The notes under the pieces were generated by a model. That model made no database searches. It was not told the origin of the DNA and saw only the letters and a program-made list of their open reading frames with translations. Positions 1-60,699 of a DNA stretch of 60,699 nt are shown here, in pieces. The DNA is from Caenispirillum bisanense (GTDB taxonomy: Bacteria > Pseudomonadota > Alphaproteobacteria > Rhodospirillales > UBA2165): assembly GCA_945877815.1 (NCBI GenBank), contig CAMDWJ010000025.1:1-60699 (forward strand). Reading direction: 5' to 3'. The position numbers were made by a program, and so were the translations under genes. Position 1 is the stretch's first letter; each line of letters opens with the position of its first letter.

Positions 1-1
1 T

Positions 2-223
2 GCAGCCGCTGTACCGTTGATATCTGCCAAACAACGCGACGAAACCTACCAAAAATACCTTGCCGCTAAATCGCCCAAGGCTGCTGCCCTCGGTTCGGGT
101 GGCCGCCTCGGCTACGCATCGGGTGATGACGCAATGTCAAATGCGTTGGGCATTTGCCAGCGACGTACTGGGTTGCCATGCAAGCTATATGCCGTGGACA
201 ACGATGTGGTGTGGGTGCCCTGA
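2..223 (+). CDS. C-terminal end of an unidentified protein (truncated by the window edge)
   Basis: The frame is open from the left edge and ends at a TGA at 221-223, so about 73 C-terminal residues are visible. The piece has the composition of a real protein end: a YQKYLAAKSPKAAALG stretch, then a GYASGDDA segment, a cysteine-containing helix-like stretch and a final CKLYAVDNDVVW. This resembles the short C-terminal modules (a Y..FL..P..KAFA start, an alanine-rich GxA middle, a C.LYAVND end) seen on several secreted or hydrolase proteins of Alphaproteobacteria, but that is recall and I cannot name the family. It converges with the broken methyltransferase gene on the other strand. The true start lies outside the window. 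Confidence 0.5.
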   Translation, partial: AAAVPLISAKQRDETYQKYLAAKSPKAAALGSGGRLGYASGDDAMSNALGICQRRTGLPCKLYAVDNDVVWVP

Positions 224-273
224 TGTAATCGCCGGGCCGAAATCATCGAGGGCAAGCCCGTCGATGCGACGAA

Positions 274-1053
274 TTAAACGTCTTTGCCGTGACAATGCTT
301 ATATTTCTGATCGGATCCGCACGGGCATGCTTCGTTTCGCCGGATTGATAGAGACAGATCCACCGCGTCTCCAAGGCACGAATAGCCCTCGCGAATTTTC
401 CGCCGTTCCTCGGCCGTCATGGATGGGGAAAAAATTTGCAGCTCTCTGACCGCGGGATCGTTACCATAAGCCAGGACGCCGAGCCCGTAGCCATGGAGAA
501 ATTCGAAGCTGGGAAATTAGGCGCTGATTTCTTCCCACAATTTCCAGACGCCGAAATCGCGTTCGTGTACTTGCGTATCGTGGAACAGAACGATCGCGCG
601 CGAAGACAGCTTCCGCGTCCAGGTTTCGTAGTCGTGCTTCACATCGTCATAAAAATGACGCCCGTCGATATGAAGAAGATCAATCGATCCATCCTCAAAT
701 TGATTCAACGCTTCGTCGAAGGTTGTTTTGAGGAGGCGTGAAAAAGTTCCGTATCGCGGGTCGTGATGGTTTTTTAAAGCTTCGTACACCTGATTGTCAT
801 AGAAACCGGCATGTTCGTCGCCCTGCCAGCTATCGACGGCGAAACAACGCGTCGGCAATCCAAGGGCGCTGACTTTCTGGCAAAACGCGAGATACGAAAA
901 TCCATTGTGTGTGCCCAATTCAACCAGAAGGTTCGGGCGATGATTTTCGACAATCCAAAACGCGAAGGGGCCGTGCGTCCGCCATGCCGACATTGGATTG
1001 GCTAACGGAATCTCAAAAGATGAATCGGATATGCAATGCAGACCGCTTCCCAC
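274..1053 (-). pseudogene. Class I SAM-dependent methyltransferase with C-terminal SEC-C motif, broken by one in-frame TAA
   Basis: The GTG at 1053 follows a strong purine-rich ribosome-binding site (GGAGGGGAGG) at good spacing. The frame encodes a methyltransferase_24-like domain: LLVELGTHNGFSYLAF is the SAM-binding loop, then CFAVDSWQGDEHAG and IDLLHIDGRHFYDDV. A TAA at 517-519 stops it after 178 residues. The same frame then runs on for 80 codons without an indel, first with [15 protein letters not shown], which continues the fold, and finally with [14 protein letters not shown], a SEC-C zinc motif, before a TAA at 274-276. The intact protein would have had about 259 residues. This is a single nonsense change (possibly from AAA, CAA, TAC or TAT) or a sequencing error; nothing suggests a frameshift. 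Such methyltransferases usually accompany glycosyltransferases, but none is near here. Confidence 0.75.
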
Positions 1054-1322
1054 CGTCTATCCTCCCCTCCTCTCATCAGACCCGATGAAAGCATTTTCCT
1101 TCAAATCGGCAAAGAGATAATGCTGTTTGGGGGCAGTCGTCCCGTTGATCGGCCCCCATTGGGTGCCGCAAATCGCCGAGGGGGCTGTAAATGGCGATAA
1201 ACCGTACGCGCCGCAGCCTGCGAGCCAGGGAGATTTTGGCCTGCCTGAGGCGGGTGGGGGCGGAGTGTAAAAGGCGATGCCCGCGAGTTCGCGCCGCGCG
1301 GGTGCACAGCGGGTGCACAAAA

Positions 1323-1381
1323 TTCTCAAAATGACGTCAGAAGCAATGCCTCATTCATAAGGCATTGATTTTATTTGAGAA
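1323..1381. terminator. Nested hairpin at the 3' side of tRNA-Lys
   Basis: An outer inverted repeat TTCTCAAA (1323-1330) / TTTGAGAA (1374-1381) encloses an inner stem CAATGCCT (1344-1351) / AGGCATTG (1360-1367) with an 8-base loop. It starts three bases from the encoded CCA end of tRNA-Lys and could terminate or process its transcript; the T-rich flank is on the plus-strand side, so a terminator role for the minus-strand tRNA is only an inference. The rest of 1054-1322 holds no gene or repeat I can support. Confidence 0.45.
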
Positions 1382-1383
1382 AT

Positions 1384-1459
<76 letters not shown>

Positions 1460-1542
1460 GCGCCGTTGCGGAGGCGAGGGTATATCAAGCGATCACAGAC
1501 TTGTCGATAGCGCACGCGGGGCCGAAATCCGACGTTTGCGGC

Positions 1543-2709
1543 CTAGGGGTTGGCGTCGGCCGCCCCCGGCCCGAGGCGCACGTCGCGGTGAACATAGACA
1601 CACATCAGCAGCCCAAAGCCAAACAGCAAGGTCAACATTGACGTTCCACCGTAGGAGATGAGAGGTAGCGGCATACCGACCACCGGGACGACGCCCATCA
1701 CCATGGCGATATTCACGAAGGCCATGAAGAAAAACGACATGACGAAGCCCATCGCGAGTAGGCGACCGAATTGATTGCGACATCGCAGCGCGATGATGAA
1801 ACCAAACAGCAAAATCAGCAAATAGACGCCGAGCAGGATAAGACCGCCGACCAGTCCGAACTCCTCGGCCAGCATTGTGAAAATGAAGTCCGTGTGTTTT
1901 TCCGGCAGGAACGACAGATGGCTTTGCGAACCCTCGAGAAATCCCTTACCGAAAATCCCGCCAGAGCCGAGCGCGATCTTCGATTGCATGATGTGATAAC
2001 CGGTGCCGAGCGGATCGTGCTCGGGGTTCATGAAGGTGACCAGCCGCGCCTTTTGGTAATCGTGCAGCACGTAGCGCCAGATCGGGACCACGGCCACGAT
2101 CACGCCGAGTGCCCCAACAATGAACATCCAGGCCCGGGCGCCCGCCAAGAACAGCATTGTCACTCCGCTCACCAGTAAGATTGTCGCTGTGCCGAGATCG
2201 GGCTGACGCAGCACCAAAAGAGCAGGCGCCAAAATCATCACCCCCGGAACCAGTAGATGGGTGATGCGGCCCATATCTTCGAGACGGCTGGAATAGAAAT
2301 ACCGCGCCAGCGCCAGCAAAATGGTAATCTTCATCATTTCCGATGGCTGAATGCTGAGCCCGCCGACCACAAGCCACCGTCGCGCCCCCATTCCGATGTC
2401 GCCCGCGATCTCCACCACGATCAGCAAGAACAGGGCGATTCCGTAAAGGACATAGGCATAGCGCAGCCAGACGCGGATGTCGGTTACGGCGACCGTCAGC
2501 ATGATGATCAGGCCGAAGCTGAGACGGGCAAGCTGCCGGTCGGCCCAGGGATCGATATTCCCGCCCGCCGCCGAATACAGCATGCCGACGCCGATCGATC
2601 CGACCAATGCAATCAACAGCGTGAAGGTCCAGTTGATCTGCCAGATGCGCTGCCTCAGCGTCATCTCTGGCGGATTGGACGATCGATGCGACGAGAGCTG
2701 AAGGCTCAT
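1543..2709 (-). CDS. rodA: Rod shape-determining protein RodA (SEDS peptidoglycan glycosyltransferase)
   Basis: RodA polymerises lipid II into glycan strands for lateral wall growth, together with PBP2 and the MreBCD scaffold, in the inner membrane. The 388-residue protein has about ten hydrophobic segments and the SEDS signatures: QPSEMMKI after the central helices, the LRQPDLGTA segment, a large periplasmic loop ending YHIMQSKIALGSGGIFGKGF, then the EEFGLVGG and LPLISYGGTS motifs. Length matches the family. Its ATG overlaps the mrdA stop by four bases (ATGA), which implies translational coupling. It is the last gene of the mreB-mreC-mreD-mrdA-rodA run, followed by an 80-base gap to tRNA-Lys. 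Confidence 0.97.
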   Translation of the reverse strand: MSLQLSSHRSSNPPEMTLRQRIWQINWTFTLLIALVGSIGVGMLYSAAGGNIDPWADRQLARLSFGLIIMLTVAVTDIRVWLRYAYVLYGIALFLLIVVEIAGDIGMGARRWLVVGGLSIQPSEMMKITILLALARYFYSSRLEDMGRITHLLVPGVMILAPALLVLRQPDLGTATILLVSGVTMLFLAGARAWMFIVGALGVIVAVVPIWRYVLHDYQKARLVTFMNPEHDPLGTGYHIMQSKIALGSGGIFGKGFLEGSQSHLSFLPEKHTDFIFTMLAEEFGLVGGLILLGVYLLILLFGFIIALRCRNQFGRLLAMGFVMSFFFMAFVNIAMVMGVVPVVGMPLPLISYGGTSMLTLLFGFGLLMCVYVHRDVRLGPGAADANP

Positions 2710-4589
2710 CCCTCGCCCTCCGGCCGGCGCGGTACGTTCAGCTCGGTGCTGGGTGACTGATCGCGGCGTTGCACTTCGATGAGAATATCGCGCGCGATCG
2801 GGGCCGCAGTCGTCGAACCGCCGCCGCCATGTTCGACCACGACGGCGCAGGCGTAGCGCGGCTCATGCACCGGGGCAAAGCCGACGAACAGGGCGTGATC
2901 GCGCTCGTGCCACGGTAGTTCTTCGTTTTTCAGGACACGTGTCTCGCGCTCAAGTTTGGAAATGCGCCGCACTTGGACCGAACCGGTCTTTCCCGCCATC
3001 GCGAAGGCGGGATCCTTGATGCGCGCCTTGAAGGCCGTGCCGCCCGGTAAATTAGTGACTCCCGCCATGCCCTTGAGAACAACCTCTAGATGGCTTGGAG
3101 ATATTCCGAGATCCTCGAACTCCGGCTGCGGCGGCGCCGGAAGTTCGGTTCCGTCGAACGCGACAACAGCATTGGTCAGCCGCGGCTTCACCGCGCGGCC
3201 ACCGTTGGAAAGTCGCGCCGTCATGACGGCCAACTGCAAAGGCGTGACGAGCATATAGCCCTGGCCAATGCCGGAAATCATGGTCTCGCCCTGGGTCCAG
3301 GCGGCGCCTTTGTGCGATTTCTTCCAGGCACGCGTCGGCATCAGTCCCTTTTTCTCGCCGGGCAGTTCGATATCGAGCATCATGCCGAGCCCGAACCGCT
3401 CCGCCATCTGTGAAATGCGATCGATGCCGACCCGGCGCGCAACCTCGTAGAAATAGAGATCGCAGCTGTTCATGATGCCGCCCAGCAGATCCAGGTTGCC
3501 GTGCCCGCCCTTGCTCTTCCAGCAATGGAAGGTGGCATCGCCGAGCGAGACCTTGCCGCCGCAGCTGATCCGTGTCGCGGGCGTGATCAATCCGCGCTCA
3601 AGTGCCGCTAGCGCCACCACCATCTTGAAGGTCGAGCCCGGCGCGTACATGCCGGCGATGGCCTTGTTGTTGAGCGGCGTCCGGGGGTTGGTCGACAGCG
3701 TACGCCACTCCTCCGCGGTCAGTCCGCGATTGAAGGCATTCGGATCGAACGACGGCGTCGAGCCCATCGCCAGGATATCGCCACTATGGATGTCGATCAC
3801 GACGGCCGACGAGGAATCCTCGCCCATCCGTTCGGCGACGAATTTCTGCAATTCGAGATCGATCGTCAGGCGCGCCTCGGCGCCTGGCTGTCCTTCGACG
3901 CGCTCAAGTTCGCGGATCTCGCGGCCGAAGGCATTGACCTCGACCTGGCTGGTGCCGCCGCGCCCGCGCAACGGCACGTCCAACGTCTTTTCAATGCCCG
4001 ACTTGCCGATGCGGAAGCCGGGCAGTTCGAGCAACGGATCGCCCGTCTGTTCCGTTTCGGCGACGCCCGACACATACCCCAACACCGGCGCCGTCAAAAT
4101 TCCGTCCGGATAATACCGGCTTTCGCCGACATCGATGGAAATTCCGGGTAACGAGGGTGCGTTGACCTCGATGCGCGCGACCTTTTCCCATTCGAGATTC
4201 TCACGCACGATCATTGGCAGGAAGCGGCGACGGCGCTTGATGTCGCGCAGGATTTTTTGGCGTTCCTTGTCGTTGATCGGAATAATAGTAGCCAGCGTAT
4301 CGAGCGTCTTTTCGACATCCTTTGTGTTTTCAGGGGTCAACAGGACACGGTAATTTTGCTGATTGATAGCCATCGGCCGGCCGAAGCGATCGACGATGCG
4401 TCCGCGCCGCGGCGCCAGCAGTTTGAAATTGATGCGGTTGTCCTCGGCGAGCATCCGATAGCGATCGGCCTCGATGACCTGCAGATAATACATCCGCGCC
4501 GCAAGGCCAGAGAGCAGGACAATCTGGCCCCCGAACAACAGGGCCGAGCGCCGCGTGAAGGAATAATACTGGTCGGTATCGCGTTGCAT
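2706..4589 (-). CDS. mrdA: Penicillin-binding protein 2 (peptidoglycan D,D-transpeptidase MrdA)
   Basis: This is the class B transpeptidase that cross-links new glycan made by RodA during elongation. From the ATG at 4589 (MQRDTDQ) the protein has 627 residues: a short cytoplasmic tail, one membrane helix (about 15-35), a dimerisation/pedestal region, then the transpeptidase domain. The catalytic motifs are complete: S319-T-F-K322 (nucleophile and base), S375-C-D377 in place of SxN, as is common in PBP2, and K534-T-G-S. The same frame is open further upstream, but that stretch is basic and lies antisense-like over mreD, so the start inside 4587-4589 is preferred; it leaves a 13-base gap to the mreD stop. 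It overlaps rodA by four bases. Confidence 0.97.
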   Translation of the reverse strand: MQRDTDQYYSFTRRSALLFGGQIVLLSGLAARMYYLQVIEADRYRMLAEDNRINFKLLAPRRGRIVDRFGRPMAINQQNYRVLLTPENTKDVEKTLDTLATIIPINDKERQKILRDIKRRRRFLPMIVRENLEWEKVARIEVNAPSLPGISIDVGESRYYPDGILTAPVLGYVSGVAETEQTGDPLLELPGFRIGKSGIEKTLDVPLRGRGGTSQVEVNAFGREIRELERVEGQPGAEARLTIDLELQKFVAERMGEDSSSAVVIDIHSGDILAMGSTPSFDPNAFNRGLTAEEWRTLSTNPRTPLNNKAIAGMYAPGSTFKMVVALAALERGLITPATRISCGGKVSLGDATFHCWKSKGGHGNLDLLGGIMNSCDLYFYEVARRVGIDRISQMAERFGLGMMLDIELPGEKKGLMPTRAWKKSHKGAAWTQGETMISGIGQGYMLVTPLQLAVMTARLSNGGRAVKPRLTNAVVAFDGTELPAPPQPEFEDLGISPSHLEVVLKGMAGVTNLPGGTAFKARIKDPAFAMAGKTGSVQVRRISKLERETRVLKNEELPWHERDHALFVGFAPVHEPRYACAVVVEHGGGGSTTAAPIARDILIEVQRRDQSPSTELNVPRRPEGEG

Positions 4590-4602
4590 CGCTCGTGGCT
4601 GC

Positions 4603-5118
4603 CTATCGCTCGATAAGCAGCGTCTGCTGCCATTTGAGGAAGATCCACGCGACCAGCGGGAAAATTCCGAGCGCGACCAAATACTGGAACAGAACCGCTT
4701 GGGTATCGAGTAGCGTGAGATGCCATAGGCTCGCCAATGCCCAGCTCTCGATGGCGGCGCCCAGCGCGATGATGGCGAAACCGAACCAATAGATGAAGAA
4801 GGATTTGCCGGCGATGAATCGGCGCTGCGTGAGCGCCACGCCATAGACCGTTAAAAATACCAGCGTAAACAGACCAACCGGCGCCCCGGTCAAAAGGTCA
4901 TAAAGCAGACCCAGCACGAAGACCGCCGACAACGGCATCAGGTTCGGCCGGTAGATCGCCCAGTGATAAATCGACATGAGGGCGAATGCGGGAACGATGG
5001 GGGCGAAGCCCGGCATCGGCAGCGGCACCACGCTCAGCAGGACAAGCCCCACCGACAGCAGAAACGGCGTCACGCCGCGCGCCGATTGGTCGATCCTTTG
5101 CCAAAACGCGACGTTCAC
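4603..5118 (-). CDS. mreD: Rod shape-determining protein MreD
   Basis: MreD is an integral membrane component of the elongasome that links MreC and the cytoskeleton to the RodA-PBP2 enzymes. The 171-residue protein has five or six hydrophobic helices with short loops, a YHWAIYRPNLMPLSAVFVLG segment typical of MreD and the GAPVGLFTLVFL helix. Sequence in this family is poorly conserved, so the call rests on hydropathy, length and position between mreC and mrdA. It starts 24 bases after the mreC stop. Confidence 0.93.
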   Translation of the reverse strand: MNVAFWQRIDQSARGVTPFLLSVGLVLLSVVPLPMPGFAPIVPAFALMSIYHWAIYRPNLMPLSAVFVLGLLYDLLTGAPVGLFTLVFLTVYGVALTQRRFIAGKSFFIYWFGFAIIALGAAIESWALASLWHLTLLDTQAVLFQYLVALGIFPLVAWIFLKWQQTLLIER

Positions 5119-5142
5119 AGTCTTTGGAGCCCTTTCGCTCAG

Positions 5143-6012
5143 TTAGCGCGCGTCGCCCGCCGCATGACGATCGACGAGCCCATCGAGCCCGAAATCGCCG
5201 ATGCGCACATATTCGAGCCGATCGTAATCGGCGAACAATTGGACCTCGATGCTGTTGTCCGTCACGGAGGCAACCACGCCGACCGGCAGTCCGGCCGGAA
5301 ATGCGTTGCCATCACCCGAGGTCACAATGCGTTCGGACGGGCTGATCCTGGTGCCCGGTGTGACAAACACAAGGCGCGGACGGTTGACGTTACCGCCCAC
5401 CAAAAGCGCGCGCGCGCGCGAGGCTTCAAGCACGACCGGAATGCGCGAGCTGACATCGGTCAGCAGCAGAACGCGCGATGCGCGACTGGATACATCCGCG
5501 ATCCGTCCGATGAAACCGGCTTCGCCCAGAACCGCCTGGCCCTTGCGTACGCCGTGGGCCGAGCCCGCGTTCAGCACCATCGAATTGCCGTAGGTGCCGC
5601 GCGCCGAAGCGATCACGCGCGCCGACATATACGTGGCCGGCGTTTCCGGCACGACCTGAAGCAATTTAGACAGGGCAGTATTGTCGGCCTGCAGCTTGCG
5701 CGCGACCATCTGCCACTGCAGCAAGCGCACATTCTCCTCGCGCAGGCGTTCGTTCTCGGCGCGCATGTCGATGGCGCTCGAGGCGGTATCGATCAACTCG
5801 TGAACCGTTTGAATGGGACGCGACAACGCATCGAGGATCGGCGCGGTGCCGTTAATGACTTCGGCGCGCACGCGATCAACGATGACCGTATCGATCTTGC
5901 CGATCAACATCAGGCCGAAGGCAGCCACGACCAGGCCAAGATAGGTAAACCTCTGAACGAGGCTCCTCAGCGGCTGCGCTATACGCAGAATCGTGCTTGG
6001 ACGCGGGTCCAT
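5143..6012 (-). CDS. mreC: Rod shape-determining protein MreC
   Basis: MreC is a bitopic periplasmic scaffold that activates PBP2. From the ATG at 6012 (MDPRPSTI) it has 289 residues: an N-terminal membrane helix (YLGLVVAAFGLMLIGK), a coiled coil rich in Glu/Arg (about residues 65-95, ENERLREENVRLLQWQ) and two beta domains with the typical VIASARGTYGNSMVLNAGS and GVRKGQAVLGEAGFIGRI segments, ending with an ANG-like GDGNAFPAGLPVGVV loop. A longer frame reaches 6171 but would overlap mreB by 76 bases and adds a polar stretch before the anchor, so the internal start is preferred. Confidence 0.95.
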   Translation of the reverse strand: MDPRPSTILRIAQPLRSLVQRFTYLGLVVAAFGLMLIGKIDTVIVDRVRAEVINGTAPILDALSRPIQTVHELIDTASSAIDMRAENERLREENVRLLQWQMVARKLQADNTALSKLLQVVPETPATYMSARVIASARGTYGNSMVLNAGSAHGVRKGQAVLGEAGFIGRIADVSSRASRVLLLTDVSSRIPVVLEASRARALLVGGNVNRPRLVFVTPGTRISPSERIVTSGDGNAFPAGLPVGVVASVTDNSIEVQLFADYDRLEYVRIGDFGLDGLVDRHAAGDAR

Positions 6013-6095
6013 GGCGGCTCCAACGGCGAACGCCTCGACCAGGAAGAAACCCCCGGAACCCCGAACGGACTCCCCCGGCGCAGCGACGGTCGCGT

Positions 6096-7139
<1,044 letters not shown>

Positions 7140-7207
7140 TTATCAATACCTTTGGACTGTTGCTTGCAGCCCGAGCCCCGTTTCGGCCCGGCCCGATTTT
7201 TCGAGAG

Positions 7208-7238
7208 GGATCGGCGAAGCATTTCGCTCCGCCGATCC
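7208..7238 (-). terminator. Hairpin between leuA and mreB
   Basis: The arms GGATCGGCGAAGC (7208-7220) and GCTCCGCCGATCC (7226-7238) pair with one mismatch around a 5-base loop. It lies 34 bases past the leuA stop and 72 bases before the mreB start, so it most likely ends the leuA transcript. There is no clear T-run after it, so it may instead be a processing or pausing hairpin. Confidence 0.6.
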
Positions 7239-7271
7239 AACCCGCCTAGTCTTGTGTCCGTACGTCCTTGG

Positions 7272-8828
7272 TCATGCGGATAGTGCGGACGGTGCAGTCT
7301 TCTGCCGCTTGACGAGCAGCTTGTTCAACGCGTTGATGTAGGCCTTAGTCGACGCCACCATCGTGTCGGTGTCGGCGCCCTGGCCGTTGACGGATTTCCC
7401 GTTTTCTTCGAGACGGACCGTCACCTCGGCTTGGGCATCGGTGCCCTCGGTGACGGCGTGAACCTGATAAAGTTGTAGGCGCGCCTTGTGCGGCACCAAG
7501 GCCTTGATGGCGTTGAAGGCCGCGTCGATCGGACCGTCTCCGGTTGCGCTCGTGCTCTTTACTTCGCCGTCGATCTCCAATTCGAGTTCGGCCCTGGGGT
7601 TACGGTGCTTGGTTCCGCACAGCACTTCGAACGACATCATCTTGATGCGATCGTTGGTGCGCACCACCGTATCATCGACAAGGGCCGAGATGTCCTCGTC
7701 GTACACGTCTTTTTTCAAATCCGCGAGATCCTTGAACCGCTTGAAGGCATCGTTCAACGCATTATCGCCAAGTTCGTAGCCCAACTCTTTGAGCTTCGCG
7801 CGGAAAGCGTGCCGTCCAGAATGTTTACCCAAAACCAGTTTCGATTCGGTCAATCCGACCGATTCCGGCGTCATGATTTCGTAGGTCTGCGCATTCTTCA
7901 GCATGCCATCCTGATGGATGCCGGATTCGTGCGCGAAGGCATTGGCGCCGACGATCGCCTTGTTCGGTTGAACGACGAAACCCGTAACGCCCGAGACAAG
8001 ACGCGACGCCTTGATGATGTGCTCAGTCTTCACGTTGACGACATAAGGCAAATAATCAGGGCGCGTACGCAACGCCATGACGATCTCCTCCATCGCCGCG
8101 TTGCCCGCGCGTTCGCCGAGGCCGTTGATGGTGCATTCGACCTGGCGCGCGCCGGCCTTGACGGCAGCCAACGAATTCGCAACCGCCAGGCCTAGATCGT
8201 TGTGGCAGTGAACGGAGATCACCGCCTGGTCGATGTTGGGCACTCGGTTACGCAGCATTTCGATGAGAGCCGCGAATTCCTCTGGGATCGCATAGCCGAC
8301 CGTGTCAGGGATATTGATGGTGCGCGCCCCCGAACGGATCGCTGCTTCGACGCAGCGACACAGGAAGTCATGTTCGGTGCGCGAGCCGTCTTCGGGCGAC
8401 CATTCGACGTCGTCGGTAAAGCGCCGCGCATAGGCGACGCTGTCGATCACCGCCTGATAGACCTGCTCGGGCTCCATCTGCAGCTTGTACTTCATATGGA
8501 GCGCGCTGGTTGACAGGAAGGTATGGATGCGGCCGCGCGCCGCCGGCTTCAAAGCCTCGGCCGCGCGGTCGATATCCATGTGGCTCGCGCGCGCCAATCC
8601 GCAGACGGTGGAATTCTTGACGAGCTTCGCGATTTCGTTGACCGCTTCGAAGTCGCCGGGCGAGGCGATGGGAAAGCCGGCTTCGATGACATCGACGCCC
8701 ATGTCCTCTAGAACTTCGGCGATGCGCAGTTTTTCGTTTAGATTCATCGAAGCACCGGGCGACTGTTCGCCGTCGCGCATCGTGGTATCGAAAATAATGA
8801 CTCGGTTGGAGTCGGATGGGTTGCTCAT
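7272..8828 (-). CDS. leuA: 2-isopropylmalate synthase
   Basis: LeuA condenses acetyl-CoA with 2-oxoisovalerate, the first committed step of leucine synthesis, in the cytoplasm. From the ATG at 8828 the protein has 518 residues, the usual length. The catalytic TIM barrel starts with [16 protein letters not shown], contains [16 protein letters not shown] (metal-binding HxH region) and [14 protein letters not shown], followed by the LeuA allosteric dimer domain near the C-terminus, which binds leucine. The frame is open 47 codons further upstream but that part is Arg/Pro-rich and not family-like. The long leader upstream has two hairpins (see 8880-9000). It follows ilvC on the same strand but 530 bases away. 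Confidence 0.97.
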
Positions 8829-8879
8829 GGGATTGGACCTCTGGTCAAAAAATTCACGACATAGGCGGTTGTTTCCCCC

Positions 8880-9000
8880 AAATGCGCGCGAGCATGCTCG
8901 CGGCCTGCATTCAGGGGCGCCTAAGTCGGAGGGTCCGACCTGCGGAAACCGGGAAGGGTGAGGAAACAACGATCCGGACGCGACGGTTCATACCGTTACC
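8880..9000 (-). promoter_or_regulatory. leuA leader: Structured leader upstream of leuA (possible attenuator)
   Basis: In the direction of leuA, a 26-codon ORF (ATG at 8989-8991, MNRRVRIVVSSPF..., stop near 8911) overlaps a perfect hairpin GTCGGA/TCCGAC (8925-8939, 3-base loop) and is followed by a 16-bp GC-rich palindrome CGCGAGCA/TGCTCGCG (8887-8902). leuA starts 60 bases further on. A short ORF ending within alternative stems is the layout of an amino-acid attenuator, but the ORF has only a few Leu codons and more Arg and Val, and no U-run follows the palindrome. Regulation is an inference. Confidence 0.35.
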
Positions 9001-9360
9001 GGCACGATTTCCCCGCGTCTCGAACTGTTTTGCCTGCCACGCCATCGACGGGAACCCAAATATTGAGCGCCACTGGTAAAACCGCTTGTTCATCAAGCAG
9101 TTCTCGAAAAATTACAATCCATCCACTCAATTGGACACTTAGTTGAGCGAAATAGGTCGCAATACCGTGGACAATAACCCAATCCCCGGGAAAGACGAAC
9201 TGAAAAATGTAGTAACCCTGCGGAAAGGCGAAGTTTTTTGGCCTTCTATCTACTAATGTAGGCGAAATCTGCATTTGTAGCCATAGATTTTAAGGCCCCT
9301 TAGAACGGAACTACGAACGTAGATAGTCATCAGGAGCCTTAATTAGATCCGATAGCCCGC
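9001..9360. other. Gene-free stretch between leuA leader and ilvC
   Basis: About 360 bases of visibly lower GC than the flanks. A 92-codon frame on the minus strand (9274 to 8996) has no recognisable domain and no good ribosome-binding site. Weak inverted repeats near 9290-9340 (TAAGGC-rich arms) could end the ilvC transcript. I see no supported gene. Confidence 0.4.
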
Positions 9361-10395
<1,035 letters not shown>

Positions 10396-10439
10396 CTAAG
10401 TTGTCCCGTCAGATCGAGCTGGCTTGGAAGCCGGCCCGT

Positions 10440-11045
10440 TTACATCTCCGCATCGCCGCGCGCAATGGCGACGATTCCGGTCCGTGAAATATCGGCTAGG
10501 CCCAGCGGGCGCATGAGTTCGATGAAGGCATTGAGCTTGTCGCTCGACCCGGTGATCTCGAACACGAAGGAGCGGTTGGTAGAATCGACCACCTGCGCGC
10601 GAAAGATATCGGCGATGCGCAAGGCTTCGACGCGCACCTCGCCAGTGCCCACCACCTTGACCAGGCCCATTTCACGTTGAACCGACGGACCGTCAGCGGT
10701 CAAATTGGCAACCTTATGCACCGGCACGAGGCGATCGAGCTGGGCGCGGATCTGATCGATGATCTGCGGCGTGCCCGACGTCACGATCGTGATCTTGGAC
10801 AGGCGCTGCGCATCGTCGACCTCGGAGACCGTGAGACTTTCGATATTGTAGCCGCGTCCCGAAAACAATCCGACGATGCGATGCAGCACACCGGCTTCGT
10901 TATCGACCAGAACCGAGAAGGTATTCTCCTGCACGTCCGGGTTCACGGGCTTAGCGCCCGCTTTCTGTGTGGCGCGCGACTTGCTGCCGGCCGCATCATA
11001 CGCACTGTCCGGTGCGCGCGGGCTGCTTCTACGTCGGTCTGCCAT
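10440..11045 (-). CDS. ilvN: Acetolactate synthase small (regulatory) subunit
   Basis: This subunit activates the catalytic IlvB and gives feedback inhibition by valine. From the ATG at 11045 (MADRRRSS) it has 201 residues. A basic, disordered N-terminus of about 40 residues precedes the ACT domain, with NTFSVLVDNEAGVLHRIVGLF and GYNIESLTVS; the C-terminal domain contains REMGLVKV and the FEITGSSDKLNAFIELMRPLG segment. The N-terminal extension is longer than in E. coli IlvH but common in Alphaproteobacteria. It begins five bases after the ilvB stop, so the pair is co-translated. Either ilvN or ilvH is a fair symbol. Confidence 0.95.
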   Translation of the reverse strand: MADRRRSSPRAPDSAYDAAGSKSRATQKAGAKPVNPDVQENTFSVLVDNEAGVLHRIVGLFSGRGYNIESLTVSEVDDAQRLSKITIVTSGTPQIIDQIRAQLDRLVPVHKVANLTADGPSVQREMGLVKVVGTGEVRVEALRIADIFRAQVVDSTNRSFVFEITGSSDKLNAFIELMRPLGLADISRTGIVAIARGDAEM

Positions 11046-11050
11046 ATGCG

Positions 11051-12811
11051 TTACGCCATCACGTTGTTGCGGTCGTCGAGCGTCTTGAACTTCTGCTTCG
11101 GCCCGAGGACGATTTCGTTGTGCGGCGCGCCCGACGGTATCATCGGGAAGACGTTCTCCGTCTTGTCGACCACCATATTGATGAAGACCGGCCCGTCGAT
11201 CGCCAGCGCCTTCGCCAGTGTCGCATCGACGTCGTCGGGCTTGATGCACGACAAGGCAGTGAAGCCGAAGGCTTCAGCCATCTTGAGATAATCGGCGCGG
11301 CCCGCGAGATCGCATTCCGATTCATGGTTGCTGTGAAACAGCTCCTGCCACTGGCGGATCATGCCGAGACGATCGTTGTTGAGATTCAGGATCTTCACCG
11401 GAAGACGATATTTAGAAATCGTCGCCATCTCCTGCACATTCATCATCAACGATCCCTCGGAGGTGACGCACACCACCGTCGAATCCGGATGCGCCACCTG
11501 CACGCCCATCGCGGCCGGCACGCCGTAACCCATGGTGCCGAGCCCGCCCGAGGTCATCCAGCGATTGGGCTCGTCGAAATGGATATATTGCGCGGCCCAC
11601 ATCTGATGCTGACCGACATCGGTGGTCACATAGAAGTCCGTTCCGGCGAGCGCCTTACGAAGGCGCTCGAGCGCATATTGCGGTTTGATCGCAGCCTTCT
11701 TGTTCTGATCGAAGCCGAGGCAATCGACGCTGCGCCACTGGTCGATCTGCTTCCACCAGGCCTTCAGCGCCTTGGCATCGGCCGACTTCTTTTTCTTTTT
11801 CCACACCCGCAGGGTGGCGGCGAGTGCCAAGCCCGCATCGCCGACGATCGGCACATCGACCTGAATGTTCTTGTTGATCGAGGACGGATCGATGTCGATA
11901 TGGATCTTGCGCGCATTGGGCGCAAAGGCCGAAGTCTTGCCGGTCACGCGATCGTCGAAGCGCGCGCCGACGTTAAACATCACGTCGCAATCGTGCATCG
12001 TGAGATTGGCTTCGTAGGTGCCGTGCATACCGGGCATGCCGATATAAAGCGGATCGGATGCCGGGAAAGCGCCGAGCGCCATCAAGGTCGTGGTGCAGGG
12101 AAAGCCCGTTTCGTGGACAAGCTGCGCCAACAGCTTCGAGGCTTCCGGCCCCGAATTTATGACGCCGCCGCCGGCATAGATGATCGGCTTCTTCGCCGCG
12201 GCCAGCAGCTCGACCGCTTCTTCGATGCGCGCCATATCCGGCTCGGTGCGCGGCTTGTAGTTGCGCGGCAGGGCTGCCTCGGGGCCAACATAGGGACCTT
12301 CGCCGAGGATGACGTCCTTGGGGATATCCACGAGCACCGGACCTGGGCGGCCGTGCATCGCCACATAAAAGGCTTCGTGCAGCACGCGCGCGAGATCCTC
12401 GGCCGAACGCACAAGATAATTGTGTTTGGTAGCGGCACGCGTGATGCCGGTGGTGTCGGCCTCTTGAAACGCATCGTTGCCAATCAGGCTGCTCACCACT
12501 TGCCCGGTAAGCACGACCAGCGGAATGGAATCCATCATGGCGTCGACCAGGCCGGTCACCGTGTTGGTCGCACCCGGGCCCGAGGTCACCAGCACGACGC
12601 CGGGCTTGCCGGTCGAGCGCGCGTAACCTTCGGCTGCATGCATGGCGCCCTGTTCGTGGCCGACCAGGATGTGGCGCAGGCGGTTCTGGAGATACAAACG
12701 ATCGTAGAGCGGCAGGGTGACGCCGCCCGGGTAGCCGAAAATGACGTCGACATCTTGATCGGCCAATGCCTTCAAGATGAGGTCTCCGCCAACGAAACGC
12801 TGTCCGGCCAT
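11051..12811 (-). CDS. ilvB: Acetolactate synthase large (catalytic) subunit
   Basis: This ThDP-dependent enzyme makes acetolactate from two pyruvates, the first common step of valine, leucine and isoleucine synthesis. The ATG at 12811 ([10 protein letters not shown]) gives 586 residues. Domain order is the N-terminal PYR domain with [14 protein letters not shown] and the catalytic Glu in [17 protein letters not shown], the central FAD-binding domain, and the C-terminal ThDP domain with [15 protein letters not shown]. The Mg-binding loop reads TSEGSLMMN, with Glu where many homologues have GDG; Glu variants exist in the family. A lysine-rich insert [10 protein letters not shown] lies near residue 340. 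It heads the ilvB-ilvN-ilvC run. Confidence 0.97.
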
Positions 12812-12868
12812 GGTCCTACTCCGCAGTTTTCCGGGCTTTCCCGGCATGAAGGCGCGGAACCTAACGTC

Positions 12869-13810
12869 TTAAATTTGCGTGGTCAACCGCGAATCGCGAA
12901 TTTTCGTAAAGATTTTTTGACATAAACTTTCCGAAAATTGCTCAGATACCCGCTCGGAGGGACCGATTTGTGTGCGAAACCAGGTCGATTGGCGCTTGGC
13001 GAACTGCCGTGTCGCCTGTTTGGCCGCCATTGCCGCCTCGCCCAAGTTTATCTGCCCTTCAAGATGGCGCAGCAGGTCGGGCACGCCCAGCGCCTTCATG
13101 GCCGGAAGGGCGAGGTCGAGGCCGAGTGCGGCCAAGGCCCGCACCTCCTCCAAGGCTCCCTGCGCCAGCATGGCGTCGAAACGCGCGTCGCAGGCCGCGT
13201 AGAGCGCGTCCCGCGGCGGATCGAGCACGAAGGTGAGGAAGTGGGCATCCGGCAACGGCGGCACGGGCGGCTCGTCCTGCCAATCGCTGAGGCTGCGCCC
13301 CGTCGCCAGCCACACTTCGTAGGCGCGGGTCACGCGCTGCGCATCGACCACCAATAGGCGCTCTCCCGCGCGCGGATCGATGCGGGCGAGCTCGGCATGG
13401 AAGGCTTGGGGGCCGAGCTGGTCACGCAGGGCGACCGCCTCGGCGCGCGCCTCGGCCGGCACCTCGGGCATCGCGCTCAAGCCCTGCGTCAGCGCCTTCA
13501 GATAAAAACCCGTGCCGCCGACCACGATGGGCAGGCGCCCGGCCGCGTGGGCCGCCGCGATCTCCACGCTCGCGAGCGTTGCCCAGCGTCCAGCCGAGCA
13601 GCGTTCCGCCGCATCCATCACGCCATAAAGACGATGCGGCACCACCCCTTCTTCTTCCGGCGTCGGGCGTGCTGTGAGGATGCGCAACTCGCGATAGATC
13701 TGCATCGAATCCGCATTGATCACGGTGCCGCAGAATTCCTGCGCGGCCGCGAGAGCGAGATGCGACTTACCGCTGGCGGTCGGTCCGGCAATGATGAGAA
13801 CGGGTTGCAT
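12869..13810 (-). CDS. miaA: tRNA dimethylallyltransferase
   Basis: MiaA transfers a dimethylallyl group to A37 of tRNAs that read UNN codons. The 313-residue protein starts with the P-loop IIAGPTASGKSHLAL (residues 6-20), then the DSMQIYREL switch (Asp acting as general base), the PHRLYGVMD and PIVVGGTGFYLKAL motifs, and ends with the C-terminal ATRQFAKRQSTWFR segment that contacts the anticodon stem. The last residues are less conserved. It is upstream of ilvB on the same strand with a 57-base, AT-richer gap that could hold the ilvB promoter. Confidence 0.97.
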   Translation of the reverse strand: MQPVLIIAGPTASGKSHLALAAAQEFCGTVINADSMQIYRELRILTARPTPEEEGVVPHRLYGVMDAAERCSAGRWATLASVEIAAAHAAGRLPIVVGGTGFYLKALTQGLSAMPEVPAEARAEAVALRDQLGPQAFHAELARIDPRAGERLLVVDAQRVTRAYEVWLATGRSLSDWQDEPPVPPLPDAHFLTFVLDPPRDALYAACDARFDAMLAQGALEEVRALAALGLDLALPAMKALGVPDLLRHLEGQINLGEAAMAAKQATRQFAKRQSTWFRTQIGPSERVSEQFSESLCQKIFTKIRDSRLTTQI

Positions 13811-13870
13811 GCCTGATTTCTAGACGCAAAGATGCTGCGAGATGCAGGATAATAAAGAAGGGGAGCGGTA

Positions 13871-14797
13871 ATGAAAGCGGTGGTCATCGATACGTTCGGC
13901 GGGCCCGAGGTCCTGCGCGTCGGCGATGTGTCCGAACCCAAGGCCGGCACCGGCGAAGTTCTGGTCGATATCCATGCCGCCAGCATCAATCCCGCCGATT
14001 GCCGCGTGCGCGACGGCGCCCGCCAAAACATCCTGACCGCGAAATTCCCGCAAACGCTTGGGCGCGATTTCTCAGGGGTAGTGCGAGCGCTCGGCGCCGG
14101 CGTGACGGACTTCAAGGTCGGTGACGCGGTTTTCGCCGTCACCGAGCAGGGCAAGGACGCCGCCTACGCCGAAACAATCGCGATCAATGCGGCCATCTGC
14201 GCGAGGAAGCCGGATTTCATGAGCCACGCCGAGGCGGCGGCCTTGGCGCTGATCGGGATTACCGCGCTGATCGCGGTCGAGGATACGATCAAATTGAAAA
14301 AGGGTGAAACCATTCTGATCCAGGGCGGCGCCGGCGGCGTCGGCGGCTATGCGGTGGCTTTGTCAAAACATATAGGTGCCCGCGTGATCGCGACGGCGAG
14401 CGCCAACAACCACGATTACGTCAAATCCCTCGGCGCCGATCTCGTAATCGATTACAACAAGGACGACTTCACTAAGATCGCGACCAACGTCGACGCGGTC
14501 TTCGATACGGTAGGCGGCAAGGTGCAGAGCCGCAGCTTCCAATCGATCAAGCCGGGCGGCAGGCTCGCTTGGGTGGCCGGCGGCGAAGCCGATTTCAAGG
14601 CGCCCGACGGCATTGGATTCCTGCGGCCCAACGTGGCGCGCGATCGCCCCCACCTGGAGCGCATCGTCGAGCTGGCCCGCAGCGGTGCCGTGAAGGCTCC
14701 GCCCATGCAGATTTTGAAATTGGAGGATGCGCGGCGCGCACACGAATTGAGCGATAGCCGCCACGTTCGTGGTAAGCTCATCTTCCAAGTTCGCTAA
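13871..14797 (+). CDS. NADPH:quinone oxidoreductase-like protein (zinc-independent MDR family)
   Basis: The 308-residue protein belongs to the medium-chain reductase superfamily. The N-terminal GroES-like domain contains the typical IHAASINPADCRVRDG and LGRDFSGVV segments, and the Rossmann domain has ILIQGGAGGVGGYAVALSKH (glycine-rich loop, about residues 155-174). No cysteine/histidine zinc site is visible, which places it with quinone oxidoreductase (crotonase-like QOR) members rather than alcohol dehydrogenases. The substrate is unknown. AAGGGGAG precedes the ATG by five bases. It is followed 15 bases later by the cysteine hydrolase on the same strand, so they are probably one transcript. 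Confidence 0.88.
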   Translation: MKAVVIDTFGGPEVLRVGDVSEPKAGTGEVLVDIHAASINPADCRVRDGARQNILTAKFPQTLGRDFSGVVRALGAGVTDFKVGDAVFAVTEQGKDAAYAETIAINAAICARKPDFMSHAEAAALALIGITALIAVEDTIKLKKGETILIQGGAGGVGGYAVALSKHIGARVIATASANNHDYVKSLGADLVIDYNKDDFTKIATNVDAVFDTVGGKVQSRSFQSIKPGGRLAWVAGGEADFKAPDGIGFLRPNVARDRPHLERIVELARSGAVKAPPMQILKLEDARRAHELSDSRHVRGKLIFQVR

Positions 14798-14812
14798 GAC
14801 GGAGGGACGATC

Positions 14813-15517
14813 ATGCAGACCTTCACCATCACGCCGGAGCTTGAATCGCAACTGATCGCGCGCCGCGGAAAGGTCCATCCGTTCGAACGGCTGGATGCAA
14901 CGAAGAGCGCCTTCATCGTCGTCGATATGCAGAAATATTTCATGGTCGACGACGAGCCCGGCTGCACGCCGCCCGCGCGCGACATCGTGCCCAACATCAA
15001 CCGCCTCGCCGCCGAGATGCGAAACAACGGCGGCCTAGTCGTGTGGATTCAGACCGAAGCCAAGCCCGAGACGCCGACCGATTGGGCGAACCTCTACGAA
15101 TCCTACACGCCCGAGGCAAAGGCGAAACGTCAGGCCAATCTCGGCAAAGGCGGATCGGGCTTTCCGCTGTGGCCGGCGCTCAAGGTCGAGGCCGGCGACA
15201 AGACCGTCATCAAGACGCGTTATTCCGCCTTCATCCAAGGTTCGTCCAATCTGAAAGAGGTTCTCGACAAACACGGAATCGACACGATCCTGATCGGCGG
15301 AACGGTGACCAACGTATGCTGCGAATCCACCGCGCGCGACGGAATGATGCTCGGCTATCGCACGGTGATGGTCGCCGATTGCAATGCCGCGACCAGCCAG
15401 GAGAACCATCAGAGTTCGCTGGCCGGTTTCCTCGCTATCTTCGGCGACGTACAGACGACCGAGCAGACGATCGCGAATTTGGCGAACAGCAGAAAGACTG
15501 TCCGCGCAGCAGAGTAG
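14813..15517 (+). CDS. Cysteine hydrolase, isochorismatase family
   Basis: The 234-residue protein has the alpha/beta fold of isochorismatase-like amidohydrolases. The catalytic triad is visible: Asp in AFIVVDMQKYF (about residue 41), Lys in KTVIKTRYSAF, and Cys in LIGGTVTNVCCESTARD (about residue 168), with the cis-peptide GG-T. Enzymes of this fold cleave C-N bonds (N-carbamoylsarcosine, nicotinamide, ureidoacrylate); the long N-terminal stretch before the domain resembles ureidoacrylate or biuret-type members, but the substrate cannot be told. GGAGGG lies before the ATG. A REP palindrome begins 13 bases after the stop. Confidence 0.88.
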   Translation: MQTFTITPELESQLIARRGKVHPFERLDATKSAFIVVDMQKYFMVDDEPGCTPPARDIVPNINRLAAEMRNNGGLVVWIQTEAKPETPTDWANLYESYTPEAKAKRQANLGKGGSGFPLWPALKVEAGDKTVIKTRYSAFIQGSSNLKEVLDKHGIDTILIGGTVTNVCCESTARDGMMLGYRTVMVADCNAATSQENHQSSLAGFLAIFGDVQTTEQTIANLANSRKTVRAAE

Positions 15518-15529
15518 ACAAGAAGCGCC

Positions 15530-15557
15530 GTCATGCGCGGACTTGGTCCGCGCATCC
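15530..15557. repeat. REP-like palindrome (left half of a composite)
   Basis: The arms ATGCGCGGAC (15533-15542) and GTCCGCGCAT (15546-15555) pair perfectly over a 3-base loop, inside the GTCAT...ATCC frame seen again at 43.9 and 51.2 kb. A second palindrome half (GATGGCCGGATCAAGCC, up to 15603) follows after a short spacer and is cut by the 267-bp element; its other half (CGGCCATGAC) resumes after 15880. Confidence 0.75.
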
Positions 15558-15603
15558 AGCTTTACATCGCGCATTCGGAAAGATGGATGGCCGGATCAAG
15601 CCT

Positions 15604-15870
15604 ACTGCTGTCCAGTTTAAAATGGTTCGAACCGGAACAAAGCCTTCCTCTGCTTATATTTTTGCATAATAGAACCGGCTGAGACTCGAACTCCGAAAAT
15701 AGGTTCGCCATGGCCGTATTTGCTACGGCCACCCCCGAATCGGCCATCGGATCTTGCAGGGCAAAACTGAGTATCCGCGCTCCAACGGTCTTTTCGCGCT
15801 ATTGCGCTTTCGACCGTGGATGCCCGTAACAAATACGTGCATGACGGCTTAATTTAAACCGCACAGCAGT
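15604..15870 (-). mobile_element. 267-bp non-autonomous element with terminal inverted repeats, copy A
   Basis: The ends ACTGCTGTCCAGTTTAAA and TTTAAACCGCACAGCAGT are inverted repeats with two mismatches. Read on the minus strand the unit aligns without any indel to copy B (43894-44160, plus strand); I count about 21 substitutions, so roughly 92% identity. It carries no transposase gene. It sits between the two halves of a REP-like palindrome and shows no convincing target duplication. By structure it is a MITE; which transposase would move it is unknown. Confidence 0.8.
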
Positions 15871-15921
15871 GGGCGTGACTCGGCCATGACGGCTATGTTT
15901 TGATTTCGGTCGTAGGGCCGC

Positions 15922-17196
15922 TCACTCCAGTGGCAGCGAGACCATGCCGTCGGCGAGCTTGGGTTCGAACCATGTGCTTTTGGGCGGCATGACCGCTTCG
16001 GCGTCGGCGACCGCTTTCAGATCCGCGATCGACGTCGGATAGAGCGCGAAGGCGACGGCCCATTGGCCGCTATCGACGCGCTTCTCCAATTCCGCCATGC
16101 CGCGAATGCCGCCGATGAAATCGATGCGCGGATCGACCCGCGGATCGCCGATGGCGAGCATCGGTTCAAGCAGGCGCGTCGATAAGAGACTGACATCGAG
16201 CCGTTCGACCGCCGACAGATCGGCCGCCGGTTGTTGCTTAAAGGCGAGCGCGTACCACTTACCCGCAAGGTACATGCCGAAGGTGCGGGCGATCGTCGGC
16301 TTGGCGGCGGCATTCGCCGGCGTCACGGTGAAATCGCGGGCGAGGCGTACCAGGAACTGTTCGGCGGTCATGCCGTTCAGATCGCGCACAACGCGGTTGT
16401 AATCGTAGATGCGCACCTCGTCGCCGGGAAAGCTGACGATCAGGAAATAATTGTAATGCTCGACGCCCGTATGGTTTGGATTGGCCTTGCGCAGCTCGGC
16501 GCGCACGCGCGCGGCCGCTGCCGAGCGATGATGACCGTCGGCAATGTAGATCACACCCTGTTCGGCGAAACCCTCGCCGATCGCATAGATGTCGGTCGGA
16601 TCGGTCACCTCCCACAGGCTGTGCACACTGCCGCCGGGCCCGGTCACGCTATAGGCGGGCGCGGACTTGGTCGCCGCCGCAGTGATGCGCGCCAGAGCCG
16701 GATGCGGCGCGTGGAAACAGAAGACCGGCCCGGTATGCGCCTCGACCGCGAGGATCTGCGCAACGCGATCGTCTTCCTTGTCCGGCCGCGTATGTTCGTG
16801 GCGGCGGATCAGATTGGCTTCGTAGGCATCGACCGAGCCCGAGGCGACGATGCCGGTCTGCACGTGATCGCCCATCTGGACCCGATAGATGTAATAGGCG
16901 GGAATCTCGTCGCGGCGAAGCACGTCGGCCGCGATGATCGCGCGCATGTTGGTGCCCGCCATCGCATAGACCTCCGGCGCGTGCGAATCGATCCCGGGCG
17001 GCAGATCGATTTCGGGCTTGGAGATATGCAGGAAGCTCCAGCGCTTGCCGAAGGCCAAGGCGCGCGCCTCGTCGCTGTCGAGCACGTCGTAGGGAGGTGC
17101 TGCGACCTCGGCCGCATGTTGCGGCGTGGGCCTCAGACCCGTGAACGGACGCACCAACGGCTGCGGAGCAGCCGGCCGCGAGGATTGGTCGGACAT
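15922..17196 (-). CDS. DUF1015 family protein
   Basis: The 424-residue protein has the DUF1015 hallmarks: an N-terminal PFTGLRPTPQHAAEVAAPPYDVLD (of which the APPYDV core is diagnostic), the YRVQMGDHVQTGIVASGSVD strand pair, RRHEHTRPDKEDDRV, and IADGHHRSAAAARVR in the middle with its conserved His pair. The biochemical role of bacterial DUF1015 proteins is not settled; the fold is related to ParB/sulfiredoxin-type nucleotide-binding proteins, which is family knowledge rather than something seen here. It is the last gene after degP on the same strand, 25 bases downstream, and may be co-transcribed with it. Confidence 0.85.
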   Translation of the reverse strand: MSDQSSRPAAPQPLVRPFTGLRPTPQHAAEVAAPPYDVLDSDEARALAFGKRWSFLHISKPEIDLPPGIDSHAPEVYAMAGTNMRAIIAADVLRRDEIPAYYIYRVQMGDHVQTGIVASGSVDAYEANLIRRHEHTRPDKEDDRVAQILAVEAHTGPVFCFHAPHPALARITAAATKSAPAYSVTGPGGSVHSLWEVTDPTDIYAIGEGFAEQGVIYIADGHHRSAAAARVRAELRKANPNHTGVEHYNYFLIVSFPGDEVRIYDYNRVVRDLNGMTAEQFLVRLARDFTVTPANAAAKPTIARTFGMYLAGKWYALAFKQQPAADLSAVERLDVSLLSTRLLEPMLAIGDPRVDPRIDFIGGIRGMAELEKRVDSGQWAVAFALYPTSIADLKAVADAEAVMPPKSTWFEPKLADGMVSLPLE

Positions 17197-17221
17197 CGAA
17201 TACTTCCGTTCTGTCTGTTGA

Positions 17222-18685
17222 TTAGCCGATCTGCAGGGCGACGAAGCGCAATCCGCCTTGGCCTTCGACCAGCAGGAGAATGGATTTGCGGCCGCGCTCG
17301 CGCGCCTCGTCCACCTTCTTGCGCACGTCGCCCGGCTGGGACACTTCCTCCTGGCTGATCTCGACGATTACATCGCCGGGCTTCAACCCTTTTTCGGAGG
17401 CCGCGCTATCGGGCTCGACCGTCGTGATGAGCACGCCCTTGGTCGCGTCCTTGAGCTTGTACTTGGCGCGCGCCTTGGCATCGAGGGAGGCCACGCTCAT
17501 GCCGAGCCCCTTGATCGCCAGTTCCTCGCCGCGATCGCCCTGGGTGTCGGAGCCGGTATCGGTGGCCGAGGCCACCTCTTCCTGCAATTCGCCGACATTG
17601 ACCTTGGTCTTCTCGCGTTTGCCGTCGCGCCAATATTCGACATCGACATCGCGGCCGATTTCGGTTTCGGCGACGAGACGCGGCAGCGCCTCCATGTTGG
17701 TGACGTCCTTGTTGTCGAACTTCAAGATCACGTCGCCCGATTTGATCTTGCCCTTCTCGGCCGGACTGCCCTCGGACACGCTGGCGATCAGCGCACCCGT
17801 CGTCTTGCCGAGGCGCAGGCTTTCGGCGATTTCGTCGGTCACCTTTTGGATGCGCACGCCAAGCCATCCGCGCCGCGCCTTGCCGTATTTCAGCAATTGA
17901 TCGATCACGCCTTTCGCGGTCGATGCCGGTACGGCGAAGCCGATACCGATGGAAGCCCCGGTCGGCGAGAAGATCGCGGTATTAATGCCGACGACCTCGC
18001 CTTTCATGTTGAACAGCGGACCGCCCGAATTGCCGCGGTTGATCGCGGCGTCGGTTTGGATGAAATCGTCGTAGGGGCCGGATTTGATGTTACGGCCGCG
18101 CGCCGACACGATCCCCGCCGTGACACTTCCGCCGAAGCCGAAAGGATTGCCGATGGCGACGACCCAATCGCCGACGCGCGCAGTTTCGGAATCGCCGAAC
18201 TTCACGAAGGGAAGCTCCTGCTTGGACTCGACCTTGAGAACCGCGAGATCGGTTTTTGGATCGCGCCCCACCACGGTCGCGATCAGGCGCGTGTCGTCCT
18301 GCAAGATCACGGCGATTTCCTCGGCGTCCTGAATGACGTGGTTGTTGGTAACGACGATCCCTTTGGGATCGATAATGAAGCCCGACCCGAGAGAGGTTGC
18401 CCGGCGCTGCTGCTGTTGTTGCGGGCGCGAGCGGTCGAAGAAGTCGCGAAAGAATTCCTCGAACTGCGATCCCGGAGGGAACTGCGGCAATTCGGCACCG
18501 CCGCTGCGGCCCGCCACCACCGAGGTCGTCGAGATGTTTACCACGGCCGGCAGCAAAATCTTGGCGAGATCGGCGAAGCTTTCGGGCGCCTGCGCCGCAT
18601 ATGCGGCGGGCGCGGCCAGCGCGATGACGGACCCCACGACGGCGGCACGCGCGAATGCGCGACCGACCCTATTGCTCTGCATCAA
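17222..18685 (-). CDS. degP: Periplasmic serine protease DegP/HtrA (Do family)
   Basis: This is a periplasmic protease and chaperone that degrades misfolded envelope proteins. The 487-residue precursor has a Sec signal peptide (AAVVGSVIALAAPAAYA-AQA). The trypsin-like triad is H116 (TNNHVIQ), D146 (KTDLAVLKV) and S220 (GNSGGPLF). Two PDZ domains follow (about 280-370 and 385-487). A Gln-rich linker, RPQQQQQQRRA, sits in the LA loop region, typical of alphaproteobacterial homologues. It lies downstream of hflK-hflC-DUF2065, which also handle envelope quality control, but a 286-base gap with palindromes suggests its own promoter. Confidence 0.96.
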   Translation of the reverse strand: MMQSNRVGRAFARAAVVGSVIALAAPAAYAAQAPESFADLAKILLPAVVNISTTSVVAGRSGGAELPQFPPGSQFEEFFRDFFDRSRPQQQQQRRATSLGSGFIIDPKGIVVTNNHVIQDAEEIAVILQDDTRLIATVVGRDPKTDLAVLKVESKQELPFVKFGDSETARVGDWVVAIGNPFGFGGSVTAGIVSARGRNIKSGPYDDFIQTDAAINRGNSGGPLFNMKGEVVGINTAIFSPTGASIGIGFAVPASTAKGVIDQLLKYGKARRGWLGVRIQKVTDEIAESLRLGKTTGALIASVSEGSPAEKGKIKSGDVILKFDNKDVTNMEALPRLVAETEIGRDVDVEYWRDGKREKTKVNVGELQEEVASATDTGSDTQGDRGEELAIKGLGMSVASLDAKARAKYKLKDATKGVLITTVEPDSAASEKGLKPGDVIVEISQEEVSQPGDVRKKVDEARERGRKSILLLVEGQGGLRFVALQIG

Positions 18686-18857
18686 AATTACGCCTCAAAA
18701 AAATCGTTTCGGGAAGGCCCACAACGCTTTCCGACACATAATATAGCAGCCGCCCGGGGAAACTTCACCTTACTCCGGTGTCGGACGCAGAGATTATTTT
18801 TTCATCTGCGGCGTTTTGAATTTTGCGAACCCGGCACGGGCGAGCACCCCCAACCCA

Positions 18858-18925
18858 ACTCTCCCCCAACGGCGGAGGGGGAAAGAAAACGTACCCTCCC
18901 CTATAGGGGGAGGGAAGGGTGGGGG
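18858..18925. repeat. C/G-rich palindromic repeats upstream of degP
   Basis: The arms CCCTCCCC (18894-18901) and GGGGAGGG (18907-18914) pair perfectly around TATAG, and a second C-run/G-run pair (CTCCCCC at 18861, GGAGGGGG at 18874) precedes it. Such CTCCCC-type palindromes are common intergenic repeats in Alphaproteobacteria. The remaining 18686-18971 holds the degP 5' region and no gene. Confidence 0.6.
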
Positions 18926-18971
18926 ACCGATCTCACCGGATGACCCTGGCTTAGTCTAAATCTGAACCGCT

Positions 18972-19160
18972 TCAATTGGCCCTGAGGACCCAGACCAGGG
19001 CCACGCCGGCGACGGCCGCCACAAGACCGCCGACACGCAAGGCATTCTCGGGCTGCTCCAAGGCGCGGGCAATCATGCGCCGCATGGCGGCTGGGAACAG
19101 GGCGTAAAGCGCCCCTTCGATGGCGATGGCCAAGCCGAGCGCGGTGAGCAAGTCCTCCAC
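18972..19160 (-). CDS. DUF2065 family small membrane protein
   Basis: The 62-residue protein has two hydrophobic helices (LLTALGLAIAIEGALYALFP and VGGLVAAVAGVALVWVL) joined by a basic amphipathic loop, MRRMIARALEQPENALR. This is the whole of the DUF2065 (YjeT-like) family, which sits next to hflC in many Proteobacteria. Its function is unknown; co-location suggests a role with the HflKC complex. It begins 34 bases after the hflC stop. Confidence 0.88.
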   Translation of the reverse strand: MEDLLTALGLAIAIEGALYALFPAAMRRMIARALEQPENALRVGGLVAAVAGVALVWVLRAN

Positions 19161-19194
19161 GCGTCAGCCCAGAACCCCCGCAACCCCGAAGCGA

Positions 19195-20094
19195 CTAGCG
19201 CGGCGCCGCGGCAGGCGCGCCGGCACCCTGGCCGCCGATATCGCCGAAGAAGCGGAAGAAATCGCCTTCGGGCGAGCCGACATAGCTGGTGTTTTCGCCC
19301 TTCAATCCTTCGATCATCGAACGCATCGAATCCCAGAAGTAATAGAAATCGCGATCCTGGCCGAACGCCGCGTTGTAGGTCCGCTGCGCCTCGCCTTCGC
19401 CTTCGCCGCGCAGTTTCTGTCCCGAACGCTGAGCCTCGGCGCGCACGATTGTCGCCCGCCGCTCCGCATCGGTGCGGATACGCTGCGCGTCCGCCGCACC
19501 TTCGGCGCGGATACCGCGTGCTTCCTGTTCGCGCTGGCTTTGCATGCGGCGGAAGATCGCAAGACCGTTCTCCTCGGGCAGGTCGAGCCGTCGGATGCGC
19601 ACGTCGAGCACTTCGACGCCGAATTCCTTCGCCTGAACCGCGGTGCGGCGCGAGATCGTCTCGATCAGGCGTGCGCGTTCGGCGGTCAACAAGGTGGCGA
19701 AGTCGGCATCGCCGAACACAGCGCGAAGCTGGGCGTTGATGATGCGGCTAAGACGTTGTTCCATGCCGAATTCGTTGTTGACGGCTTTGAAGAACAGCAG
19801 CGGATCGACGATCTTGTAACGCGCGAAGGCATCCACCAGGACTTGCTTCTGGTCCTTGGTCGGCACTTCTTCGGCGCGCGCGTCGAAATCGAGCACGCGC
19901 TTGTCGAAGCGCACCACGTCTTCGAGGAACGGAACCTTGAACTGTAAGCCGGCTTGGGTGACGACCCGGCGCGGTTCGCCCAAACGCGTGATCAAGGCCT
20001 GCTCGCGTTCCGAGATCGTGAAGATCGTGCCGAAGAGCCCGATCGCGACGAACGCGACAACGACGCCGAGTACGGCCAGGAGTCCTCTATTCAT
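19195..20094 (-). CDS. hflC: HflC, FtsH protease modulator (SPFH/band 7)
   Basis: HflC forms with HflK a large membrane cage around FtsH and modulates its proteolysis. The 299-residue protein has an N-terminal membrane anchor (LLAVLGVVVAFVAIGLFGTIF), the band-7 domain (ISEREQALITRLGEPRRVV through RLSRIINAQLRAVFG), and a long Arg/Glu/Ala-rich coiled coil (RRMQSQREQEARGIRAEG onward) with repeated heptads. The C-terminus is Gly/Ala/Pro-rich. Its ATG overlaps the hflK stop (ATGA). Confidence 0.96.
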   Translation of the reverse strand: MNRGLLAVLGVVVAFVAIGLFGTIFTISEREQALITRLGEPRRVVTQAGLQFKVPFLEDVVRFDKRVLDFDARAEEVPTKDQKQVLVDAFARYKIVDPLLFFKAVNNEFGMEQRLSRIINAQLRAVFGDADFATLLTAERARLIETISRRTAVQAKEFGVEVLDVRIRRLDLPEENGLAIFRRMQSQREQEARGIRAEGAADAQRIRTDAERRATIVRAEAQRSGQKLRGEGEGEAQRTYNAAFGQDRDFYYFWDSMRSMIEGLKGENTSYVGSPEGDFFRFFGDIGGQGAGAPAAAPR

Positions 20095-21242
20095 CGCTTT
20101 GTCCCCGCGGTTGTTGGCGCAGGTGCCGGCGCGGACACAGGCGCCGACTTGCGGTTGTTGCGAAGTTCCGGCAGCGGCAGATATGGCACCACACCTTGGC
20201 CGCCGGTATTCGGCGTATCGATCAGCACCTTGTCCATGCCGCCCATGACGGTGCGCATGGTTTCGAGATAGATGCGCCGGCGCGTGACGTCTTTCTCGTT
20301 TTTGTACTGTTCGAGCACCGACAGGAAGCGCTGCGTTTCACCGGTTGCGAGCGCGATCTTTTCCTGCTTGTAGGCTTCGGCTTCGTTGCCGATGCGCGCG
20401 GCCTCGCCTTCTGCTTGCTGCACGACTTCGTTCAAATAAGCCGTCGCTTCGTTGATGATGCGCTCCTTGTCGGCGCGCGCCGCCTGCACGTCGCGGAAGG
20501 CGTCGAGCACATTGCCCGGCGGCTCGACCTGCTGCAGGTTGATGTCGGTCACTTCAATGCCCGAATTGTAGGAATCGAGAATCTGCTGAAGCAAGTTGCG
20601 CACTTCCAACTGGATCTGCGTACGTCCTTGGGTGCGCGCGAATTCGAAATTGGTCTTGCCGACCACTTCGCGCATCGCTGCCTCGGACGCCGCCTTCACC
20701 GTCGCTTCGGGATTGCGGATATTGAAGATGAACTCCTGCGCATCCTTGATCAACCAGAACACCACGAAGCGGATATCGATGATGTTTTCATCGCCGGTCA
20801 GCATCTGGCTTTCTTCGGGCACCGCGCGTCCGGCGACACCGCGCACGCGCACGTCGGCGGTGGTGCGCAAACCGATCTGCACAGCGTTGATGCGCGTGAC
20901 CTTCGGCGTAAAGACCTGGCCGATGGGAGCCGGGAAATTCCAGTTGAGGCCGGGCGCGGTGCGCTCGTTGAACTTGCCGAACAGCAATTCGACGCCCAAT
21001 TCGTCGGGATCGACCCGATAGAAGCCGGTGGCGAACCACACGATGATGGCAGCGACCACCAAAATGGCGATACGTTTGGCGCCGCCGCCGCCGGACGGCA
21101 GGAACTTGCGCACGCGATCCTGACTGCGCCGCAGCAAATCCTCAATGTCAGGCGGCTTCGGACGCCCGCCGCCACCGCCACCCCAGGGCCCCTGTCCACC
21201 GCCACCGCCCCAAGGGCCGCCGCGTTGCGTATTCCAATTCAT
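20091..21242 (-). CDS. hflK: HflK, FtsH protease modulator (SPFH/band 7)
   Basis: HflK is the partner of HflC. The 383-residue protein starts with a glycine-rich cytoplasmic segment (GGPWGGGGGQGPWGGGGGGR), has one membrane helix (IAILVVAAIIVWFATGFYRV, about residues 60-80), then the band-7 domain (FGKFNERTAPGLNWNFPAPI) and a coiled-coil C-terminal part with EGEAARIGNEAEAYKQEKI. The Ala/Pro-rich tail is disordered. It is the first gene of the minus-strand hflK-hflC-DUF2065 group, divergent from mrp with a 99-base shared promoter region. Confidence 0.96.
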   Translation of the reverse strand: MNWNTQRGGPWGGGGGQGPWGGGGGGRPKPPDIEDLLRRSQDRVRKFLPSGGGGAKRIAILVVAAIIVWFATGFYRVDPDELGVELLFGKFNERTAPGLNWNFPAPIGQVFTPKVTRINAVQIGLRTTADVRVRGVAGRAVPEESQMLTGDENIIDIRFVVFWLIKDAQEFIFNIRNPEATVKAASEAAMREVVGKTNFEFARTQGRTQIQLEVRNLLQQILDSYNSGIEVTDINLQQVEPPGNVLDAFRDVQAARADKERIINEATAYLNEVVQQAEGEAARIGNEAEAYKQEKIALATGETQRFLSVLEQYKNEKDVTRRRIYLETMRTVMGGMDKVLIDTPNTGGQGVVPYLPLPELRNNRKSAPVSAPAPAPTTAGTKR

Positions 21243-21341
21243 GGATTCCTCACCAGCAAAAGCCGCTGAAACGGGCTTTCGTCTTTTGTTCCACCGTTGC
21301 TTGCCTTATATGACAGCACGCTCAAGCTTGCAATTCCAGAC

Positions 21342-22487
21342 ATGGCAGAAATCCCCGAGACACTCATATTGGACGCGTTGGCGTCCGTCGCCGATCCAGG
21401 CACCGGAACCGACATCGTCGGCTCGGGCATGGTGTCGGGTATTCGCGTGCAAAACGGCCATGTCACCTTCTCGCTCGAAATTGACCCGGCAAAAGTGTCA
21501 AAATTAGGGACGGCGCTGGAAACCCTACGCCAAGCGGCCGAAAAGGCTGTGCAGGGCATCAAAGGGGTCGAGCGCGTAACCGCTGTTCTGACGGCCGAAC
21601 GCCCCGCCGTCGCCCAACAGCCACCCCCCCAAACTGCCCATCCCATGCCGCGCCAGCCCATCGGGCGCCACGCCAATAACCGCAAGATAGAGCTGCCCAA
21701 TGTCGCCGCCATCGTCGCGGTCGCGTCCGGCAAGGGCGGCGTCGGCAAATCGACAACCGCGGTGAACCTGGCGCTGGCCATGGCCAAAGGCGGCAAGAAG
21801 GTTGGCCTGCTCGACGCCGATATTTACGGCCCGTCGCTGCCGCGCATGATGGGGATCAAGACCAAGCCGACCCAGACCGAGGACGGTAAATTGGCCCCGA
21901 TGATGGCCTTCGGCCTCAAATGCATGTCGATGGGCCTACTGGTCGACGAGGACACACCCGTGATCTGGCGCGGGCCGATGGCTACGGGTGCGCTCGAACA
22001 ACTTATGAGCGACGTCGCCTGGGGCACGCTCGATGTGTTGGTGATCGATATGCCGCCGGGCACCGGCGACATCCATCTGACGCTCGCGCAACGCGTGCCG
22101 CTGACCGGCGCCGTCGTCGTGTCCACGCCGCAGGACATCGCGCTGATCGATGCGCGCAAGGGCCTCAATATGTTCAAGAAGGTCGATGTGCCGGTCCTCG
22201 GCATCATCGAGAATATGAGCTATTTCATCGCGCCCGATACCGGCAAACGCTATTACATCTTCGGCGAGGATGGCGCAAAACACGAGGCCGAGCGTCTCGG
22301 CGTGCCGTTCCTAGGCGGCGTGCCGCTGGTGATGCAAATCCGCGAAACCTCGGACGCCGGAACGCCGATCGTCGCCACCGATCCCGAGAGCGACCACGCC
22401 AAACCCTATTTCGCCATCGCCGAGAAGGTGTGGGCCGCGATCGCGGCGGCGAAGGCCGCACCCAAGAAGGCTGCGCTGCCGCAATGA
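21342..22487 (+). CDS. mrp: Mrp/ApbC family iron-sulfur cluster carrier ATPase
   Basis: Mrp/ApbC proteins bind and transfer Fe-S clusters. From the ATG at 21342 (MAEIPETL) the protein has about 381 residues: an N-terminal MIP18/DUF59 domain, a Pro-rich linker (QQPPPQTAHPMPRQP), then the deviant Walker A GKGGVGKST (about residues 130-138), DADIYGPSLPRMMG and VIDMPPGTGDIHLTL. Where the classical family has a CPxCG cluster motif after ENMSYF, this protein has APDTGK, so the CxxC pair is absent; I recall this variant in other Alphaproteobacteria. The DMT transporter gene overlaps its stop by four bases. Confidence 0.93.
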   Translation: MAEIPETLILDALASVADPGTGTDIVGSGMVSGIRVQNGHVTFSLEIDPAKVSKLGTALETLRQAAEKAVQGIKGVERVTAVLTAERPAVAQQPPPQTAHPMPRQPIGRHANNRKIELPNVAAIVAVASGKGGVGKSTTAVNLALAMAKGGKKVGLLDADIYGPSLPRMMGIKTKPTQTEDGKLAPMMAFGLKCMSMGLLVDEDTPVIWRGPMATGALEQLMSDVAWGTLDVLVIDMPPGTGDIHLTLAQRVPLTGAVVVSTPQDIALIDARKGLNMFKKVDVPVLGIIENMSYFIAPDTGKRYYIFGEDGAKHEAERLGVPFLGGVPLVMQIRETSDAGTPIVATDPESDHAKPYFAIAEKVWAAIAAAKAAPKKAALPQ

Positions 22488-23371
22488 ATGCGATCGTATC
22501 GCGGATCGCGGCCCTGCCCGCCAATGTCCGCGGCATCTGCCTAATGGTCGTTTCCGCCGCCTCCTACGCGATCATGCTGGCGATCATCCGCTTCATCTCC
22601 AAGGACATCCATTTCACCGAAATCGTGTTCTTCCGCGTCGGCATCGGTTTGATCGTGCTGCTGCCGATGTTCGCCACGGGCGGGCTCGCCAGCATGCGCA
22701 CCCGCCATTTGTGGCGCTATACCTACCGCGCCGCGATGCAGGCCGCCGCGATGGCTGCCTATTATCTCGGCCTCGCCATGCTGCCGCTCGCCGCCGCCGT
22801 CACCTTGTCGCAAACCACCGCGATCTTCATCGCTATCATCGCCATCTGGGTGCTGAACGAGCCGTCGGTGATCGGGCGCTGGCTGGTGATCGCGCTCGGC
22901 CTTTCCGGTATGATCGTGATCGTGCGCCCATCTTTCGAGGGGGTCGATTACGGCGCCCTCATGGTGGTGCTCAGCGCGCTTCTCTACGCCATCTATCAGG
23001 TCGATGCCAAAATTCTATCGCGCACCGAGCCGGTCACCTTGATCGTCTTTTGGACGATGGTGCTGGCCACCCCCATGGCGTTCGTCGCATCCTTGTTCTT
23101 CTGGGTCTGGCCGACGCCGGAGCAATTCTTTTGGCTGGTCATCGTCGGCGCCATAGGCACGCTCGGCAATTGGACTATGACCATGGCCTATAAGATTGGC
23201 GAGATGACCGCCTGCGCGCCGGTCGCCTATACCCAGCTGGTGTGGGCCGCCTTCATCGGCTTCGCCGTCTTCGGCGAGATCCCGGATCTTTGGACCTGGA
23301 TCGGCGCCGCCATGATCGCGGCGTCGGGGATCGCGCTGTCGCGCATGGAGGCGCGGCGCGCTAAAGGTTAA
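22484..23371 (+). CDS. DMT superfamily transporter, EamA type
   Basis: The ATG at 22484 overlaps the mrp stop (ATGA), giving 295 residues with ten predicted membrane helices in two EamA repeats: the first starts ICLMVVSAASYAIMLAIIRF, the second YGALMVVLSALLYAIYQVD. Drug/metabolite exporters of this type carry small metabolites, amino acids or nucleosides outward, but the substrate cannot be read from sequence. The frame is open far upstream inside mrp; that is a shadow of the mrp gene. Coupling to mrp is probably incidental. Confidence 0.9.
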   Translation: MNAIVSRIAALPANVRGICLMVVSAASYAIMLAIIRFISKDIHFTEIVFFRVGIGLIVLLPMFATGGLASMRTRHLWRYTYRAAMQAAAMAAYYLGLAMLPLAAAVTLSQTTAIFIAIIAIWVLNEPSVIGRWLVIALGLSGMIVIVRPSFEGVDYGALMVVLSALLYAIYQVDAKILSRTEPVTLIVFWTMVLATPMAFVASLFFWVWPTPEQFFWLVIVGAIGTLGNWTMTMAYKIGEMTACAPVAYTQLVWAAFIGFAVFGEIPDLWTWIGAAMIAASGIALSRMEARRAKG

Positions 23372-23435
23372 ACGCTTCTGATTTGTCCGCCGCCGCGCAC
23401 ACGGTTAAACTGCGCCCAACAACGGGAGACGGCGC

Positions 23436-24314
23436 ATGAAAATCGTGCAAGGCGATGAACTAAAGTGGGAACGCGGCCTCGAATATCGAGGCGGTATCTT
23501 TCATTTCCGCCGCCTGATGGAAGGCGAGCGCGGCACCATCGACAATTTCCAGCTGTCGCTCGGCAAGATGAGCGGCGAATTCTACTCGCCGCGTCACCGC
23601 CATAATTTCGAGCAAATCCGCTTCCAGATCAAAGACACGCTCAATTACGCGCGCGACGGCAAGATGACCGAAGGCGTAGTCGGCTATTTCCCAGAAGGCA
23701 TGACCTATGGGCCGCAATCGCAAGCCCCCGAGAGCGAGCCGTGGGGCGCGGTGCTGCAATTCGGCGGCGCGTCGGGCAGTGGGTATCTGTCGCGCGACGA
23801 AGTGAAAGAAGGCATGGACGAGCTGTCCAAGATCGGCACCTTTTCGGGCGGCATCTTCCGCCGCAATCCGGGTGAGCCCGGCAAGAAAAACCTCGACGGC
23901 TATCAGGCCATCTGGGAGCACAAGAACGGCAAGCCGATGATGTACCCGAAGCCGCGCTACAATCATCCGATCCTGATGGACCCGAAGAATTTCGACTGGG
24001 TGCCAAGCGAGGTGAAGGGTGTGTCCGAGAAATTGCTCGGCGCCTTCTCCGAACGCCGTGTGGAGATCGCGGTTCTGAAGATCGAAGCGGGTGCCACTTA
24101 TATCTGCGATGCGCCGAGCGTGTTCCTCACCAATTCAGGTGCGGGCACCGTGGCCAACCAGCCGCTGCGCGCCTTCACAACCGTGTGGGTCGCGCGCGGA
24201 GATTGCATTACCTTCCGCGCGGATCAAACGGTGGAGATGCTGCGCATGGGCCTGCCGGACCTCAGCGGCCTCGAAGGTGCGAAGCGTACCGAGTACGCGC
24301 AGGCGGCGGAGTAA
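23436..24314 (+). CDS. Cupin-fold protein of unknown function (probable bicupin)
   Basis: The 292-residue protein has two cupin-like halves. The first carries the metal-binding style motif SPRHRHNFEQIRFQI (about residues 49-63, two His and a Glu) followed by PEGMTYGPQ; the second is a beta-rich segment around ERRVEIAVLKIEAGATYICD and the final TVWVARGDCITFRADQTVE, without obvious His ligands. No signal peptide or membrane segment. The function is unknown; oxygenase, isomerase or binding roles are all possible. GGGAGAC precedes the ATG. It converges with thyX with only three bases between the stops. Confidence 0.75.
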   Translation: MKIVQGDELKWERGLEYRGGIFHFRRLMEGERGTIDNFQLSLGKMSGEFYSPRHRHNFEQIRFQIKDTLNYARDGKMTEGVVGYFPEGMTYGPQSQAPESEPWGAVLQFGGASGSGYLSRDEVKEGMDELSKIGTFSGGIFRRNPGEPGKKNLDGYQAIWEHKNGKPMMYPKPRYNHPILMDPKNFDWVPSEVKGVSEKLLGAFSERRVEIAVLKIEAGATYICDAPSVFLTNSGAGTVANQPLRAFTTVWVARGDCITFRADQTVEMLRMGLPDLSGLEGAKRTEYAQAAE

Positions 24315-24317
24315 GGT

Positions 24318-25256
24318 CTAGCCTTCGCGGCCCAAGGTCGCCATCAGCTCGCGCCACTCGCGCACCGACAGGCCGCTCGCTTTTTGCTCGACCTTCTCGC
24401 CCGCGATCAGACGTTTGACCACGGCCAGGCCCTTGGCCGACAGATGTGCCGCACCCATGCGGTAATCTTGGAAGGCAGAGGCGGTCAGCGGCACCCAGCG
24501 ATTGAGCGTTTCCATCATCGCATCGGCATAGACGCGGATTTCGTATTGTGCGTGGGCGTCGGCGCGCAAGGATAGGAAATGCATGAGATTGTGCAGATCC
24601 ACCTTCCAATACCATTGCGTATAGGTATTGAGCGTGAGGTTCATGCGGGCGAGTTCGCGCGCGAGACCCGAGCGGCTTTCGTCCACCACCTTGCCGTTTT
24701 CGTCTTCGTTGAGCATCTCGGCGTAATGGCCGTAGGTCTGCTCGGCATCGTCGCGCAGCATGGCCAGAACGCGGCTCGCCTCTTCGCCTTCGAGCACGTC
24801 GCCTCGGCCCTGGCGATTGACGCTGGATTGCGCCGCCAATTGCGCGGGTGCGGGGATGTAATATTCCTTATCGAGCACCGAATAACGCGCCGAATATTCG
24901 TTCACGTTGGCGGTACGATGGCGGATCCATTGGCGCGCCACGAAGATCGGCAGCTTGACGTGATATTTGATCTCGCACATCTCGAAGGGCGTCGTATGGC
25001 GATGGCGCATCAGATAGTTGATGAGCCCGGCATCGTCGGACACCCGCTTGGTGCCCTTGCCGTAGGAGACGCGGGCGGCCTGTACGACGGCTGCGTCGTC
25101 GCCCATGTAATCGATCACCCGCACGAAGCCATGGTCGAGCACCGCCAAGGGCTCGTAGAGCAGTTCTTCGAGGGCGGGAACTGTAGCCCGGCGGGTCTCC
25201 GCCCGGGCCGATTTCGCCGCATCGATCTCGGCGCGCTGTTCGGAGGTCAATTTCAT
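24318..25256 (-). CDS. thyX: FAD-dependent thymidylate synthase ThyX
   Basis: ThyX methylates dUMP to dTMP with methylene-tetrahydrofolate, using FAD and NADPH. The 312-residue protein contains the diagnostic motif [15 protein letters not shown] (RHRxxSxNxxSxRY type, with Ala-Asn-Val in the loop; about residues 113-127), the substrate segments [10 protein letters not shown] and LPIFVA, and [23 protein letters not shown]. It is longer than the 220-250-residue minimal ThyX, the form common in Alphaproteobacteria. No thyA is in the window. It is divergent from ssrA. Confidence 0.96.
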
Positions 25257-25399
25257 GGTCAGCCCGGCTTACCCGATTCTAAGCGCGAGCGGCAATCTCG
25301 ATATTGAGGCGACCGGAGGACCTCCGGTATCGACCGGAGGGCGGGTGCCTGCCTCGCCCCTTCCCTCGCGAGGCTAGGCGCACTATATTCACAGGGTCG
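25257..25399. promoter_or_regulatory. thyX/ssrA divergent promoter region with hairpin
   Basis: A perfect inverted repeat ACCGGAGG/CCTCCGGT (one base between) lies at about 25313-25329. Further right a TATATT (25384-25389) with a weak TTCCCT 17 bases upstream could be the ssrA promoter. The assignments are by eye and low in certainty. Confidence 0.35.
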
Positions 25400-25735
25400 G
25401 GAAACCGACTATGGCGATAAACGCTTTGTGGAATAAGCGTTACGGACCCGGGGGCAGTGCCCGGCGCCTCCACCAACTCTTAGATTTCCGCACAAATGCG
25501 GGGATTTTATGGGGGCGAAACAGGATCGACGTGCGTAGTAAAGGCATGGTTTTCGCTCGGCATGATACCGCCGTTATCGGGTCACTTTTACAAATGCCAA
25601 CGACAACGAGGCATTTGCTGTCGCAGCCTAACGGCTAAGACAACGGGGTTCGGGGGGCACCTGGCAACAGAAGCCCCCCACTTATCTATCTCCGGCACGG
25701 GGTGGTCCCTGCGCCGGAAGCGGACCCAAAAGATC
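25400..25735 (+). ncRNA. ssrA: tmRNA, circularly permuted two-piece form
   Basis: tmRNA rescues stalled ribosomes and tags the nascent protein for degradation. The 3' acceptor piece comes first: a T-arm-like hairpin in GGACCCGGGGGCAGTGCCCG, the acceptor strand GCGCCTCC and the CCA at 25473-25475. After an intervening loop the 5' piece starts with GGGGGCG (25511-25517), which pairs with CGCCTCC (one G-U), followed by the conserved GGATCGACG. The tag frame runs from GCC at 25596 to TAA at 25629-25631 and reads ANDNEAFAVAA, with an alanine-rich VAA end. Pseudoknot-like stems follow (GGGGGGC...GCCCCCC). Outer ends are approximate. The gene precedes sspB by about 40 bases. Confidence 0.93.
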
Positions 25736-25773
25736 CGCAGAAATGTTACGGGGCTTCAGCGACGGGGAACGTT

Positions 25774-26355
25774 ATGAGCGAAGATCGCTATCCGTACGAT
25801 GTGTGGGTCAACGAAGCTCTGCAGGGTGTGTTGCACCGTGCGCTGACGACCTTGGCGAACGAAGGCTTTAACGGCGACCACCATATGTTCATCAGTTTCG
25901 ATACCAACCATCCTGATGTGCGTCTTCCCGGCTTTCTGCGGGCACAATATCCCGACGAGATTACAATCGTGTTGCAGCACCAGTTCGAAGACCTGATGGT
26001 CGCGGACGAACTGTTCCAGGTTTCGCTGTCGTTCAACGGGCAGAAACACCGACTGACGGTGCCCTTCGTCGCGGTGCGCTCCTTCGCCGATCCGTCGGTG
26101 AATTTCGGCCTGCAGATCAACCAGCCGACCGGCCAGACGACGCTACAACCCTCGCCCATCCCGGTCGGTCCGCGCACGCGCGGTTCGGTGCCGGAAACGC
26201 GGCCCCGCACTCAGTTGTCGGACGCAAAATCGCATTCGAACCTACCCGACGCCGTCCCGGCGGCGAAAACCGCCGGCTCAACCGGCCGCGAGCGTCCTGC
26301 TGCGACGGCTGGGGGCGCCGAAGTCATCACGCTCGACGCCTTTCGCAAGAAATAA
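25774..26355 (+). CDS. sspB: SspB-like ClpXP adaptor (alphaproteobacterial type)
   Basis: SspB binds the ssrA tag and hands tagged proteins to ClpXP. From the ATG at 25774 (MSEDRYPYDV) it has 193 residues: the beta-barrel substrate-binding domain (about 1-130) with VLQHQFEDLMVADELFQVSL, LSFNGQKHRLTVPF and AVRSFADPSVNFGL, then a disordered linker rich in Pro/Ser/Arg and a C-terminal tail VITLDAFRKK, the type of short motif that docks on the ClpX N-domain. A longer frame upstream lies inside ssrA and is rejected. The immediate ssrA neighbourhood supports the assignment. Confidence 0.92.
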   Translation: MSEDRYPYDVWVNEALQGVLHRALTTLANEGFNGDHHMFISFDTNHPDVRLPGFLRAQYPDEITIVLQHQFEDLMVADELFQVSLSFNGQKHRLTVPFVAVRSFADPSVNFGLQINQPTGQTTLQPSPIPVGPRTRGSVPETRPRTQLSDAKSHSNLPDAVPAAKTAGSTGRERPAATAGGAEVITLDAFRKK

Positions 26356-26389
26356 TTGTTTTAGGGCCTTTGGTCGCAAGAAATAACGG

Positions 26390-26998
26390 CTACCAGCCTC
26401 CGCTCGACAACCACTCTTCGAGCAACTCCATCTTCTCGAGACCGAAGAACGGCTCATCCTCGTCGACGATGAAGGTCGGCGAACCGAACACCCCTTTTTG
26501 CATCGACAGATCGACTGCGGCGCGTAAGCGCGCATCGCCCTCGCCCCCCGTGATCGCGTGCAATGCGGCGTCACGCTCCGCACCGGCAGCGGCCGCGATG
26601 GCGGCAACGGTTTCCGGCACGCCGATATCGTTGGCTTCGCGCCAATAGGCGTGAAGGGCGGCGCGCGCGAAGGATTGCGCAAGCTGTTCGTCCTGCGCTT
26701 TCAGCCAATGAAAACAGCGTCCCGCCGGCAACGGGCTCGCCGGTTTTTCCTGCCGGTTGAGGACGATGCCGTGGCGGCGCGTATAGCGCTTCAAGTCGCG
26801 CGCGAGGTACGGACCCTTCAGGGGATAGCTGGGCAGCGGCTTCATCCCCATCACCTTGAGGACGCTGATGCCGAGCAGCATGGAATGCCAGCGGCACGCG
26901 CGGCCATATTTCGCCGCCAGCGCATCGACGCGCAGACTGGCGAGATAGCCGAAGGGCGAGATGAAATCGAAATAGAAGTCGAGCGATTTCTCAGCCAC
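26390..26998 (-). CDS. 2-hydroxychromene-2-carboxylate isomerase-like protein (DsbA fold)
   Basis: The protein is a kappa-class GST/DsbA-fold oxidoreductase-like isomerase. From the GTG at 26998 it has about 202 residues: FYFDFISPFGYLASLR at the N-terminus with the active-site Ser/Pro pair, YLARDLKRYTRRHGI in the helical insert, and near the end KGVFGSPTFIVDEDEPFFG with the cis-proline. The reference enzyme acts in naphthalene degradation and needs glutathione, but many homologues have other roles. The start is inside or next to the acyl-CoA ligase stop (TTG at 27004 is the alternative). It is the third gene of the SBP-ligase-isomerase operon. Confidence 0.85.
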   Translation of the reverse strand: MAEKSLDFYFDFISPFGYLASLRVDALAAKYGRACRWHSMLLGISVLKVMGMKPLPSYPLKGPYLARDLKRYTRRHGIVLNRQEKPASPLPAGRCFHWLKAQDEQLAQSFARAALHAYWREANDIGVPETVAAIAAAAGAERDAALHAITGGEGDARLRAAVDLSMQKGVFGSPTFIVDEDEPFFGLEKMELLEEWLSSGGW

Positions 26999-27000
26999 CG

Positions 27001-28581
27001 TCAATCGGCCTTGAACTGTTCGCGCAGCTTCGCCTTGGTGACCTTGCCGAATCCGACCCGCGGCAAAGCGGGAACAAAGATGATCTCGCGCGGCACCTTG
27101 AATTTCGCCAATTGTTCGCGGCACAGCTCGAGCATCGCTTCACGCATCACGGCATGCGCCGAGTCCGGCACATCGGGTTTGGTCTCGATGAAGGCGACGG
27201 GAACCTCGCCATATTGCGCATTGGGCTTGGCCACGACGGCCACCGCGCCGACTCCGGAGATACGCTGGATGACCATCTCGATCTCGGCGGCCGAAACGCC
27301 TTCGCCGCCGACCTTGATGACGTCCTTGATCCGGTCGGAGAATTCGAGCCAACCGTCTTCACGCAAATAGACGCGGTCGCCGGTGCGAAAATAGCCGTTC
27401 TCGTCGAAAGCATCGGCGGTCGCTTTTGCATCGCCGTCATATTCGCGGAAGATCGAATGGCCTCGGATGGCGCCCAACAGCATATGTCCGGCGCCGCCCG
27501 GCTCCACATCGCACCCATCCTCGTCGACGATACGCACCTGATACCCGATGCCTGGGCGTCCCATGGTTCGGGGCGGCGGATTCATGCCGAGATCGCAGAC
27601 GACAGCCTGGGTCAGGACTTCCGTCATGCCCCATCCGGCGAGATAGTCGACGCCGAATTTCTTCATCTGTTCGGGTTCGATCCGCGTCATCGTCCATTGG
27701 CGGAAATGATGCTTGGGCATCTCCATGTTGGAGACCGCATTCAAGGTGAAGCCGACGTGCGAGGTGATCGTCGCACGCGTTTCCAGCGCCAGCGGCCAAA
27801 ACCGGCTGGCGGAGAATTTCGATTGCATCACGATGGTGCCGCCCGCCCACATCTGCGCGAAAAAATTCCACGACAAACCGGCCACATGATAGAGCGGCAG
27901 GAATATCATGCTGACATCGTCCGCGCGCAGGCCTTGCTGCATGGCGTTGACGCGCCCGCCCCAGGTGACGTTGGCGTGAGTCCACACGACGCCCTTGGGG
28001 CGCGAGGTTGTGCCGGTGGTGAACATGATGGACGCCGCCAGATACGGATCGGGTGCGCGACGCGGTAAGGGCTCCGCCATGAGCGATACAAAAGAATCGG
28101 CACGCGGAACAGTATAGCTTTCGGGCGCAATGCCCGCATCGCTCTCGGTCACGGCGAGCCATTTGAGATTTTTGCAATTGGCGGCGACGGTTTCGGCGAA
28201 TTTCGGTTGGGTGATGCCGGCAACCGCGCCCGAGTTGTCGGCGAAGTAGCCGATCTCCGGCCCCGCGGCGAGCGCGTTGGTGCCCACGCACACGGCCCCG
28301 AGCCACGCGCAGGCAAAGCGCGCCAGGATCATTTCCGGGCAGTTTTCCAGATGAACCAAAACGCGATCGCCTTTTTTCACGCCGCGTTTCGCAAGACCAC
28401 CCGCGACGCAAGCGACCTCGTGCACAAAGCGGCGATAGGTCCAGACGACCTGCGGCCCTTCGTGCGGCGCCCAGATGATCATCGGATGATCACCGCGCCG
28501 CGCGACCAGCGCTTCGAGCCAATCGACGACATCGTAACCGGCAAAGGTGGAGAATCGTTCGTTCAGAGGGGGAATCTTCAT
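27001..28581 (-). CDS. Acyl-CoA ligase (ANL superfamily, AMP-forming)
   Basis: This ATP-dependent enzyme makes an acyl-adenylate and then an acyl- or aryl-CoA. From the ATG at 28581 (MKIPPLNERF) it has 526 residues. The P-loop motif SIMFTTGTTSRPKGVVWTH (about residue 180) is intact, as are the middle YLAGWGMTEVLTQ and YFRTGDRVYLREDGWLEFSDRIKDVIK with the A8 hinge Asp, and the C-terminal lysine region RVGFGKVTKAKLREQF. It resembles crotonobetaine/carnitine or fatty-acid ligases; the substrate is open. It lies between the binding protein gene (75 bases upstream) and the isomerase gene, all in one direction under the MarR operator. Confidence 0.93.
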   Translation of the reverse strand: MKIPPLNERFSTFAGYDVVDWLEALVARRGDHPMIIWAPHEGPQVVWTYRRFVHEVACVAGGLAKRGVKKGDRVLVHLENCPEMILARFACAWLGAVCVGTNALAAGPEIGYFADNSGAVAGITQPKFAETVAANCKNLKWLAVTESDAGIAPESYTVPRADSFVSLMAEPLPRRAPDPYLAASIMFTTGTTSRPKGVVWTHANVTWGGRVNAMQQGLRADDVSMIFLPLYHVAGLSWNFFAQMWAGGTIVMQSKFSASRFWPLALETRATITSHVGFTLNAVSNMEMPKHHFRQWTMTRIEPEQMKKFGVDYLAGWGMTEVLTQAVVCDLGMNPPPRTMGRPGIGYQVRIVDEDGCDVEPGGAGHMLLGAIRGHSIFREYDGDAKATADAFDENGYFRTGDRVYLREDGWLEFSDRIKDVIKVGGEGVSAAEIEMVIQRISGVGAVAVVAKPNAQYGEVPVAFIETKPDVPDSAHAVMREAMLELCREQLAKFKVPREIIFVPALPRVGFGKVTKAKLREQFKAD

Positions 28582-28656
28582 GGGTTCAGCCGAAATAGGA
28601 ATCTTCAACAAAGGAAGAGTGGACAGTCGTGTGCCGACTGTCCACTCCGCTATCAG

Positions 28657-30204
28657 CTATTTCCAAACGTAATCTGTCACACTGGTTTCCCCGGCCATGT
28701 AGGGGTTGTCCATGATCCTGACGTCCTTCGTGTGAACGTAGGCGTTCGGGATGCTTGACAATGGATAGAGGTACGACTTGCGGTTTACCATGTCATAGGC
28801 TTGGTGATAGATCGTCGCCCGTTTCTTTTCGTCGAACTCCGCCAGCCCGTCGGAAAGAAGTCGTTTCAGATCCTCGTCGCCGTAATACTGGTCGAAGTGG
28901 CCGAGAATCAGCGTGTCCAGATTGTTTGACGCATCAGGGAATCCGCCCGTAGGAAACACCGTGGACCAAGCGTTCAACTTACCTTCAACCTGCTCCTTGC
29001 GGTAGACACTGAGCGGTACCGGACGAACGCTCGCACGAATGCCCGCCTTGAGTAGCGAACCAGCTATTGCCTCGGCGATCGCGCGGTGCGGCGCGGTCAC
29101 CGTATAGGTGTACTCAATGCCGTTCGGATACCCGGCCTCGGCCAGAAGCTTCTTCGCACCCTCGGGGTCGAACTTCGGCAGGTGCACGGTCGGCTTGCAG
29201 TCTGGCGTCGTCGTTTTAAAGCATAAGGCTTGGCTCATTTCAGCAACCTTAACGCCGCCCGGCACGATGTACTTCACGATGGATTCGCGATCGATCGCCA
29301 TCCACAAGGCGCGACGGACGCGCTCGTCGCCGAACACGTTGATCCCGCTTTTGCCCCGCACGTCGAATCCTAAGTAGAAAAGGTTCAGGACTGCGGAATA
29401 GGTCACATCTAGTTTCGGATTACCTTCCAGTTCGCGTGTGTCGTCGGGCGACGCATTGCGGATCATGTCGATCCCGCCGGTCACCAACTGGGCGATCTGC
29501 GTCTGGCGGTCAGGAATCGGCACGCCGTGCACGCGCTTCATTCCGGCGCGAAAATAAGTCTTGTCGCCGTGATACTTGTCGATGCTTTCGACGACGACCC
29601 CCTTGTTCTTGTCCAGAACCGCCACTTTCATCGGCCCGGTACCGATCGGCGTGAGGCGGCCGTAATCGTCGCGGTCCGCGTGCTTTGCCATCGTTTCGGC
29701 ATCGAAGAAGAAGTAGCGATAGGCGAGATTCGCCATATCCGTCGCAATTGGCTCCAAGAAAACGATGCGCACCTTGTACGGGCCAAGCTTTTCGGCCTTC
29801 TCGATCATCATGAAGCGTTGCTTGAAGTTGATCTGCGACACCGGGTCCTTGAGATAGTTCACCATATTGACGACGTCGTCGGCATCGAACGCATTGCCGT
29901 TATGGAAGACCACGCCTTCGCACAATTCGAACTCCAGTGTCCGCGGATCGATCCGAGCCCACGACTTGGCAAGCGACGGCACCCATTTCTTGTTGCGCTC
30001 GTCGAAGACGAGAAGGGTTTCGTATACGCCGCGACTGAAATTCGACGCCTCGTCGCCGCCACCCTGGTAAGGCGACAAGATGACGAACGGATCGTTGAGG
30101 CCGAGCCGCAGCGTATCTTTCGATTTCTGCGCGCCAGCCGGTGCCGCCCAGGCAAAAACCGCCGCCGTCGCGCAAGCCAAACCCAGCCGAATTGTGCGGT
30201 GCAT
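28657..30204 (-). CDS. ABC transporter substrate-binding protein, peptide/nickel type (SBP_bac_5), orphan
   Basis: The start at 30204 is preferred: GGGGAG ends right before the first ATG and lies six bases before this one. The 515-residue precursor has a Sec signal peptide (LACATAAVFAWAAPAGA-QKSKD) and the cluster C fold: LRLGLNDPFVILSPYQGG, the mid-protein segment LARDGT-type loop FELCEGVVFHNGNAFDADDVV, and RRALWMAIDRESIVKYIVPGG. No lipobox, so it is periplasmic. No permease or ATPase gene is near; such orphan SBPs either share a transporter or act alone. It is the first gene of the MarR-linked operon. Confidence 0.9.
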   Translation of the reverse strand: MHRTIRLGLACATAAVFAWAAPAGAQKSKDTLRLGLNDPFVILSPYQGGGDEASNFSRGVYETLLVFDERNKKWVPSLAKSWARIDPRTLEFELCEGVVFHNGNAFDADDVVNMVNYLKDPVSQINFKQRFMMIEKAEKLGPYKVRIVFLEPIATDMANLAYRYFFFDAETMAKHADRDDYGRLTPIGTGPMKVAVLDKNKGVVVESIDKYHGDKTYFRAGMKRVHGVPIPDRQTQIAQLVTGGIDMIRNASPDDTRELEGNPKLDVTYSAVLNLFYLGFDVRGKSGINVFGDERVRRALWMAIDRESIVKYIVPGGVKVAEMSQALCFKTTTPDCKPTVHLPKFDPEGAKKLLAEAGYPNGIEYTYTVTAPHRAIAEAIAGSLLKAGIRASVRPVPLSVYRKEQVEGKLNAWSTVFPTGGFPDASNNLDTLILGHFDQYYGDEDLKRLLSDGLAEFDEKKRATIYHQAYDMVNRKSYLYPLSSIPNAYVHTKDVRIMDNPYMAGETSVTDYVWK

Positions 30205-30244
30205 GATCATCTCCCCGTTGTCTTAAGCCTCATTACGGGGAACT

Positions 30245-30263
30245 ATATCAGTGACCCTGATAA
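30245..30263. promoter_or_regulatory. MarR-type operator upstream of the binding-protein operon
   Basis: ATATCAGT, GAC, CCTGATAA: a 3-base-spaced inverted repeat whose arms match the perfect operator at 30731-30757 (ATATCAGT-CTA-ACTGATAT) at most positions. It sits about 40 bases before the SBP start and just after the marR stop (30275), so the SBP operon would have its own regulated promoter. Confidence 0.65.
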
Positions 30264-30274
30264 AATCAATTCGC

Positions 30275-30709
30275 TCAGAGACCGGGACGCGGGCGCCGCG
30301 ATCGGGTCATCAAGCCTTCGAGCGTATAGCGAAAGGAGACCAGATCGGTAGCCCCCAACTGGGCGAAGAACTCGTTCTCCAAGCGGTCGACGACACGGTT
30401 GCACGCGACCACCGCCGCCCGCCCTTCGTCGGTCAGCGAGACAAGCCGGATCCGTTTGTTTTTCATATCCTTGCCGCGTGTCACCAAGCCCCGGTTTTGC
30501 AACGCGGAGATCAAGGTATTCATGGTCTGCGGCGATACGTGGAGGCCGCGCGCCAGCATGGCCGAGGTCACCGCGTCGCGCGCGATCAGCCAGTTCATGA
30601 GCGTATATTGCGCCGGTGTGATATCGAATTCGGCCAATCCGCGCTCGATGATGCTGCGGATCAGGTTGCTCACCTGGCGGACCAGATAAAACGTGCGCGG
30701 AGCGGGCAT
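30275..30709 (-). CDS. MarR family transcriptional regulator
   Basis: The 144-residue protein has the winged-helix MarR fold: a dimerisation helix (TFYLVRQVSNLIRSIIERG), the HTH with LARGLHVSPQTMNTLISALQNRGLVTRG as recognition helix and wing, and the wing strand KNKRIRLVSLTDEGRAAVVAC with conserved D-E-G. MarR proteins usually repress and are released by phenolic or CoA-type ligands. GAGG lies upstream of the ATG. It is transcribed in the same direction as the SBP-ligase-isomerase operon, and palindromic operators lie both upstream of its own gene and between it and that operon, so autoregulation plus control of the operon is likely. Confidence 0.93.
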   Translation of the reverse strand: MPAPRTFYLVRQVSNLIRSIIERGLAEFDITPAQYTLMNWLIARDAVTSAMLARGLHVSPQTMNTLISALQNRGLVTRGKDMKNKRIRLVSLTDEGRAAVVACNRVVDRLENEFFAQLGATDLVSFRYTLEGLMTRSRRPRPGL

Positions 30710-30730
30710 GCGGGCCTCGTCGAATGAGAT

Positions 30731-30757
30731 AATAATATCAGTCTAACTGATATTATT
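30731..30757. promoter_or_regulatory. Perfect palindromic operator upstream of marR
   Basis: The arms AATAATATCAGT (30731-30742) and ACTGATATTATT (30746-30757) pair perfectly around CTA. The site lies 22 bases before the marR start, between marR and fumarase, and is the strongest palindrome in the region. Confidence 0.85.
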
Positions 30758-30872
30758 CTAATTAACATACGCGTACGGCCCAACCTCGCGAAAAAGCCTG
30801 CCGCACCCCAAAAATCGCGCTATTTTGCAATCAACTAAGCTGGCGCGCGCCGGCCCCAAAATGAGGTCCCCA

Positions 30873-32489
<1,617 letters not shown>

Positions 32490-32495
32490 AAGTGC

Positions 32496-32563
32496 CCTCA
32501 TCCTTCGACAAGCTCAGGATGAGGTTTCCGCCATCGGCCTCATGCTGAGCCTGTCGAAGCATG
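32496..32563 (+). repeat. 68-bp palindromic repeat, copy 1 (left of the GIY-YIG gene)
   Basis: The unit contains the palindrome CCTCATCC/GGATGAGG around TTCGACAAGCTCA and a second, inverted and degenerate copy, CTCATGCTGAGCCTGTCGAA. It begins six bases after the fumarase stop. A second copy in the same orientation follows at 32874. Confidence 0.85.
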
Positions 32564-32585
32564 TGAATGCAGCACGATCGAATTA

Positions 32586-32900
32586 ATGGGCGCTTATATT
32601 TACATCGTCAAATGCCGTGACGATAAATATTACGTCGGCACGACACGCGATTCCTTGGAACGACGCATCGCCGAGCACAACGACGGAACTTACGATGGAT
32701 TTACGAGTCATCGACGGCCCGTCATCCTCGTCTATTCCGAATATTTCGACCGGATCACGGATGCAATCGCAGTCGAACGAAAGCTCAAGGGATGGAGCCG
32801 CGCGAAGAAGGAAGCGCTCATTGCCGGATCATTCGATAAACTTCGTGAACTCTCGAAAAATCGGCAAACGAAACCTCGTCCTTCGACAAGCTCAGGATGA
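32586..32900 (+). CDS. GIY-YIG nuclease family protein (small, repeat-flanked)
   Basis: The 104-residue protein is a stand-alone GIY-YIG domain. AYIYIVKCRDDKYYVGTT supplies the two tyrosine-containing strands, DSLERRIAEHNDG the conserved Arg and helix, and a Glu in AVERKLKGWSRAKKEALI is the expected metal ligand. The functions of these small UPF0213-like proteins are mostly unknown; DNA or RNA cleavage is inferred from the fold. The last residues (PRPSTSSG) and the stop codon are encoded by the downstream repeat, so the natural C-terminus has probably been replaced. Direct repeat copies lie on both sides. Confidence 0.88.
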   Translation: MGAYIYIVKCRDDKYYVGTTRDSLERRIAEHNDGTYDGFTSHRRPVILVYSEYFDRITDAIAVERKLKGWSRAKKEALIAGSFDKLRELSKNRQTKPRPSTSSG

Positions 32901-32942
32901 GGTTTCTACGCCATGTCCTCATACTGAGCCCGTCAAAGCATG
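32874..32942 (+). repeat. 68-bp palindromic repeat, copy 2 (overlaps the ends of two genes)
   Basis: It is a direct repeat of 32496-32563 with about a dozen differences in the second half. The first arm CCTCGTCC/GGATGAGG differs by one base from perfect pairing. It provides the stop codon of the GIY-YIG gene (32898-32900), and its last bases provide the ATG of the mug-like gene (32940-32942). Confidence 0.85.
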
Positions 32943-33461
32943 AAACCTGATCAAAAACCGCACGTACTTCCCGACGTGCTGGCCCCCAATCTTAAGGTCG
33001 TCTTCTGCGGCAGCGCGGCGGGGTGGAAATCGGCCGAGCTTGGTCTGCCCTATGCGGGGCCGGGCAATAAATTCTGGCCGGCGCTCTATGCCGTGGGCTT
33101 CACGCCCACGCAGTGGGGTCCGGCGGATTTCCAAAAGCTGCCCACGCTCGGCTACGGCCTCACCGACATCAACAAGACCGAGGCCGGCATGGATGTCGAT
33201 CTGACCGACGGCGACGACCCAGACGCCTTGCGGCGCAAGATGGTCACATACAAGCCGCGCATCCTCGCCTTTACCTCCAAGCGCCCCGCGATGGTCTTTC
33301 TCGCGCGCAAGCGCGTGGACTATGGGTTCCAGGAGGAGACAGTGGGAGAGACGCGCCTCTACGTGCTGCCCTCGCCGTCGGGGCGCGCGGGCTCGTTCTG
33401 GGATATCGCGAAATGGCGGGCACTCGCCGAGGCAACATTGGCCGAGGCCGCACAAGCATGA
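32940..33461 (+). CDS. mug: Mismatch-specific uracil/thymine-DNA glycosylase (Mug family)
   Basis: Mug-type enzymes remove U or modified T opposite G. The 173-residue protein has LKVVFCGSAAGWKSAELGLPYAGPGNKFWPALY: the GxxP/AG substrate loop, then HPANRFW-like GPGNKFW. GYGLTDINKTEAGMD is the second conserved stretch, and YVLPSPSGRAGSFWD is the minor-groove loop. The catalytic residue region has GSAAG rather than the usual GINPG, as in several alphaproteobacterial members. The ATG lies in the repeat end; no better in-frame start is seen downstream with a ribosome-binding site. The methyltransferase gene overlaps its stop by four bases. Confidence 0.9.
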   Translation: MKPDQKPHVLPDVLAPNLKVVFCGSAAGWKSAELGLPYAGPGNKFWPALYAVGFTPTQWGPADFQKLPTLGYGLTDINKTEAGMDVDLTDGDDPDALRRKMVTYKPRILAFTSKRPAMVFLARKRVDYGFQEETVGETRLYVLPSPSGRAGSFWDIAKWRALAEATLAEAAQA

Positions 33462-34087
33462 ACGATCCCGATCTCACCAACCCGCGCTATTTCGAGCGCT
33501 ATGATGAGGCTGCCGACACGCTGTTCTATCAACAGCCGCGCCTGGTCATCCATGTCGACGAGCATGCGAGCGAAGCACTCAGCGAATGGTTGGGCAAAAC
33601 CTTGCCGGCGAAGGGCGACATCCTCGATCTCATGTCGGCGTGGCGCTCGCACCTGCCCGCCGATGCGCAGTATGCGAGCGTCGTCGGCCAGGGTATGAAC
33701 GCGACCGAGCTCAGCGAAAACCCGACGCTCACTGCGAGCTTCGTGCAGGATCTGAACGCGGTCCCGACGCTGCCCTTTCGCGACGCCAGCTTCGATGCCT
33801 GCCTGATTTCCTTTTCGGTGCAGTATCTCACACAGCCGGTGACGATCATGCGCGAGATCGCGCGCGTGCTCAGACCCAGCGGCAGCCTGCATATCGCCTA
33901 TTCGAACCGCCTGTTCCCGACCAAGGCGGTGGCGCTATGGCAGGCTTGCTCGGACGCAGAGCACGCCCAACTCGTCGGCGCCTATCTGCAGGATGCCAGC
34001 GGTTTTGCGGATATTCGTGCCGACCGCTTGGTCGATGGCGCCTCGGGCTTCGATCCGCTCTATGTGGTGAGAGCCGTCAAGGCGTGA
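33458..34087 (+). CDS. SAM-dependent methyltransferase-like protein
   Basis: The ATG at 33458 overlaps the mug stop (ATGA), giving 209 residues. The fold is class I methyltransferase, with DILDLMSAWRSHLP replacing the usual glycine-rich loop, LPFRDASFDACLISFSVQYLT (motif IV-type acidic segment) and EIARVLRPSGSLHIAYSNRLFP (motif VI). The degenerate GxGxG loop is typical of a widespread family of such proteins; the substrate is unknown. Coupling to mug is unusual for a DNA repair gene, but it may be only transcriptional. Confidence 0.82.
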   Translation: MNDPDLTNPRYFERYDEAADTLFYQQPRLVIHVDEHASEALSEWLGKTLPAKGDILDLMSAWRSHLPADAQYASVVGQGMNATELSENPTLTASFVQDLNAVPTLPFRDASFDACLISFSVQYLTQPVTIMREIARVLRPSGSLHIAYSNRLFPTKAVALWQACSDAEHAQLVGAYLQDASGFADIRADRLVDGASGFDPLYVVRAVKA

Positions 34088-34096
34088 GCGGGAACG

Positions 34097-35176
34097 CTAC
34101 TCCGCAATCAGATACTTCTTCACCAGGGCTTCATCCCACATGAAACCGAGGCCGGGGGCATCCGAGATCGCGAAGCGCCCCTTGGCATCGAGGACGGGCC
34201 GCCCGCCGATCAGGGAATCGATCAACGGCAATTGTTCGAGCCAGGTGACGTTGGGCGCGGCCGCCGCCAGATGGGCCGCCAGGACCGGCATGGTGTGGGG
34301 CGCGATATCGACGCCGAATGTTTCGGCGGCGCGCGCGATGCGCAAGCTCTCTGTCAAACCGCCCACCATGAAGATATCGGGCTGTAGAATGCTGCACAGC
34401 CGACGCGCGAGAAACACCTGGGCTTCGGGGAGGCTCCGCAAAGCCTCGCCGGTCGCGATCGCGATGCGCGTTTGCCGCGCCAGAATTTCGTAGGCGCCAA
34501 CATCGCTTTCGGCGATGGGTTCCTCGAACCACAAGGCCCCCGCATCGGCCGAGACGTTGGCAAGGTGGATCGCTTGCGCCAAGGTGCAGCGCCGCGTGGA
34601 ATCGACCATGAAGGGGCCGCGATCCAGAACGAGATCGGCCACCGCCTGGATCATCAATTCGTCCTTGGGGACGGGGTTCGGATGCAGCTTCACCCCGGCT
34701 AGCCCCTCGTCGAAAGCCTTCATCGCCAATTCGCAATTGCGCTCGCTGCTCATGCCAAATTCGAGCGTACGATAGACCGGCACGGCACGCGCCTCGCCGC
34801 CCATGGCGATTCCGACCGGAACGCCGAGCCCCTTGGCGAACAAATCCCACAGAGCGATATCGGCCGCCGCCATGCCGGTCGAAAAGGTGCCAAACCCGTA
34901 GCGCGCCAGATACGCGCGCATGCGCCGCGCAAAGGCTTCAGGGTGAACCAGCGGCTTGCCCAACACGATATCGGCGACCAGCTGCTTGGCAGCCGCGAAG
35001 GGCACATCGCCGGCCGAATCGAAGAAACAGCCAAAGCCGCGCCCTGTCAGCCCCTGATCGGTCTCCAAATCGACCACGATGGTCTCGGCCACCGTGATGC
35101 GCCCGCCGCCCAAGGGCTGTTCGAGGGGTGCGCGCAGCCAGCGCACCCGCGCCGAGGCAATCTTTTGATTGAACAT
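34097..35176 (-). CDS. Enolase-superfamily enzyme (mandelate racemase/muconate lactonizing family)
   Basis: These enzymes abstract a proton alpha to a carboxylate and then racemise, dehydrate or lactonise. The 359-residue protein has the N-terminal capping domain (LEQPLGGGRITVAETIVVDLETDQGLTGRG) and the C-terminal barrel with AGVKLHPNPVP, where a Lys follows the second strand, MVDSTRRCTL (metal Asp), LWFEEPIAESDVGAY (metal Glu), ATGEALRSL and the final GIDIAPHTM-like VDIAPHTMPVLA. The K-x-K motif is partial (KLHPN), so a dehydratase/MR-like activity is likelier than MLE, but the substrate is unclear. It is convergent with the methyltransferase and divergent from the hydrolase. Confidence 0.85.
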   Translation of the reverse strand: MFNQKIASARVRWLRAPLEQPLGGGRITVAETIVVDLETDQGLTGRGFGCFFDSAGDVPFAAAKQLVADIVLGKPLVHPEAFARRMRAYLARYGFGTFSTGMAAADIALWDLFAKGLGVPVGIAMGGEARAVPVYRTLEFGMSSERNCELAMKAFDEGLAGVKLHPNPVPKDELMIQAVADLVLDRGPFMVDSTRRCTLAQAIHLANVSADAGALWFEEPIAESDVGAYEILARQTRIAIATGEALRSLPEAQVFLARRLCSILQPDIFMVGGLTESLRIARAAETFGVDIAPHTMPVLAAHLAAAAPNVTWLEQLPLIDSLIGGRPVLDAKGRFAISDAPGLGFMWDEALVKKYLIAE

Positions 35177-35232
35177 GATCGTGCGCTTCCCCCAGGATGG
35201 ATCGCATATTGCCGCATAACGACGGGCTCACG

Positions 35233-35868
35233 ATGACCAATCCCGACCTTCTGTTCAATGGCCCAGCCAAGGCCCCGCTGACCTTCGCCTTCGCGCACGG
35301 TGCGGGGGCCGGAATGGACAGCGACTTCATGGAATACTTCGCCCACGCCCTCGCCAAAGGCGGTTTGCGCGTCGCACGCTTCGAATTTCCCTATATGGCC
35401 CAGCGGCGGGAAGATGCGCGCAAGCGTCCGCCAGATCGAGCGCCCGTGCTGATCGATACCTGGCGCAGCGTGATCGCCGAGATTGGACGCGAGCGCTGCA
35501 TCGTCGCCGGCAAATCGATGGGCGGACGCATCGCGAGCCTGGTCGCCGCCGAGATGGAAGTAGCGCGCGCGCCCGTGCGCGGCGCGGTCTATCTCGGCTA
35601 TCCCTTCCATGCGCCCGGCAAGCCCATGGGCTCGCGCGATCTGCCGTTGGACGCCGCGAAGACGCCGACGCTGATATTGCAAGGCGAGCGCGATCCCTTC
35701 GGGCCACGAGGCGAGTTGGAGACATTCAAATTCGGGCGCGGTGTGACCGTGCATTACCTTGCCGACGGCGATCATAGTTTGGTTCCGCGCAAGTCGTCGG
35801 GCCACACGAAGGAACAGAATTGGAGCGAAGCGGTGGCCGCAATCGGCGCGTTTGCAGAGAGGCTCTAA
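35233..35868 (+). CDS. Alpha/beta hydrolase of the KANL3/Tex30-like family
   Basis: The ATG at 35233 follows the more upstream GATG and gives about 211 residues. FAFAHGAGAGMDSDFMEYFA carries the oxyanion-hole region, CIVAGKSMGGRIASLVAAE the nucleophile elbow (Ser in GKSMGG), LILQGERDPFG the acid and YLADGDHSL the His. This is a full catalytic triad of the small dienelactone-hydrolase-like family. The substrate is unknown. It shares an upstream region with the divergent enolase-superfamily gene and converges with the second binding-protein gene. Confidence 0.85.
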   Translation: MTNPDLLFNGPAKAPLTFAFAHGAGAGMDSDFMEYFAHALAKGGLRVARFEFPYMAQRREDARKRPPDRAPVLIDTWRSVIAEIGRERCIVAGKSMGGRIASLVAAEMEVARAPVRGAVYLGYPFHAPGKPMGSRDLPLDAAKTPTLILQGERDPFGPRGELETFKFGRGVTVHYLADGDHSLVPRKSSGHTKEQNWSEAVAAIGAFAERL

Positions 35869-35879
35869 ACGAACCCTGC

Positions 35880-37418
35880 CTATTTCCAATTCAGATTATG
35901 CAAGCCGACGCCGAACACGTCGTACGACTTCTGCGGCGCGATACGTACGCTGCTCGAATGCAAGAACACGACCGGGATCGGGGCGACCGGCATGACGTAA
36001 GCCATATCCGTAACGCGGTCCATGACCTCGCGGACCGCCGCTTTGCGTTTGGTCTCGTCGACCACGGTCAGCCCAACATCGGACAAGGCATGCAGTTTCT
36101 CGTCGCGCAGATAATCGAGCGATCCTGGATCGAAAAAGAAATTGAGGGTTCGCGCAACATCCGGACCGCCGCCGGCGCTCCATCCCGTGATCAACGCATT
36201 GACGACACCGTCGGTCTGTTTGGCATGAAATGCGGCTTGGCTGACCGAATCCAACGTGGCGCGCACCCCGATCTTGCGCAATTGCCCGACGACGACCTCG
36301 GCCATGTCCTTAACGGTGTTGGTGGCAGTGATCTTGATGTCGAACCCATCAGGATACCCTGCTTCGGCCAACAACTTCTTCGCCGCGGCCGGATCGTGCG
36401 CGGGCGGCTTATGCGTATAGACGCATCCGTCCTGGAAATCCCAACACAGGGCGTCGGGCGTACCCCAAGGAAGCTCGTGCTGTCCGGCGCGGATGCGATA
36501 AACCTCGTCGCGATTGATCGCCATCATCAAAGCGCGGCGGACGCGCGTATCCTGTACGGGTTTCAATCCACTGCGTCCGGCGGCATCGAACATCAGATAG
36601 ATGTAGGACAGACTCTGGGTGAGCGTCATCGCATGCTTCGGGTCTTTGGCGAGATCCTCCGCTTGATCCAATTGCGCGTTGCGCAAAAGTTCGAGATCGC
36701 CGCGAATGAAATGCGCAACCTGTGTGCCCTTGTCGGGAACGGGCAACGCCTCGACACGGCCGATATTGCTTGCCGGTTTCGCATCTCCGCCGTGCCGATA
36801 ACTTGCATTCTTGACGAGGACGGCGCCCACATTGCGGTCCATTTGCGATACGCTATACATGCTCGTCCCGACCGGTTTGGTCCCGAAGGATTCCTTGTCT
36901 TCCAACGTGCTGAGGATATGTTCGGGAAAGACCGGCGTCGCGTAAGCAAAGGTTTCTAGGAAATTCGGCGTCGGCGTTTTCGCCGTGATCCGAATTTTAT
37001 GGCTGCCCAGTTTTTCGACCGCGGCGATAAAATCCCAATTGGCGCGTCGGCGCAGCTTGGTTTTCGGATTGAGAATCCAGGCGAGCATATAGGCCACGTC
37101 GTCGGCATCGAACGCCTGCCCGTCGTGCCATCGAACGTTTTCGCGCAACTCGAATTCCAGCGTTCGATCGTCGACCAGCTTGAACGACTTGGCGAGCAGC
37201 GGGCCGTAGCGCCGCGTCTCTTCGTTGTACGAGAGCACATTGTCGAAAATACCGTTCGATAGAAAAAGCGTCTCCGCACCTCCGCTCAGATAAGGCGCCA
37301 CGGTCTGTGTGGCCTCCAAAAAGGCCACGCGCAGCCGATCCTGGGACTTCTGAGCAAGCGCCGAACCCGAAGCAACCATCGCCGCGCACGCAGCGATACA
37401 ATGCAGAGCTATTTTCAT
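35880..37418 (-). CDS. ABC transporter substrate-binding protein (SBP_bac_5), orphan
   Basis: The 512-residue precursor has a signal peptide (LHCIAACAAMVASGSALA-QKS) and the cluster C layout with FELRENVRWHDGQAFDADDVAYML, the RRALMMAINRDEVYRIRAG helix, and PAAAKKLLAEAGYPDGFDI near the last third. It is distantly paralogous to the protein at 28657-30204, sharing the same landmark segments. No permease or ATPase gene is near. The strong GGGAAGG is five bases before the ATG. It follows the Rieske oxygenase gene by 31 bases on the same strand, so the two are probably one operon that pairs uptake with oxidation. Confidence 0.9.
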   Translation of the reverse strand: MKIALHCIAACAAMVASGSALAQKSQDRLRVAFLEATQTVAPYLSGGAETLFLSNGIFDNVLSYNEETRRYGPLLAKSFKLVDDRTLEFELRENVRWHDGQAFDADDVAYMLAWILNPKTKLRRRANWDFIAAVEKLGSHKIRITAKTPTPNFLETFAYATPVFPEHILSTLEDKESFGTKPVGTSMYSVSQMDRNVGAVLVKNASYRHGGDAKPASNIGRVEALPVPDKGTQVAHFIRGDLELLRNAQLDQAEDLAKDPKHAMTLTQSLSYIYLMFDAAGRSGLKPVQDTRVRRALMMAINRDEVYRIRAGQHELPWGTPDALCWDFQDGCVYTHKPPAHDPAAAKKLLAEAGYPDGFDIKITATNTVKDMAEVVVGQLRKIGVRATLDSVSQAAFHAKQTDGVVNALITGWSAGGGPDVARTLNFFFDPGSLDYLRDEKLHALSDVGLTVVDETKRKAAVREVMDRVTDMAYVMPVAPIPVVFLHSSSVRIAPQKSYDVFGVGLHNLNWK

Positions 37419-37449
37419 TTCAACCTTCCCGTCTCTCTCTTCTTTGTTG

Positions 37450-38571
37450 TTATGCGACGACGTATTGATCTTCTTCCAGCGTCGCCTCGAAAGTTATCGT
37501 CTTGTTCTGTGACGGTTCGCGTATGATTCCCTCGGGATCGCGCTTTTGCGCGACGGCGTCGATAGCTTCGCGGAGTCGTTTACGCAACATGATGATGCCG
37601 CGGTCGGATTCGGCCAGGTGCTCCAGCGATCGATCGGTGATCGGTCCTTGCGTTTCCTGCGCAACGCGATCCTGTTCGCGCGACGGCAAGCCCCAGTAGG
37701 CATCGTCCTGGCGCTTGTATATGCCGGGTTGCTTGCCGGAAAAGCCCTGTGTTTCCTGTTCGAACGTGCCGTCTTTCTTCGGATAGAAGCGAATGACGTA
37801 GCTGTGGGTCAAAGTATCGTCGACCGGCACGCGGAATCGTATGTCGTGGCTGATCACCTCGTTCGCGCGCGGCGTGGTCGAAACCCGGCCATGCGCGGGA
37901 AACATATAATGGACAACGCGTGGCTTGAGCCCATCCATATGCAAGATACATTTGATTCCGTAAGGCCGTTCCTCGAAGTCGTATCCGGACGGCGTCTTCA
38001 TGGCCATTTGGGGATAGGAGTTGGCATGCAAAAACGGCAGATGCGACAGATCGAGTCCGTTCTCCGCCTTCTGCAGCCAGTTGCAATAATCCTCGCTACA
38101 CGACAACACGCGCCTGCCGTCTTCGCGATAGAGCAGATCGTAACGCGGAATCAGCGGGGCCGGCTTCGGACCGATATAGGCCCAGACGAATCCGGCGAGA
38201 TCCTGGACCTCATATGCGCCCTGCCGAACCTTGTCCTTATAATTGCTATCGGAGCGTTCCGCGGGCTGCTCCAGGCATTTACCCTGCGCGTCGAATAGCC
38301 AGCCGTGGTAGCAACAGCGGATGCCGTTCGCTTCCACACGTCCGAATTCGAGAGAGGTGAGGCGATGGCAGCACAGAAGGTCCAGCATGCCGATTTGCCC
38401 GTCCCCGTCGCGGAAAAGGACGAAGTCCTGCCCCAACAGGCGGGTCTTCACCGGCTTGTCTTTGACATGTTCGCTGAATTGAACCGGCCACCAATAGCGG
38501 CGCATCATATTGCCGGCGGGCGTTCCCGGACCGACCCGCGTCAATAGCTCGTTCTCCGAAACGCTCAACAT
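37450..38571 (-). CDS. Rieske 2Fe-2S aromatic ring-hydroxylating oxygenase, alpha subunit-type
   Basis: This is a terminal oxygenase that activates O2 on a mononuclear iron. The 373-residue protein has the Rieske ligands C67-x-H69 (LLCCHRLTSL) and C86-x2-H89 (CCYHGW), and the non-heme iron facial triad region ENGLDLSHLPFLHANSYP (D-x2-H-x4-H). It has the shape of phthalate-4,5-dioxygenase or vanillate/O-demethylase-type single-component oxygenases. No ferredoxin or reductase gene is adjacent, so electron donors must be elsewhere. GTTAATT direct repeats lie over its likely promoter. Confidence 0.93.
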   Translation of the reverse strand: MLSVSENELLTRVGPGTPAGNMMRRYWWPVQFSEHVKDKPVKTRLLGQDFVLFRDGDGQIGMLDLLCCHRLTSLEFGRVEANGIRCCYHGWLFDAQGKCLEQPAERSDSNYKDKVRQGAYEVQDLAGFVWAYIGPKPAPLIPRYDLLYREDGRRVLSCSEDYCNWLQKAENGLDLSHLPFLHANSYPQMAMKTPSGYDFEERPYGIKCILHMDGLKPRVVHYMFPAHGRVSTTPRANEVISHDIRFRVPVDDTLTHSYVIRFYPKKDGTFEQETQGFSGKQPGIYKRQDDAYWGLPSREQDRVAQETQGPITDRSLEHLAESDRGIIMLRKRLREAIDAVAQKRDPEGIIREPSQNKTITFEATLEEDQYVVA

Positions 38572-38595
38572 GATGCCCCCGTAATTCGCTATTTT

Positions 38596-38635
38596 GTTAA
38601 TTAGGTTACGTTAATTCGCCCCAGTCCGATGTCAA
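38596..38635 (-). promoter_or_regulatory. Candidate promoter with direct repeats upstream of the first Rieske gene
   Basis: On the minus strand TTGACA (38630-38635) is followed 16 bases later by TAACGT, a weak -10. Two copies of AATTAAC (GTTAATT on the plus strand at 38596-38602 and 38610-38616), 14 bases apart, overlap this -10, the pattern of an activator or repressor site. No regulator gene is adjacent. Confidence 0.35.
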
Positions 38636-38721
38636 GCCGTGCGCGCGACCGCACAGCCCTGTTGAATGCGTGGACACTGCGATTTGGTGACGACGAAGAT
38701 AGGCGTTTATGCGCCAAAATT

Positions 38722-39303
38722 TCACCTTAGCGTCTGGGCCTGGTCCATCTTCTTCAAATCGACCTCGATCGCGCGGGTTGGCACGCCATTGCGCACCCTG
38801 CTGAATTTCAGATGCATCCCGCCAGCGATCAGCGTCCGCTCGTAGGTCTGCACCTCGAAAACACCGTCTTCCATTAATTGGGCGGCAAAAATGGTCATGG
38901 TCTTGCCTTCGATCTTGCACATGAGAAGCTGCGGATCTCCATAGAGCGGGTCGATCTGAATGGTCTCTCCTTTGCGCACGACCTTTTCGGTCGGAAGGTA
39001 AATTCCTGGACGCTCGGTCGGCGTGAAGGCGATGAAATAGGTATCGCTCTTGACCCGTCCATCGGCGCGTATCGTATCGGTACTCCATTCCACCGAGAAT
39101 CCCTGGGCTTCGTTGAGGACCAGAACTTCGAGTTCGCGCTTGGCCGGGCCGGTCGGCGTTTCCACCATGACTTCGCCGGCGTAGTTGCCGACAAAAGGCG
39201 CGAAATCGGCCTCTGCCGCCTGAGCCGAGACATCCCGGGCGAGGCATGCCAGCGCGAAAACAAAAACCCAAAACGTCGCGGCAAAAGGATGTTTCATCAT
39301 CAT
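38722..39303 (-). CDS. Secreted protein of unknown function, tandem paralogue 2
   Basis: The 193-residue protein has a Sec signal (FAATFWVFVFALACLARDVSAQA) and one compact domain: FAPFVGNYAGEVMVETPTG, EWSTDTIRADGRVKSDTYFIAF, DPLYGDPQLLMCKIEG, VQTYERTLIAGGMHLKFSRVRNG and a conserved end IEVDLKKMDQAQTLR. It is about half identical to the gene directly upstream, at the same spacing of all motifs, so it is a tandem duplicate. The beta-rich pattern suggests a lipocalin-like or barrel fold, but I do not recognise the family. Its ATG overlaps the upstream stop (ATGA). Confidence 0.75.
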   Translation of the reverse strand: MMMKHPFAATFWVFVFALACLARDVSAQAAEADFAPFVGNYAGEVMVETPTGPAKRELEVLVLNEAQGFSVEWSTDTIRADGRVKSDTYFIAFTPTERPGIYLPTEKVVRKGETIQIDPLYGDPQLLMCKIEGKTMTIFAAQLMEDGVFEVQTYERTLIAGGMHLKFSRVRNGVPTRAIEVDLKKMDQAQTLR

Positions 39304-39887
39304 CGTAACTTCTGCGTCTGGTCTTTGTTCTTGAGATCGACCTCGATGGCGCGGATCGCCTCGCCGTTGCGCACCCGGCTAAATTTTAACCTCATCCCGC
39401 CCGGCACCAAGGTGCGCTCGTAAGTCTGCACTTCGTGCGCGCCGTCGTCGGCGATGAGCGAGGCATAGACCGTCAGGGTCTGGCCCTCGATCTTGGCCAT
39501 GAGTTGCGGATCGCCTTGGATCGGATCGATGGGGAGACGCTTGCCGAACCGATCAATCTTGTCGGTCGGCGCGTAATAGCCCGCGCGCTGCGCCGGCTTG
39601 AAGGCGACGAAATAGCGGTCCGACTTGATGCGCCCGTCGGGTCGCTGGGTCTCGGTGCTCCATTCCAGCGAGAAGCCTTCCTTCTCGCGACGCACGGTGA
39701 CATCGAGATCGCGTTTGGCGAGCCCGGTCGGCGTCTCGATCACCACCTGGCCGCTATAATCGCCGACGAATCGACTAAAATCGGACCCGTAGCCTTGCGC
39801 GCGGACCGCATTGGTCAGACAGACCATGGCGAAACCCGCCGCGAGCACACCAACAAAAACGATCCACCCCAAATATGCGCGGCGCAT
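39300..39887 (-). CDS. Secreted protein of unknown function, tandem paralogue 1
   Basis: The 195-residue protein has a signal peptide (VFVGVLAAGFAMVCLTNAVRA-QG) and the same landmarks as its downstream copy: FSRFVGDYSGQVVIETPTGLA, EWSTETQRPDGRIKSDRYFVAF, DPIQGDPQLMAKIEGQTLT, VQTYERTLVPGGMRLKFSRVRNG and IEVDLKNKDQTQKLR. It has no cysteine in the domain, unlike the copy, which has one. The end is strongly conserved between the two (IEVDLK..DQ.Q.LR), implying functional constraint. No known neighbour explains the role. Confidence 0.75.
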   Translation of the reverse strand: MRRAYLGWIVFVGVLAAGFAMVCLTNAVRAQGYGSDFSRFVGDYSGQVVIETPTGLAKRDLDVTVRREKEGFSLEWSTETQRPDGRIKSDRYFVAFKPAQRAGYYAPTDKIDRFGKRLPIDPIQGDPQLMAKIEGQTLTVYASLIADDGAHEVQTYERTLVPGGMRLKFSRVRNGEAIRAIEVDLKNKDQTQKLR

Positions 39888-39963
39888 TTACGTCCGCTCC
39901 CCCTCGTTTATACGCCCTGACAGTCTATAATGCGCACAAATGGAAACACCAGGGAGACGTGCA

Positions 39964-40854
39964 ATGGGGGAACATTTCGGATTCATCGGCCTCGGCAATA
40001 TGGGAACGGCAATGGCAAGCCGGCTATTGGATGCCGGGCACACGCTCACGGTTTATGACATCAACGAGAATGTGCTGAAGCCCTTCGTTGCGCGCGGAGC
40101 CCGGGCCGCCGCCTCGCCCGCCGCCGTGGCCTCTGCGGCCGAGACCATCCTGGTCAGCCTGCCCACCCCCGATGTCGTGCGCGCGGTGGCTTTGGGGCAG
40201 AACGGTATCGCGTCGGGCAACCGCGTCAAAACCTTCGTCGATCTGTCGACGACGGGCTCGCGCATGGCCGTCGAAATCGCCAAGGGATTGGCCGATCACG
40301 AGATCGCCGCCATCGATTCCCCGATTTCGGGCGGCGTGGCGGGTGCGATCGCGGGCACGGTCGCGGTGATGGTGTCCGGCCCCAAGGACAGATGCGACGC
40401 TTTGAGGCCCGCCTTCGACGCCATCGGCAAATATTTCTATCTCGGCGACAAACCGGGTTTGGGCCAGACCATGAAACTCTGCAATAATCTACTGTCGGCC
40501 GCCTGCTTCGCCGCGACCTGCGAAGCCATGGTGACGGGGGTGAAGGCCGGGCTCGACGCCAGACAGATGATCGAGGTCATCAACGCCGCCTCGGGCAAGA
40601 ACGACGCGACCGAACGCAAATTCCCACGTGCCGTCCTGCCGCGCACCTTCAATATGGGCTTCACCGCCGGCCTGATGCACAAGGACGTGAAGCTTTATAT
40701 GGACGAGGCGGCCGCCCTCGGCGTCCCTAATTATGTGTCGGCCTCGGTTGCGCAGATGTGGCAGCTGGCGGTCACGCAATTGGGCGCCGACGCGGATTTC
40801 ACCGAGATCGTCAAATGCGTCGAGCAATGGGCCGACGTCGAGGTGAAGGGATGA
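39964..40854 (+). CDS. NAD(P)-dependent beta-hydroxyacid dehydrogenase (3-hydroxyisobutyrate dehydrogenase family)
   Basis: The ATG at 39964 follows AGGGAG by eight bases and gives 296 residues. FGFIGLGNMGTAMASRLLDAG is the Rossmann loop, FVDLSTTGSRMAVEIA the second signature, DSPISGGVAGAIAGTVAVMVSG the substrate loop, and K in TMKLCNNLLSA (about residue 172) the catalytic lysine. The C-terminal all-helical domain is complete. Family substrates are 3-hydroxyisobutyrate, tartronate semialdehyde or similar. It is followed by the lactonase-like gene with a four-base overlap. Confidence 0.92.
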   Translation: MGEHFGFIGLGNMGTAMASRLLDAGHTLTVYDINENVLKPFVARGARAAASPAAVASAAETILVSLPTPDVVRAVALGQNGIASGNRVKTFVDLSTTGSRMAVEIAKGLADHEIAAIDSPISGGVAGAIAGTVAVMVSGPKDRCDALRPAFDAIGKYFYLGDKPGLGQTMKLCNNLLSAACFAATCEAMVTGVKAGLDARQMIEVINAASGKNDATERKFPRAVLPRTFNMGFTAGLMHKDVKLYMDEAAALGVPNYVSASVAQMWQLAVTQLGADADFTEIVKCVEQWADVEVKG

Positions 40855-41663
40855 GCGCGGAGCTTCCCGCCTACAAGATCTACGCGATCAAATACGCCCA
40901 TCACGACCGCATGGCGGGCGAGAATTTCATCGGCGGCGATCCGCACGAGGGCGCGATGCCGCTCGATTATTACGTCTGGGCGATCGTCGGACAGTCCCGC
41001 GTCTTCGTGCTCGATACCGGCTTCGACGCGGAGGCTGGGCGCAAGCGCCATCGCGAGCATATCCGCGATCCGCGCGTTGGACTCGAAGCCATCGGCATCG
41101 ATCCGCTCGCGGTCGAGGATGTCGTCGTCAGCCATATGCATTACGACCATATCGGCAATCACGAACCCTTTCCGAACGCGCGCTACCACGTCCAGGACCG
41201 CGAGATGCAGTATGCGACCGGCCGGCATATGCGCCACGATGCCTTACGCCATTCCTTCGAGATGGACGATGTGCTGCAGATGGTGCGCCGCCTCTATGCC
41301 AAACGCCTCGTCTTTCACGATGGCTTGAGCGAACTTGCGCTCGGCATCGAGCTGCACCATATCGGCGGCCATACGATGGGGCTCCAGGTCGTGCGCGTCT
41401 GGACCGAACGCGGCTGGGTGGTGCTCGCCGCCGATGCCGCGCATCTTTACGCGAATATCGAACGGGCGCGTCCGTTTCCGGTCGTCTACAACGTCGCCGA
41501 AATGCTGGAGGGGCACGCAACGCTCCTGCGCCTCGCCGACAATGCGCTCGATCGTGTGATTCCGGGCCACGATCCGCTGGTGATGGCGCGCTATCCTGCG
41601 GCACGGCCCGAATTGACGGGCATCGTCGCGCGGCTCGACCTCCCTCCCGACAATGCAGGATAG
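40851..41663 (+). CDS. Metallo-beta-lactamase-fold hydrolase, AHL-lactonase-like
   Basis: The ATG at 40851 overlaps the previous stop (ATGA) and gives 270 residues. The di-zinc motif H95-M-H97-Y-D99-H100 (VVSHMHYDHIGNH) is complete, followed by DREMQYATGRHMRH, the third ligand HHIGGHTMGLQVVRV and VLAADAAHLY (bridging Asp). The overall layout matches N-acylhomoserine-lactone lactonase-like proteins, but many act on other lactones, which fits a catabolic operon better than quorum quenching. The SDR gene follows two bases later. Confidence 0.9.
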   Translation: MSAELPAYKIYAIKYAHHDRMAGENFIGGDPHEGAMPLDYYVWAIVGQSRVFVLDTGFDAEAGRKRHREHIRDPRVGLEAIGIDPLAVEDVVVSHMHYDHIGNHEPFPNARYHVQDREMQYATGRHMRHDALRHSFEMDDVLQMVRRLYAKRLVFHDGLSELALGIELHHIGGHTMGLQVVRVWTERGWVVLAADAAHLYANIERARPFPVVYNVAEMLEGHATLLRLADNALDRVIPGHDPLVMARYPAARPELTGIVARLDLPPDNAG

Positions 41664-41665
41664 GC

Positions 41666-42364
41666 ATGAAGGGGCGCATCTTCGTTGCCGGCGCACTCGG
41701 CGTCATCGGCCGGCCGCTCTGCCGATTGCTTGTCGCCGACGGCTGGCAGGTGACGGGCTCGACCCGCTCCAAGGACAAGAAAGCCGAATTGGAGAGCCTC
41801 GGTGTGCGGCCGGCAATCATCGATGTGTTTGACCTGGATGGGCTTGCCGACGACGTAGCCAAAGCCGCGCCCGAAATCGTCATCCATCAATTGACCGATC
41901 TGCCCGACGTGAACGATCCCGCGCTCATGGCCGCGGCGCGCGCGCGCAACAACCGCATCCGCATTGAGGGCACGCGCAATCTGATCTCTGCGTCCATCGT
42001 CGCCGGCGCGACGCGCTTCATCGCGCAGAGCATCGCTTTCGCCTATGCCCCGGGTCCGTTGCCTTTTACTGAGAAATCGCCGCTCGATCCCAATGCCTCG
42101 GGCGTCATCAGCCTCGAAAACCAAGTCCTGAACAACGCAGCCTTCACCGGCATCGTGCTGCGCTATGGCCGGCTTTATGGGCCCGGCACCTGGGCCGCCA
42201 CACCGCCCAAGGACGGGCCGCTCCATATCGACAAGGCCGCCGACGCCGCCCGCCTCGCCGTCACGACAGGGCTGGCCGGCATCTACAACATCGCGGAAGA
42301 AGACGGCTTCGTGTCCGCCGCCAAGGCGCATGCGGAGTTGGGCTGGAAACCGGGGTTCGGCTGA
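41666..42364 (+). CDS. NAD-dependent epimerase/dehydratase family protein (extended SDR, short)
   Basis: The 232-residue protein has IFVAGALGVIGRPLCRLLVADG (a Rossmann loop with GxxGxxG), IVIHQLTDLPDVNDP, and ARRFIAQSIAFAYAP-type strand with the Tyr of the active site. Extended SDRs normally have about 280-320 residues; the segment between YGRLYGPGTW and DAARLAVTT is shortened by 50 or so residues. The ribosome-binding site is inside the previous gene end. It closes the three-gene run with the dehydrogenase and lactonase. The substrate is unknown. Confidence 0.82.
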   Translation: MKGRIFVAGALGVIGRPLCRLLVADGWQVTGSTRSKDKKAELESLGVRPAIIDVFDLDGLADDVAKAAPEIVIHQLTDLPDVNDPALMAAARARNNRIRIEGTRNLISASIVAGATRFIAQSIAFAYAPGPLPFTEKSPLDPNASGVISLENQVLNNAAFTGIVLRYGRLYGPGTWAATPPKDGPLHIDKAADAARLAVTTGLAGIYNIAEEDGFVSAAKAHAELGWKPGFG

Positions 42365-42417
42365 ATTCCAAATAAGCGGCGGCCGCGCGCTCCCATTGAC
42401 CCCAAGTGGGTTTTGCA

Positions 42418-42448
42418 GGATCATTGTCATAGTCAAGGATAATGATCC
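42418..42448. promoter_or_regulatory. Inverted repeat upstream of the second Rieske gene
   Basis: GGATCATT (42418-42425) and AATGATCC (42441-42448) are perfect arms around a 15-base spacer. A TTGACC at 42396-42401 is 17 bases before GATCAT at 42419, which would place the left arm on the -10. It lies 25 bases before the Rieske ATG and could be an operator or a leader hairpin. Confidence 0.45.
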
Positions 42449-42473
42449 GACTCAGCCAATAACGGAGGCTTAA

Positions 42474-43787
42474 ATGACCACGGCAGCGGAAAACGCCATT
42501 CTCACCCAGACCGGACCCGGGACGCCACTCGGCGAGCTGATGCGCCAATATTGGATTCCCGCCGCCAAGTCGTCCGAACTCAAAGCCGACGGCGATCCCG
42601 TCCGCCTGCTTCTGATGAGCGAGCAGCTGATCGCGTTCCGCGACAACAACGGCCGCGTCGGCATCATGGATCACCGCTGCCCGCACCGCTGCGCCTCGCT
42701 GTTTTTCGGGCGCAACGAAGAAGGCGGCATCCGCTGCGTCTATCACGGCTGGAAATTCGACGCCGACGGCAATTGTCTCGACATGGCGAACGTGCCGCCG
42801 CACCAAGATTTCAAGAACAAGGTTCATGCCAAGGCCTACAAGACGGCTGAGCGCAACGGCATCGTGTGGGTCTATATGGGCAAGCAGCAAGATGCGCCGC
42901 CGCCGATGCCGGAGCTTGAATCCAGCCTCGTGCCTGAAGAGGACATGCAGATCCTATTCATCCAGCGCGAATGCAATTGGCTGCAAGGCACCGAAGGCGA
43001 GCTCGACACCTCGCATCTGGGGTTCTTGCATTTCGGTTCGGTGAAGAAGGACGCCTATATCGAAGGCGCGATGGAACAGCACGTCGTCGAGAACCGCGCA
43101 CCCGAATATATGTACAAGGAGACCGACTACGGCACCATGTACGCGGCCTATCGTCCGGCCGGTCCGGGCGAGACCTATTGGCGCCAAGGCCACTTCCTGT
43201 GGCCGATGTGGACCATGCCGCCGATCTGCAATATCGACAACAACATCCTGCTGCGCGGCTATGTGCCGATGGACGACACCCACACCATGATGGTGTACCT
43301 CATGCACAAGGATGCGGAACTTCCCGGCCGCCGCACCGCGCGCATGGATATCGTCGGCCAGGGCGGCTGGAACTTCGTGCCGAACACGACCGATTGGTAC
43401 GGACGCTTCCGTCTCTCCGATCACAAGGGCAATGATTACAACATCGACCGCGAGGTGCAACGCACGCAAAGCTACACGGGCATCAACGGCATCAACCTGC
43501 AAGATCAGGCTGTGGCCGAAAGCATGGGCGAAATCGTCGATCGCACCGAGGAGCATCTGGCGCCAAGCGATCAGATGATCACGCGCACGCGCCGCCATAT
43601 CGTGAAGGCCGCGCAAGCCTATGCGAAGGACGGAACCTTGCCAAAAAGCGCGCTCGATCCGTCGGTCTATCGCAGCGTGCGCGGCGGCCAGTTCGTCACC
43701 CAGGAAGGCGCCGATTGGGTCGAGAGCTACCAGCACAAGATCGCCACCGCGCCCCTCAAGGCGCCCGTGCAGATGGCGGCGGAATAG
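42474..43787 (+). CDS. Rieske 2Fe-2S aromatic ring-hydroxylating dioxygenase alpha subunit
   Basis: The 437-residue protein has the Rieske ligands C69-P-H71 (HRCPHRCASLFF) and C88-x2-H91 (RCVYHGWKFD), and the catalytic iron site GELDTSHLGFLHFGS (D-x2-H-x4-H). The length and the N-terminal TGPGTPLGELMRQYW match phthalate 4,5-dioxygenase-type oxygenases. It is about 65 residues longer than the oxygenase at 37450-38571 and from a related subfamily. GGAGG is five bases before the ATG. A strong terminator follows. No reductase gene is near. Confidence 0.94.
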   Translation: MTTAAENAILTQTGPGTPLGELMRQYWIPAAKSSELKADGDPVRLLLMSEQLIAFRDNNGRVGIMDHRCPHRCASLFFGRNEEGGIRCVYHGWKFDADGNCLDMANVPPHQDFKNKVHAKAYKTAERNGIVWVYMGKQQDAPPPMPELESSLVPEEDMQILFIQRECNWLQGTEGELDTSHLGFLHFGSVKKDAYIEGAMEQHVVENRAPEYMYKETDYGTMYAAYRPAGPGETYWRQGHFLWPMWTMPPICNIDNNILLRGYVPMDDTHTMMVYLMHKDAELPGRRTARMDIVGQGGWNFVPNTTDWYGRFRLSDHKGNDYNIDREVQRTQSYTGINGINLQDQAVAESMGEIVDRTEEHLAPSDQMITRTRRHIVKAAQAYAKDGTLPKSALDPSVYRSVRGGQFVTQEGADWVESYQHKIATAPLKAPVQMAAE

Positions 43788-43823
43788 TCAGGCACAGCTC
43801 GCGCAGCCGTCTTAGCGCAACTA

Positions 43824-43853
43824 AAAAGCCCGGTCATACGACCGGGCTTTTTT
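43824..43853 (+). terminator. Rho-independent terminator after the second Rieske gene
   Basis: AAAAAGCCCGGT and ACCGGGCTTTTT pair perfectly around CATACG, and the T-run continues on the 3' side. It lies about 40 bases after the stop, and its symmetrical A/T flanks make it usable in both directions. Confidence 0.92.
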
Positions 43854-43893
43854 AATCTAGCTCTCCCTCAGTCGTCATGCGCGAACTTGATCC

Positions 43894-44160
43894 ACTGCTG
43901 TCCGGTTTAAATTAAGCCGTCATGCCTGTACTTATTACGGGCATCCTCGGTCGAAAGCGTAATAGCGCGAAAAGACCGTTGGAGCGCAGATACCCAGTTT
44001 TGCCCTGCATGATCCGATGGCCGATTCGTGGATGGCCGTTACAAGTACGGCCATGACGAACCTATTTTCGGAGTTCGAGTCTCAGCCGGTTCTATCATGC
44101 AAAAATATAAGCAGAGGAAAGCTTTGTTCCGGTTCGAAAAATTTTAAACCGGACAGCAGT
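43894..44160 (+). mobile_element. 267-bp non-autonomous element with terminal inverted repeats, copy B
   Basis: The 18-bp ends ACTGCTGTCCGGTTTAAA and TTTAAACCGGACAGCAGT are a perfect inverted repeat. The unit is flanked by the direct repeat GAACTTGATCC (43883-43893 and 44161-44171), 11 bp, which reads as a target duplication. Joining the flanks restores a REP palindrome, ATGCGCG...CGCGCAT. It is the inverse copy of the element at 15604-15870. No transposase gene is inside. Confidence 0.88.
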
Positions 44161-44209
44161 GAACTTGATCCGCGCATCCATCTTTACGATGCGTCCAAAA
44201 AAAGATAGG

Positions 44210-44230
44210 TGGCCGGGTCAGGCCCGGCCA
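44210..44230. repeat. REP-like palindrome (right half of the composite at copy B)
   Basis: TGGCCGGG (44210-44217) and CCCGGCCA (44223-44230) pair around TCAGG, followed by TGAC. With the palindrome interrupted by copy B it forms the same left-right REP composite as at 15.5 kb. Confidence 0.75.
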
Positions 44231-44262
44231 TGACGGCGGAGTGTTAGCGAGGGTCGCTTTAC

Positions 44263-45045
44263 TCAATCATTCCCGTAATCGTGGTCGGGATAATTGGTCT
44301 CGCCCAACCGCCAATAGCCGCGCGTATGGACGTGGGCCGGATCGATACGGCGGTCCTTCAACAGATGCATACGAATACGGCGCATGGCATTGGCCTCGCA
44401 AGCGATCCACCAATGGGCCGATTGCGACGCACTGAGGCCCGCCACTTCCTGTTCCAGCAAAATGCCCGCCGTATTGCGGTCGCGGTGCAGCCAGCGCGGA
44501 CTGATCGACACGGTCGGGCTGAGCGCACGCTGCTCGCCGGCATCGAGGATTTCGCAGATCGCAGTGACCTTGCAAGTCTTGGGCGCGGCCTCGATGACAG
44601 TGCCGGCGCCGGGGATCGCGGTATCGTCGGCGACCACTATCATTTCGGAGGCATCTGCGGGCACATCGTAGCCGCCGCCGGGACCGCCGATGAACATCGG
44701 ATCGCCGGGTTTGGCGCTTTGCACCCAGCCGGCGGCGAGACCGTCGCCGTGCAGGACGAACTCGACCTCCAGACGCCGCGTAGCGGGATCGAAGCGGCGC
44801 GGCGTATAGGTGCGGGACGGCGGGCGCGGCGCCTCGGGGTCGGCGCGATCCCAACTCGTGCCCTTCGGCACGAACAGCAGCTTGATATGCGCGCCGGGAC
44901 GCGGCGGCGAAAATTCGGCCAACTCGTCGCCAATGAAGGTCACGCGCACGACATGCGGCGTGATCTTTTCAATCTTTTCGACGGTGGCGAGTTTCGGCGG
45001 CGGGCGTTTGCGCCGGGGGGCGCCGGCCAGTGCGGCTTCAGCCAT
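44263..45045 (-). CDS. Siderophore-interacting protein (NAD(P)H-dependent ferric-siderophore reductase, FAD)
   Basis: These flavoproteins reduce ferric siderophores to release iron in the cytoplasm. The 260-residue protein has the FAD-binding domain with SRTYTPRRFD (FAD isoalloxazine loop), then the NAD(P) part with MIVVADDTAIPGAGTVIEA, and the diagnostic C-terminal GYWRLGETNYPDHDYG. It is the last gene of the enoyl-CoA hydratase-CaiB-hydrolase operon: its ATG follows the hydrolase stop without a gap. No siderophore receptor or transporter is near, so the donor could equally serve the Rieske oxygenases; that is speculation. Confidence 0.9.
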   Translation of the reverse strand: MAEAALAGAPRRKRPPPKLATVEKIEKITPHVVRVTFIGDELAEFSPPRPGAHIKLLFVPKGTSWDRADPEAPRPPSRTYTPRRFDPATRRLEVEFVLHGDGLAAGWVQSAKPGDPMFIGGPGGGYDVPADASEMIVVADDTAIPGAGTVIEAAPKTCKVTAICEILDAGEQRALSPTVSISPRWLHRDRNTAGILLEQEVAGLSASQSAHWWIACEANAMRRIRMHLLKDRRIDPAHVHTRGYWRLGETNYPDHDYGND

Positions 45046-45903
45046 CTATCTATCCTCTTTGAAGAATTTGACCAGCTCGGCAATGAATGTCGGCGGGTCG
45101 CTGGTAAAACCGTAATGCCCCGCACCCTTGAAGACAATCAAATCGGACCCGGAGATCGTATCGGCCAGCGAACGCGCCGAATCTTGCAAACCCTGGTGCG
45201 ACTGTTCGCCGACCATGACGCGCGTCGGCACCTGGATATTGCCGTAGAGCCCGAGATCGGCTGCGAAGATTTCACCCGCCTTGTATTCGCGCGGGATCGT
45301 GTGCGCCCAGCCCAGCCGGCGCGCCCAGCGCGCCGTGTCGGCTTTCTGGCGCGCCAGCACTTCGGGGCTGATCTTGGTCCATTCGAGCAGATGGGTTTCG
45401 ATCATCTTCTCGCGATCGCCGGTATCACGCAGGATCGCGGCCAGCTTGTCGGCGATGGCAATCAGGGCGGGGCTACGCGGCGGCTTCGGGATCGCCGGAT
45501 CGTACAGGAAGAAGCGGCGGACCATACCGGCTTCGGTCCGCGAGGCGGCCTCGACACTGCACAGCCCGCCGAGCGAATGGCCGAACAGATTGATCGGGCC
45601 GCCCGTGGCCGCGGCGACGCCCGTGATCATCGCCTGCACGTCTTCGAATTCGCGGCCGATGGTCCAGTCAGTGGAATCCCCGCTGATGCCGCGCCCGCGC
45701 CGGTCCATCATATAGAGCGTGAAATGTTCGCTGAGCGGCACCTTTGCGCGATCGAAGCAGCTGTGATCGATGGCGACGCCATGCACCATGAGCAGCGGCG
45801 GTCCTTCGCCCAGCACGTGGCAGCCGATGTCGGTACCGTCGGCCGAGGTCACATGGAATTCGCGGGCACCGGTTACCTTGTTCAACACGCTGTCGGGCAT
45901 CAC
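45046..45903 (-). CDS. Alpha/beta-fold hydrolase
   Basis: The 285-residue protein has MVHGVAIDHSCFDRAK (oxyanion region), INLFGHSLGGLCSVEA (nucleophile Ser in GHSLGG, about residue 110), a lid segment with ARQKADTARWARRL, and DLIVFKGAGHYGFTSDP with the catalytic His. It resembles epoxide-hydrolase/haloperoxidase-type esterases; an ester or lactone substrate is likely. Its ATG overlaps the CaiB stop (ATGA). Confidence 0.88.
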   Translation of the reverse strand: MMPDSVLNKVTGAREFHVTSADGTDIGCHVLGEGPPLLMVHGVAIDHSCFDRAKVPLSEHFTLYMMDRRGRGISGDSTDWTIGREFEDVQAMITGVAAATGGPINLFGHSLGGLCSVEAASRTEAGMVRRFFLYDPAIPKPPRSPALIAIADKLAAILRDTGDREKMIETHLLEWTKISPEVLARQKADTARWARRLGWAHTIPREYKAGEIFAADLGLYGNIQVPTRVMVGEQSHQGLQDSARSLADTISGSDLIVFKGAGHYGFTSDPPTFIAELVKFFKEDR

Positions 45904-47111
45904 GCGGTGTCTTTTTTCCGAGGCGCGCCCACGACGCCGCTTTTCATTAACTCGTCGATCTCGGCGTCGCTCGCGACCTCTTTCAGGATCTCGCGCGTAT
46001 GTTCGCCGAAGCCCGGCGCGCGGCGGTGGATCGAGGTGGGCGTTTCGGAATATTTGACCGGATGACCGATGACGCGCAGCGAGGCACCGGTGGAGGCGCC
46101 GATATCCTGCACCATGCCGCGCGCCACCGTCTGCGGATCGGTCGTCATCTGCGCGATATCGAGCACAGGACCGGCCGGGATACCGGCGGCATCGAGTGTG
46201 TCGAACCAGTCCTGCGACGTCTTGGTCCCGAAATAAGGCGTAAGCACGTCTACGAGAGCGCCGAGATTTTTGATGCGGTCATTGCCGGTTTTGAAGCGCG
46301 GATCGTCCGACAGATGCGGAGCACCCAAAAGGGCGGCGAGCTTCACCCATAGGCCCTGATTGGCGGCGCCGATATTGATCCAGCCATCCTTGGTCTTGAA
46401 GGCCTGATACGGCGCCATCAAGGGATGGGCCGAGCCCATGGCGCCCGGCACTTCGCCCGAAGCCATATGGATCGCCGATTGCCAATAGGTATGCATGATG
46501 CCGGCTTCGAACAGCGAGGTATCGACGAGTTGACCCTTGCCGGTTTGCGCGCGCGCATAAAGGGCCGCCAGCACACCCATGCATGCGAGCGTGCCCGCGG
46601 TGATGTCGGTGACCGGTGCGCCGACCTTGACCGGCGGGCGGCCCGGCCCTTCGCCGGTGATGCTCATCAGCCCGCTCATGCCTTGCGCCACCAGATCGAA
46701 ACCGCCGCGCTCCGCATAGGGGCCGGTGCGGCCATAGCCGGTGATCGAGCAATAGATGAGACGCGGGCACGACTCCTTCATCTGCTCATAGCCGATGCCG
46801 AAATGCTCCATCGCACCCTGGCGGTAATTCTCGATGAAGACGTCGGCGCCTTCGATGAGCTTCTTGAGCATCGCCAGCGCCTTCGGATCTCGCGTATCGA
46901 CGGCGAGCCCGCGCTTATTGCGGTTCATCATGGCGAAGGGGGCGGATTCGCCGTCGACGAAGGGCGCGGACGCACGCACACCGTCGCCTTCGGGCAACCG
47001 TTCGACCTTGATCACATCGGCGCCCATATCGGCGAGCATCAAGCCGCAGGCGGGGGCGGCCATGACATGGCTCATCTCGATCACGCGGATTCCGTCCAGC
47101 AGCCCAGCCAT
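45900..47111 (-). CDS. CaiB/BaiF family CoA-transferase
   Basis: Class III CoA-transferases move CoA between carboxylic acids, in single-domain intertwined dimers. From the ATG at 47111 (MAGLLDGIRV) the protein has 403 residues. LDGIRVIEMSHVMAAPACGLMLADMGADVIKVE is the N-terminal core, NRNKRGLAVDTRDPKAL and FIENYRQGAMEHFGIGYEQ are family signatures, and the catalytic Asp is in KVGAPVTDITAGTLACMG. The substrate is unknown. It begins 14 bases after the hydratase stop and overlaps the hydrolase gene. The frame is open upstream but that stretch lies inside the hydratase gene. Confidence 0.94.
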   Translation of the reverse strand: MAGLLDGIRVIEMSHVMAAPACGLMLADMGADVIKVERLPEGDGVRASAPFVDGESAPFAMMNRNKRGLAVDTRDPKALAMLKKLIEGADVFIENYRQGAMEHFGIGYEQMKESCPRLIYCSITGYGRTGPYAERGGFDLVAQGMSGLMSITGEGPGRPPVKVGAPVTDITAGTLACMGVLAALYARAQTGKGQLVDTSLFEAGIMHTYWQSAIHMASGEVPGAMGSAHPLMAPYQAFKTKDGWINIGAANQGLWVKLAALLGAPHLSDDPRFKTGNDRIKNLGALVDVLTPYFGTKTSQDWFDTLDAAGIPAGPVLDIAQMTTDPQTVARGMVQDIGASTGASLRVIGHPVKYSETPTSIHRRAPGFGEHTREILKEVASDAEIDELMKSGVVGAPRKKDTA

Positions 47112-47125
47112 CTCAGCGTCCCCCG

Positions 47126-47938
47126 TCAGCGTCCCTTGAACTTCGGTGTTTCCTTGGCAAGGAACGCGCGCACGCCCTCGCGGTAATCTTCGGTATCGTA
47201 GCAGGCAAAGCCGTCGGCCTGCTCGACCGCCGAGAGCGGCGCCGGATTTTTGCCGGCGAGGCGATAGACGAATTTCTTGTGCCAGCGATTGACCAATGGC
47301 GCGCCCGCGCAAATGCGTTCGACCGTTTCACTCACTGTTTTATCCAATTCGGCGTCGGGCACGACCTTGGTCAGCAATCCCTTGGCCATCGCTTCCTCGG
47401 CGCCGAAGACGCGCGCCTCGTACAATATTTCCAGCGCCACCGACGGGCCGACCAGACCGACCAAAGCTTCGACTTCCGGATAGGCCATCACCAGACCCAG
47501 CTTGTTGATCGGCACGCCGAAGCGCGCGGTGGTTCCCGAAATACGCAGATCGCACATCAGCGCCAATTCGAGCGCGCCACCGACGCACAGGCCCTGGATG
47601 CGCGCGATCACCGGATGGCGGCACTGGCGGATCGCATTCATCGAGATATGCATCGTGGCGCCGTAGGCGGCACCTTGGCCCGAATCATTACGCAGGGTTT
47701 CGAATTCGGAAATATCGGCGCCGGGGCCGACCGCTTTTTCGCCGGCGCCGCGCAAGACCACGCAGCGCAAGCTTTCGTCCTTGTCCAACTCGGCAAAGAC
47801 CTCGCCGACGCGCGCCCACATGGCGGCGTTGAGCGCGTTCAGTTTTTCCGGGCGATTGAGAATGACGGTCGCACAGGTCCCGTCGCGCGTGACAAGGACG
47901 ACGTCCGATGTGTTATTCGTCTGCGCGGGTTCGGCCAC
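47126..47938 (-). CDS. Enoyl-CoA hydratase/isomerase family protein
   Basis: Crotonase-fold enzymes hydrate or isomerise enoyl-CoAs. The GTG at 47938 with GAGG five bases upstream gives 270 residues. The oxyanion-hole segments are GPGADISEFETL and QGLCVGGALELALMCDLRIS; the second supplies the Glu of the active site (G-A-L-E). The C-terminal part FLAKETPKFKGR is standard. A second GTG at 47944 would overlap the VapC stop. The gene starts two bases after vapC and leads the operon with the CoA-transferase, hydrolase and siderophore-interacting protein. Confidence 0.93.
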   Translation of the reverse strand: MAEPAQTNNTSDVVLVTRDGTCATVILNRPEKLNALNAAMWARVGEVFAELDKDESLRCVVLRGAGEKAVGPGADISEFETLRNDSGQGAAYGATMHISMNAIRQCRHPVIARIQGLCVGGALELALMCDLRISGTTARFGVPINKLGLVMAYPEVEALVGLVGPSVALEILYEARVFGAEEAMAKGLLTKVVPDAELDKTVSETVERICAGAPLVNRWHKKFVYRLAGKNPAPLSAVEQADGFACYDTEDYREGVRAFLAKETPKFKGR

Positions 47939-47940
47939 GG

Positions 47941-48330
47941 TCACCTCAATGTTAGCGCGGCAGCCGCGAGCCGCCGGTCCAGCGTAATCAACTCGGCCCC
48001 GAGGCTTTGGGCAAGCCAAAGATAGCTGGCATCGTAACTTGTCAAGTTGGACGAGGCGGCAAGTTGCAACACCTCGCCGTGCTCCACGTCGACGAGTTCG
48101 ACGTCATAGCGCATGAATGCCGCGAATTCCTCGGCATAAAAATCGCGCTGATCGGGATGCTTCCGCATTTTCTTGAGGCAAATATTTGCCATCTCATACG
48201 ACAATAAGTTCGGCGCGACGAGCATCGCGCCAGCCAGGTTTACCGCGACACTCTCACTCTCCGGCTCGGCAAAAATAATGGCCGCGAGCGCCGAGGCGTC
48301 GATGACTTTAACGGGAATCCCGGTCGGCAC
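47941..48330 (-). CDS. PIN-domain ribonuclease, VapC-type toxin
   Basis: VapC toxins cleave RNA at a Mg2+ site. The 129-residue protein has the four PIN acids in place: D11 (KVIDASAL), E46 (SYEMANIC), D100 (SYDASYLWLA) and D118 (ITLDRRL). The start is a GTG at 48330; it overlaps the antitoxin end by 23 bases. Length is normal. The pair is autoregulated through the palindrome at 48550-48588 if the family pattern holds. Directly downstream come the CoA-catabolism genes, with two bases to the next start. Confidence 0.9.
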   Translation of the reverse strand: MPTGIPVKVIDASALAAIIFAEPESESVAVNLAGAMLVAPNLLSYEMANICLKKMRKHPDQRDFYAEEFAAFMRYDVELVDVEHGEVLQLAASSNLTSYDASYLWLAQSLGAELITLDRRLAAAALTLR

Positions 48331-48544
48331 GGATCATCTCAACCGCTTCGGACGGAGAGGTCCCGCCGATACGCTGTATTTCCGCGCGAAGTTCTTCGAC
48401 CGTTCTGATCGGGGGTCGTCGCGCCGCTTCCTCGATGATCGACAAAAGCTCGCCTTGGAGCGAGCGATGATTCTTCGCCGCGCGCTCCTTAAGGCGCTGC
48501 ACGACATCTTCAGGTGCATTCTTGATGGAGAGATTCACACCCAT
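48308..48544 (-). CDS. FitA-like ribbon-helix-helix antitoxin
   Basis: The 78-residue protein has an N-terminal Arc-type beta strand (GVNLSIKNAPEDV), helix and turn (QRLKERAAKNHRSLQGELLSII) forming the RHH DNA-binding dimer, and a C-terminal toxin-binding tail (RTVEELRAEIQRIGG, with a basic end). The length and layout are those of FitA/VapB. It is upstream of the VapC-like toxin and overlaps it. Confidence 0.9.
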   Translation of the reverse strand: MGVNLSIKNAPEDVVQRLKERAAKNHRSLQGELLSIIEEAARRPPIRTVEELRAEIQRIGGTSPSEAVEMIRADRDSR

Positions 48545-48549
48545 TTTCC

Positions 48550-48588
48550 GGCTCCGTTATGGCTTCAATTCACTACCATTATGGAGCC
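48550..48588. promoter_or_regulatory. Inverted-repeat operator upstream of the antitoxin gene
   Basis: GGCTCCGTTATGG (48550-48562) and CCATTATGGAGCC (48576-48588) are 13-base arms matching at 11 positions when one is reversed, separated by 13 bases. The site lies between ychF (48597) and the antitoxin start (48544), where a VapBC complex would bind. Confidence 0.8.
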
Positions 48589-48596
48589 ATTTTAGA

Positions 48597-49697
48597 TCAG
48601 ACATTGAACCGGAACAAGATCGTATCCCCGTCTTTGACCACGTATTCCTTGCCTTCGACCCGCATCTTGCCGGCCTCCTTGGCCCCCACTTCGCCGTTCA
48701 GCGCCACATAATCCTTATAGGCGATGGTTTCCGCCGCGATGAAGCCGCGCTCGAAATCGCTGTGGATGACCCCTGCCGCCTGGGGGGCTTTTGTGCCAGC
48801 CTCGATGGTCCAGGCACGCGTTTCCTTCGGCCCGACGGTGAAATAAGTCGACAATTCGAGCAGTTCGTAGCCGGCGCGGATCAGCCGCGCGAGCCCTGTT
48901 TCTTCGAGCCCCAGAGCCGCCAGAAACTCGCCTCGTTCGCCCCCATCGGCGATCTGGGCGACCTCGGCCTCGATCTTGGCCGAGATGGCGACCGCACCGG
49001 CTCCGTTGGCGGCGGCATACTCCGCCATCTTTTTCGAATAGGCATTTCCGGTGCCCGCGTTTTCTTCTTCCACGTTGCAGACATAGAGGACCGGCTTGGC
49101 GGTCAGCAGCTGCAGCATCTTGAAGGCGCGGATATCGTTGGGGCCCACTTCGGTCTCGCGCGCCGGACGGCCTTCTCGCAATTTCGCCAAGGCCTTTTCG
49201 ACAATTGCGAGCGCGGCCTTCGCATCCTTGTCGTTACCCTTCGCCTTTTTGGCGAGACCGTCGACGCGGCCTTCCAGGCTTTCAAGATCGGCGAGCATCA
49301 ATTCGGTTTCGACGATTTCGGCATCGGCCACCGGATCGACGCGCCCGCCGACATGGGCGATGTCGTCATCTTCGAAGCAGCGCACGACATGCAGGATCGC
49401 ATCCACCTCGCGGATATTTGCGAGGAAGCGATTGCCGAGCCCCTCGCCCTTGGAGGCACCGGCGACGAGGCCCGCAATATCGACGAATTCGAGAAAGGTC
49501 GGCACGATGCGCGCCGATTTCGCGATTTTGGCGAGTGCGTCCAGGCGCGGATCGGGCACCGCGACGCGCCCCGTGTTCGGCTCGATCGTGCAGAACGGAT
49601 AATTCGCCGTCTCGGCCGCCGCCGTTTGCGTCAGGGCATTGAACAAGGTCGATTTGCCGACATTGGGCAGGCCGACGATCCCGCAATTAAATCCCAT
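48597..49697 (-). CDS. ychF: Redox-regulated ATPase YchF/OLA1
   Basis: YchF is an ATP-preferring Obg-type P-loop protein that binds ribosomes. The 366-residue protein starts with the P-loop GIVGLPNVGKSTLFNALTQ (residues 5-23), has VEFVDIAGLVAGASKGEGLGN (G3 and loop), a NVEEE-type coiled coil in the middle, and a C-terminal TGS domain with ETRAWTIEAGTKAPQAAGVIHSD and KEYVVKDGDTILFRFNV. Length is standard. It follows pth with a TGATG overlap. Confidence 0.97.
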   Translation of the reverse strand: MGFNCGIVGLPNVGKSTLFNALTQTAAAETANYPFCTIEPNTGRVAVPDPRLDALAKIAKSARIVPTFLEFVDIAGLVAGASKGEGLGNRFLANIREVDAILHVVRCFEDDDIAHVGGRVDPVADAEIVETELMLADLESLEGRVDGLAKKAKGNDKDAKAALAIVEKALAKLREGRPARETEVGPNDIRAFKMLQLLTAKPVLYVCNVEEENAGTGNAYSKKMAEYAAANGAGAVAISAKIEAEVAQIADGGERGEFLAALGLEETGLARLIRAGYELLELSTYFTVGPKETRAWTIEAGTKAPQAAGVIHSDFERGFIAAETIAYKDYVALNGEVGAKEAGKMRVEGKEYVVKDGDTILFRFNV

Positions 49698-50329
49698 CAG
49701 TCTGTGTCCTTATCCTTGCCAGTATTCTTGTCGGTATTCTTTTCGGACGGTTTCGGCCTCGGCGGCGTCAACAGCAACGCCAGCTTGTTGGTGAATCCCT
49801 TTTCGTCGTGCGCCGCGAGACAGGGCGCGGCTTCGGCGATGGCATCGATCGACTTGTCCAGCCAGTCGCGATCGATTTTGGCGAAATCGCCGAGCACATA
49901 GCCCGAAACCAGATCCTTGGCGCCGGGATGGCCGATGCCGATGCGCACGCGCCAGAAATCCAACCCGAGATGTGCCGCGATGCTGCGCAAGCCGTTATGG
50001 CCGGCGATGCCGCCACCGAGCTTCATGCGGATGCGGCCCGGCGCCAGATCGATCTCGTCGTGGATGACCGTGATCTCGCCCGGATCGATCTTGTAGAACC
50101 GTGCGGCCGCGGCGACGGAGCGGCCTGAATCGTTCATGAAGGTCATCGGCTTTAGGATCAAGAGGCGTTCGCCGCCGATCTCGCCTTCCGCGGCCTCAGC
50201 GTCGAACTTGCTGCGGAACGCGGGAAAGCGAAAACGGCGATGGACGGCGTCCGCCACCATGAAGCCGACATTGTGGCGGTTGCCCGCATACTTCGATCCG
50301 GGATTTCCGAGACCGACCAGAAGCAACAT
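49697..50329 (-). CDS. pth: Peptidyl-tRNA hydrolase
   Basis: Pth recycles peptidyl-tRNA that drops off ribosomes. The 210-residue protein starts with [25 protein letters not shown], with the catalytic His in RHNVG (about residue 22), then [48 protein letters not shown] and [12 protein letters not shown]. The C-terminal tail is Lys/Asp-rich and disordered. It lies between rplY (46 bases upstream) and ychF. Confidence 0.97.
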
Positions 50330-50374
50330 GGCCGTATCCTCGCGGCCGGACGGAAAAACGAGAGGTCGAGAAGA

Positions 50375-51046
50375 CTACTTCTTCTCGTTCTTCTCGGTTT
50401 CTTTCTTCGCGGCATCGGCGGCCGAAGCGGCGGCGGCGGCGGCAGCACCGGCGGCGGCGACCTTTTCGTCTTCCACCGTCATGACCGTGGGCGCTGCGAT
50501 CGTTGCAACCGTGAAGTTGCGTTGCGTCAGCATCGAAACGCCTTCCGGCAAGGTGATCGCATTAATATGGATCGCCGCACCGATATCGAGCCCTTCGAGG
50601 CTGAAGGTCAGCTTCTCGGGAATGGCGCGCGGCGTGCAGCGCAATTCGATCTCGCGGCGCACGACGTTGAGCACGCCCCCGCGGCGGAGGCCGGGGCACT
50701 TCTCATGGCCGATGAATTCGGACGGCACCATGACGGTGATGCGGGTGGTCGGGCTGATGCGCAGGAAATCGACATGGATCGGCCGGTCGCTGACCGGATC
50801 GAGTTGCACATCGCGCGGCAGCACCTCATGGCTTTCGCCATTGAGCTGAACCTTGACGAGATGGTTAAAGAAAGCCGGATTGTTGGCGAGACGCCCCAAT
50901 TCCTTGCTGTCGACCGAGATCATCACCGGTTCTTTTTTATCGCCGTAAATCACCGCAGGCGTGCGTCCGGAACGGCGCGTCGCCCGAGCCATCCCCTTAC
51001 CGGCTCGTTCGCGGAGCTCGGCGACCACGAGAGCTTGTTCAGCCAT
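50375..51046 (-). CDS. rplY: 50S ribosomal protein L25 (general stress protein CTC form)
   Basis: L25 binds 5S rRNA. From the ATG at 51046 (MAEQALVVAELR) the protein has 223 residues: the N-terminal 5S-binding domain with RATRRSGRTPAVIYG and KVQLNGESHEVLPRDVQLDPVSDRPIHVDFL, then the TL5/CTC extension with the PPEKLTF-type EKLTFSLEGLDIGAAIH segment, and an Ala-rich C-terminus ending in a Lys/Glu tail. The upstream frame contains no family sequence. It is separated from prs by 512 bases of repeats. Confidence 0.96.
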   Translation of the reverse strand: MAEQALVVAELRERAGKGMARATRRSGRTPAVIYGDKKEPVMISVDSKELGRLANNPAFFNHLVKVQLNGESHEVLPRDVQLDPVSDRPIHVDFLRISPTTRITVMVPSEFIGHEKCPGLRRGGVLNVVRREIELRCTPRAIPEKLTFSLEGLDIGAAIHINAITLPEGVSMLTQRNFTVATIAAPTVMTVEDEKVAAAGAAAAAAASAADAAKKETEKNEKK

Positions 51047-51239
51047 GTCGCATCTCCTCAATATGAAATTACCGGCCTCCAGGGGTGCCGGAAGGCGGGT
51101 GATGTACAAGGTGGGCGGCACGCTTGCAACCCGGATGCGCGCCCTTGTCAAATTTGGAATTATATTCCTTGACTCAGAGTGGCCGTTTGAGCGATATTAT
51201 GTTCTTGTTTTGTTTCTATTAGAGATGCGGGCATCCAAA

Positions 51240-51298
51240 GCTCGTCATGTCCAGGCGATCCATCCATGGATGCCCCGGACAAGCCGGGCGATGACGGG
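51240..51298. repeat. REP-like palindromic repeat
   Basis: CTCGTCATGTCCAGGCGATCC ... GGATG ... CCCGGACAAGCCGGGCGATGACGGG contains the GTCAT ... ATGAC frame and CCATCCATGGATG-type inverted sequence seen in the REP composites at 15.5 and 44 kb. The remainder of 51047-51333 shows the likely rplY promoter side and no gene. Confidence 0.6.
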
Positions 51299-51333
51299 TG
51301 AAGGGAAAAGCCGCGCTGATCGCCCAAACGGCG

Positions 51334-51494
51334 ATGCCTAGAAATGCACAGTGGATGCCTAGATCATGCACAGAGAATGCACACAAAATGCGAAGATCAT
51401 GCATAGACGAGTGTGCATTTTAGGCGAAGCGAAACGTTGGATTTCCGGGCTTTTTGAAACGCGATGCCTAGAAATGCCTAGAAATGCCTAGAGA
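51334..51494. repeat. Helically phased ATGC repeat array between prs and rplY
   Basis: Seven ATGC tetranucleotides start at 51334, 51344, 51355, 51366, 51377, 51388 and 51399, that is 10 and then five times 11 bases apart, most followed by an A at the seventh position (ATGCCTA, ATGCACA, ATGCGAA, ATGCATA). After a 60-base break, three tandem copies of ATGCCTAGAA-like units start at 51464, 51474 and 51484, 10 bases apart. No frame through the region encodes a recognisable protein; its position is the transcribed gap between two minus-strand genes. Confidence 0.8.
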
Positions 51495-51558
51495 CTCGCG
51501 CAACCTTCGCATCGCGCGCCGCTAGGGGCCCGGCGATTCGCCGTCGGTCGGACAGCGA

Positions 51559-52491
51559 TCAGTCGAACAGCGAGGAGACCGAATGTTCCTCAGCGATGCG
51601 GCGCATGGCCTCGGCGATCAAGGGCGAGATGGTGAGCTGCTTGATGTTCCGCGCGACGCGCACGGCTTCGGTCGCCTGGATACTGTCGGTGGTCACCAAA
51701 ATATCGATGGGCGATGCGGTGACGCGCGCGACCGCGCCGCCCGACAACACACCGTGTGTGGCATAGGCGGCGACCGAAGCGGCCCCGGCGGCCTTCAGCG
51801 CCACGGCGGCATTGCACAAGGTACCGGCCGAATCGACGATATCGTCGATCAGGATGCAGCGCCGGCCTTTCACGTCGCCGATGATATTCATGACTTCCGA
51901 TTCGCCGGCGCGTTCGCGACGCTTGTCGATGATTGCGAGGTCGGCATCGAGCTGCTTGGCCATGCCGCGCGCGCGGAACACCCCGCCGACGTCGGGCGAG
52001 ACGATCATGATGTCCTCGCCGTTGAAGCGGCGTTCGATGTCCTCGCGGAACACCGGTTCGGCATAGAGGTTATCGAGCGGAATATCGAAGAAGCCTTGGA
52101 TCTGACCGGCGTGCAGATCGAGCGTGAGAACGCGATCCGCACCCGCGACGGTAATGAGGTTGGCGACCAGCTTGGCCGAAATGGGCGTGCGCGGGCCGGA
52201 TTTGCGGTCCTGACGGGCATAGCCGAAATAGGGGATCACAGCGGTAATGCGCCGGGCCGAGCCGCGCTTGAGCGCGTCCAAGGTGACCAGCAGTTCCATC
52301 AAGTTGTCGTTGGCGGGGTACGAGGTCGACTGGATGACGAAGACATCCTCGCCGCGCACGTTTTCCTGAATTTCGACAAACACTTCGAGATCCGAAAACC
52401 GTCGGATGCTGGCGCGCGTCAGAGGCAAATTAAGATAGGCCGAAATCGCTTCCGCGATCGGGCGGTTACTGTTGCAGGTAAGGACTTTCAT
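51559..52491 (-). CDS. prs: Ribose-phosphate pyrophosphokinase (PRPP synthase)
   Basis: Prs makes PRPP for nucleotide, histidine and tryptophan synthesis. The 310-residue class I enzyme has [64 protein letters not shown] (metal and ribose-5-phosphate site), [25 protein letters not shown] (PRPP motif) and a C-terminal SVSSLFD. Length and motifs are typical. It starts upstream of the repeat region and rplY on the same strand. Confidence 0.98.
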
Positions 52492-52633
52492 CCACGGCCC
52501 CGTGATTGGATCTTCGCGTCATCAGACAATCCCCCGACCGCGAAGGTCGCGGAGTATGTATCAGCCGAGTGCGAGCCTGTAAACGCTTGGCCTACGCAAT
52601 TTCCGGTGCAATTCAATATCCGGTGACGGCGCA

Positions 52634-53563
52634 CTATTTGGGCAGGGCCAGCTTGCGGCCCGCATCCGGCGGTGGCGTGCCGACATTGGCGAAGGTATCG
52701 AGAATCCCGTCCACCGCGGCACCCGCGACAATATGCGCCAATTCGCCCCAGTGGTCTTGGATCAGCGCCGTTTTCACGGGGTTCCTTTGGGAAATCTTGC
52801 CGACATCCTTGCCGTCGCGGGCACTCACCTGCCAGACGATGCTAACCACGCTGACGAGCGGATCGCGCGCCTCGGCTTCAACCGTGCCTGCTAATATATG
52901 CGTCGCCTTGTCCGCAGATTCGGCCATCGGGGCGCCGGAGCGCTTCAGGGCCGAGGCCATCGCGCGTGAAAGAGACGCATTACCGTCGCCGGGCGCCCCG
53001 TTGACCCCCTTAAAATAGAACGTCGGCTCCTCGGCCTGAATGGCGGCCTCGGTGACCCCGTCGACAGTGCCCTGTCGCTGGGCCCCGCGGTCGCGCAGCA
53101 ACGACGCCACCTGGACGCTGGCATCGCGCGCGACCAGTTCGAACATCGCCGGATCGCGCCCCAGCCAGCCGATGCTCGGTCCCGAAATTTCCTTGTCGAA
53201 CGCCCCCAACGCCAATCCGTCGCGCCCGGTCAATTGCCACACGAAGCGGGCAGCTTCAGGCCGGCCGCTCTCCGGCTCTTCGATCTGCACGGCACCGGTC
53301 AGCACGTAGCCGCGCATCAAAGTCGCCTCGCCCGAAGCCGGAATGCCGGCATCCGACAGGGCCTTGATCGCGGCCTGGCGCAGCGGGCCCGCGATCTCAG
53401 GGGCGAGGCCGTCGGCCACCACCACACGCACGCCGTCTCCAGTCGGCAGTTGGATGAGGTTATTTTCGAAAACCGGTCCTTGATGTGCGAAAGGACGCGG
53501 CAACTCGCAGGCCGCCAGAACAAAGCCTGCGCACATCAGTAAAAAAGCGGCTGCAAATTTCAT
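52634..53563 (-). CDS. Lipoprotein of unknown function
   Basis: From the ATG at 53563 (MKFAAAFLL) the 309-residue precursor has a signal peptide with lipobox LAAC at residues 16-19 (VLAAC), so Cys19 is lipidated. The rest is beta/alpha mixed with two internal halves that each contain EEP.SG.PEAARFVWQLTGRDG / VSVVSIVWQVSARDG, a possible duplicated SPOR- or FlgH-like domain. I do not recognise the family. The long frame upstream (to 54229) lies inside pgeF and is a shadow. Its ATG overlaps the pgeF stop. Confidence 0.8.
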   Translation of the reverse strand: MKFAAAFLLMCAGFVLAACELPRPFAHQGPVFENNLIQLPTGDGVRVVVADGLAPEIAGPLRQAAIKALSDAGIPASGEATLMRGYVLTGAVQIEEPESGRPEAARFVWQLTGRDGLALGAFDKEISGPSIGWLGRDPAMFELVARDASVQVASLLRDRGAQRQGTVDGVTEAAIQAEEPTFYFKGVNGAPGDGNASLSRAMASALKRSGAPMAESADKATHILAGTVEAEARDPLVSVVSIVWQVSARDGKDVGKISQRNPVKTALIQDHWGELAHIVAGAAVDGILDTFANVGTPPPDAGRKLALPK

Positions 53564-54339
53564 ATGCCGAGCGCAATCACGGATAGGCCGCGCCCATAGG
53601 CGCGTTCGCCGGCCAGCGTCATGCGGCGATAGCTGAAAAAGAGCGCATCGTCCGCACAGGTATCGCCGCCCGATTGCGCGACCCGCGCGACCCCTGCCTT
53701 GGTCAGACGCCGGGCAACGTACGACGCCAGATCGAACATGGCATGGCCCTCGCGCGGCGAAGGCGTGAACAGATCCGCATCCGCCGCATCCGTCGCAACG
53801 AAGCGCGCCTTGAATTCGGGTCCGACTTCGTATGAGTCCTTGCCAATGCACGGTCCGACGACGGCCGCGACGCGGTCGAGCCGGGCACCCAGTTCGAGCA
53901 TTCGCGCCAGGGTCGCCTCGACCACACCGTCGAAGGCGCCGCGCCAGCCGGCATGCGCCGCGCCGATGACGCCCGCATTTGAATCGGCCAGCAGAACGGG
54001 CGCGCAATCGGCGGTTAGGATACCGAGCGCCAAGCCGGGGCGATCCGTCACCAGACCGTCGCCCACGGGGGCATTTTCCGGCGACCAAGCCTCGCGCACG
54101 ACCAGCGCCTCGGCGGTATGTTTTTGATAGGCCGTCACCAACTGCCCGGGCATGCCCAATATTTCGCCCGCCGCGCGTCGGCGGTTTTCGGCGACGTGGT
54201 CGGGATCGTCGCCGGATCCGAATCCGCAATTCAGCGACGTGAATGCGCCGATGCTAACGCCGCCCGCCCGCGTGAAAAATCCATGCTGCACGCCGGGTGC
54301 CGCGAGGATATCGACAGTGATGGGCTGTGGAGAAGGCAT
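53560..54339 (-). CDS. pgeF: Peptidoglycan editing factor PgeF (multicopper polyphenol oxidase-like)
   Basis: PgeF/YfiH-type proteins remove L-serine mis-incorporated in muropeptides and were long called laccases. The 259-residue form (MPSPQPITV) has FFTRAGGVSIGAFTSLNCG at the N-terminus, TADCAPVLLADSNAGVIGAAHAGWRGA with the catalytic Cys and His, and YEVGPEFKARF with a further His site in the last third. An earlier start at 54375 is possible. It is followed by the lipoprotein gene with a four-base overlap. Confidence 0.93.
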   Translation of the reverse strand: MPSPQPITVDILAAPGVQHGFFTRAGGVSIGAFTSLNCGFGSGDDPDHVAENRRRAAGEILGMPGQLVTAYQKHTAEALVVREAWSPENAPVGDGLVTDRPGLALGILTADCAPVLLADSNAGVIGAAHAGWRGAFDGVVEATLARMLELGARLDRVAAVVGPCIGKDSYEVGPEFKARFVATDAADADLFTPSPREGHAMFDLASYVARRLTKAGVARVAQSGGDTCADDALFFSYRRMTLAGERAYGRGLSVIALGI

Positions 54340-54389
54340 CGCCTTTTGTCTATGCGATTCGGGGCTTACGCGCACCCCGCCTGTGCAAG

Positions 54390-55454
54390 TTATCCACCGA
54401 ATCCTTCTGGCGTTGGGTCGCCATTCCGGGTGATCGCAAGCACCTTGAACAGTTCGCCCATTTCCCGCTCGCCGATCAGGCGGTTCATGCCGCCCAGGAC
54501 CTCGCCCGCCTCACGGGGGCTTTTGCCGCGCGCCAGGATACGGGCGCGCGCCTCGATGCCGAGTGCCCGCAAAAAAGCACCTTGAGACACTGTGCCGTGG
54601 GCCTGCGCACCGGCGCCACGCGCCGCCCGCGCCACGGCGGCGAAATCGACATGCGAGGTCACATCGGCATCGCCCGGATCGGCCAGCACATCGTGGTAGC
54701 GATGCTCCTTCACAGCCTGCAACGTATCCCCGGCCGCGCTCGCCGCGTGGCCATAATCGATGAATAGAGCCGCCCCGCCAGTTTTAGCGATGCGCCCCGC
54801 CACCTCGGCTACGGCTGCCTCGCGAATCGGCGAAACTTCGACGATGCCGCCGGCCGGAGCCGGAATCGACGGCCCCGCCACGCACGGCACCTCCACCCAG
54901 ATCAGGAGTCCGTCTGCGGCACCGATTCGCCGCTCCGCCCATCCGGTCGCGGTTCGCACGAATTGTTGGATCGGCAGCGCATCCAGGAACTCGTTGGCGA
55001 TGACGAGCAGAGGCCCGGGCGGCAGATCGGCGAGGCTCGCATGCCACGAGATGGGACACCCGACGGTCGAAAGATTGCGGCGCTGGCGCCGAGTCAACGA
55101 CGGGCTGGTTTCCACCAGATGCACATCGAGTGCCGCAAGGAAGCCATCGACTCCCGCCACCGCGCGCAGCGCATCGGCCATCAGGGTGCCGCGCCCCGGC
55201 CCAAGCTCGACCAGATTGACGCGCGCAGGCGAGCCCATCTGAGTCCAGGCCAGCGCGCACCACAGCCCAACCAATTCGCCGAACATCTGGCTCACCTCGG
55301 GCGCCGTCACGAAATCGCCGGAACGACCCAGGGGATCGCCCGACATGTAGTAGCCGAGTTCGGGATGGCCGAGAGCCTCGCCCATATAGGTATCGACGCC
55401 GATCGGGCCTTCGGTCGCGATACGGTGGATGAGATGCGCGAGTAGCGGCGTCAC
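54390..55454 (-). CDS. SAM-dependent methyltransferase, MidA/NDUFAF7 family
   Basis: The GTG at 55454 overlaps the lgt stop (GTGA) and gives 354 residues. MidA methylates an arginine of complex I (NDUFS2) in mitochondria; the bacterial role is likely similar. GYYMSGDPLGRSGDFVTAPEVSQMFGEL is the family's N-terminal signature, LVELGPGRGTLMADAL the SAM loop, and IANEFLDALPIQQF the fixed NEFFDALP segment. Frame extension upstream would run inside lgt. It belongs to the lgt-midA-pgeF run. Confidence 0.93.
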   Translation of the reverse strand: MTPLLAHLIHRIATEGPIGVDTYMGEALGHPELGYYMSGDPLGRSGDFVTAPEVSQMFGELVGLWCALAWTQMGSPARVNLVELGPGRGTLMADALRAVAGVDGFLAALDVHLVETSPSLTRRQRRNLSTVGCPISWHASLADLPPGPLLVIANEFLDALPIQQFVRTATGWAERRIGAADGLLIWVEVPCVAGPSIPAPAGGIVEVSPIREAAVAEVAGRIAKTGGAALFIDYGHAASAAGDTLQAVKEHRYHDVLADPGDADVTSHVDFAAVARAARGAGAQAHGTVSQGAFLRALGIEARARILARGKSPREAGEVLGGMNRLIGEREMGELFKVLAITRNGDPTPEGFGG

Positions 55455-56242
55455 GCGCGGGGGCGCCGCACCACGAGATAGACGCCAAGTAGCAAGAGGG
55501 GCAGGGACAGCAGTTGGCCCATCGTCATCCCGCCCATCAAGTAGCCGACCTGGACGTCGGGCTCGCGCACCGTTTCGACGATCACGCGCGACAGCGCATA
55601 TCCGATCAGGAAGACACCGCTCAGGGTGCCGGTTCTGGCACGGATGGCATCGCTGCGCGACATCAGCCACAGGACGATGAACAACACGACACCTTCGAGA
55701 GCGGCCTCGTAGAGTTGGCTCGGATGACGCGGCAAGGGACCGCCGCGCGGAAACACGAAGGCCCAGGGAACGTCAGTCACCCTTCCATAGAGTTCGGCAT
55801 TGATGAAATTGGCTAGACGGCCGAGGAACAAGCCGATCGGAGCCGCGCCCGCGATCGCATCGCCGATGGCGATGAAGTTCAAACCGCGGCTGCGCGCGAA
55901 CAGCCACAAGGCGATGATCACGCCAGCGAGTCCGCCGTGAAACGCCATCCCGCCTTCCCAGACCCGGAAGATCGCCAACGGGTCGTGGCTATAGACGTTG
56001 AAATTATAGAACAGTACGTAGCCAATACGGCCGCCGAGGATAACACCCAGCGTCGCCCAGACGAAAAAGTCGTCGACGTCCTGTGCGCTCATGGCCTTGG
56101 GCGGCTTGGACACAAAGGCACGCATATAGCGCCAGCCGAGCAGCAGCCCGACGATGTAGGCCAGCGCGTACCAGCGAATGGCAAGCGGGCCGATCTCGAC
56201 GAGAACCGGATCAATCATGGGGAACGGCAGGGCGAATATCAT
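55451..56242 (-). CDS. lgt: Prolipoprotein diacylglyceryl transferase
   Basis: Lgt attaches diacylglycerol to lipobox cysteines in the inner membrane, which supplies the lipoprotein encoded downstream. The 263-residue protein (start at 56242, MIFALPFPMID) has seven hydrophobic helices, the GGRIGYVLFYN segment with the conserved Arg, FIGRLANFINAELYG and HPSQLYEAALEG. A start at 56260 is also possible. It is divergent from the SDR gene. Confidence 0.97.
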   Translation of the reverse strand: MIFALPFPMIDPVLVEIGPLAIRWYALAYIVGLLLGWRYMRAFVSKPPKAMSAQDVDDFFVWATLGVILGGRIGYVLFYNFNVYSHDPLAIFRVWEGGMAFHGGLAGVIIALWLFARSRGLNFIAIGDAIAGAAPIGLFLGRLANFINAELYGRVTDVPWAFVFPRGGPLPRHPSQLYEAALEGVVLFIVLWLMSRSDAIRARTGTLSGVFLIGYALSRVIVETVREPDVQVGYLMGGMTMGQLLSLPLLLLGVYLVVRRPRA

Positions 56243-56332
56243 GCGCGCGCATCCTGTCACAAAGGAACGGCCAAAAAAATCGTGAATCGCACGGTCGCGT
56301 CGGGCAGGATGGCCTCAACGGGAGGCAAAATA

Positions 56333-57184
56333 ATGAAAGAGCTGTTCGGCAAGGTCGCCTTTATCACCGGAGCCGCTTCCGGCATCGGGCTCGGAATCGC
56401 CCACGCGCTGGCCCGACGCGGCATGAAGATCGTCCTGGCCGACATTGAAAAAGAGGCGCTCGAAGCGGCGCGCAAGGATTTGGAACAACGCCAGGCCGAG
56501 GTGATCGCTATTCCGCTCGACGTATCGGATCGCGAAGCGGTGCGGCGCGCGGCCGATAAAACGATTGAGGCCTTCGGCAAGGTGCATGTGCTGTGCAACA
56601 ATGCCGGCGTCGGGCGTAGCGTGCGCCTCGACGAGGCTACGGGGACGGATTGGGATTGGGTGCTCGGCGTCAATATGTACGGCGCCATCAACGGCCTTCT
56701 GGCGTTCGTGCCGCTGATCAAAAGCCACGGCGAGGGCGGGCATATCGTCAATACGAGTTCGTTGTCAGGGCTACGCTATTCCCCGGACCGGGGACAGGGA
56801 ATCTATTCGACCACCAAATTCGCGCTGATCGGGATGTCGGAGGCGCTTGCCTCCGACATGGCACCGCTGGGCATCGGGGTCAGCGTTTTGTGCCCGGCCT
56901 TCGTCAAAACCCAGATGCCCCATTCGGGCCGCAACCGGCCTGACCGTTTCGGCGGCCCGCTTCGGGCCAACCGACGACCGGACGATCCGCTGTTGGTGGG
57001 TGCCATCAACGGCAAGGAACCCGATCTAGTCGGCGAATATGTCGCAACCGGGATCGAAGAAAACCAGCTCCATATCCTCACCGATGCAAAGGACCGCCAT
57101 CTCGTCGAAGCGCGCATGCGGAAAATCTCCGACGCGTTCGAGTACACCGCGCGACGCGACGCCCGGGAGGCCGCCCACAAATGA
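56333..57184 (+). CDS. Short-chain dehydrogenase/reductase (SDR)
   Basis: The ATG at 56333 follows GGGAGG and gives 283 residues. VAFITGAASGIGLGIAHALARRG is the NAD(P) loop, LADIEKEALEAA suggests NAD(H) use by the acid at the second strand, and IVNTSSLSGLRYSPDRGQGIYSTTKFAL carries Ser, Tyr and Lys of the active site (YSTTK). Substrate unknown. It overlaps the next gene by four bases; the three-gene run SDR-lyase-YciI forms one operon. Confidence 0.93.
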   Translation: MKELFGKVAFITGAASGIGLGIAHALARRGMKIVLADIEKEALEAARKDLEQRQAEVIAIPLDVSDREAVRRAADKTIEAFGKVHVLCNNAGVGRSVRLDEATGTDWDWVLGVNMYGAINGLLAFVPLIKSHGEGGHIVNTSSLSGLRYSPDRGQGIYSTTKFALIGMSEALASDMAPLGIGVSVLCPAFVKTQMPHSGRNRPDRFGGPLRANRRPDDPLLVGAINGKEPDLVGEYVATGIEENQLHILTDAKDRHLVEARMRKISDAFEYTARRDAREAAHK

Positions 57185-58050
57185 CGATGATGACCCATAC
57201 CGAGCGCCGTCTGCGCTTTCGCGCCATACTCGACGGCACGCGATGCGTCGCGCCGGCTTCCGTCTTCGATCCGATCTCGGCTCGCATTGCCGAGGATATC
57301 GGCTTCGAGACCGCCATGATGGCGGGCTCCGTCGCCTCGATGACGGTGCTTGGCGCGCCCGATCTGATCGTCCTCACGCTCAGCGAATTCGCCGACCAGA
57401 CGCGCCGCATTGGACGCGCATCGTCGATCCCGCTGCTCGTCGATGCCGATCACGGCTACGGCAACGCACTCAATGTGAAACGCACTGTCGAGGAGCTTGA
57501 GAACGCGGGCGTCGCGGCGCTCACCATCGAGGATACCGATCTGCCGCTGCCTCAGGGCGGGGCAACGCGCCTGATCTCAATCGAGGAAGGTATCGGCAAG
57601 ATGAAGGCCGCGCTCGCCGGGCGCAGCGATCCGGCACTGATCGTCGCCGGGCGCACCAGCGCCCCGATGGTCAGCGGCCTCGACGATACGATCGCGCGTG
57701 CCAAGGCTTATGCCGCCTGCGGCGTGGATGCGGTTTTCCTCGTTGGCTTGCGCACGCGTGCCGAACTGGACGCCATCGCTGCCGCCGTCGATATCCCCTT
57801 GTTTCTCGGTGGCGGCGGAGATGAATTGGGCGATAGCCCCTATCTCGCTCAGCGCCACGTCCGAATCGTTCTGCAGGGCCATTTGCCGTTTGCCGCCTCG
57901 GTGCAGGCCCTCCAGACCACCATGAAGGCGCTCTACGATGGGCAGCATCCCGCCGACATTAAGGGCGGCGCTTCGGCCGAGCTGATGAAATTGGTGACAC
58001 GCGATGTCGACTACCGCCGCTGGATCAAGGATTTCCTCGGAGGGAAGTGA
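57181..58050 (+). CDS. Oxaloacetate decarboxylase-like enzyme (ICL/PEP mutase family)
   Basis: The 289-residue protein is of the isocitrate lyase/PEP mutase superfamily. VAPASVFDPISARIAEDIGFETAMMAGS is the N-terminal signature, PLLVDADHGYGNALNVKRTVEELE carries the metal acids of the DxDxGYG motif, and VAALTIEDTDLPLPQG and LIVAGRTSA follow the barrel strands. The lack of the ICL KKCGH motif favours oxaloacetate decarboxylase/methylisocitrate-type activity over isocitrate lyase. The YciI-type gene begins on the last base of the stop. Confidence 0.87.
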   Translation: MTMMTHTERRLRFRAILDGTRCVAPASVFDPISARIAEDIGFETAMMAGSVASMTVLGAPDLIVLTLSEFADQTRRIGRASSIPLLVDADHGYGNALNVKRTVEELENAGVAALTIEDTDLPLPQGGATRLISIEEGIGKMKAALAGRSDPALIVAGRTSAPMVSGLDDTIARAKAYAACGVDAVFLVGLRTRAELDAIAAAVDIPLFLGGGGDELGDSPYLAQRHVRIVLQGHLPFAASVQALQTTMKALYDGQHPADIKGGASAELMKLVTRDVDYRRWIKDFLGGK

Positions 58051-58655
58051 TGCTGTTTCATGTGCGCCTGTCCGACTATCCTGTGAGTCGGCGCAACAGC
58101 GCCTTGCGCGACGCCCATTGGAAATATTTCGAGAATCATGCCGATCATTTTATCGCGCGGGGTGCGACCTTCGAAGACGACGACAACATCTTCAAGGCGA
58201 GCGTCATCTTTGTTGATTTTCCGAATCGTGACGCGGTCGAATCCTTCCTTGCCAACGAACCCCTCAACAAGGCCGGTGTTTTCCAGAGCGTCGAGATCGC
58301 ACGGTGGTCAAATCCGCTGGCGCGCCGCCAACGCGATTTCGCGCGCAAGGATGGCCAGGTCTGTTGGTATATTCGTGGGTGGGGCAAACCCGGCACCAAC
58401 GATAAACGCAACGAGCTGTTCGCCGCCCACCAGGCCTACTTCAAACCCTACGACGGCGAACATTTCATCGTGCGGGGCGGGGTCCTGGCCGACGACGGCG
58501 CAACCTGGACCGGCAGCGCCAATCTGATCTCGCTTCCCGACCGGGCCGCGATCGAGGCCTTCGTGGCCGAGGAGCCGTTCAATAAAAACGGCCTGTTCGA
58601 GCGCATCGCGATCGAACGTTACAATTTCGGCGGACGGCCCGGTCAGCTCACCTGA
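58050..58655 (+). CDS. Tandemly duplicated YciI-like (dimeric alpha/beta-barrel) protein
   Basis: The ATG at 58050 (TGATG) gives 201 residues with two YciI-type halves: the first from FHVRLSDYPVSRRNSALRDAH to FLANEPLNKAGVF, the second from CWYIRGWGKPGTNDKRNELFAAH to FVAEEPFNKNGLF. Each half has the R..H..Y and EEP.N..G.F signature, so the protein is a fused dimer of the usual 90-residue domain. YciI-like proteins bind small molecules; no enzyme activity is assured. It converges with hldD, one base apart. Confidence 0.85.
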   Translation: MLFHVRLSDYPVSRRNSALRDAHWKYFENHADHFIARGATFEDDDNIFKASVIFVDFPNRDAVESFLANEPLNKAGVFQSVEIARWSNPLARRQRDFARKDGQVCWYIRGWGKPGTNDKRNELFAAHQAYFKPYDGEHFIVRGGVLADDGATWTGSANLISLPDRAAIEAFVAEEPFNKNGLFERIAIERYNFGGRPGQLT

Positions 58656-59642
58656 TCAGACGTAAGGATCGGCCGCCAAAAGGTGGTTGCGCATGTAATG
58701 GGCGACGCCCTCCTCCAGCGAGGTGAAGGGGCGCGTATAGCCCGCCGCGCGGAGCCGATCCATGCGGGCCTCGGTGAAATATTGATATTTGTCGCGGATG
58801 TTTTCCGGCGTCGGCACGAATTCGATATCAGCGGGGTGCGCGATTTCGGCGATCACTGCGTTCGCAAGATCGAGAAACGTGCGAGCCGCGCCGGTGCCGC
58901 AATTGAAGATGCCGTTGACGTGCGGCTGGTCGGCGAGCCACAGCATGACATCGACGCAATCGCCAACCCAGATGAAATCTCGTTTTTGCCCGCCATCGGG
59001 ATAATCCGGGTGATGCGATTTGAACAGGCGGGCTTTTTTGGTTTTGGCGACTTGTTCGTAAATCTGCGGCACCACGCTGCGCTGCGCGCCCTTATGTTGC
59101 TCGTTCGGCCCATAGACATTGAAGAATTTAAGGCCCGCCCAATGCGGCGGCGTAACCGCGCCGTTCGCGACGAGCCGCGCCACCCGACGGTCGAACAGAT
59201 GCTTGGACCACCCGTAGGCATTGAGGGGGCACAGACGCGCCAATGCGTCAGGGGTATCGGTATCGTCGAAACCCTGGGCTCCGTCGCCATAGGTTGCCGC
59301 GGACGAGGCATAGATGAACGGAACGCCCGCATCGGCGCACCAGTCCCACAAGGCGAGCGAGAAGCGGAAATTCTGCTCGATCACCAGATCTGCGTCCGTT
59401 TCCGTGGTCGATGATATGGCACCGAGGTGGAAGACGCCTTCGATCGCACTGCGATTCGCGCGCAGGAAGTCGAGCAAGGCGCCGGGAACGACGATGTGGG
59501 CAAGCTCGCGCTTGGCGATATTGCGCCATTTTTCGTCCGAACCGAGCACGTCGCACGCGACGATGTCCTTAGCACCCTTGGCTTCCAGGGCCGCCAATAG
59601 ATTCGAGCCGATAAAACCGGCGGCTCCGGTGACGACAATCAT
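58656..59642 (-). CDS. hldD: ADP-L-glycero-D-manno-heptose 6-epimerase
   Basis: HldD (RfaD) makes ADP-L,D-heptose for lipopolysaccharide inner core. The 328-residue extended SDR starts with IVVTGAAGFIGSNLLAALE, has VFHLGAISSTTETDA, Ser in FIYASSAATYGDG, Y-x3-K in AYGWSKHLFD and LKFFNVYGPNEQHKG, with the C-terminal KRDFIWVGDCVDVMLWLAD. It indicates a Gram-negative with heptose in its LPS. No other hep genes are near. Confidence 0.96.
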   Translation of the reverse strand: MIVVTGAAGFIGSNLLAALEAKGAKDIVACDVLGSDEKWRNIAKRELAHIVVPGALLDFLRANRSAIEGVFHLGAISSTTETDADLVIEQNFRFSLALWDWCADAGVPFIYASSAATYGDGAQGFDDTDTPDALARLCPLNAYGWSKHLFDRRVARLVANGAVTPPHWAGLKFFNVYGPNEQHKGAQRSVVPQIYEQVAKTKKARLFKSHHPDYPDGGQKRDFIWVGDCVDVMLWLADQPHVNGIFNCGTGAARTFLDLANAVIAEIAHPADIEFVPTPENIRDKYQYFTEARMDRLRAAGYTRPFTSLEEGVAHYMRNHLLAADPYV

Positions 59643-59719
59643 GGCTGAACATTCATGAAAAAAGGCCCGGACTTATTAGTCGCGGACCTTATAGGACGCA
59701 GAAACTTGCAGCAAGTTGA

Positions 59720-59746
59720 CCGCCGCCGGAGTTCACCCGGCGGCGG
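59720..59746. terminator. GC-rich hairpin between the porin gene and hldD
   Basis: CCGCCGCCGG (59720-59729) and CCGGCGGCGG (59737-59746) pair perfectly around AGTTCAC. It lies 11 bases after the porin stop on the minus strand. Only a short T-run on the plus side is present, so it fits a terminator of the porin transcript without a long tail. Confidence 0.6.
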
Positions 59747-59757
59747 TTTCAACAAAA

Positions 59758-60537
59758 TCAGAAGTTCTTGGTAACCGTGAAGACGAAAGTGCCATCGGAT
59801 GCCTGCGTGACTCCCGACGGGAAAGCGCGATCTGTGTTGGTATCGATATAGGCAAGCTCCAGATCGAGGCCATAGACCTTCGCGGCAGCGGCGAACTTAT
59901 AATCGACAATATCCTTGTTACCCCAAGTCGCGTTCTTCTCGACGTACTGTTTGCCGATGGCGGCGCTCAGATCGACGAAAGGAACCGGAACGACGACCTT
60001 ACCGTTGATGTATTTCCCGGTGCCCGAGTTCAAGTTGAAGTCCGGCGAATATGCATACATGACGGCGGTGGAGAAGAGGCCCCAATTGTAGGCAGCGCCG
60101 ACCGAAGCTTCCCAGAAATCCGGCTCATTGGCGTTGGCATTGTTAGTGCCATTGTTGGAACCCGGATAGGTGTACCAAGTCGAACCCGCGTTAAGGGTCA
60201 AGTCAGGCAGCGCCGACGGGACGAAGGCCACGCCTAGGATGTAGTCGACTTCGACATTGCCGTTACCGGTGCCGTTGTCGATGCTCGATGACCAGACGCC
60301 CGCAGTCGCGGTGATCATGTCGCTAAACTTGTAATTCGCGTTCAAGCCAGCCGAGACTGCCGGCGAATCGTTCGACTGAGAGACGCCGCGGAAGAAGTAT
60401 TCCGTGGTCAGCGCAGCGTTGCCGGTGATCGAGAACGGGCTATCGGCGACCGGCGGCATGATATCGTCGGCGGCCATTGCCGGGCTCGCCATCACGGCCG
60501 CAAGGCCGAGCGCGAAAAGATGTTTTTGTACGTTCAC
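59758..60537 (-). CDS. TorF-type putative porin
   Basis: The GTG at 60537 with AAGGAGT six bases upstream gives 259 residues. A signal peptide (KHLFALGLAAVMASPAMA-ADD) precedes an outer-membrane beta-barrel with alternating hydrophobic/polar strands, GNAALTTEYFFRGVSQSNDSPAVSAGLN at the start and a terminal Phe (VTKNF) typical of barrel proteins. These small porins belong to the TIGR02001 family (TorF), function unknown. The IS end 36 bases upstream may have replaced its native promoter. Confidence 0.92.
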   Translation of the reverse strand: MNVQKHLFALGLAAVMASPAMAADDIMPPVADSPFSITGNAALTTEYFFRGVSQSNDSPAVSAGLNANYKFSDMITATAGVWSSSIDNGTGNGNVEVDYILGVAFVPSALPDLTLNAGSTWYTYPGSNNGTNNANANEPDFWEASVGAAYNWGLFSTAVMYAYSPDFNLNSGTGKYINGKVVVPVPFVDLSAAIGKQYVEKNATWGNKDIVDYKFAAAAKVYGLDLELAYIDTNTDRAFPSGVTQASDGTFVFTVTKNF

Positions 60538-60572
60538 GAGAATACTCCTTAGTTTAATGGCTCCTCGACGTT

Positions 60573-60698
60573 TCAAGTGGATTTGAGGATCTCGGGCAGC
60601 GGAGCGGCTATTAGGTAGATGACGGTTATGAATGTGGCGGTTTTCCGGTAACCGCGGGCGCGAGCCCTTGCCGCCTTGAAGATGGCATTGAGGCCCTC
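60573..60698 (-). CDS. C-terminal fragment of a transposase (runs off the right edge)
   Basis: The minus-strand frame is open from the edge for 41 codons and ends in TGA at 60573-60575. It reads EGLNAIFKAARARARGYR, followed by KTATFITVIYLIAAPLPEIL. The combination N...A...ARGYR....FI...YL is the C-terminal end of DDE transposases of the ISL3-like/IS204 group, as I recall; the exact family cannot be fixed from 41 residues. The rest of the element lies outside the window. Confidence 0.7.
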   Translation of the reverse strand, partial: EGLNAIFKAARARARGYRKTATFITVIYLIAAPLPEILKST

Positions 60699-60699
60699 A

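Follow-up and report, generated by a model that had tools for sequence, protein, structure and literature searches.

Why does a gene-less element of 269 bp, here called copy B, lie in the centre of a REP palindrome of Caenispirillum bisanense, and what kind of enzyme placed it there? The window, that is, the whole stretch of 60,699 nucleotides that was analysed, holds copy B and a second copy of the same element, copy A. We consider it very probable that an ISRel1-type transposase, supplied from elsewhere, inserted copy B as a MITE at the dyad of a CGTC-type REP, with a 9-bp staggered cut that duplicated AACTTGATC.

Structure and Setting of Copy B

Copy B is bounded by a perfect terminal inverted repeat (TIR) of 19 bp, counting an outer C and G, without which the element would span 43894-44160, the limits that the first-pass annotation had given it (Table 1). 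It is short, has TIRs and carries no transposase gene, the longest open stretch in the family consensus being 78 codons. Copy B is thus a MITE, a transposase-less derivative of an ISRel1-type insertion sequence of the IS4 family, an assignment as strong as the joint explanation given above. The 18-base inverted repeat has four matches in the window at up to three mismatches, against 0.03 expected, and all four are ends of copies A and B.

The direct repeats that had been claimed for both ends of copy B were found as exact copies of GAACTTGATCC at 43883-43893 and 44161-44171, abutting ACTGCTGTCCGGTTTAAA...TTTAAACCGGACAGCAGT of the element. These are the only two matches to GAACTTGATCC in the window at up to one mismatch; the count itself carries no weight, because shuffled sequence gives a mean of 1.01, and the evidence lies in the exact placement of the repeat at both inverted-repeat ends.

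Each of the two copies is located between genes that converge, which for copy A are an isochorismatase-type gene and a DUF1015 gene, and neither copy breaks a coding sequence. The inverted repeat at 43823-43852 is also present in the congeneric genome discussed below and is probably the terminator of the upstream gene. A role of copy B as promoter or terminator was considered and rejected: no sigma-70-like site was detected and the one terminator-like site is the second REP at 44208-44235, although the same scan also missed the 43823-43852 repeat and is weak evidence. The single-strand fold of copy B is strong (z -7.0); its TIRs and the two REPs inside it would be expected to give such a fold, and nothing is concluded from it. 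Elsewhere, the window contains a tmRNA gene (25383-25722, tag peptide ANDNEAFAVAA) and two 117-base stretches, 29863-29979 and 37086-37202, which are 70% alike and 7.2 kb apart.

Table 1. Coordinates of copies A and B and of neighbouring features in the window.
Feature	Position	Strand	Remark
Copy A, same MITE	15603..15871	-	outer base 15603 is T, not C
Intact REP beside copy A	15529..15557	+	comparison used in the first-pass annotation
Upstream gene, Rieske-type oxygenase (Rieske, LigXa_C)	42474..43787	+	
13-bp inverted repeat, 4-nt loop, T-rich end	43823..43852	.	3' of upstream gene
Interrupted REP, left arm CGTCATGCGCG	43873..43883	+	
Target duplication, left copy AACTTGATC	43884..43892	.	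9 bp
Copy B MITE	43893..44161	+	limits set by 9-bp reading of relatives
Left terminal inverted repeat CACTGCTGTCCGGTTTAAA	43893..43911	+	
REP inside copy B	43919..43946	+	REP finder
Second REP inside copy B	44030..44057	-	REP finder
Right terminal inverted repeat	44143..44161	-	exact complement of left
Target duplication, right copy AACTTGATC	44162..44170	.	9 bp
Interrupted REP, right arm CGCGCATCC	44171..44179	+	
Second REP, opposite orientation	44208..44235	-	hairpin scan
Downstream convergent gene, siderophore-interacting-protein type	44263..45045	-	

Length of the Target Duplication

The first-pass annotation read the duplication as 11 bp, GAACTTGATCC, with the element starting at A43894. 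At copy B alone the 9-bp and 11-bp readings are indistinguishable, and an exact 11-bp repeat is seen at copy B and ten other elements (L004, L006, L087, L088, L095, L104, L108, L111, L115, and L116), that is, in 11 of 29 tabulated pairs, one of those rows being a spurious pairing in L087. The relatives argue against it. The two flanks of four elements, namely L103 (Rhodobium), L131 (Rhizobium), L109 (Hoeflea) and L036 (this genome), agree at all of the inner 9 bp and disagree at one or both outer bases, yet a C still closes the left flank and a G opens the right one; one of the two pairs in L136 is a fifth case in which the inner 9 bp are shared and the outer bases differ. Since the inner bases are shared while the outer ones are not, the C and G are part of the element. 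Nine loci of one Chitinophagales metagenome genome represent a distant relative whose CATTATTG ends likewise start with CA; it has 9-bp duplications in 9/9 copies, and ISRm16-type copies have 9 bp in four of five cases and 7 bp in the fifth (flanks read by eye for both). Published IS4Sa elements combine CA ends with direct repeats of 8–10 bp (PMC2266710 Table 1), a range that includes 9 bp; under the 9-bp reading the end CACTGCTGT also fits their pattern CA------T, with 5'-CA and T at position 9 (PMC2266710 Table 1).

The 11-bp length of the first-pass annotation is therefore not upheld by these five pairs and nine distant copies, and we regard it as improbable. Judging by these sequences, the duplication at copy B is most likely the 9 bp AACTTGATC, with the outer C and G belonging to an element that has 5'-CA ends; they look duplicated at copy B because the REP core itself has the form G...C. 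The correction matters for the alignment of junctions, as the true boundary of the element is hidden by the REP core.

REPs around and inside Copy B

Removing copy B together with one repeat leaves GTCATGCGCGAACTTGATCCGCGCATCC, which has a form like that of the intact REP GTCATGCGCGGACTTGGTCCGCGCATCC at 15530-15557, as the first-pass annotation had stated. The target was the centre of a CGTC-type REP, and, given the inverted second REP at 44208-44235, this REP was one member of a REP pair. Insertion into a REP centre, also claimed earlier, is well supported beyond this locus: 30 of the 33 TIR ends found here, and 86 of all 98, adjoin an 11-mer within two mismatches of the REP core, and the copies occupy different REPs.

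Copy B, an element that lands in REPs, itself holds a pair of CGTC-type REPs in opposite orientations. The REP-bearing segments of the MITE recur in this genome without MITE ends, and the MITE seems either to have taken up a REP pair or to be the source of some REPs. The REP finder is strict, missing the REP at 44208-44235, and was used only for listing clear REPs; none of four other MITE types (214, 279, 346, and 358 bp) passed it. By eye, the 214-, 346- and 358-bp types have REP-like or half-REP stretches, and we do not claim that REP carriage by MITEs is general.

Copies in the C. bisanense Genome

The assembly to which the window belongs (3.98 Mb, 84 contigs) was searched for copies, with the best 40 of 68 candidates being scored. 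The search gave at least 56 matches to copy B, most of them partial and many covering only the REP-bearing inner segments. At least 11, including copies A and B, are near-full, each covering at least 262 of 267 query bases; the ten other than copy B are 91–97% identical to it, and pairwise identity is 90–97%. Because no two full copies are identical, the family appears to be quiet now in this genome. The 18-base end occurs 33 times at up to three mismatches, against three for a reversed control pattern.

REP arms were seen by eye on both flanks of all 11 near-full copies, and also around the two copies of a second MITE type of 213–214 bp that has the same TIR. This second type (L036, 1501-1714; L045, 1501-1713) has an internal inverted repeat. 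In L005, the MITE adjoins a second end of the same type, with REP arms beside both.

A 9-bp repeat with at most one mismatch flanks five of the 11 near-full copies (L001, L004, L006, L007, and L011). L009 shows a 10-bp repeat when read shifted by one base, L005 has a damaged right end and was left out of the duplication scoring, and in L002, L003, L008 and L010 (copy A) the left and right flanks mismatch. With the second type included, six of 12 two-ended elements have the 9-bp repeat at up to one mismatch, L036 being the sixth, and L045 has a duplication with two mismatches. The outer arm on either side is a REP head in L002, L003 and L008, which would fit a combination of two REPs. The flanks of copy A (15585-15602 and 15871-15892) form REP-like arms, and the would-be duplicated cores mismatch. 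For ISRm22, imperfect repeats were described in 3/9 copies and recombination between copies was suggested (PMC1525189); by analogy, the mismatched flanks of the MITE copies are likely due to recombination between copies.

Position of the Ends Relative to the REP Core

For each TIR end, the 11 bases outside it were scored against GGNCTTGNNCC or GGNNCAAGNCC. The scoring covered ends with up to three mismatches, after duplicate ends and ends with fewer than 31 outside bases had been dropped. Among all 98 distinct ends, 52 have the core exactly, 79 at up to one mismatch and 86 at up to two; the background in the window is 2, 79 and 736 of 60,689 positions (0.003, 0.13, and 1.2%). The ends are not independent of each other, as both ends of an element adjoin copies of one duplication. 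The corresponding counts for this genome are 17, 26 and 30 of 33 ends, from whose flanks the core motif had been picked after viewing, which makes the other sets a fairer test. These gave 5, 13 and 13 of 15 ends in other genomes of the family; 18, 21 and 22 of 23 ends in other genomes of the order, a set that comprises loci for 18 of the 23 exact matches outside the family; and 12, 19 and 20 of 24 ends at loci of named genomes. The weakest set is that of the plasmids, with 0, 0 and 1 of three ends, namely one end of an annotated ISRel1 copy (two mismatches) and the two ends of L131, an element with a different core that nevertheless has REP-like arms.

REP targeting is not absolute, as 12 of the 98 ends lie beyond two mismatches (L013, L016, and L023 in this genome; L060, L070, L086, L112, and L117; and both ends of L103 and of L131). 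As for the arms, 21 two-ended pairs have a 9-bp duplication at up to one mismatch, two of them supplied by L136; at least six of eight arm positions are complementary in 14 of these pairs and at least seven in 10, against 3.9 and 0.4% of random window positions, respectively. The arms differ from copy to copy, different copies occupying different REPs, and most of the examined relatives with the same ends, with or without a transposase gene, lie in the same kind of hairpin.

Autonomous Relatives and the Missing Transposase

In related genomes, the start of a transposase gene is seen beside the same ends. A fragment of this transposase matched 28 loci in named genomes and 122 plasmid records, some annotated as ISRel1 or ISRm16. 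Records from Xanthobacteraceae, Bosea, Mesorhizobium, Hoeflea, and Rhizobium contain full-length elements, with about 1.27 kb between the ends and a DUF4372/DDE-type transposase, whose ends and type of target agree with those of the MITE; the ends of the MITE are thus common to full IS4 elements of named genomes. The ISRel1 transposase matches PF14294 (DUF4372), PF01609 (DDE_Tnp_1) and the NCBIfam IS4_1 model.

A search of the C. bisanense assembly for an ISRel1-type transposase gave no match with PF14294 or NF033592, and one partial match with PF01609 (67 of 200 positions). Repeated elements break assemblies, and ends near contig ends are expected from them; in the drafts of the family, a contig terminates no more than 220 bases from 14 of the 15 ends. 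The 29 end loci of this genome come no closer than about 650 bases to a contig end, and a hidden multi-copy parent element is unlikely for this reason.

Proposed Mechanism and Alternative Explanations

We propose that the parent was an ISRel1-type IS4 element with a DUF4372 + DDE_Tnp_1 transposase and 5'-CACTGCTGTCCGG ends. A full element, none being found in this assembly, would have supplied the transposase, which would recognise the matching ends of the MITE and insert it, by ordinary cut-and-paste, at the dyad axis of a CGTC-type REP. Cutting of the target strands 9 bp apart would then duplicate AACTTGATC, and the 11 bases outside the ends would typically read GGNCTTGNNCC or its complement, the REP core.

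Rather than being the target, the arms might travel with the element, the mobile unit then consisting of a REP half, the MITE and another REP half. The comparison with G001, the only congeneric genome compared, which is another species and 76–82% identical at the copy B locus, bears on both readings. Its syntenic copy B locus has the upstream gene, the inverted repeat, about 25 bases between the matched segments and the downstream gene, with neither the MITE nor a REP hairpin. Neither REP nor element was found at the L003, L009 and L045 loci, the last having a short 7-base inverted repeat that may be a decayed REP. This joint absence of REP and MITE at four loci is what travelling arms would produce. 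The L036 locus in G001, by contrast, is an intact REP pair without an element. Arms and cores also vary between copies, whereas in intact cases the duplicated core is alike on both sides of a given copy, and elements with unrelated interiors, a full insertion sequence and five MITE types of 213–358 bp, occupy the same kind of site. Travelling arms thus appear highly improbable to us, and insertion into a pre-existing REP is the reading we retain.

Across the eight loci compared in G001, one is an intact REP without element, four have neither, and three are poorly aligned or ambiguous (copy A, L004, and L008, at which no REP hairpin was seen). For the expectation of the first-pass annotation, that the empty copy B site should be an intact REP, the outcome is mixed: the L036 locus of a congeneric genome has such a REP, and at the copy B locus itself the lack of the palindrome formally contradicts the expectation. 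That locus is too divergent in G001 for a comparison of strains, and REPs evidently come and go at the between-species scale.

It might also be argued that the association of REPs with MITE ends arose through the loss of other insertions or through recombination, the transposase making no choice of target. REPs are intergenic, insertions there do little harm, and the mismatched flanks suggest that recombination happens. However, most copies, as well as full elements from several bacterial families, occupy one and the same position in the REP, and survival in intergenic DNA was rejected as the cause because it leaves the precision of the insertion point unexplained. We therefore give this explanation scarcely any credence, and the regular target points to a transposase that would itself choose the REP centre, inserting at predictable intergenic sites.

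Palindromes as Possible Targets of Other IS4 Lineages

Related lineages were viewed by eye among hand-picked, non-random copies from 60 of 345 records. All five ISRm16-type copies (L132-L135 and L140), found in rhizobial plasmids and with CAGGGCTGTCCGGGGAAA-like ends, lie in palindromes, mostly of the form CCCCGC..GCGGGG. Four of six ISAbe18-like copies from Acinetobacter (L141, L150, L151, and L154) lie in the loop of terminator-like hairpins, L153 is weakly in a palindrome and L149 is not in one; palindromy is ambiguous in one Pseudodesulfovibrio copy.

It is conceivable that the DUF4372 branch of IS4 targets the shape of a hairpin or cruciform instead of a single sequence, that is, CGTC-REPs in the ISRel1 type, the rhizobial palindromes CCCCGC..GCGGGG in the ISRm16 type and rho-independent terminators in the ISAbe18 type, and that the REP pair of the MITE plants landing sites and spreads CGTC-REPs. 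Against this count the positions of L149 and L153, the AT-rich sites used by the Chitinophagales relative and the description of insertions of ISAbe18, obtained under selection, around a promoter and a start codon (PMC8552602). We consider this extension rather unlikely, and hairpin choice by IS4 lineages a lead, not a result.

Comparison with Known Systems

One of the closest known elements is ISRel1 itself. The resolved end of its annotated copy (L130), which was compared by this one end, has the same 18 bases, and its flank is two mismatches from the REP core. L136 and L137, which are 92–96% identical to the ISRel1 transposase, have both ends of the type found in copy B, lie in REPs and have intact 9-bp duplications. 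ISRel1 and its kin differ from copy B in being about 1.27 kb long and having a transposase, against 269 bp without one.

An IS4 element that targets REPs in this way has already been published: ISRm22 of Sinorhizobium meliloti was described in REPs at the palindrome axis in 10/10 copies (PMC1525189) and placed in the IS4Sa subgroup of the IS4 family, with conserved target arms (PMC2266710). Our likening of the two systems follows the published description, in which the repeats are of 6 bp and the targets S. meliloti REPs, as opposed to 9 bp here. ISPsy8, ISPa11, ISPpu9, ISPpu10, ISRm19, IS1397 and IS621 also insert into REPs (PMC1525189), but these belong to other families (IS3, IS110) and use other REPs. 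In a literature search that covered few subscription papers, we found neither this MITE nor a preference of ISRel1-type elements for CGTC-REPs; the inverted-repeat string gave no relevant paper and DUF4372 together with IS4 gave none. Less familiar than the targeting as such are a MITE that carries two REPs and the occurrence of two related IS lineages in palindromes.

The REPs interrupted by and contained in copy B begin with CGTC and are palindromes of the kind described for CGTC-tagged REPs, which predominate in alphaproteobacteria (PMC3733652). The available text of that study leaves open how CGTC-type REPs spread and associates no transposase with them beyond a few fortuitous cases (PMC3733652). 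A MITE that lands mostly in CGTC-REPs and carries two of them offers a testable link between an IS4 transposase and the distribution of these REPs. In contrast to the published CGTC-REPs, those described here are targeted by an IS4-type family, one of whose MITEs also carries them.
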